Source: Brachyhypopomus gauderio
Lineage: Eukaryota; Chordata; Actinopteri; Gymnotiformes; Hypopomidae
Direction of reading: 5' to 3'
Length of the DNA: 64,000 nt
Assembly (NCBI RefSeq): GCF_052324685.1
Contig: NW_027506880.1
Location: forward strand, 742,001 to 806,000
The first letter of the stretch is position 1, and each line of letters starts with the position of its first letter. Below are positions 1 to 64,000 of this stretch, piece by piece. Made by a program: the position numbers and the translations under genes. Under the pieces are notes generated by a model. It was not told the DNA's origin. It worked only from the letters and a program-made list of their open reading frames with translations, and searched no databases.

Positions 1-3000
1 CTCCACCACATCAACGGCAGAGAGCAGCCCTGTGGGTGAGGCGTGTGGGATTAGTCAGTCGCAGATGTGTTGGCGCTGGCGCCAAGCCATCTGGTCCAAT
101 ACCAAACGCTACCACCCATTTGAGTACTTCTTGTATCTGATTTGACATATTTTTACGTATTAACCATAGGCTTTGTAGAGAATTATAACGCTTTATTGTG
201 GGCTATTTGTAAAGTGTAGACTACAGTGCGTGAGTGTTCTGTTTGTGTTCCAGGAGTGTACACAGTTCTCTATAAAGGCTATTGGTATATACACTTCACA
301 TGTATACCGTTCTGCTTACTATATATAAGGACATATTTATAATTTATACACACATGCACACACTCAACGGCCTCTTTATTAGGTACACCTCTCCAAATGC
401 TCATTAATGCAAATGTCAAATCAGCCAATCACATGGCAGCAACTCAATGCATTTAGGCATGTAGACATGTCCAAGACGATCTGCTGCAGTTTAAACCGAG
501 CACCAGAATGGGGAAGAAAGGTGATTTAAGTTACTTTGAATGTGGCATAGTTGTTGGTGCCAGACAGGCTGGTCTGAGTATTTTAGAAACTGCCAATTTA
601 CTGGGATTTTCACGCACAACCATCTCTAGGGTTTACAGAGAATGGTCCGAAAAAGAAGAAATATCCAGTGAGCAGCAGTTCTGCGGGTGCAAATGCCTTG
701 TTGATGCCAGAGGTCGGAGAAGAATGGCCAGACTGGTTCGAGCTGGTAGAATGACAACAGTAACTCAAATAATCAGCTGTTACAACTGAGGCTTGCAGAA
801 GAGCATCTCTGAACGCACAACACTTTGAACCTTGAGGTGGATGGACTACAGCAGAAGACCACACCGGGTGCCACTCCTGTCAGCTATGAACAGGAAACTG
901 AGGCTACTATTCACACAGGCTCACCAAAACTGGACAATGGAAGATTGGAAGAACATTGCCTGGTCTGATGAGTCTCGATTTCTGCTGCAACATTCAGATG
1001 GTAGGGTCAGAATTTAGCATCCTGTCTTGTATCAACGGTTCAGGTTGGTGGTGGTGGTGCAATGGTGTTGGGGATATTTTTCTGGCACACTTTGGGCCCA
1101 TAGTACCAAATGAGCATCGTGTCAACGACACAATCTACCTGAGCATTGTTGCTGACCATATCCATCCCTTTATGACCAATATACCTATCTTCTGATGTTT
1201 ACTTCCAGCAGGATAACGTGCCATATCATAAAGCGCAAATCATCTCAGTCTGGTTTCTTGAACATGACAATGAGTTCACTGTACTCATGGCCTCCACAGT
1301 CACCAGGTCTCAATCCAATAGAGCACCTTTGGGATGTGGTGGAACGGGAGATTCGCATCATGGATGTGCAGCCGACAAATCTGCAGCTACTGCGTGATGC
1401 TATCATGTCAATATAGACCAGACTCTCTGAGGAATGTTTCCAGTACCTTGTTGAATCTATGCCATGACGGATTAAGGCAGTTCTGAAAGCAACAGGGGGT
1501 CCAACATGGTACTAGCAAGATGTACCTAATAAAGTGGCCTGTGTGTGTGTGTGTGAGATTTTTATATATTATTTTTTTTTCAGTTAGTATGTTTCTATCT
1601 AATTCGTTCATGCATGTGTGTATAACCACTCCCACTTTAATCAGATAAAATATTTAAAACATGAATATTTTACTATAATGTTCATACACGTTTGGTTTGG
1701 TTTGGCTGACCTGTTTGACAGAGCTGCTCTGTGATGTAGATACCCTCTCTGTACGTCAGACCTCCCACCACTGGGGTCCCCGTGGCAGGAGCCACAGACG
1801 GGTCCAAGGCGTCAATGTCATAACTAAGGTGGATAGGTTTCTTCACCCTGTCACACAATAAGGCAAATCTCCCAAACGTTTGGACAGATCTGACCATATT
1901 CACCGTAGCATATGGCCCTTACATATGACAATCTGGAATACTTACTTTGAAAAGATATGATCACATGTCTGTTCCATAACTTTGGCAATTCCAAGACTAT
2001 CGACCTCTGTCATGGAGAATGTCTTGATGCCAAGGTATTTCAGGATGTAACTGGAGTGTGAGATTGTGTAATGTTATCTGTGTATAAGTGAGTGCTGCCA
2101 AAATCAATTAACAGCCACTGTATTTTTGCTTTTAACTTACTGTTCTTCTGGGTCTACGTCTCTGAGCCCAATGTACACAATATCTTCTGCAGACACGCAC
2201 GGTTTTAACCATGAGAAGTTTGGCATTGCAGGAATCTAAGTGAAAAATAGAAGAATAATATGGCATGAATATTAAATAACAACTCAAACACTAAAATACT
2301 ACAAAATGCTTGAATAATAAGGAATAAAAAGATCAGGCATTGACACATGCCAGAAAATCTGTTCATAAACTGCTCAGAAAAGTAATACAAAATCCCAGAG
2401 ATTAATGTACATGTGATGTCTAGCAGGAGGTGCCATTATATTAAAACCTTTTATTGAAAAGTTTAATATAGTCTAGTGGAAGACAGCTTGAAACCTGTAT
2501 GGAGTTTATTCAGCCATATCACAGAGATGATCCTGTAAAGAGGACAAAGCCTGAAGTAGTTGCCTGAAGCTCCAGACAAGGTTTTTATATGTGCGTCTGC
2601 CTTTTGTCACCACAAAACCTGAATGACATGATCGGTCATTTATGTCCAGATGTACGTTTCTGCGACACTCCCTTAGACCACTCCTTAGCCAAACTAAACA
2701 TAGCTTTGTCATTCAATAATGGTTCATAACCCTTTAACATTTGCAAACTAATAATTTCCACCAGAACTGCAAAGGCAGCGTACCGAGACACGAATGTACA
2801 TGTTTTACATATTTCTGGTAGTTGATGGGGAACCTATTACAAACACAGGGCAGGTACATGACAGAATTCTTTACTCGAATAAATCACAAGTGCAGAAGCG
2901 CCTCGGTGAGTCACCTTGGAGTGGAGTTCGTGAATGAGGTAGGACATGGGCTGCCCGTGGATGTTGCCGGTGGGAGTGGTCAGGGGCGTGTTGATGTCAG

Positions 3001-3823
3001 CGTGGGCGTCGACCCACACCACGCTCGGCTGGGTTCCACAGGCTGCGTGTCCATAGATCGAACCGATCGCTAAACTGTAGGAATCATCCAAAGCACACAA
3101 CCACTTCAGGTCTGGAATTCAGAAGCTACACCTGGGACATAGGAATGATATAGTGCGAGTATCAGCAGTCGAAACTGCGTTGGGTTTCTGAACGAACAGC
3201 TGCACCTGTGATCCCCTCCAAGCATGACACAAGCGTGACCCTCAGTCTTGATCCTCTGCACGGCATCGGCCAGCTGTTTGTTCGCCTGGCCGACGGCCCG
3301 TGGACTCTTCGTTCTCCCGACGGCCTGGTCGTTGGCCACTTCCTCGAACGTGAGATTCCCATAATCCTTCACTGTGCAGCCTGGGAGAGAAGCAACACCC
3401 TATGTGAGACATCATCTCAGCTGTCCCAGTGGAAGAGCAGCTTGTGCCCTGTGTAGAGTGTAGGTGTCTGGGAGAGTCAGAATTCAGATTCAGCCTCTGC
3501 GTTTGGTAAATACAGATTGCAAATGGTTATGGTGGAAACAAACGGTGGAAGGTTTTAGTCCAACGAGTGACAGACGAACAGGAGCTACAATGTAAGTGGA
3601 AACACACCAATCAAAACAGGCCAAGCATTGAATCGTGGGGGATTTATCGGGGATTTGCACTGTTGTGTTCTACTGCCTTACACTGTGCAGAAGTTCAACT
3701 TCTCATTCTGCTATTCACACAGGCAGAAGAATGACAGGAATGTCACCTCTCTGACACAGTGACAAGGTGTTTGTGTGTATGCATATTTATCATGGTTTCT
3801 CAGAACAGTTACTATGCCTGCCT

Positions 3824-3854
<31 letters not shown>

Positions 3855-4902
3855 AATCAAGGTCAATAAATCCTGCATTATTCTGAGCTAATTCAGTTTT
3901 GTCTCTTAAGTTAAAAGAATTAAACACCAGATAATAGACATACACACACACTGGCTGAGAAGTACTTCACGTTGGGATAGTAAGCATATCGGTTTAATCA
4001 CGACTGATTAGCAATGTGAAGAGAGCTTAGTGGAAATAATCCACTTAAAAATAGAAGTTCCAGCTGTGGCTTAAAGGTTATCAGGTTTAGGACTGAAAGG
4101 TTAATGGTTCAGTTCCCTGAAGCAGCCGTAACCTATGGCTCACGTGCCCTTGAGCAAGATATCTAACCACAACTGAGCCTTTGGTACCACAGCAGGTGGT
4201 GGCCTCTTTCTCCAGGTGTGTGTTTTCACTGCTGACAGAATAAATGCAGAGGAATTCCCCTAAGGGCATCAGGGCTGAACTTGTTTAAAGATTTATGACA
4301 AGCTTGACTAGAAAATTGCCTACTTGACTTTAGAGCTTACTTTGCAATGTAATCTTTAGAATTGTTTGTTACATCATATAACATCTACATCATGTTACAT
4401 CTATATAATACATCTGCATGGTTTGATGTTAGAAACCTGATAAACGGATTTAACAGAAAAAAAAAAAATTCTACATAAAATTCTGTTTGCAGAGTGTTTC
4501 TCATTCACACAGTACATGTAGAGGGTGATGGGGAGGGGGGTTAGAAAGAGAGTAGCAGAGTTGCGCTACCTTGCCCTTTAAGTCTCTCTACCAATCCGGC
4601 TGCGCGAATGAGCTCCGGTCCCAGTTGAACACCATCTCTGGGCTGAAGCAGGACAGTCATTTATTGGAGACTATTCTTCATCAACAAAACATTACACAAA
4701 GACAGTAGGGTCACAGGCAATTACATGTCCGTATGTCCCTGGAACATGCAAATATGCGTAAAACTGTCAAACGGTTTTCTTTATTTCCAGAAGAACTATG
4801 GCTCACCTGCCCTTTAGAAAAAGGCGCGCCGATTATCCCGACGGAGTGGTGGTTTCTGCGGAGTATCTTGAAGGCGCTGTATAGAGCAGCGGAGCCCTTC
4901 AT
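1..4902 (-). CDS. arg2: Arginase, mitochondrial type II-like (3' end outside window)
   Basis: Arginase hydrolyses L-arginine to ornithine and urea at a two-manganese centre; type II acts in mitochondria. Coding exons, in order of transcription: 4807-4902, 4570-4642, 3206-3380, 2915-3074, 2141-2235, 1946-2050, 1711-1847, and 1-29 (continues off the left edge). All junctions are GT-AG and phases agree, giving 290 codons of roughly 350 expected. Visible landmarks: [10 protein letters not shown] (residues 23-32), GGDHS (111-115), DAHADIN (137-143, metal ligands Asp137, His139, Asp141) and DIDALDP (245-251, ligands Asp245 and Asp247). Glutamate of the SAVDVVE stretch lies at the window edge. The start at 4902 gives a basic N-terminal extension (LRRNHH) ahead of the core, which fits a mitochondrial presequence and favours arg2 over cytosolic arg1; that assignment is inference. 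The gene lies about 1.1 kb downstream of heatr1 on the same strand. No break in the reading frame was seen. Confidence 0.95.
369..1539 (+). mobile_element. Decayed Tc1/mariner DNA transposon
   Basis: Inverted ends are visible: CTTTATTAGGTACACC near 372 and GGTGTACCT-like ATGTACCTAATAAAG near 1520, the terminal type of a widespread fish and frog Tc1 family. Transposase fragments lie on the plus strand. From 508 there is an N-terminal helix-turn-helix part ([16 protein letters not shown]). Near 956 is WSDESRFLL, holding the first catalytic Asp. From 1290 comes [12 protein letters not shown], holding the last acidic residue of the DDE triad. These pieces lie in different frames with stops between them, so the transposase is dead. 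A target TA duplication is not clear because CA/GT microsatellite flanks both ends. The element sits in the last intron of the arginase gene in the opposite orientation. Confidence 0.9.
3824..3851. repeat. (CA)n microsatellite
   Basis: About 14 CA units in the second intron of the arginase gene. Confidence 0.95.
4055..4262 (+). repeat. tRNA-derived SINE, degenerate
   Basis: The head has pol III promoter-like boxes (A box near TGGCTTAAAGGTTATCAGG, B box near GGTTCAGTTCC). Next comes the body motif GTGCCCTTGAGCAAGATA, and the tail ends with AAATGCAGAGGAATTCCCC. This matches the layout of a common fish tRNA-derived SINE (remembered from the family, not searched). It is diverged and therefore old, and lies in the second arginase intron. 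Confidence 0.75.
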
Positions 4903-6030
4903 CGCGAGGAAGACTCCGGTGGCGTTTGGACTGCCGCTTCACTGCGTCTCCGACACGGAGCGAGCGTACAGTGACGACACGGCTGTCGCAGCAAAGGCTC
5001 GAGCCTTTTAAGCGCAGTTCTTGCGCCGCCCTAACGCCACCCTTTACATTCACCACCTACACTTAATGGTCACGTTATCAATACATCGGGCGCAGCGTTT
5101 ATGTACACGGAATGTTTTGTATACACTTCCAGGCTGTAGACTACTTGCCGACTCGCGAATTTCCCCTTAACCAAACTCTGGCCGGTTCATTGCTGGACAA
5201 ATATTATTTGGTTGGCCGACAATTATATAGTAGTGACAAAAATATAGTAGTGACGACTTCTTGGAGGTATTTAATCTACGTGTGATGGTCACTGTTGGAT
5301 TGAGAGAGGTTTGCCACCAAAAAAACACACTACCCCCATTCACAATGCGTGTTCAGATGAACCGCCATGGGACAGTATGTGCTACAACTTAAGTGAAGGC
5401 TACATGGTTGCCCTATAATGTAGGAAATCATTCCCCATTGGTGATCGTTCACATCAATATTCACCATCAATTTACATGTACAATAAAGCACTACGCTCCT
5501 TACTGTAATTACTGATTTAGATGTAAAGGAGAACACAGCTTCCATCTTCATTATGCTGAATTACTTGTTTAATCATTAAGATATATTTTCCCCTTGAAAC
5601 ACTGCATACAAATCATTCTTCAAGGCTTAAAAAAGTTTTTTATAAAAAAAGAAAACATACACAAAACAATCCAGACAACCAATGAACACCACACTGCTGT
5701 TATATCGGTAGTATTTGACAGGGTCTTGGGGGTTAATATCACATTTTTTGAATGTCTAAGGTAAGGTGAGCACACAGTCATGCGTGGGACTCTGCTCTGG
5801 AGTCCACCGGTCTGGCCGTGACCGTGCCCTGCACCGACCAGCTTGGCTTTACGCACATTTGTGCAAAGGAGCCAATTAATGTGTAAACCCGCCAAGAGCA
5901 ATCGTGTCGTGCTGAGGGTCCTGGGCCAAGACTCCATGGAGAGGCTGTCCACTTTAAATGAAGCCCCCAGAGAGGCAGGAAGGAGCAGGAAGCAAGCAGT
6001 CCAGTCCGCCCCTGTGAGGAGGTGCTGGAG
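4903..6030. other. Intergenic gap between heatr1 and arginase
   Basis: This holds the arginase 5' flank, which is moderately CpG-rich from about 4810 to 5110. It also holds the presumed 3' UTR of heatr1: on the minus strand an ATTAAA hexamer at 5568-5573 is a possible poly(A) signal. No other gene is visible. Short open frames here show no recognisable protein. Confidence 0.5.
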
Positions 6031-9000
6031 TTAGAAGTAGCTCTGCAGAGGTTCCCCGAGGATGGTCTCCATCTCCTGAATGACATTCTGCACCTGGTGC
6101 TCCACCTCTTCACACTCATCTACAAGAAGACATCGCGTGTTGATACTCAGAGACACTCAGAGGTTAGGAGAGAATATTTCGAGACCACTTTATCAACAGT
6201 TAGGGTTAATGACATGGTTAATTACAGGGAAAAGGCTCCCATACTAGCTTCTGCTGATAGAAATGCAGATATCCATCCTGTGTTAGGAGACATATGAACA
6301 TTGTCTCACACACAACACGTGCAGAGCCTACCTTCCATGAGCTCAGCCAGGAAGGGGATCGTCTCTGGCAGCAGGACTGTGTAGTTTTCCTTCAGTTTGC
6401 CAGCCAGCTCAAGAACCATGAGCAGAGCAGAGAATCGAACCTGCACCAGACAGGAACACATGAATACACACACACAACCCATCACACACACTATTGGCAC
6501 CATCTAAGGTCCCATATCTCCAGCATCAGCTGCTAAGCAGGACAGAACATGAGTCAGGAGAAAGTGAGAACGTCCTGCTGCTGTCAGGATTATTCCCGCA
6601 TTACTGCCCAATGCCCTGGCAGCCTCTCAGTCCCGCGTTACCTTGGGGGAGCTGTGGCGGGTCTTCAGCAGGATCTTATAGTTCAGGACTTTCCACTGCG
6701 AGTCGTCGCCCATGGCGACAGAGAACTGAGCGATGCATGGTACTAGGTGCTGGGTGACACGGCTCTGGTACACCTGCTCTCCACCTAGCATGTTCTCCAA
6801 CTGTGGACACACCACACACACACACACACACCATCAACACCAGACGCAGAATCAACACCCTTGTTGCCCAGAAGCAGAAGCTGGAGAGGAGTGAACTGAA
6901 GCACCTGTGAATGTTCGACTGGGTGATGGAGAGAAATGCACAAGAACCCTCTTGAATATTTGGTCTTTCCTAGCATGACGCTTGAGGTCAAGTTACACTG
7001 GAGTTTCCACTTCAACAACAAGGCTTAGTTTTGAGTACCGACAAGAGAAAGTGTTTTGTAATAACATACAGTATTGCCATGACAGACCTAGGGAGCCTAT
7101 AATATCCTCCCACTGTTCTGGAGCCACACCCCCTGGCAACACTTAACGCTCATGTATTTGCGCACAACCCTGGTTCTACAGTACAAGGGGAGGCTGAGCT
7201 TCTGAAGTCCCAAAGCTGTCTCTTCTTAGTGCCTAGACCCGTGGTCATACCAACCTGATCCACCAGGGGGCTCAGGAGAGCATCCGCTCGCTCTTTGCTG
7301 AGGAAGCGCTGTGTGTCATACAGGAAGATCTTGTGCAGGCAGTCCAGTATGTACTCCAGGAGCAGGCAGCTCTTCTGTACATTGCTTTTATCTTCGTTAC
7401 CTTCATCGCTGTCATCATCATCATCCTCCTCCTCTGAGGTGAAGAAGGCCTCGTCTAAATGAAGAGCATAGAGAGTAATGGACAGATCATTAACATAGTG
7501 GTGTTTCTCTCCATCTTCAGAGCATAGCGATACACACGCCTTTGGTATACTCCTGTAAGGCAGAGGAATGCAATCACAGTCACTGTCATCAAGAGCCCAC
7601 ATCTGCTGAACAAACCCAGATTACAGAATGCTCAGCGTTTTGACCAACCACAGGTGGCCCTGCACCCTGAGGGAAGGTGACACTGCTGCTCAAAACCAGT
7701 CAATTTTTATTCAATTTTTTTAACCATTAAGGGTTTTCTTTGCCATGCTGGCCAAGTTCTGGTGAAAGTAATACCTTCCATTAATATTCTTTGAGTTTCT
7801 GTTCAAATATAATCAGCACCTGACCAAAAAATGATAACACACTAACCAAGTGTACTGCAGGGGCCGGGGGCCACCTACAAGGAAGGCGGGGCTACCTGTG
7901 AGGGAGGCGTTGAGTCGTTGAAGCAGGTCTGAGAAGGGTTTCACCAGTTGCCCGGCGAACAGCACGAACAGGCCCTTCAGTTTGTCTGCAAGGCGATCAG
8001 CCAGTCTGCAGAAGGTCAGCGTGTGCACTTTGGACGACCCTTGCATCCTGCTCCAGTCGAAGAGCTGCCGAAGAACAGAAGGAGATGTTTAGAGTTCCCA
8101 CGCTATTAAAGAAGTGGCTTTTCTTTTGTTCCGAGCGACAGCGGTCTCTTTGCGGTGCAGTTAATAAAGGGGTTGTGGGACCATCTCTGCACACTTGGGC
8201 TTTGGATACGTGAAGCTGAGTGAGTCTCGGTGAAGCTTCCCCGTACCTTAAAGAACAGAGGCCTGAACGTGACCTCAGAGAGCTTCATCACCATCACCAG
8301 CAGGCAGTCTATGACATGACCCTCGATCTCCGCCGTCTTCTCCAGGTGCCCCTGTCCAACCAGACCACTCAGCATGTTTCCAAGGTAGCGCACAGTAACA
8401 CTTATTCTTTAGCAATGGAAGACTTCAGTCAGTAGTAACGGCCAAAGTACTGGAAGGACGTGGGACGGTTACCTGGCAGTGCTTGGCACGGAACTCAAGG
8501 GCAGAGAGGAAGAAGGAGGTGAGCTCTGATTGGTGGGAAGCTAGCTGATCCTTCTCCATGTGACCAATGTGCTCCTTCAGGATGTTCAGGAGTGGACCGA
8601 GACGGCTCTGAACCAGAGGGCAGGACACACATGCATGCTTTCAGCACTTGTACCGTACAATGAAGATTTACACGAAGCACTACAATATATTTGCATCAAC
8701 ATTTTCAGATCAGGATCATGAGGTCTTCATACAGAACAATGACTCAAAGCATGACTGAGGCATTTCCTTTTCCACACACACACCCACCCACCCACCCACC
8801 TGCTGGGAGTCCACCATTCTGCTGTAACACTTGGTGATGGTGGGCATTAGGACCCTGGGGGAGACCTTTGTGGCCAGCGTAGAGCTGAGGGAGGTGAGCC
8901 TCGCTGTGAGCTGGGTGCAGGACGACAGGCGCTCGGCGACCCGTGTCAGGCGCGCCACCTGCAGCACAACAGTGGGGGGAGGAGAGACAGTGCTGTATTA

Positions 9001-9220
9001 CAGTCAACCCGAAACCCCAGAGTAAACGGACACTGGTCTGCAGTGTGTTGCGGGGTGCGTGTGTTACCTGGGACACGGTCCCCTCGAGGTAGGGGCTGAT
9101 GAAGTGGGGCAGAGTTTCTGCTGTTCTCTGCAGGGCTGTGACTGCACTCAGTAAGTATACCTCATTAGATAACAGATCCTTACGCTCCTTCAGGGCCTGC
9201 AGTAGTGCTGGCATTAACCT

Positions 9221-9270
<50 letters not shown>

Positions 9271-12200
9271 GATTCGTTTTAGGAGGGAACTGTGGGTCAA
9301 TGATCAGAAAGACATTTTTCATTGGCCAGTAAACCTCTACAGTTTTGTAGTCAGCAATGCGTAATTGTAGAGAAAGTACTTGTCCACCCTGGCCACCGTT
9401 CCCTCTGTACCTGTGTATGTGGGGGATGGCGAGGGCCTTTAGCGCGCTCGTGATCTCAGCCACACACAGCAGTGCACTGCCCGTGACGTTCCTCTCCTCC
9501 TCAGGGTCCGCAACCAGCTCCACCGTCTGGCTCAGCACCGGTAAGAACGCCTCCTGGTGGCCGGAGCCGAAACTGCGGCACATCAGCTTGAGTGCGTAGA
9601 GGGCCGTTTGCCTGTTGATGGCCTGCTCCTCTTCCTCCTGGCCGCCGGCCTGGCCGTGGCCACGACCCACAATGCTCAGGAGGTCGCCGATGAGTCCCAG
9701 CAGCATGGCCACCTGGGACAGAAATGGACTCAGGAGGTCATTTTAAGGTAAGAGGTGTTGAATCCATGCACGTCATTCCAAACATCTACAGGTGCCCACG
9801 TGAGTACTAGCATACTAGCATCACCCCCCTCATGTCTGCAGCTTTACAAGCAAGAACTCTTGTATTCGAAAGGCTCTAAAATGACGTTAAATGAGGCATT
9901 TCAAGAACAGCCTTGAAATGCCAGTGTTTAAGTTTAAAGTGGGCAGGAAGCCTGAGGGGGCGTGTCTGTCTGCACCTGTGGCTCCTCCCACTGCGTTTTG
10001 TGCTGCAGCCTGTTGTTGAGCAGCTCCAGCGCCTTTCTCCGCACCGACGGCAGCTCGTTACCCATCAGCCCCCGCACCACCGTGATGAACGTGTCCGTTG
10101 GCAACAGGGCATTCACCTTTCAGAGAATAAGTGCAAAGTGAACCGACTGCACGTACCACCTTAAAGCGTGTCTAGAAGGTTCTACAGCAAGGTACTACCT
10201 TGTCCAAGATGTCGTATGACTTGGTGAGCAGCGCCCTCCAGAACTTGGCGGTGGGCTGGTCGGAGTTTTTCTCCACACACAGGGCTACAGCATGGATGTA
10301 GCGAAGAGTCTCCTCCAGCAGACTGAACACAGACATCACACATCAAAACGATTGTTTTTTTTTTACCTCTGAGGAACATCAAAGGAACTGTCTCACCTCT
10401 GCTCAAGTTCCTGCAGGCCTTGTTCCTTCAGGTCCTCACAGTCGGCCACCTGAGTGAGTCAAACATGAAGTCTTGCTAATGCCATTCCCAAGTGTTTTAG
10501 ATGGTATGGGTCAGAGGTCAACGGAGTGGTCAGAGGTTGCGGGTGTGATCAGGTGGGGGAGGGGGGGCTCACCTTTCCCACAAAGCTGCCGGAGGCCAGG
10601 AGGTGAGCCATGAAAGACACGGCGAGGAACTTAAAATGGCGGAGCTCCTTGCCGCTGTGAGCCTCCACACTGAAGATCACGTCAGCCACACTCGCATCCT
10701 GCTTCTTCCCCCTCGCGCCTGTCCTCTCCGGGACTACAGGGAAGCACAGCAGCAGACAGACGACGCCTCAGCCACACAGGGGATCACAGGAGCATCAACA
10801 AACAAACAGAAGTCCCCCCCCCCCCCCCCCCCATGTATTCTGCAGTGATGATGTGGACGGGGGCGGAGCTCTCACCCTGCTCTTTGTCTTGGGGCAGGGC
10901 CACGAGGAACTGCAGGACCTTGACGAATGAGACGAGCTGCTCCCGCACCTCAAACTCGCAACACACTGACACCCAGAACTCCTGGTCCCGCTCGAGAACC
11001 GCCTCCTAGAACACGCAGAGGCACCAATCAACAGCTTCAAAGGCTCCTAAGAAATCAGCTCCCTGACAGGCTAGCTCCCTGACAGAGGAGAGACGAAGGA
11101 AGAACATCTCCACAAATATTTGTCGGTGGTAATTTTTCCCTATCTGGATCCTTTCCTCCACATTTATGCCCGAGAGGCGAGTGGAGCGCAGATGTGAAGA
11201 CCGCGTACCTTCTCGGGTGCCGAATGGGGGCCGCCGGCGGCGGTATGCTGCTCAAACAGGAGGAGCAATAGGACCCAGAGGAATCGGGCAGGCCCAAGTG
11301 CAGCCAGCAGCTGCCCCAGGAGGGGGAGGCGCCTGTGCTCGGGGACGTGCGGCAGGGCGTCGACGAAGACACGCAGGATACGGGTCACCACGGTCTCGGT
11401 GTTGGCCTGTGAGCGGGCGCTCGTGCCCTCGTGCGCCTGGAGAGAGGTCACGATGACACCAAATCAAACAATCAACATTCCAACTGCAATTATGTTAATA
11501 AATCAAATCAAATATATTTGTATAGAGCTTTTCACAACACATGTTGTCACAAAGCGCTTTACAGGATTTACAATGTTAACAATACTATGGGTCCAAATCC
11601 CTAATGAGCAAGCCAAAGGCGACAGTGGCAAGGAAAAACTCCCTATGATGATGGGGAATAGGAAGAAACCTTGGGAGGACCAAGACTCAAAAGGGAACCC
11701 ATCCTCCATTGGGCGGCCCGTTAATAATAACACATATCTAAATGATTATGCTAATGAGCTCAAGGGAAGTTTCAATTAAACAACATTTAAAAAACATTTT
11801 AAAACCTTTTAAACTATTTGACACCGATGAAGCCATTTTGAACATGTTTAAATCATGCTACATCTGGGTAACAAACATAAACCATGCTAGTCTTCATTTT
11901 CGAGGGCCTCTCCACGACGGGAGGGTAAACGTACGCGGATGAGGGCAGGGATGATTGCCTGCACGGTCCTGCTTATGACTTGCAGGCTGTAAGCATCATC
12001 CAGACGCATGACGTTAGCGCCCATGAAGGTGAAGATGGCCATGACGTTGTGCAGGACCTTCTCCTGTAGGGTGAGGCACAATTGGAGGTTAGGCAGGTCT
12101 TGGGGGTAAGGGGGGAGGTGTCGGCATATGGGAGCGCGGTGGGACTCACCGGGAAGATCCCGGCAGCGGCGCTGAGCAGGAGGAGTGCGTGGTGGTGTGT

Positions 12201-14254
12201 CTGAGGAACCACAGACGTACGCACACACTGCACCACCAGCTCCACACTGAACTTGTCCTCATCCAGCACGTCTGCGACGGAAGACGGAGCAGAGAACGAT
12301 ATAACAGCCTGGCCAGCTGGAAAGCACTGAGTGGGTGTGGTGATGGGGAAGGGCATGTGGGAGGGGCATGTGGGCAGGGCGGAGCATGGAGGAAGGGTGG
12401 TGGGAAGGATGTGGGTGGGGCTTGGGCACACCTACCCTTGCTGATGGTGCCCCCGTGTGGTGAGAGCTTCTGGCAGACGTTGAGAAGAACCCTGAGCAGC
12501 AGCTGTTTGGTGTACTCCATGTTCTCCTGCTCCGGCGACGCCTCCAAACACCTGCGGCACACAGACGATGGAGTGAAGCATCCCCACACACAGCCGGTGT
12601 CAACCAGCCCAAACCCTTTGTTACTAAGCAATTTCACTCTGAATCTCATGATAAGGAATAATGTTAAACACAAATATCTCATTTCATCATAAGGAACTAA
12701 TAAATAATTTAAAGAATCATGAATACCAGTGACTAGGATAATGCAGACCAGATGTACGTGGTCATTGCTCTGCACTGTAGGGAATTCTGGGAAGAATTCA
12801 GTGGTGGTGAGTGGGCTTTGAAAGGGGAGTGTGGGGCTTTACCTGGCCAGCAGGTTGAAGAGCGCAGGAACCAACATCTGAGGTCGCTTCAGCTTCTTCT
12901 TGTGCTGCAGGAGCTCCAGGATGAGGGTGACCCTGGTCCAGGAAAAGGCGCCCTCTTCAGGTGCAGCGTCCGGCACCTTCCTTATGGGTGGGGAGCAACG
13001 GACATTAGCATTTGTAGTATGGGATAACCTAGTTTGGCCACCCCACAGAGTGGTCACATTTAGGCCAACCCACGGAACGGCGTGGTCGGGTTTGGGCCAA
13101 CTAGAGCTTGGGGTCAGGTTGACCGTATGCATACTTGAGTTGTAGCTTGCTTCTGCGAGTTTGCTGTACGCTTGCTGACACTTTAGGCTTGTTCAGGGGA
13201 GACAGCTCGTTAGCCACCAGCTCAGCATCTACAGTGATCTGGAACAAACACACACATCTTTCTCTTTTTTGCCTCCCTCAACAATTTTTTTGTTAATTTT
13301 GCAGTCAGATGTTCCTCTGAAGGTTCTTCTTAGGGAGTTTGATCTTGCTGCAGTAGCTCTGCCAATTCCACCATTAGCCATCTGCTTACCCCTTTGAAGA
13401 TGCTACTGATGCTCTGGGAGCAGATTGGGTCTTTGGTGTCCACCAACGCATCAAAGAGCGCTCCCAGAATCCTCTGCTGTATCTTGTCATCTGCCAGAGC
13501 CGCAAAGAATGCCTTGGTGATCTGTTTTCAGCAAGAAAAACATGTCCACTCAGTCCTAACGCAAAAACCAGTATGTACGCACAGACAATAAAGGCCGATG
13601 GTGGGATGGGACGAGGCGGAGTGTGAGGAGAACATCGGGTGGATCGTTGCTCTCCAGGGCAGACGGGTGTAGGCATAACCCACCTGCTCCACAGCGACGA
13701 CCTGGACACTCGCCATGCCGGGGTGGGTCGTGGAGGAGGTGCCCAACGCGGTGATGAAGAGCTCCAGGGCGCGGGGGTGGCGGGTGAGGAGAGGCGCGGC
13801 CGCAGGGCTGTACTTTCCCAGCAGGAGACACAGGAGCAGGGCCTCGTCCGGCAACAGGGGAGCCGTGTCCGGAGCACGCTGCTCCAGGAGACGCTCCACG
13901 GCCGGCAGGAGCATAGACAACACCGCCTGGCACGGACAGATGGGGACAAAAATTACAGCTTGTTTTGTTTGCAAGTGTATGTAGAGCATTTGCTGTGGTG
14001 TGTGTGTGTGTCCCACACCTCTCCGTTGACGTCACGCAGGGCTTGGAGAAGCACTTTGGCCATGTGGCAGGGGCAGTCTGGGGACTGCACACAGTGGAGA
14101 AGCTGCTCCACTGCCATCACCAGCCGGGCCCCAACCTTCCCCGAGGACCCCGCCTCCTCATACAGCCTGCCTAGAGCCTGCAGTAGCACGCACACACGCA
14201 CACACATGCGCACGCATGCACACACACACACGCGCACACACGCACACACGCGCA

Positions 14255-14314
<60 letters not shown>

Positions 14315-16229
14315 CGCGCACACACACACACATACTTTTACTATGCTAAAATGTTACATAGTACACACAAACAGAACACAACGTCTGCTGCATTTAGTGT
14401 TTTAACATGTGCTGCTGAGGGCAGAGCACCTGGCTGAGGTAGGCCGGGTCAGCGATGAGCTCCTCGGCCATGCCGAGCAGTTTCTCCACCAGGGGGCAGT
14501 ATAGCGAGGTAGTGGCACCGTCGAGCAGCTTGAGGACAGACAGCGCGGCTCTCCTCACCTCCACAGACGTGCAGCCCAGACACGTCAACAGTGACGGGAC
14601 CACTGTGGGCAGGAGAAGGGTGAGCGCTCGGCCTCGGGGTAAGGGAAGAACCCAAAAACATGACAGCACTGCTGCTGGCGGCCTCTAGGGGGAGCCGTAC
14701 CCGGTGAGGAGGCAGAGGCAAGTGCCTGAAGTGCCTGGGCGGGGACGGTGGTGAGCAGGGCCCGGCCCACGCACAGGGCTCGCGTCTGCAGCAACGGCGT
14801 CACGCGGAACTCCGCCTGGTCACCTAGGTTACTGCTGTTGACCCACAGGAGAGGCAGGAACCTGAAGAGGTGCTCAGTCGCGTTCAGGTGCACCTGAGCG
14901 TCCACAGGGCAGCAGGTTAGAAACACACCTGTGCTCAGAGCTTTCCTACCACAGCTAGAGTCGTGTGCATATCCCTGCACATCCCACAAGGCTGAATGGG
15001 TCTATCTGGACTCTCGACTTAATAAAAACATGTTAAAACTTTCTGGGATTTCGACGAGTCTTTTTCAGTGTGTTAACGTGGGATCTCCAGCAGGTGGAGC
15101 TGTTGTGGGCCGTACCTGGAGCAGAGGTTGCAGTAGGGTCCTGAAGCAGGGGGCGAGGGGCCCATGGGTGGCCCCGCCCACCACCACGTCCAGCAGCCGG
15201 CACAGCAGCTGAAGGTAACAGCAGGTGCTGGCGTCCAGCTTCTCGGGGTTCCACCAGGGATCGTCTGCAAATGCACAGCCAGAATGTCAAACATATTAAG
15301 TTTGGTTTCTAGTCCTTTTCTGATATTACAAAAACCAAAGAAAAAAGTATAGAACACAATCATTCAACACACATTTTTTTTACTGAACTCTAAAGCCCAC
15401 TTCCATAAATGTTTCTTGACCCTGAACCTAAAAAGTCAGAGACCCGAGACGCAAGCCCCTCCCCCAGCTGTCCCGCCCACCAGGCGAATGCCTCGCGATA
15501 CCTTTGAACGTAGGCTCTGGGCATTTGAGGACGGTGATGAAGTACCGGAGGAGAGCGAGGAGGATGAGGCCCTGCTCCTTCTCCGCATGCTGCCCGCTGT
15601 GCAGCTTGGACAGGAAGGTGGCCAGCAGGGCGTCTGTGGGCGGGCTCGGCCCCTCCCACTGCTCCGTGGGCGGCTGCCAGAGAAACAAGGGGTGGGGATA
15701 AAATGATCATGTTCACCCATGACTCCGGCAGTAGTGGGCGTGTGTAAATGGGAGAGTGGGTGCGCCAGACCTCCTCTGGCTCCTCCTCCTGGCCCAGTGT
15801 GGGGAGGGTCCTCAGCGTGGGCTCCAGCAGGCCTAGGAGGGTCTGAGCAGTGTGGAGGTGCTGGCTCTCACTCAGGGGCCCGAGGGCCTGCAGCAGGACA
15901 CCACTCAGCACCACGAACACCGCCCTGTCCCGCACGGTCACGGCCGGCCGGGCCAGCAGCGCGCACACACTCACGATCTGTGTACACGCAAGCACAAACA
16001 TAACATAACATCAGAAACAATATTTATCTCCTCTTTTTCTTAATAACTATGACTCTAGACAGCAGGAACTCTGAGTTGCTGAGGCGACGGTGGCTCTTAC
16101 CGCATTGCGTCTGGCCAGTGGCTCCATGCAAGCGAGGTTTGAAGTCAGAGTGCTTGTAAACACCTGGCTGGCCACGCCCACCACATCTGCTGGAGCAGTT
16201 TTCTCCAGAACAGCACCAAAGGCTGTCCA

Positions 16230-16268
<39 letters not shown>

Positions 16269-19200
16269 CACCCATTGCTAATAAACATTATGAGCATATG
16301 ATATAAATGATCATGTGATCTGTAAAGCGTGTATAATCGTGTATAATCGTGTATAATCATGTATAATCGTGTATAATCGTACCTTTGCCCCAGCCCTGGG
16401 TGAGAGGGTGCTGGGAGAGCAGCTGGGTCTCCGACACACACAGTGCCAGCTGCAGCTCTGGCTGCTCTGCCGCAGGATTGGTCACGAGCAGAAAGGGCAG
16501 GAGATCCCAGCCAATCCGCATGCGGAGATCGGGTCTGCCAGCGGTGAGGCGCGGGTCATCGAGCATTCGGACAGCCTCCTTCAACACCGGACACCTGCAG
16601 GGCCGCAGTCATTAGTAACTCTACCGACCGGGGCGCCGCAAGACATGTAAAGGTGTTGAGACTGTAGTCATCCAGCAGAGGGCGCACCATACCTTCTTGA
16701 GTCGTCAATGTTAAAAGCACATATCACACAGGACCGTATGTGGGGTGTGGGAGCACGAATAAGGTTATGGACATGGAGGCGAGCCCAACACACTCACCAT
16801 CGCCCGACGGCTGACGGCTCGGTGCGGTGGAGAACAGAAATGAGGGAAGAAGTCGTGTTCTCTGGGTCCACATGCTCAACATACAGCTGGGGAGCCAATC
16901 AGAAACAATTACAGAACCAGGCTTTGGCAGGCTTAAACAAACCTGCTAAAACAGGAGACCGAATGAAGACTTGAGCTAAATCAGGAACTCTGAACTCACT
17001 ACTCACAAAACAACATTCTGACCAGCAGTTTGAAGCAGTCTGAACTAAAGCTTGTGCCTCAGAAGGACACGGCTGCTCCTGACAGAGGTCGGGGTTCACA
17101 GGGAGGCTTCCAACTCACATGCAGGGCTGAAACTGCTGACATTACGACCTCAGGAACATCATCCTTTAACCTCTCTAGTAGAGCATCGTTCAGAAATGCC
17201 TCGTCAAATCCCTCCTGCCAACACACACACACACACACATACACACACACACAGCTCAGTATAGTCTACATCAGGGATGTCAAAGTCAAATACACAGAGG
17301 GCCAAAAAAACAAATTTGCTACAAGCCGAGGGCCGGACTGGTTCAATGTTTATTAAAACATATTGAAATGATTGCACATAGCCTATTGAACCAAGACCCA
17401 ACACAGTGTATATTATTTAATGTTTAAATGAATAAAGCACTATTTTCTTATGGATCTGTCAGTAATTTCAAGTGAAAACATTTTTCAACAAGCAAACAGA
17501 TAAAAACAAACTTCCTTCAAAGAAAACATGTCCTGTACATTAAATTAATAAAGTAATAAAGGTTTGATAAGTGCTGGAATTTAGGCTAAAGTACTTGAAA
17601 ATGCTTAAAAATGTAACGACTTCATTTCACAACAAATGTATTACGTTAACAAATATGAGCCTCTTGTAATTCCAGGACAAAACATGAGAGAACGTGAAGA
17701 CGTTAAGATTGGGCGTTTTGAAAATAAACAACCATTAAATGATGTGAATAAAAAAGCGAATTATTTCGAATCATTTCGACTATATGTATAAAAATCTAAC
17801 TTAATTAAGTTTAACTGGTGCGCGCAGTTACAAAATTCGAGAGGTGCATGACCTTGCGAATCAACAGCGTGCGACGCCCTCGCGCACGGGCGGAGCCACT
17901 GCGATCGCGTCATTTTCACCGCGCGGACCCTCGCCGCTTGTGTGCGCTGCAGTGACTTCGCGGGCTACCGTTGCATTGTGGGGAATGTAGTGTTTGTGCG
18001 TGCAAAACACCATCGGGCGGCTGTGGCCTGCGGGCCGGTTCTAATAGTAATTAAATATCATGCAGGGGGCCATAGATAATCAATTCGCGGGCCGGATCTG
18101 GCCCGCGGGCCTTGACTTTGACATATGTGGTCTACATTGTGTGGTAAACTGTGTGCTAGTAAATGAGGTGGACACTCACCTTTCCAGAGATGAGAATCTC
18201 TTTCAGATAATCTACTGCCATGTTCCTCACAGAGGACAAAGGGTGGTTAAGACTGAGCAACAGAGAGGTGTCCGAGTCTGGCAAAACCTAAACACACACA
18301 CACACTTAGCCAAGTCCAGGCATCCAGCTCTGCAATACACATCCAATGTGTGGAGGAAGCTCATGTTCACAGCAGTGCTCCTGAAGCACCTGGCTCATAA
18401 CGCACCCTGAACTCTACAAAAGCTCCTCACTGTAATAACATCCAGATAGAGAACAGCATGCAGGCTTCTCCACAAACCTGATATTTTCCGCAGCTCAAAG
18501 TCAAAGACAGAAAGTGATGGAGAAGGTTGTTTCGCTGTTCTGAGTTCTCCTCATTCATACGGACCTCAAGAACTGCATCCAGAGCACCAGGACATCTGCC
18601 GGAACAGACAGGGTTAGGGATAGAGAGAACGAACCCGACCCAACAGAACCAAAGAGACAGTTACAGGTTAACACAAACACAGAAACCCACCCAACACTAG
18701 CTCCACACTGACCTGACACAACCAAACAGACAAACTTACAGGTTAACACTAACCCTGACCCTCGGGACTAACCCAGCACTACAAGTTTAAGTGCAACCTT
18801 TCAGTCAGACAAAGGGTTGGCGGTTACTTGGAGTTTTAGGCCAACACTCACTTGTGCTCGAAGACTCTGATGATTGGCTGCACCTTCCCGCTGAAGGAGG
18901 AGAGTGCGTCTGCGGACAGTTCAGCACCCGCAGACACGTATCCGTCAAGGAGGAGCCTGCCAACACCAAACGGCGGTTACCACAACAGTCGTCAGTGGGC
19001 GTGGCATGTGGCTGGGGGCGTGGAGAGTCTGTCTGGTGCGTGGAGAGCATGGTTTGGGCCTATCCCAGCGCTTACCTCACCATGGTGCCCTCAAGGTCGC
19101 TGTTGAAGGGAAGGGTTTGGAGGATGGACTCGAGGAGGTGGCTGTGGGTAGAGCCATCTGAGCTCTCGCCCTGAAGCTCTTCTGTGTCGAAGCAGAATAA

Positions 19201-21270
19201 GAGATCTTCATTTGGAGCAGTTACAGCACAATTATACAGATTCATAATTACATATTCAACAGTATGAATACCAGTGTGTGCTTTCTCTCGGAATTGAACC
19301 CATGAGTTTGGTGTTAGTAACTACCTGCAAAGACTGACTGGACGAGGTGTGGCAGAAGGTAACGCAGCAGTGGACTGATGTCATAGGACGCTGCAATGCC
19401 CTGGAGGGTGGGCACGAGAGTGGGCACAGCACACAGGTACCCAAAGGCCCTGGGGAGGGGTGAGAGATTCTGATCAGACACAGATCACAATCACAGCCGA
19501 TCCACTACCATCGCCTCCCACACACCTTCAGACCCAAAGCGCAAACTAACAAACCAAACTGTCAAAAATCTCACAGAATGACACGATAAAACCACCGTGG
19601 GATTCCCTTTGGGCCAAGAGGGGAAGAAGACCCCGAAACTCACTTTGGGCCAACAGTAGCTTCCTTCTGGTTCTGCAGGAGAACAATGAGGCAAGCCAGG
19701 CCCTCTGAGGCCAGCGCCGGAGTGCGGCCTAACGAGCGGCTCAGCTGGACGGCCAGCGACTCCACCAGCCCAGTCTGCATCACCACCTGCACGGCCAGCT
19801 GGGCCACGATCATGTAGGTGGCAGCTTTGTAGTCCACCAGTTCCGACTTCAAACCCTGTGGCAAAAAAATACATAGATAAACATTTGGCGATGGTGAAAT
19901 TTACTGCCTGCGACCCAGTCTCAAAGTGGGCTCTTTGCGACAACCACGTCCATGTGTTTCGGACAAAGCAGCCGCTTAAGACTGGGTCTTACCAGCTGCA
20001 CGTAGGGTAGGAGCTTGGCTATGATCGAATCCGTAACTTTCTCCGTCGCCTCCAGGGCTGGGACAATGGCCGCTGCGTAGAATGAGAAAACCACGCGCAA
20101 CTGTGCACACTGTCCGTCATGGACCGCTCCCGAGTAGGCCTAGGACATACAGAAGGTTTTAACCGGGCCACGGTGTTAAGCAGGTCACGACATTCTAGCC
20201 CTCTGTGGTCAACCACAACAAAGTTAAGGCTGGGTAAAGGTGGTCTACCTTGACCGACTTTGTCACCAAGGTACAGATGAAATCCATGAAGCTCAGGTCT
20301 TTATAGCAATGAGTCAGCAGAGTGCTTCTGGCCAGTGGAACACCAGGTTTCTGAAGGGGCAGAGGTGCGTGTTAATAACACAGATGGTACTGCAGGGCTT
20401 CATCATAAAGCTTCTAGGTTAACATTCTCCTGACAACACAAAATGCATCACCTGAAGTCCATGGAGCCAGTGCCATCGGTGGGTGGGATCCTCTATCTTT
20501 AAAAGCTGAATGACTCTGACAAACATTTTAGTTTCATGATATGGCAAGACGCAGGCAACCAGGCTGTCTTGGTTGTACAAGTGAATGTGGAACCTGAAAC
20601 ACAATCAGAAGAGGGAAAAAACAAACGTATTATTTCATTTGCTCTCCATTCATGCCTAAAGAAAATAAACAGGTATAGGAACTAGGACATGAAAATACCA
20701 GATTTTATTACAGGCGTCACCATGGTAGTAACGGAGTTTAGAAATAGGGCATGAATTAGAGATGTCCTAGGCTCTGAAAAGGCACAAGAGATACATCACC
20801 TGTGAACCAACCATTCCAGACACTTCAGGGCTGGTTTGAGCAAGAAATACGGGGAGAGGCGTGTGAGGAAAAGTGTGATGCCCCTGTCCAGCTGCTTGTT
20901 GACAGCTTTATCCTGCACACTCCTCTCCAAGCTTAGGGAAGCCTGACTGAAGAGGGTCTCCTGGAACTCCGCAAACGCAGGTTCGATCCCCAGGAGCTCC
21001 TCCAGCCCCGTGCAGCCTGTACAAAAAATAGAATAAAAATAAAATTATGGACAAACTCGTATTGGTACCAGGAAGACATCTTTATGGGGATCATATGTGG
21101 AGTAGCGCGTGTGAGGAGGATGTCGCACCCAGCGCATAGAACGTGCTCCGGTCCATGCTCGCCGCATCTTTGGGCTCGAACAGCACGGAGGCCACCTCGC
21201 GCCGGCTGAGCAGATTTGGGTCATTTTGCGGCAAAGCGAGCCGTTTCAACTGGTGGGCTAAAGATGTCAT
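6031..21270 (-). CDS. heatr1: HEAT repeat-containing protein 1 (UTP10/BAP28), complete
   Basis: HEATR1 is a nucleolar HEAT-repeat scaffold of the small-subunit processome (t-UTP/UTP-A), needed for Pol I transcription and early 18S rRNA processing. The reading starts [15 protein letters not shown] and ends [10 protein letters not shown], both diagnostic of vertebrate HEATR1. There are 44 coding exons, 6,495 nt and 2,164 residues (human about 2,144), all GT-AG and in phase. Exons from 5' to 3': 21129-21270, 20800-21016, 20452-20593, 20249-20350, 19993-20139, 19644-19855, 19325-19449, 19076-19181, 18852-18956, 18478-18595, 18180-18287, 17119-17214, 16798-16886, 16383-16594, 16101-16222, 15771-15977, 15502-15673, 15116-15264, 14701-14893, 14430-14602, 14019-14177, 13684-13926, 13390-13521, 13135-13238, 12843-12980, 12436-12551, 12150-12271, 11935-12063, 11209-11436, 10876-11005, 10573-10733, 10397-10449, 10199-10322, 9976-10116, 9411-9712, 9068-9218, 8800-8958, 8473-8607, 8247-8351, 7896-8064, 7255-7454, 6642-6800, 6332-6440, 6031-6119. 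A splice acceptor 12 nt before the ATG (exon edge 21282) implies a non-coding first exon further upstream. Exon 41 carries an acidic insertion ([15 protein letters not shown]). The least certain boundary is the start of exon 39 (8351). Confidence 0.97.
9221..9268. repeat. (CA)n microsatellite
   Basis: About 24 CA units immediately upstream of the acceptor of heatr1 exon 36. The polypyrimidine tract of this intron is largely the GT side of the repeat. Confidence 0.95.
10814..10832. repeat. C19 homopolymer
   Basis: A run of 19 C on the plus strand (G run in the transcript) in the heatr1 intron between exons 30 and 31. Confidence 0.9.
11488..11765 (-). repeat. Retroposon 3' tail (LINE/SINE type)
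   Basis: On the minus strand the segment ends TGTAAAGCGCTTTGTGACAA, then CTCTATACAAATATATTTG and a simple A/T-rich tail. This is the typical 3' end of fish L2-like LINEs and the SINEs that share their tails. Upstream it carries the common motif GGAAGAAACCTTGGGAGGACC (read on the plus strand, 11660-11680). It lies in the heatr1 intron between exons 28 and 29. Family assignment is from memory. Confidence 0.6.
14190..14312. repeat. (CA)n / (CG)(CA) compound microsatellite
   Basis: A long CA tract with interspersed CGCACG units in the heatr1 intron between exons 20 and 21. Alternating purine-pyrimidine runs of this length can adopt Z-DNA. Confidence 0.9.
16224..16265. repeat. (CA)n microsatellite
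   Basis: About 20 CA units just upstream of the acceptor of heatr1 exon 15. Confidence 0.95.
16325..16380. repeat. 10-bp tandem repeat (CGTGTATAAT)n
   Basis: About five and a half copies of CGTGTATAAT (one with CATGTATAAT) abut the donor site of heatr1 exon 14. Confidence 0.9.
17272..18129. mobile_element. Non-autonomous hAT element with 8-bp target duplication
   Basis: The element starts CAGGGATGTCAAAGTCAA and ends TTGACTTTGACATATGTG. It is flanked by a perfect 8-bp duplication, GTCTACAT, at 17264-17271 and 18130-18137. hAT transposases make 8-bp duplications. The 858 bp hold no transposase. Subterminal parts are GGCC-rich (GAGGGCC and GCGGGCC motifs), and the 3' half is CpG-rich (about 17860-18120). 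It occupies most of the heatr1 intron between exons 11 and 12. The intact duplication suggests a fairly recent insertion. Confidence 0.92.
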
Positions 21271-23094
21271 CTTAAATACTTTCTGCAAAGGTAAAAACAA
21301 AACTATTGTGAGGCTTCAAGTATGACATAACAACCCATAGTGTAAAAGCAGACAGCTCACGACCTAGAGGACTATAATCTCACTGGGATAAAGATGCCAA
21401 TTTAGCGAGCTGTCTCCAATGACCTGTTGACCTGTCGCCTGTCCCAGTAATCATTTCACAAAAGAAATGATTGATTTCCCCAGTGAAAACTAGTCAAACC
21501 ATTATTTTCTCTTATTACATAGGTATAGAAGTTGTTAGTTATGCTTGCTATGTGTCTACCATAGCTAACTTAGCTAACTACGCGGTTCACAAGTTAAAAG
21601 TTAGCTAGCGAACGTTTTATCAAACAGAGAATAACACCAAAACAAAAACACACTTGCTCATCCGCTGACTAGTGAAACCTGTAATACAGTAGAGTTGAAC
21701 TACAGAACCGAATACGACAACCAAAGAAACAAACTGCTCTTGCCTTTGGTCCCACATGTGCTGGAGACCACTTCTTCTTTTGTTTAGCTGTAAGGGCAGT
21801 TGATGTTGTGAGGGCCACAGCGCCACCTGCTGTGATGGGTGCGCCGTTTCTTCGGGCACTGTTGAGAGGCGTCAGGTAAGAATGTGAAGACGTACGTGTC
21901 AAAGTAATAGACTTTATGAATAAAATTCACTCTACCAAAGTAAAATTAGTTCATGCACCGCGTGCTCAAGATCGTTTAATATTCAAATTAGCAAGTGTAG
22001 GGTAAATTGCCGTATATTAGCTGCAATACAAAATATAAAATTTAAAAAAATGTTTTAAGCATTTTAACATTTTTAACATATTCCAGGGTTTCCAAGGTTA
22101 AAACTTTACAAAGAGTGGCTTATATACAATGCATGACGGTGGTGAATAAACTGCACCAGCAGGTGGCGTGAATAGGGTGAATCTGCCAGTAAAGCAGATG
22201 GTACTGGGTGAGCGCATGAGCGCTGGTGTAATACGGTGAAAAGCGCTGTTGAGATAGAAACAATATGAAGAATGATGTGCGTTATATTTTTTTGGGAACA
22301 ATTTATTTTCTCCAAATCCCATTCGAAATGGCAATAAGGGAAATGCAAGACTGACCTCAAAACGCATTTCGTTAGCTTCTTCTTCACGAACTGAAGTGTA
22401 CAGACGAAACGCACCGGCGCTGACCGTATTGATAACAGTATTATTGATTTGGGATCACTAACAGTATTATTGATTTGGGATCACTAATAGTCAAATATAG
22501 GTATTTAATTGAAAGAGCCTGAAAGTGTCGTTACACCGTATCGAGACATATCGATATACATGGAGTGCACAGCGTTGACAGTAATCCTGCAGCATTAGCA
22601 TTTTGCCTGGATGATCCAAAACCGCTGTCTCAGCATCGCTTTGCTGGGTTAAATATGCCGCTTTCGAGACAGCAAAGCATAATTTGTTATGAAATTATGG
22701 TCTAGTCACATAGTATAATAACTGAAAAAAGTGAAATGCAGTAACCATCATTTAGTATAATCACAGGATCGCATCACCCTAGTTCATTAGCAAACGAGTG
22801 AAAGTCAAAAATGGGTGTGGGGGGTTGTTTCTCTTCAGTCCAGCTCTTAAAGCTAAACGCATGAAGTGAGGGTCTGTTGTAGAACACATCTCTGCACATA
22901 CATTGCACATGTACATTATCTGCACATGCATTGCACATATACATTATCTACACATACTGATGCCATCTCTTGTCATCTAACCGCAGGCTAAAACTATTAC
23001 AGCACATTACCGTCAGGCGAACCTACACACGCTTTCACTCTGTAGTGAAGCCGACGAACACTTAATACACGGCTGCTCTTATGTGTATTTATGC
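21271..23094. other. Intergenic region between divergent heatr1 and ppp1r9b
   Basis: This is the shared upstream region of two head-to-head genes. It should contain the non-coding first exon and promoter of heatr1, probably between 21400 and 21900, but I cannot place them. A 27-bp direct duplication (ATTATTGATTTGGGATCACTA type) lies at 22440-22490. A short tandem of TGCACATACATTGCACATGT-like units lies at 22890-22965. No coding sequence was recognised. Confidence 0.5.
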
Positions 23095-23629
23095 GGAACA
23101 GCACGCGCGCGCCGCGGAGAGCGCCGCTGCTGATATTCGGCGCGCGCTATGACCCTGCCGCGAGCTCTTTTACAGCAGCGGCGGCAAGCCGCTTGTGCGC
23201 GAGAGCCAGAAATCCGCAGCTGAGAAAATCAAGAGATCAAAACGATGTGGCGAGAAGGGATTAAACGTCAATGGGAAAATTCCGGGATGCACCAGCGCTC
23301 GGGTTTTTCGCAATCTTCTCTGGTGCTTTTGTAATGAACATATCGGCAGCATTTTGTGCGGATTTTGCGTTTACGTTGTAATAACGGCTGATGGATGATG
23401 CGTCGCTTGCACCCCTGGTCATGCAGGCTTTAACGGATATTGTCCTTAGATCGGTCTGCATTGATTGATTACTTTTTACTCCGTTTCTCATTATTTATCG
23501 AAAACCATTTCGTGCCACTTCTGTCGTTACCGGATACGTTTTAAAAGAAAAAAATCTGTATTTTGGATGCGAGGGGCCAAAGGGAGAGAGATGTATTTAG
23601 TGAACCACGACGGAAAAGCCTAACAGACG
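23095..23629 (+). promoter_or_regulatory. CpG-rich 5' flank and leader of ppp1r9b
   Basis: CpG density rises sharply at about 23100 (GCACGCGCGCGCCGCGGAGA) and continues into the first coding exon to about 24450, unlike the A/T-rich DNA on its left. This is the usual pattern of a vertebrate CpG-island promoter. The transcription start is not identified, and the exact promoter limits are inference. Confidence 0.6.
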
Positions 23630-47423
<23,794 letters not shown>

Positions 47424-49252
47424 GAACTGATGACATTTTGAACCACAACTACTGTAAGAGAAGAGGTGCTGGAATATGTGAAGATCAGACGCTGATCCAC
47501 TTTAACCCCTACGATTTCATCTCCAAGGTTCTTTCTGGTCGTGAACATTTCCTTTGTGAATACTCCTATGATCAGTATTAGTTTTGGGTTCTTATACCTG
47601 CAACTCTGTCACACATCAGATGGACATGTCCTTGGTCACGTTTGACAGATTTGGAACAGAGCAACTATGGGCTGTTACCCTCTCGATTGACTTTCTTCAG
47701 TAAAAACCCACTACAAGCTGATGAGGCTGGGCCTGATTTAACTTGCTGAAGATGATTCAGAAACTTGGACCAGTTGCTTTACTTTCAATAATATGAAACA
47801 TGTTATTGTATGATCTTAGCATTTACGTTTATATGGTTCTACTGTGTTTCTTCTGCAGTGGCATTGGTCTTCATGTGGTAAATCCTACATGACAAGTGTG
47901 ATTTGTATATATTCTTTATAAATATATATTAACATAATCGTAATGTTTTAAATCTCGTGGGCAAATTGGTCAGCACATATGTCTGGGTGGGACTGGGTGT
48001 TTTAAAATTCAAGAGAATGATAAGGCTTGGAAATCATGATTATGTACATATCGTGTCTTGAAGGAAGCGCTAAGTGACGTAGTGACGTGTAGCGTCCCAA
48101 CGAGCAGGCTGTTGTGGGTTTCTGCAGACGTCCGACTGTCTTGGCCTTAAAGATCCGTCAGATCTCTTCTGCTCATAAGATTTACATTTTGGTTCTGCTT
48201 CTCAAGCCATGTGTTCACTGTTTACCCTGACCAGGGCTTGGACCTTAAAAACCAACCGTTGCCTTTTCAGTGTTATATCAGCGGGGAGGAAGTGATGCAG
48301 GGTTCCACACTACAACTCTCGTTAAAACTCTAGCTAACTAAAACGGTTTATGTGTGAAAACTAGACTGCAGGTTACCCCCTGCTAGTTTTCATCATTATT
48401 AAAACGTTTTAGCAGCATTTCCAATATAAGTATTACTTAAAGAATACAAGTCCTGATGTGTTATCTAGTCATGCTAGCTGTTTAGTTACTGTTACCTTAG
48501 TAAAGGTAAAGTTAGTTATAAACAGTAATCAACCACTTCATCTATATTTAGTTTCTTAGTAGGCCAGGTTTTTTGTGTTGACTTACTGTGGTAGACAACT
48601 GACATGATGGAGAGACAGACTTCCAAATTTCTAAAGCTCTTTTTCTTTTTTCTCTTAAATAAAAGCTGTTCTCATGTCTGGCAAGATTATATAACCTATG
48701 GTTTAAACAAAGATGGGCTGAATATTTGTGTCCATCCCATTTCACAACAGAAGCCTGTAAGGAAAGACGATGATAAGGATTTTTTTCATGATGGTTGAAC
48801 AACTAATGCACAGTATGAAGTATTGGATATTTGCTGAGATGTTGGGCACAGCTCTTATACTAGCTGCAATAATGGTTAAGTGATTGTCAAGAAACAGTGA
48901 AAAATGTCCAAATTAGCACAGCAGTACGAATATCTGTGAAAATGTATCCATGCAATACATGTGAAAATAACTGGAACTATAAATGCTTGTGAAGTAGTGC
49001 TTTAGATTTCAGCATTAGTCCCTGAGCAGTGGTTTACAAGAAACTGGACGTGTACTAAAGGAGCAAAAGGGGCGGGGCTTTTACTGAGCAGGTCAAAAAA
49101 ATTTTTGTTAACGTACTTTTCTGAAATAAACGGTCAACAGTGAATTTTCGGTGAGTGTTGTCTGGTGACATTGCTGTGATAAAGATCCTGTGATGATCAC
49201 GTGTTTCTATGATGAAGATGTGAATATGCTTACCCCCTGGATCAGTCTTTTT
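47424..49252. other. 3' UTR and downstream flank of ppp1r9b
   Basis: The ppp1r9b 3' UTR begins here. AATAAA at 48658-48663 is one possible poly(A) signal, with no firm support. No further gene, RNA or recognisable transposon was seen before the tRNA array begins. Confidence 0.45.
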
Positions 49253-49359
49253 AAAGAAGAGAAGACCTACAGCATATCCAGTGTTGACATGATGACTTCC
49301 ATGCTCTGATAGAGTGAGGAAAAGCCCACGAGAAATGTGCACAACACTACTAAGTGAGT

Positions 49360-49433
49360 TGTCTGTAGTGTAGTGGCTTTTCACGTTTGTCTAACACGTG
49401 AAAGGTCCCTTGTTCGATACCAGGCAGAAACGT
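49360..49433 (+). pseudogene. tRNA-Val(AAC) pseudogene 1
   Basis: Cloverleaf order is recognisable with loop CTAACAC. The acceptor 5' side TTGTCTG no longer pairs with CAGAAAC, the anticodon stem is weak (TTTGT/GTGAA), the D arm is one base longer, and the T stem is broken (CCTTG/CCAGG). It follows a B spacer end, where the intact array has a CAC gene. Confidence 0.85.
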
Positions 49434-49642
49434 GCTTCTTGATCAGATGCCAGACACACAAGTGCCATTTTTTGCTAGGATGCCTATGGGAAGGCCATCG
49501 GGGAGATGTTCCCTTTAGGTGAATGTTTTGTCTTTAAGGAGAGTAGACGTACAGCTTAGCCAGTGTTGACCAGATGAATTCCTTGCTCGGAAAGAATGAG
49601 TAAAAGTCCATGGGAGATATGCGATTACATGTGACAGTAGAG

Positions 49643-49715
49643 GTTTCTGTAGTGTAGTGGTCATTACGTTGGCCCCACACACGAAAGGTCTCTGGTTCGA
49701 TACCAGGCAAAAACA
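49643..49715 (+). pseudogene. tRNA-Val(CAC-like) pseudogene 2
   Basis: The anticodon loop is CCCACAC, so invariant U33 is replaced by C. The stem TTGGC/ACGAA has mismatches and the acceptor has C5-A68. It sits after a C spacer, the place of the TAC gene elsewhere. Confidence 0.85.
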
Positions 49716-50285
49716 CTCTTCTTGATAGGATGACACAAACAACTGCTGTTTTGTGGTAGGTTGTCAGTGGAAAGGCCATTGGGGGGCTCTTCCATTTAGA
49801 TCCTCACAGGGAGAAGTCTTCCTCATTATGTGATCGACAAGGAATTAGCTTGATAGAATGACAGACACTCAACTGCTGTTTTGTGGTAGGTTGCCCATGG
49901 AAAGGCTATCGGGGAGCGCTTTCCTTTAGATCCTCACAATGAGCAGTCTGTCTCATTATGAGATCGATACTGCAATGTGATTCACCCCCATTTAGTTTGA
50001 AAGCAGTATCAATGCAGCTGGTTGAATCAAAATGAAACTTAGTGGAAAGTTGCCTAGTGCTTTGTCATGTTGTCTCCCAACATGGAAAACTCATGCTACA
50101 CGGTTGATTTGTAGAAGTTTGTGTTAGAAAGGGAACGAATGAAGACAATAATTGGTGTTTGAATGTGAATGTTTTGTTGAAAAGCTGAGAAGACCTACTG
50201 CTTAGGCAATGTTGGCAGAATGACATTCATGCCACAAAAAATGAGGAAGAGCTCGTGAGATTTCAAAATTGGATCAGTATGTCAG

Positions 50286-50339
50286 GTTTCTGTAGTGTAG
50301 TGGTCATCACGTTCGCCTAACACGCGAAAGGCAGAAACA
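50286..50339 (+). pseudogene. tRNA-Val(AAC) pseudogene 3, T arm deleted
   Basis: The acceptor 5' side, D arm and anticodon arm (CTAACAC) are intact. The sequence then jumps from CGAAAGG straight to CAGAAAC, losing the T arm and the B box. The loss runs between two AGG copies present in the intact gene. Confidence 0.92.
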
Positions 50340-50784
50340 TGCTTCTTGATCAGATGCCAGACACACAAGTGGCATTTTTTGCTAGGATGCCTATGGGAAG
50401 GCCATCGTGGAGATGTTCCCTTTAGGTCATCACAGTGAGACGTCTGCCTCATTATGTTATCGACACAGGAATGTGTTAAACCCCCATATAGGTTGATGGC
50501 AATTCTAAAGCAGCTTGCTAAATCAAAATGAAACTTATTGGAAAGTTGCCTGGTGCCTTGTCATGTTGTCTCCGCACAAAGAAAACTCTTGCTACTTAGT
50601 TGCTTCGTAGAAGTTACTGTTACAAAAGTAAGGAATGAAGACAACATTTGGCTCTTGGATGTGAATGTTTTGTCTTTAAGGAGAGTAGACGTACAGCTTA
50701 GCCAGTGTTGACAAGATTAATTCCATGCTCGGAAAGAATGAGTAAAAGTCCATGGGAGATATGCGATAACATGTGACCAGTGAG

Positions 50785-50857
50785 GTTTCTGTAGTGTAGT
50801 GGTCATCATGTTCGCCTTACACGCGAAAGGTCCCTGGTTCGATACCAGGCAGAAACA
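50785..50857 (+). tRNA. tRNA-Val(TAC) 4
   Basis: Full cloverleaf: GTTTCTG/CAGAAAC acceptor, anticodon loop CTTACAC, T stem CCTGG/CCAGG with TTCGATA loop. C25 is T, leaving a G-U pair in the D stem, so function is probable but not certain. Confidence 0.85.
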
Positions 50858-51296
50858 TTCTTCTTGATAGGATGACACAAACAACTGCTGTTTTGTGGTA
50901 GGTTGTCAGTGGAAAGGCCATTGGGGGGCTCTTCCATTTAGATCCTCACAGGGAGAAGTCTTCCTCATTATGTGATCGACAAGGAATTAGCTAAAACTCG
51001 ATGTACCTTGATGGCGGTACTACTGCAGCCCGTGCAATAAAAATGACACTAAGTGGAAACTTGCCCCATGCTTTATGTTGTCTCCCAACATAGAAAAGTT
51101 ATGCTATGCAGGTGATTTGTAGAAGTAACTGTTTTACAAAGGAAGGGAATGAAGACAACATTTGGTGTTTGGATGTAAATGTTTTGTCTGAAAGAAGAGA
51201 AGACCTACAGCATAGCCAGTGTTGACATGATGACTTCCATGCTCTGATAGAGTGAGGAAAAGCCCACGAGAAATATGCCCAAGAGTACTAAGTGAG

Positions 51297-51369
51297 GTTT
51301 CTGTAGTGTAGTGGTCATCACGTTCGCCTCACACGCGAAAGGTCCCTGGTTCGATACCAGGCAGAAACA
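51297..51369 (+). tRNA. tRNA-Val(CAC) 5
   Basis: Fully paired cloverleaf: 7-bp acceptor GTTTCTG/CAGAAAC, anticodon stem TTCGC/GCGAA with loop CTCACAC, T stem CCTGG/CCAGG, discriminator A. A box and B box (GGTTCGATACC) are canonical. Compared with the remembered mammalian tRNA-Val(CAC), changes in the acceptor and T stems are paired, a sign of selection on structure. Confidence 0.95.
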
Positions 51370-51811
51370 TCCTTCTTGATAGAATGACAGACACTCAACT
51401 GCTGTTTTGTGGTAGGTTGCCCATGGAAAGGCTATCGGGGAGCGCTTTCCTTTAGATCCTCACAGTGAGCAGTCTGTCTCATTATGTGATCGATACAGGA
51501 ATGTGATAAACCCCCATTTAGCTTGAAAGCAGTATCAATGCAGCTGGTTGAATCAAAATGAAACTTAGTGGAAAGTTGCCTAGTGCTTTGTCATGTTGTC
51601 TCCCAACATGGAAAACTCATGCTACATGGTTGATTTGTAGAAGTTTGTGTTAGAAAGGGAACGAATGAAGACAATAATTGGTGTTTGAATGTGAATGTTT
51701 TGTTGAAAAGCTGAGAAGACCTACTGCTTAGGCAATGTTGGCAGAATGACGTTCATGCCACAAAAAATGAGGAAGAGCTCGTGAGATTTCAAAATTGGAT
51801 CAGTATGTCAG

Positions 51812-51884
51812 GTTTCTGTAGTGTAGTTGTCATCACGTTCGCCTAACACGCGAAAGGTCTCTGGTTCGATACCAGGCAAAAACA
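51812..51884 (+). pseudogene. tRNA-Val(AAC) 6, structurally defective
   Basis: Loop CTAACAC. The D loop reads AGTTGT, losing invariant G18. The 3' acceptor side CAAAAAC leaves a C5-A68 mismatch, and the T stem begins T-G. Probably a poor or dead tRNA; first gene of the core two-gene unit. Confidence 0.8.
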
Positions 51885-52323
51885 CTCTTCTTGATAGGAT
51901 GACACAAACAACTGCTGTTTTGTGGTAGGTTGTCAGTGGAAAGGCCATTGGGGGGCTCTTCCATTTAGATCCTCACAGGGAGAAGTCTTCCTCATTATGT
52001 GATCGACAAGGAATTAGCTAAAACTCGATGTACCTTGATGGCGGTACTACTGCAGCCCGTGCAATAAAAATGACACTAAGTGGAAACTTGCCCCGTGCTT
52101 TATGTTGTCTCCCAACATAGAAAAGTTATGCTATGCAGGTGATTTGTAGAAGTAACTGTTTTACAAAGGAACGGAATGAAGACAACATTTGGTGTTTGGA
52201 TGTAAATGTTTTGTCTGAAAGAAGAGAAGACCTACAGCATAGCCAGTGTTGACATGATGACTTCCATGCTCTGATAGAGTGAGGAAAAGCCCACGAGAAA
52301 TATGCCCAAGAGTACTAAGTGAG

Positions 52324-52396
52324 GTTTCTGTAGTGTAGTGGTCGTCACGTTCGCCTCACACGCGAAAGGTCCCTGGTTCGATACCAGGCAGAAACA
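52324..52396 (+). tRNA. tRNA-Val(CAC) 7
   Basis: As gene 5 except GTCGTCAC for GTCATCAC, an A21-type to G change in the D arm. Stems are otherwise fully paired. Confidence 0.9.
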
Positions 52397-52838
52397 TCCT
52401 TCTTGATAGAATGACAGACACTCAACTGCTGTTTTGTGGTAGGTTGCCCATGGAAAGGCTATCGGGGAGCGCTTTCCTTTAGATCCTCACAGTGAGCAGT
52501 CTGTCTCATTATGTGATCGATACAGGAATGTGATAAACCCCCATTTAGCTTGAAAGCAGTATCAATGCAGCTGGTTGAATCAAAATGAAACTTAGTGGAA
52601 AGTTGCCTAGTGCATTGTCATGTTGTCTCCCAACATGGAAAACTCATGCTACACGGTTGATTTGTAGAAGTTTGTGTTAGAAAGGGAACGAATGAAGACA
52701 ATAATTGGTGTTTGAATGTGAATGTTTTGTTGAAAAGCTGAGAAGACCTACTGCTTAGGCAATGTTGGCAGAATGACGTTCATGCCACAAAAAATGAGGA
52801 AGAGCTCGTGAGATTTCAAAATTGGATCAGTATATCAG

Positions 52839-52911
52839 GTTTCTGTAGTGTAGTTGTCATCACGTTTGCCTAACACGCGAAAGGTCTCTGGTTCGATACC
52901 AGGCAAAAACA
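52839..52911 (+). pseudogene. tRNA-Val(AAC) 8, structurally defective
   Basis: Loop CTAACAC, G18 lost (AGTTGT), anticodon stem TTTGC/GCGAA with a U-G pair, acceptor C5-A68 mismatch. Confidence 0.8.
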
Positions 52912-53350
52912 CTCTTCTTGATAGGATGACACAAACAACTGCTGTTTTGTGGTAGGTTGTCAGTGGAAAGGCCATTGGGGGGCTCTTCCATTTAGATCCT
53001 CACAGGGAGAAGTCTTCCTCATTATGTGATCGACAAGGAATTAGCTAAAACTCGATGTACCTTGATGGCGGTACTACTGCAGCCCGTGCAATAAAAATGA
53101 CACTAAGTGGAAACTTGCCCCGTGCTTTATGTTGTCTCCCAACATAGAAAAGTTATGCTATGCAGGTGATTTGTAGAAGTAACTGTTTTACAAAGGAACG
53201 GAATGAAGACAACATTTGGTGTTTGGATGTAAATGTTTTGTCTGAAAGAAGAGAAGACCTACAGCATAGCCAGTGTTGACATGATGACTTCCATGCTCTG
53301 ATAGAGTGAGGAAAAGCCCACGAGAAATATGCCCAAGAGTACTAAGTGAG

Positions 53351-53423
53351 GTTTCTGTAGTGTAGTGGTCATCACGTTCGCCTCACACGCGAAAGGTCCC
53401 TGGTTCGATACCAGGCAGAAACA
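53351..53423 (+). tRNA. tRNA-Val(CAC) 9
   Basis: Same sequence as gene 5, with all stems paired and both internal promoter boxes intact. Confidence 0.95.
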
Positions 53424-53865
53424 TCCTTCTTGATAGAATGACAGACACTCAACTGCTGTTTTGTGGTAGGTTGCCCATGGAAAGGCTATCGGGGAGCGCT
53501 TTCCTTTAGATCCTCACAGTGAGCAGTCTGTCTCATTATGTGATCGATACAGGAATGTGATAAACCCCCATTTAGCTTGAAAGCAGTATCAATGCAGCTG
53601 GTTGAATCAAAATGAAACTTAGTGGAAAGTTGCCTAGTGCATTGTCATGTTGTCTCCCAACATGGAAAACTCATGCTACACGGTTGATTTGTAGAAGTTT
53701 GTGTTAGAAAGGGAACGAATGAAGACAATAATTGGTGTTTGAATGTGAATGTTTTGTTGAAAAGCTGAGAAGACCTACTGCTTAGGCAATGTTGGCAGAA
53801 TGACGTTCATGCCACAAAAAATGAGGAAGAGCTCGTGAGATTTCAAAATTGGATCAGTATATCAG

Positions 53866-53938
53866 GTTTCTGTAGTGTAGTTGTCATCACGTTTGCCTAA
53901 CACGCGAAAGGTCTCTGGTTCGATACCAGGCAAAAACA
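53866..53938 (+). pseudogene. tRNA-Val(AAC) 10, structurally defective
   Basis: Same defects as gene 8 (G18 lost, C5-A68, U-G in the anticodon stem). Confidence 0.8.
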
Positions 53939-54377
53939 CTCTTCTTGATAGGATGACACAAACAACTGCTGTTTTGTGGTAGGTTGTCAGTGGAAAGGCC
54001 ATTGGGGGGCTCTTCCATTTAGATCCTCACAGGGAGAAGTCTTCCTCATTATGTGATCGACAAGGAATTAGCTAAAACTCGATGTACCTTGATGGCGGTA
54101 CTACTGCAGCCCGTGCAATAAAAATGACACTAAGTGGAAACTTGCCCCGTGCTTTATGTTGTCTCCCAACATAGAAAAGTTATGCTATGCAGGTGATTTG
54201 TAGAAGTAACTGTTTTACAAAGGAACGGAATGAAGACAACATTTGGTGTTTGGATGTAAATGTTTTGTCTGAAAGAAGAGAAGACCTACAGCATAGCCAG
54301 TGTTGACATGATGACTTCCATGCTCTGATAGAGTGAGGAAAAGCCCACGAGAAATATGCCCAAGAGTACTAAGTGAG

Positions 54378-54450
54378 GTTTCTGTAGTGTAGTGGTCATC
54401 ACGTTCGCCTCACACGCGAAAGGTCCCTGGTTTGATACCAGGCAGAAACA
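54378..54450 (+). tRNA. tRNA-Val(CAC) 11, T-loop variant
   Basis: As gene 5, but the T loop is TTTGATA instead of TTCGATA. This changes invariant C56, which contacts G19 and is also a key base of the pol III B box. Transcription and folding are likely impaired. Confidence 0.75.
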
Positions 54451-54892
54451 TCCTTCTTGATAGAATGACAGACACTCAACTGCTGTTTTGTGGTAGGTTG
54501 CCCATGGAAAGGCTATCGGGGAGCGCTTTCCTTTAGATCCTCACAGTGAGCAGTCTGTCTCATTATGTGATCGATACAGGAATGTGATAAACCCCCATTT
54601 AGCTTGAAAGCAGTATCAATGCAGCTGGTTGAATCAAAATGAAACTTAGTGGAAAGTTGCCTAGTGCTTTGTCATGTTGTCTCCCAACATGGAAAACTCA
54701 TGCTACATGGTTGATTTGTAGAAGTTTGTGTTAGAAAGGGAACGAATGAAGACAATAATTGGTGTTTGAATGTGAATGTTTTGTTGAAAAGCTGAGAAGA
54801 CCTACTGCTTAGGCAATGTTGGCAGAATGACGTTCATGCCACAAAAAATGAGGAAGAGCTCGTGAGATTTCAAAATTGGATCAGTATGTCAG

Positions 54893-54965
54893 GTTTCTGT
54901 AGTGTAGTGGTCATCACGTTTGCCTAACACGCGAAAGGTCTCTGGTTCGATACCAGGCAAAAACA
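54893..54965 (+). tRNA. tRNA-Val(AAC) 12, G18 intact
   Basis: The only core AAC copy with the normal AGTGGT D loop. It still has CAAAAAC (C5-A68 mismatch) and TTTGC/GCGAA. Functional status is uncertain. Confidence 0.7.
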
Positions 54966-55404
54966 CTCTTCTTGATAGGATGACACAAACAACTGCTGTT
55001 TTGTGGTAGGTTGTCAGTGGAAAGGCCATTGGGGGGCTCTTCCATTTAGATCCTCACAGGGAGAAGTCTTCCTCATTATGTGATCGACAAGGAATTAGCT
55101 AAAACTCGATGTACCTTGATGGCGGTACTACTGCAGCCCGTGCAATAAAAATGACACTAAGTGGAAACTTGCCCCGTGCTTTATGTTGTCTCCCAACATA
55201 GAAAAGTTATGCTATGCAGGTGATTTGTAGAAGTAACTGTTTTACAAAGGAACGGAATGAAGACAACATTTGGTGTTTGGATGTAAATGTTTTGTCTGAA
55301 AGAAGAGAAGACCTACAGCATAGCCAGTGTTGACATGATGACTTCCATGCTCTGATAGAGTGAGGAAAAGCCCACGAGAAATATGCCCAAGAGTACTAAG
55401 TGAG

Positions 55405-55477
55405 GTTTCTGTAGTGTAGTGGTCATCACGTTCGCCTCACACGCGAAAGGTCCCTGGTTCGATACCAGGCAGAAACA
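55405..55477 (+). tRNA. tRNA-Val(CAC) 13
   Basis: Same as gene 5; all stems paired. Confidence 0.95.
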
Positions 55478-55919
55478 TCCTTCTTGATAGAATGACAGAC
55501 ACTCAACTGCTGTTTTGTGGTAGGTTGCCCATGGAAAGGCTATCGGGGAGCGCTTTCCTTTAGATCCTCACAGTGAGCAGTCTGTCTCATTATGTGATCG
55601 ATACAGGAATGTGATAAACCCCCATTTAGCTTGAAAGCAGTATCAATGCAGCTGGTTGAATCAAAATGAAACTTAGTGGAAAGTTGCCTAGTGCTTTGTC
55701 ATGTTGTCTCCCAACATGGAAAACTCATGCTACACGGTTGATTTGTAGAAGTTTGTGTTAGAAAGGGAACGAATGAAGACAATAATTGGTGTTTGAATGT
55801 GAATGTTTTGTTGAAAAGCTGAGAAGACCTACTGCTTAGGCAATGTTGGCAGAATGACGTTCATGCCACAAAAAATGAGGAAGAGCTCGTGAGATTTCAA
55901 AATTGGATCAGTATATCAG

Positions 55920-55992
55920 GTTTCTGTAGTGTAGTTGTCATCACGTTTGCCTAACACGCGAAAGGTCTCTGGTTCGATACCAGGCAAAAACA
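55920..55992 (+). pseudogene. tRNA-Val(AAC) 14, structurally defective
   Basis: Same defects as genes 8 and 10. Confidence 0.8.
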
Positions 55993-56431
55993 CTCTTCTT
56001 GATAGGATGACACAAACAACTGCTGTTTTGTGGTAGGTTGTCAGTGGAAAGGCCATTGGGGGGCTCTTCCATTTAGATCCTCACAGGGAGAAGTCTTCCT
56101 CATTATGTGATCGACAAGGAATTAGCTAAAACTCGATGTACCTTGATGGCGGTACTACTGCAGCCCGTGCAATAAAAATGACACTAAGTGGAAACTTGCC
56201 CCGTGCTTTATGTTGTCTCCCAACATAGAAAAGTTATGCTATGCAGGTGATTTGTAGAAGTAACTGTTTTACAAAGGAACGGAATGAAGACAACATTTGG
56301 TGTTTGGATGTAAATGTTTTGTCTGAAAGAAGAGAAGACCTACAGCATAGCCAGTGTTGACATGATGACTTCCATGCTCTGATAGAGTGAGGAAAAGCCC
56401 ACGAGAAATATGCCCAAGAGTACTAAGTGAG

Positions 56432-56504
56432 GTTTCTGTAGTGTAGTGGTCATCACGTTCGCCTCACACGCGAAAGGTCCCTGGTTCGATACCAGGCAGA
56501 AACA
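56432..56504 (+). tRNA. tRNA-Val(CAC) 15
   Basis: Same as gene 5; all stems paired. Confidence 0.95.
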
Positions 56505-56946
56505 TCCTTCTTGATAGAATGACAGACACTCAACTGCTGTTTTGTGGTAGGTTGCCCATGGAAAGGCTATCGGGGAGCGCTTTCCTTTAGATCCTCACAG
56601 TGAGCAGTCTGTCTCATTATGTGATCGATACAGGAATGTGATAAACCCCCATTTAGCTTGAAAGCAGTATCAATGCAGCTGGTTGAATCAAAATGAAACT
56701 TAGTGGAAAGTTGCCTAGTGCTTTGTCATGTTGTCTCCCAACATGGAAAACTCATGCTACACGGTTGATTTGTAGAAGTTTGTGTTAGAAAGGGAACGAA
56801 TGAAGACAATAATTGGTGTTTGAATGTGAATGTTTTGTTGAAAAGCTGAGAAGACCTACTGCTTAGGCAATGTTGGCAGAATGACGTTCATGCCACAAAA
56901 AATGAGGAAGAGCTCGTGAGATTTCAAAATTGGATCAGTATGTCAG

Positions 56947-57019
56947 GTTTCTGTAGTGTAATTGTCATCAAGTTTGCCTAACACGCGAAAGGTCTCTGGT
57001 TCGATACCAGGCAAAAACA
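56947..57019 (+). pseudogene. tRNA-Val(AAC) 16, most decayed core copy
   Basis: The D arm reads GTGTAATTGTCATCAA. The A box loses more bases and the D stem loses its C25 pair, on top of G18 loss and the C5-A68 mismatch. Confidence 0.85.
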
Positions 57020-57458
57020 CTCTTCTTGATAGGATGACACAAACAACTGCTGTTTTGTGGTAGGTTGTCAGTGGAAAGGCCATTGGGGGGCTCTTCCATT
57101 TAGATCCTCACAGGGAGAAGTCTTCCTCATTATGTGATCGACAAGGAATTAGCTAAAACTCGATGTACCTTGATGGCGGTACTACTGCAGCCCGTGCAAT
57201 AAAAATGACACTAAGTGGAAACTTGCCCCGTGCTTTATGTTGTCTCCCAACATAGAAAAGTTATGCTATGCAGGTGATTTGTAGAAGTAACTGTTTTACA
57301 AAGGAACGGAATGAAGACAACATTTGGTGTTTGGATGTAAATGTTTTGTCTGAAAGAAGAGAAGACCTACAGCATAGCCAGTGTTGACATGATGACTTCC
57401 ATGCTCTGATAGAGTGAGGAAAAGCCCACGAGAAATATGCCCAAGAGTACTAAGTGAG

Positions 57459-57531
57459 GTTTCTGTAGTGTAGTGGTCATCACGTTCGCCTCACACGCGA
57501 AAGGTCCCTGGTTCGATACCAGGCAGAAACA
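57459..57531 (+). tRNA. tRNA-Val(CAC) 17, with close terminator
   Basis: Same body as gene 5. Unlike other copies, it is followed within 5 nt by a T5 run (ATCCTTTTTG), a good pol III terminator. Confidence 0.95.
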
Positions 57532-57973
57532 TCCTTTTTGACAGAATGACAGACACTCAACTGCTGTTTTGTGGTAGGGTGCCCATGGAAAGGCTATCGG
57601 GGAGCGCTTTCCTTTAGATCCTCACAATGAGCAGTCTGTCTCATTATGCGATCGATACTGCAATGTGATTCACCCCCATTTAGTTTGAAAGCAGTATCAA
57701 TGCAGCTGGTTGAATCAAAATGAAACTTAGTGGAAAGTTGCCTAGTGCTTTGTCATGTTGTCTCCCAACATGGAAAACTCATGCTACACGGTTGATTTGT
57801 AGAAGTTTGTGTTAGAAAGGGAACGAATGAAGACAATAATTGGTGTTTGAATGTGAATGTTTTGTTGAAAAGCTGAGAAGACCTACTGCTTAGGCAATGT
57901 TGGCAGAATGACGTTCATGCCACAAAAAATGAGGAAGAGCTCGTGAGATTTCAAAATTGGATCAGTATGTCAG

Positions 57974-58046
57974 GTTTCTGTAGTGTAGTGGTCATCACGT
58001 TCGCCTAACACGCGAAAGGTCCCTGGTTCGATACCAGGCAGAAACA
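57974..58046 (+). tRNA. tRNA-Val(AAC) 18, intact
   Basis: The only fully paired AAC copy: normal D loop AGTGGT, stem TTCGC/GCGAA, T stem CCTGG/CCAGG, acceptor GTTTCTG/CAGAAAC. It is followed by a C spacer with a T6 run about 37 nt downstream. Confidence 0.95.
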
Positions 58047-58491
58047 TGCTTCTTGATCAGATGCCAGACACACAAGTGGCATTTTTTGCTAGGATGCCTA
58101 TGGGAAGGCCATCGTGGAGATGTTCCCTTTAGGTCATCACAGTGAGACGTCTGCCTCATTATGTTATCGACACAGGAATGTGTTAAACCCCCATATAGGT
58201 TGATGGCAATTCTAAAGCAGCTTGCTAAATCAAAATGAAACTTATTGGAAAGTTGCCTGGTGCCTTGTCATGTTGTCTCCGCACAAAGAAAACTCTTGCT
58301 ACTTAGTTGCTTCGTAGAAGTTACTGTTACAAAAGTAAGGAATGAAGACAACATTTGGCTCTTGGATGTGAATGTTTTGTCTTTAAGGAGAGTAGACGTA
58401 CAGCTTAGCCAGTGTTGACAAGATGAATTCCATGCTCGGAAAGAATGAGTAAAAGTCCATGGGAGATATGCGATAACATGTGACCAGTGAG

Positions 58492-58564
58492 GTTTCTGTA
58501 GTGTAGTGGTCATCACGTTCGCCTTACACGCGAAAGGTCCCTGGTTCGATACCAGGCAGAAACA
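58492..58564 (+). tRNA. tRNA-Val(TAC) 19, intact
   Basis: Fully paired body identical to gene 5 apart from anticodon TAC (loop CTTACAC). The D stem is CAC, so it is sounder than gene 4. Confidence 0.95.
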
Positions 58565-59003
58565 TTCTTCTTGATAGGATGACACAAACAACTGCTGTTT
58601 TGTGGTAGGTTGTCAGTGGAAAGGCCATTGGCGGGCTCTTCCATTTAGATCCTCACAGGGAGAAGTCTTCCTCATTATGTGATCGACAAGGAATTAGCTA
58701 AAACTCGATGTACCTTGATGGCGGTACTACTGCAGCCCGTGCAATAAAAATGACACTAAGTGGAAACTTGCCCCGTGCTTTATGTTGTCTCCCAACATAG
58801 AAAAGTTATGCTATGCAGGTGATTTGTAGAAGTAACTGTTTTACAAAGGAACGGAATGAAGACAACATTTGGTGTTTGGATGTAAATGTTTTGTCTGAAA
58901 GAAGAGAAGACCTACAGCATAGCCAGTGTTGACATGATGACGTCCATGCTCTGATAGAGTGAGGAAAAGCCCACGAGAAATATGCCCAAGAGTACTAAGT
59001 GAG

Positions 59004-59076
59004 GTTTCTTTAGTGTAGTGGTCATCACGTTCGCCTCACACGCGAAAGGTCCCTGGTTCGATACCAGGCAGAAACA
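59004..59076 (+). tRNA. tRNA-Val(CAC) 20, acceptor variant
   Basis: Anticodon loop CTCACAC. The acceptor 5' side is GTTTCTT, so base 7 no longer pairs with C66. Otherwise intact. Confidence 0.8.
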
Positions 59077-59517
59077 TCCTTCTTGATAGAATGACAGACA
59101 CTCAACTGCTGTTTTGTGGTAGGTTGCCCATGGAAAGGCTATCGGGGAGCGCTTTCCTTTAGATCCTCACAGTGAGCAGTCTGTCTCATTATGTGATCGA
59201 TACAGGAATGTGATAAACCCCCATTTAGCTTGAAAGCAGTATCAATGCAGCTGGTTCAATCAAAATGAAACTTAGTGGAAAGTTGCCTAGTGCTTTGTCA
59301 TGTTGTCTCCCAACATGGAAAACTCATGCTACACGGTTGATTGTAGAAGATTGTGTTAGAAAGGGAACGAATGAAGACAATAATTGGTGTTTGAATGTGA
59401 ATGTTTTGTCTAAAAGCTGAGAAGACCTACTGCTTAGGCAATCTTGGCAGAATGACGTTCATGCCCCAAAAAATGAGGAAGAGCTCGTGAGATTTCAAAA
59501 TTAGATCAATACGTCAG

Positions 59518-59577
59518 GTTTCTGTAGTGTAGTGGTCATCACGTTCGCCTAACATGTGAAAGGTCCCTGGTTCCTGG
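59518..59577 (+). pseudogene. tRNA-Val(AAC) pseudogene 21, truncated
   Basis: The acceptor 5' side, D arm and loop CTAACAT are readable. The sequence breaks off inside the T arm (CCTGGTTCCTGGTTAC) and continues as a partial C spacer. Confidence 0.9.
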
Positions 59578-59663
59578 TTACAAAAATAATGAATGAAGAC
59601 AACATTTGGCTCTTGGATTTGAATGTTTTGTCTTTAAGGAGAGTAGAGGTACAGCTTAGCCCA

Positions 59664-61906
59664 GAGGTCGCCAACAGGCGGACCGCGGTCTGGATCCGGA
59701 CAGGACTGCGTTCAATCTCATTCCTGATTAAGCTATTCAGCGCTATTGAAAAAAACACTCCGTCACGAGTGTTACGTTCGCCCCCAACCCCCCCGCTCAA
59801 CAATTGACGTTCGCGAAATCCCCTCCAACAAGTTACGTTCACCACCACCACCACCACCACCCCCCCCCCCCCCCCCCCCCCCCGTCCCGCTCAACAACTT
59901 ACGTTTGCCGCCACCCCCCCACTCAACAACTTATGTTCGCCACATACCCCCTCCCGTCCCCCGGACCGCTCAGAGCCAAATTTGGTCCGCAGAACCCTGA
60001 CATATAGGTTTAATTTCAATTTGAGCCAAATCATTCCATATGCTACTCTTCATATCAATTGTAATATTAACCATTTAATAAATGTGGACATTTATTCATC
60101 TGGTCACGGTGGTAAATGCATATTTTGGTCGATGGTATTAAGTCACCGCGCGGAACCAGAACTTAACTCTTTAGTAATGAGACTGATCAAGCCATATTCC
60201 ACCTATCTCCGTTATCACAATACTGGTTCCTGAGCAATCAGGATGGTGCCCCATTCATAATCCTTAAACCAGGGGTAATCAACTATATTGTTCCGCGGGC
60301 CAAATTTGGCAGATAGCCCTGACCAGCGGTCCGGGGGACGGGAGGGGGGGTGGCGAACGTAAGTTGTTGAGCGGGGGGGGGGGTGGGTGGCGAACGTAAC
60401 ACTCATGACGGAGTGTTTTTTTCAATAGCGCTGAAATAAATGCTCCGGTTTAAAATGAATTCTCCCGTCAAAATTAAGAAATATTTATTCTGGGTCCGGA
60501 CATATTTTCCTAATTTGATGGGGACAAGTGATAAAGCATAACATTTTCATGATGACTTTTTTTCAATGTGCTGAACACATATTGCACCCATCGGTGGTCC
60601 TCAGGGGTTGTATGAAAAATTCAAGATAAATTCATTCTAATTTAAAAGTTTGGCCTGATGATGGCGCTAGAGGACAGGTCAACTCACAGATTTTCAAGGG
60701 GCTATTTATGTATTCAACAAATAAATAAAGTGCCTGTCCAGGGCCGGTGTCAGGACATAGGCTATACAGTGGGGGGGCATCAGAAAATTTCGGGGTGGCG
60801 AATGTAAATGGTTGACCCGGAGGGGGGGGGGGGGGGGGCGGCAATGTAAGTTGTTGACCGTGGGGGAGGAGGGGTGGGGAACATAAGTTGTTGACCGAGG
60901 GGGGTGGCGAACATAAGTTGTTTTTTTTTTTTTTTTTTTTAATGGCCCACCTCCACCCCCCCATCTTTGGAGGACAACTTTGTTTTTATGTACAGTTCAA
61001 ATGACAATTATAGCAATTATAACAATATGCAAAGTGATAATTATTGGGGTTAGGTGGACCAAGAAAAGAGGGGGAGAGAAAGAATAAAAAGGGAAAAGAC
61101 AGCGGGTGAGGGGGCGCCGTGTAGCGATTATTGTAAAATAAATGGGTCTTATTATTTACATTGAGGGGGTGGGACACATCGCCTGGGGGTGGGGGGGGTC
61201 AGGGAACTTAAGTTGTTGACCGAGGGGGGGGCCGAGGGGGCGCCGTGTAGCGATTGTTGTAAAATAAATGGGTCTTATTTTTTACATTGAGGGGGCGGGA
61301 CACATCGCCTGGGGGTGGGGAGGGGACGTAAGTTGTTGACCGAGGGGGGGGCCGAGCGGTTGAGGGGGCGCCGTGTAGCGATTGTTGTAAAATAAATGGG
61401 TCTTATTATTTACATTGAGGGGGCGGGGCACATCACCTGGGGGGGGGGGGGGGGGGGGTTATAAATTGTTGACCGAGGGGGGGAACGTAAGTTGTTGACC
61501 GAAGGGGGGGGGGGGGTGGCGAACGTAAGCTGTTGACCAGGGGGGGTACCGGGCGGGTGAGGGGGCGCCGTGTAGCGATAAATAAAATAAGTAAAACAAA
61601 TGGGTCTTATTATTTACATTGAGGGGGTGGGACACAACGCCTGAGGGGGCAACGCCCCCTTTTGCCCCACCACCCCCACCCCCCCTGTGGGGCCGGCCCT
61701 GTGCCTGTCCCAAAAATGTGGTCAACAATATTCTGTAAATCATTTTCTAGAGTCAAATATCCCTGGGGTCAAATTGACCCCAAGGACGAATCGTGTAGTA
61801 GTATATTTGAGGATAATAGGACAGTTAATCAGGAATGAGATTGGGTCCGGACAGGACTGCGTTCGGGTTTGGATCCGGACCGCGGTCCGCCTGTTGGTGA
61901 CCTCTG
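59664..61906. mobile_element. Composite of degenerate hAT-type ends and G/C tracts
   Basis: The outer ends are inverted: CAGAGGTCGCCAACAGGCGG at 59664 and CCGCCTGTTGGTGACCTCTG ending at 61906, both followed inward by ACCGCGGTC and TGGATCCGGAC-type sequence. These resemble hAT termini, but no 8-bp duplication is visible (GCTTAGCC against CCATAAAC), so the locus is rearranged. Another hAT-like end (CAGGGGTAATCAACTATATT) starts near 60271. No transposase was found. Its left edge cuts the tRNA array inside a C spacer. Confidence 0.65.
59861..61690. repeat. Poly-C / poly-G tracts with GTAAGTTGTTGACCG repeats
   Basis: A long C run is centred near 59870, and many G runs of 7 to 18 lie from 60360 to 61550. 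Between them the motif GCGAACGTAAGTTGTTGACC recurs at least ten times, as its reverse complement before 59960 and forward after 60350. Four copies of a block holding GCGCCGTGTAGCGATTGTTG and AAATGGGTCTTATTATTTAC begin near 61114, 61230, 61364 and 61565. Homopolymer lengths may be unreliable. Confidence 0.85.
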
Positions 61907-62039
61907 CCATAAACTAACATATGTATCCACTACAGTCCTGAAAACAAGGTACTCTAAGCTTGAAAAACCACTAGACGAAAGTCAAATGATACCTAACAAT
62001 TATACCTGAATATAATATGATATTGCACATGGAAAAACA

Positions 62040-64000
62040 GTAGGAGCAGTAAAGTACAGTGAGGAGATTTTTGTACAGTACAGGTGAGCTATGGAGAGCA
62101 GTGGTTGTTGTACAGTCTGACAGCGGCTGGAAGGAAGGACCTGCGGTATCTCTCCTTCACACAGCGCGGGTGCAGCAGCCGGGCACTGAAGGAGCTGCTC
62201 AGTGCTGACAGGGATTGGTGAATGGGATGGGACAGGTTCTTCAACATGTGCTTGAATTTAGTCCTCATTCTCCTGTCTCCCACCACCTCCACCGGGTCAA
62301 GATGGCCCCCCAGGACAGAGCTGGATTTCTTAATGATTTTGTTCAGTCTCCTCCTGTCAGCAGTGGAGATGCTGCTGCCCCAGCAGACCACTCCATAAAA
62401 GATGGCTGATGCCACCACAGCATCGAAGAAGGTCCTCAGGAGCGCGCACTCCACTCCAAAGGACCTGAGTCTCCCCAGGAGATGTAGTCTGCTCTGACCC
62501 TTCTGGTAAAGTGCAGCTGTGTTGTCAGTCCAGTCCAGCTTGTTGTTGAGATGAACACCCAGGTACTTGTAGGACCTCACCATCTCAATGTCCATTCCCT
62601 GGATGTTCACTGGTACAGGAGAAGAGTGTTTGGCCCTGCGGAAGTCCACTACCAGTTCTTTTGTTTACCTGGTGTTAATCTGCAAGCAGTTCCTCTGGCA
62701 CCAATCCACAAAGTCCTGCGTCAGTTCTCTGTATTCCCTGTCGTCTCCCTCACTGATGAGGTTGACAATAGCGGAGTCGTCTGAGAACTTCTGCAGGTGG
62801 CAGCTGGCAGAGCTGTACTTGAAGTCAGCAGTGTAGAGAGTGAAGAGAAAGGGAGCAAGGACTGTTCTCTGAGGAGCCCCCGTACTGCAGACAACCACGT
62901 CAGACTGGCAGTCTTGTGTCCTCACATACTGAGGTCAGTTTGTGAGGTAGTCCAAGATCCAGGTGGCGAGGTGATGGTCCAAACCAGCGCACTCCAGCTT
63001 GTCCTTCAGTAGTATGGGCTGGATTGTATTGAAAGCACTAGAGAAATAAAAAAACATGATTCTCACAATGCTCCCAGCATTCTCCAGGTGAGAGAGAGAC
63101 CTGTGTAGAAGGTGGATGATGGCATCCTCCACTCCAATGCCAGGTTGGTAGGCAAAATGAAGTGGGTCCATTGCTGGACTCACCAGGGGGTGGAGGTGGA
63201 CAAGAAGCAGTCTCTCCAGGCTTCTTCATCAGGTGTGAAGTCAGTGCCATTGGCCTATAACTATTAAAGTCTTTCGGGTATGGGGTCTTTGGCACTGGTA
63301 CCATGCAAGATGTTTTCCACAGCTTTGGAACTCTCCCTAATCTCAGACTGAGATTAAAGATGTGTCCGGCAACACCACACAACTCGTCGGCACAGGACTT
63401 GAGAAGCCTTGAGCTGATTCCATCTGGGCCTGCAGCCTTCCTGATCTTGATCCTCCTGAGTTCAACTCTCACCTGGGACGTGGTAAATGCCAGACTGAAG
63501 TGGGGGGGGCTGACTGCTGGAATGTGTGTCAGCAGGAGAGCCTTTTGGTAGGGGGGTTGAGTGAGGGGGGCTGGCTGCTGGAGTGAGTGTCAGCAGGAGA
63601 GCTGTTTGGTGGAGGTTGTGAGTTGAAAGGGAGGGGGTTGGGTGTAAAAGAGGGTGTGGGGCAATATGCTGATGGTGCCAGACAGGGAGATCCCAGCTGT
63701 GGTGTCTGTGAAGTGGAGGGGGCAGGTGAGTGATCAAACCTATTAAAGAACAGGTTGAGTTCATTCACCCACTTCTGGTCCCCACCAGCCTGGGAGTCAG
63801 GCTTCTTGTGGCCGGAAATAGTTTTAAGGCTATTCCAGACTCCTCTGACGTTATTCTGCTGCAGCTGGACCTCCATCTTCCTCCTGTAGCTGGCCTTCCC
63901 CTCTCTGATCTTTCTCCTCAGTTCCCTCTGTACACCATTCATCTCCTCTTTGTCACCTGATCTTTATATCAGGGTTAATCCAGGGTTTGTTGTTGGAGAA
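62040..64000 (-). mobile_element. LINE (L2/CR1-like non-LTR retrotransposon), reverse transcriptase region
   Basis: On the minus strand the order is: a basic linker (RRKIREGKASYRRKMEVQLQ, near 63900), then IRKAAGPDGISSRLLKSCAD (63440), YRPMALTSHLMK, LHFAYQPGIGVEDAIIHLLH (63150), PQRTVLAPFLFTLYTADF (62860), the catalytic FSDDSAIV (62780), and the thumb/C-terminal part ending near 62089 (YKYLGVHLNNKLDWTDN and RYRRSFLPAAVRLYNNH). This is the RT core of an L2/CR1-type LINE. A stop lies at about 62671-62673 after QINTR, and frames change between the earlier blocks, so it is inactive. The 5' part, including the endonuclease, lies beyond the right edge. The exact 3' end is not certain. Confidence 0.88.

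What the first reader, a model, noticed from the sequence alone, without database searches (positions are those of the whole stretch)
51812..57973. Core 1,027-bp two-gene unit made by recombination inside a tRNA gene, deleting the TAC gene
At both edges the order is AAC - spacer C - TAC - spacer B - CAC - spacer A. In the core it is AAC - spacer B - CAC - spacer A. Core AAC genes carry a 3' half and trailer of a different type (CAAAAAC, then ACTCTTCTTGATAGGATGAC), like the sequence that follows the TAC position. So the AAC 5' half was joined to the 3' half of the neighbouring gene, using the shared 72 bp as homology. This dropped spacer C and the TAC gene, and the chimera was then amplified six times.
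Basis: partly seen in the sequence, partly recalled or inferred. Interest (0 to 1): 0.75.

Follow-up and report, generated by a model that had tools for sequence, protein, structure and literature searches.

The report
Chimeric tRNA gene seeding tandem repeats
In a vertebrate (probably fish) genome, a misaligned genetic exchange inside a valine tRNA gene made a hybrid, apparently weakened tRNA gene that now sits in six tandem copies of a two-gene unit, a clear but basically expected example of how tandem tRNA arrays evolve.

Summary
The tRNA-Val array (49251-59661) has AAC-C-TAC-B-CAC-A order at both edges and six exact 1,027-bp AAC-B-CAC-A units between. Trees switch. The crossover lies between nt 34 and 49.

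Two corrections. The joint is better read as the junction of a tandem duplication than a deletion of TAC: blocks left and right of the core share six derived spacer sites. And the chimera inherited damage (C5-A68 mismatch, U49-G65): the six copies score 42.8-54.2 bits against 64.9 for the intact AAC gene.

The genome holds 1,132 exact copies of this gene's 3' end; places sampled on two other contigs are long Val arrays. The exact joint signature occurs only here. A Val-derived gene followed by a C-type spacer ends one such array, which supports AAC-C as older. Array tRNA genes look more variable than spacers, partly through CpG sites. A well-resolved member of a known kind.

The parts
49251..49358 (+). 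Tail of a B-type spacer, left end of the array
   Evidence: 93.5% to B tail vs 76.9% C, 66.7% A
49359..49432 (+). Decayed AAC-type gene with B upstream and C downstream: a second gene-internal chimera (first three bases lost or changed)
   Evidence: BLAST; trees (UP with CAC clade 98/96, DN with AAC 100/100); AU 0.028; not listed by Rfam
49433..49642 (+). Spacer C with internal deletion (junction near 49519)
49643..49715 (+). TACo: degenerate TAC-position gene, model of the 3' donor (T49, A68, trailer C74)
   Evidence: Rfam tRNA 36 bits; identical to a core AAC gene from nt 40 for 169 bp; markers
49716..49849 (+). Spacer B head, cut and fused to A* (rest of B and the CAC gene lost)
49850..50285 (+). 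Spacer A* (left copy), six derived sites shared with 57532-57973
50286..50339 (+). AAC gene with a 19-bp internal deletion between AGG repeats
   Evidence: (39.5 bits)
50340..50784 (+). Spacer C (left)
   Evidence: 1 of 445 differs from right copy
50785..50857 (+). tRNA-Val TAC (left edge)
   Evidence: 65.2 bits
50858..51296 (+). Spacer B (left edge)
51297..51369 (+). tRNA-Val CAC (left edge)
   Evidence: 66.2 bits
51370..51811 (+). Spacer A (left edge), upstream of the first chimeric gene
51812..57973 (+). Core: six 1,027-bp units, chimeric AAC - B - CAC - A (last A is A*)
51846..51859 (+). Crossover interval (nt 35-48), shown on the first chimeric gene
   Evidence: nt 34 is AAC-type, nt 49 TACo-type
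56947..57019 (+). Sixth, most damaged chimeric AAC gene (not called by ARAGORN)
   Evidence: 42.8 bits; cloverleaf
57532..57973 (+). Spacer A* (right copy) closing the core
57974..58046 (+). Intact tRNA-Val AAC, right edge
   Evidence: 64.9 bits
58047..58491 (+). Spacer C (right)
58492..58564 (+). tRNA-Val TAC (right)
   Evidence: 67.7 bits
58565..59003 (+). Spacer B (right)
59004..59076 (+). tRNA-Val CAC (right)
   Evidence: 57.3 bits
59077..59517 (+). Spacer A (right), more diverged near the array end
   Evidence: 11 of 514 differ from left CAC-A
59518..59661 (+). Truncated AAC gene fused to an inner piece of spacer C (59577-59661); array end
   Evidence: (28.8 bits, below gathering 29)

Best explanation
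The core is the product of non-allelic (unequal) homologous recombination inside tRNA-Val genes of a small tandem array. Step 1 (chimera shown; event type inferred): an AAC gene lying after a CAC-A unit (position of 59518) paired out of register with a degenerate TAC-position gene (position of 49643), and they crossed over between tRNA nt 34 and 49. The product carries a hybrid AAC gene as the novel joint of a tandem duplication of about 2.6 kb (TACo 3' half - B - CAC - A* - AAC - C - TAC - B - CAC - A - AAC 5' half), which explains why the same block lies left and right of the core. Step 2 (inferred): a second exchange between the B-CAC-A of the left block and the B-CAC-A* after the joint gave the AAC'-B-CAC-A unit, which expanded by unequal exchange to six copies. 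The hybrid gene inherited acceptor-stem and T-stem damage from its donor and gained more, so it is probably a weak or dead tRNA gene carried along with mostly intact CAC genes. No function for the chimera is needed.
For: Tree switch and AU tests. 169 bp exact identity of a core AAC gene to the 49643 gene from nt 40 on. T49, A68 and C74 shared only by TACo and the 6 core genes among the window's genes; 95 of 95 monomers of 510 or 512 bp from other arrays have C49/G68 (95 of the 130 monomers cut); the exact 3' signature has 7 hits in the assembly, all here. Six A* sites shared by left and right blocks are absent from B, C and seven spacers from other arrays (9 of 9 rows; at site 226 these rows themselves vary, C or G). 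Left/right block divergence is 10 of 1,560 without the array-end segment, homogeneous (p 0.29), against a mean of 3.2 of 1,027 within core units 1-5, so amplification looks younger. A C-type spacer follows a Val-derived gene at the end of another array (89.6% vs 77-82% to other types). In the right-hand unit the longest off-register exact matches lie in the tRNA gene (40, 35, 26 nt), against 24 or less in spacers.
Against: Duplication joint versus earlier duplication plus deletion cannot be separated by these sequences; only event count favours the former. CAC-A left/right divergence is higher (11 of 514; heterogeneity over all five segments p 0.026), which I read as array-end decay (10 of the 11 changes are private to 59004-59517). 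Nt 39 of TACo (A) differs from the core genes (G), so it changed later or the switch lies at nt 40-48. Sites 17 and 29 show all four combinations once the intact AAC gene is counted, so conversion or recurrent mutation also acts; homogenisation could make the core look younger than it is. The outgroup gene before the C-type spacer now reads AAA, and its upstream tail fits no spacer type clearly (73.7-77.1%), so it supports gene-then-C, not the full A-AAC-C order. One assembly, no reads.
Confidence: 0.72

Rival explanations
1. One reading: within one three-gene unit an intrachromatid or unequal exchange removed spacer C and TACo, then the shortened unit was amplified.
For: Same gene-internal chimera. 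Works if the array already had the repeated block order HOR1-HOR2-HOR1-HOR2.
Against: Needs an extra earlier duplication to explain A* and the C-TAC block on both sides. The simple form, with an intact TAC donor of either flanking unit, fails on markers 49, 68, 74.
Confidence: 0.2
2. The two-gene order is ancestral and C-TAC was inserted later at the edges.
For: Core units are the most numerous.
Against: AAC-C occurs at 50286, 57974 and 49359, and a Val-derived gene followed by a C-type spacer ends the C32 array. Core AAC genes carry marks absent from other genes. Core units 1-5 are nearly identical, hence young or homogenised.
Confidence: 0.03
3. Gene conversion tracts, not crossover, gave the AAC genes a TAC-type 3' part.
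For: Sites 17 and 29 suggest conversion or recurrent mutation between copies.
Against: The whole 439-bp B spacer and then CAC follow in 6 of 6 copies, and C is absent; that is a change of order, not a patch.
Confidence: 0.04
4. Assembly artefact (collapsed or chimeric contig).
For: Near-identical tandem copies are hard to assemble; no reads available here.
Against: Copies carry private differences; the unit sits inside a 2.66 Mb contig; joint markers are shared with a separately decayed copy at 49643.
Confidence: 0.03

Closest known systems
Human 1q23.3 tRNA tandem repeat (PMC4041453; abstract, outline and results section 12 read)
   Same: Tandem repeat whose unit holds several tRNA genes; copies about 98% alike; copy number varies
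   Different: 7.3-kb unit with five genes (Leu, Gly, Glu, Gly, Asp) on both strands; no gene-internal chimera in what I read; here 1,027 bp, two Val genes, one strand
Arabidopsis SYY tRNA-Ser/Tyr cluster (PMC12308677; section 7 and passages read)
   Same: Core region expanded by tandem duplication, flanked by variable regions rich in variants and pseudogenes
   Different: Different tRNAs; in the parts I read the seed of the core is not described as a crossover inside a tRNA gene
Entamoeba tRNA gene arrays (PMC2652664; abstract start and passages read)
   Same: Multi-gene tandem units; authors invoke concerted evolution and possibly unequal sister exchange, and cite tRNA genes as recombination hot spots
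   Different: Short tandem repeats between genes; nearly all tRNA genes of the organism; protist
Teleost tDNA clusters (PMC2888827; passages read)
   Same: Fish can hold most tRNA genes in clusters (65% zebrafish, 87% stickleback), some with fifty or more members
   Different: Survey level; no unit histories in the passages read
Alpha-satellite higher-order repeats (recalled; only search listings seen)
   Same: Diverged monomers form a multi-monomer unit; out-of-register crossover makes hybrid monomers and shorter units; edges decay
   Different: Monomers here are tRNA genes plus spacer

Membership tests
Tandem tRNA gene array with higher-order units | Head-to-tail tRNA genes at regular spacing | tested here: met
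   Spacing 512/515/518 bp, one strand, except at decayed edges
Tandem tRNA gene array with higher-order units | Multi-monomer units far more alike than monomers within a unit | tested here: met
   Core units 1-5 differ at 2-6 of 1,027, unit 6 at 12-16; spacers A, B, C about 78% alike
Unequal homologous crossover product | Phylogenetic switch at a single place in register | tested here: met
   interval nt 35-48
Unequal homologous crossover product | Reciprocal product or polymorphic intermediate | not testable with these tools
   One assembly; no population data
Tandem duplication joint | Same block on both sides of the joint with shared derived marks | tested here: met
   A* six sites, C 1/445, TAC-B 5/512, CAC-A 11/514; also expected under duplication followed by deletion
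Functional tRNA-Val(AAC) gene (core copies) | Paired acceptor stem, G18G19, intact Levitt pair | tested here: not met
   C5-A68 mismatch 6 of 6; G18 lost 5 of 6; A15 in 1 of 6
Functional tRNA-Val(AAC) gene (core copies) | Transcribed, processed, charged | not testable with these tools
   No expression data

The most novel reading that the evidence does not exclude
In this genome the transcribed tRNA gene is itself the unstable part of its arrays: it is where out-of-register exchanges resolve (two gene-internal chimeras in 10 kb, the second on weaker evidence) and it mutates faster than its spacers, so the array churns out damaged and anticodon-shifted tRNA genes faster than selection removes them, and recombination then fixes them in blocks.
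Probability: 0.25. Interest if true: 0.6.

Novelty: new member of a known kind. Interest (0 to 1): 0.42.

Why it matters
It is an unusually readable fossil of how a new multi-gene repeat unit is born: relatives of both parents, the crossover interval (14 nt) and the duplicated block survive in one 10-kb stretch. It shows how a damaged tRNA gene can be multiplied as a passenger, so that counting tRNA genes may overstate decoding capacity. With over a thousand copies of this gene's 3' end in the same genome, the arrays allow a direct test of whether tRNA genes are hot spots for mutation and exchange in a vertebrate.

Tried and rejected
Intact TAC of either edge as 3' donor: rejected by markers 49, 68, 74. 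Two-gene order as ancestral: disfavoured. Elevated variation in the tRNA gene as plain transcription-linked mutation: weakened. In the core, 6 of 146 gene sites vary against 3 of 881 spacer sites (p 0.0004), but I left out the A* spacer of unit 6 there; with it the spacer count is 13 of 881. With units 1-5 alone it is 4 against 3 (p 0.0097). In other arrays, gene 23/73 vs spacer 69/437 (p 0.003; 60 of 62 C96 monomers) and 20/73 vs 61/439 (p 0.005; 37 of 68 C32 monomers, the rest dropped for length). Without CpG sites the variable-site excess is p 0.088 (C96) and 0.022 (C32). After dropping one misaligned C32 monomer it is p 0.070 with all sites and 0.21 without CpG. Singletons stay about 3-fold in excess without CpG sites (p 0.003 and 0.005), and 2.7-2.8-fold without nt 33-35 as well (p 0.015 and 0.009), where variable sites no longer differ (p 0.33, 0.38). 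So part is CpG decay; the rest is suggestive only. Gene-internal exchange in C96 tested by linkage of anticodon with spacer length class: linked downstream (p 3e-5), not upstream (p 0.54); uninformative, because I did not place the length difference and it may simply lie closer on one side. The cloverleaf check used a misregistered structure and was discarded; one search replaces it. The organism was not identified; 'fish' is inference. Papers: listings showed none on giant fish tRNA-Val arrays; listings showed none whose title or abstract start describes tRNA-gene chimeras seeding repeats. One search (a title phrase) found none.
Full report
What is there. The array runs from 49251 to 59661 on the plus strand. 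Monomers of 512-518 bp each hold one 73-nt tRNA-Val gene and a spacer of type A, B or C; the spacer types are about 78% alike. ARAGORN finds 16 genes; Rfam finds 20 at E up to 0.1 in 44000-64000, of which 19 reach the gathering score and one (59518) is at 28.8 of 29 bits. One further relic (49359) appears only by BLAST.

The gene-internal switch. A tree of upstream sequence plus nt 1-33 (21 rows) puts them with AAC genes (98/93, within 100/100); a tree of nt 35-73 plus downstream sequence (19 rows; the deleted 50286 and truncated 59518 genes are left out) puts them with TAC-position genes (100/100), as sister to the degenerate gene at 49643 (95/96). AU tests reject the opposite placements, though the groups were named after the trees were seen. 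Against the 49643 gene, a core AAC gene is identical from nt 40 for 169 bp, up to where the 49643 copy's B spacer is cut, while it differs from both intact TAC genes at nt 49, 68 and 74. None of 95 monomers from other arrays has T49 or A68 (only lengths 510 and 512, 95 of the 130 cut), and the exact 3' signature occurs 7 times in the 796.5-Mb assembly, all in this array. The switch therefore lies between nt 34 and 49.

Why a duplication joint. Spacer A* after the sixth core unit shares six sites with the spacer A* at 49850-50285; none of nine comparison spacers (B, C, seven from other arrays) has these bases, so they are derived. A* is followed on both sides by AAC-C-TAC-B-CAC-A: C differs at 1 of 445, TAC-B at 5 of 512, CAC-A at 11 of 514. 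The left block begins with the 49643 gene and the right block with the 3' half of the sixth chimeric gene. One unequal crossover between an AAC gene after CAC-A (position 59518) and a TAC-position gene (position 49643) produces exactly this order with one hybrid gene. Deletion of C-TAC needs the block duplicated beforehand. I prefer the single event by parsimony; this step is inferred. Core units 1-5 have spacer A, not A*, so a further exchange preceded amplification. Core units 1-5 differ by a mean of 3.2 of 1,027 sites, the left/right blocks by 10 of 1,560 without the array-end segment and 21 of 2,074 with it, so amplification looks younger, unless conversion has homogenised the core. Sites 17 and 29 show all four combinations among the core genes and the intact AAC gene, which points to conversion or recurrent mutation.

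Polarity. A Val-derived gene (anticodon now AAA) at the right end of the C32 array (L027:5400) is followed by a spacer that is sister to C (100/100; 89.6% vs 77-82% for other types). Its upstream tail fits no spacer type clearly (73.7-77.1%). With three AAC-C junctions at the edges of this array, AAC-C is thus probably older than AAC-B.

A second case. The relic at 49359 has a B tail upstream (93.5%) and C downstream with AAC: a hybrid of CAC-position and AAC-position genes (AU 0.028 from a flank of about 110 bp, so weaker). In the right-hand unit, the tRNA gene is where the longest off-register exact matches lie, which is enough to explain why exchanges fall there; no special hot spot is required.

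State of the genes. All six hybrid genes have a C5-A68 mismatch and a U49-G65 wobble, five of six have lost G18, and one also has A15 and A25; cloverleaf energies are -9.9 to -15.0 kcal/mol against -20.3 for the intact AAC gene, Rfam scores 42.8-54.2 against 64.9. The eight CAC genes score 57.3-66.2; three of them carry one change each. Expression is not tested.

Context. The 29-nt 3' end of this gene occurs 1,132 times (516 plus, 616 minus; reversed control 0); the places printed, the first of the list, all lie on contig C32. Regions that I fetched from C32 and C96 hold AAC, CAC and TAC genes at about 510-512 bp spacing, with 710-bp and longer steps on C32. Stretches of spacers A, B and C have matches of at most 87% outside this locus among the scored candidates (40 scored of 192, 804 and 1,036); the first 356 bp of C reach 89.6% at L027. 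Among monomers of standard length, 12 of 60 (C96) and 16 of 37 (C32) genes are unmutated. Gene sites vary more than spacer sites, partly by CpG decay; a roughly three-fold excess of singletons remains without CpG sites, while the excess of variable sites does not hold up after the cleanest filters. Transcription-associated mutagenesis at tRNA genes is described in PMC8113476 (passages read, citing Thornlow et al. 2018, which I did not see); PMC2652664 (passages) cites work on tRNA genes as recombination hot spots.

Verdict. It is a clear member of a known kind of process.

Noticed in passing
G000 contigs C32 (places from 1.5 to 527 kb) and C96 (places from 30 to 429 kb); L021-L029, L034: Long tRNA-Val arrays with the same monomer family; 1,132 exact copies of the gene's 3' end genome-wide. 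I saw samples, not the whole stretch.
   Followed up: partly
L023:7458, L024:125 and 1657, L027:5400, L029:6031: Val-backbone genes whose anticodons have mutated to CTC (Glu), TCC (Gly), AAA (Phe) or GAC (Val); possible mistranslating or dead tRNAs.
   Followed up: no
L025-L029 (C32): AAC array monomers of 512, 710, 908 and 1,106 bp: steps of 198 bp from repeated spacer segments, a repeat within the repeat.
   Followed up: no
L024:6131-9955 (C96 near 430 kb): Five 93-nt tRNA-Ile(TAT) calls start within 1 kb of the last Val gene of the array.
   Followed up: no
window 49519, 49850, 50331, 59573: Four deletions or fusions at array edges with little or no homology, unlike the gene-internal crossovers: edge decay.
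   Followed up: partly
window 57535: The trailer of the last core CAC gene has TTTT at +4; the other 17 copies listed have the first TTTT at +34 or +36, so Pol III may stop much earlier there.
   Followed up: no
window 23630-24982: Long plus-strand open exon ending in a weak PDZ_5 match, below Pfam's cut-off; looks like neurabin/spinophilin (recalled). The array lies downstream of it.
   Followed up: no
window 46694-47287 and 62089-63472: Myb/SANT-like ORF, perhaps a Harbinger-type element (recalled), and reverse-transcriptase-like ORFs (no Pfam match, by eye only).
   Followed up: no
window 40711-41175; 25401-26539; 61100-61453: Minisatellites: 56-bp unit x8.3 at 99%, G-rich 14/39-bp units, 128-bp unit.
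   Followed up: no
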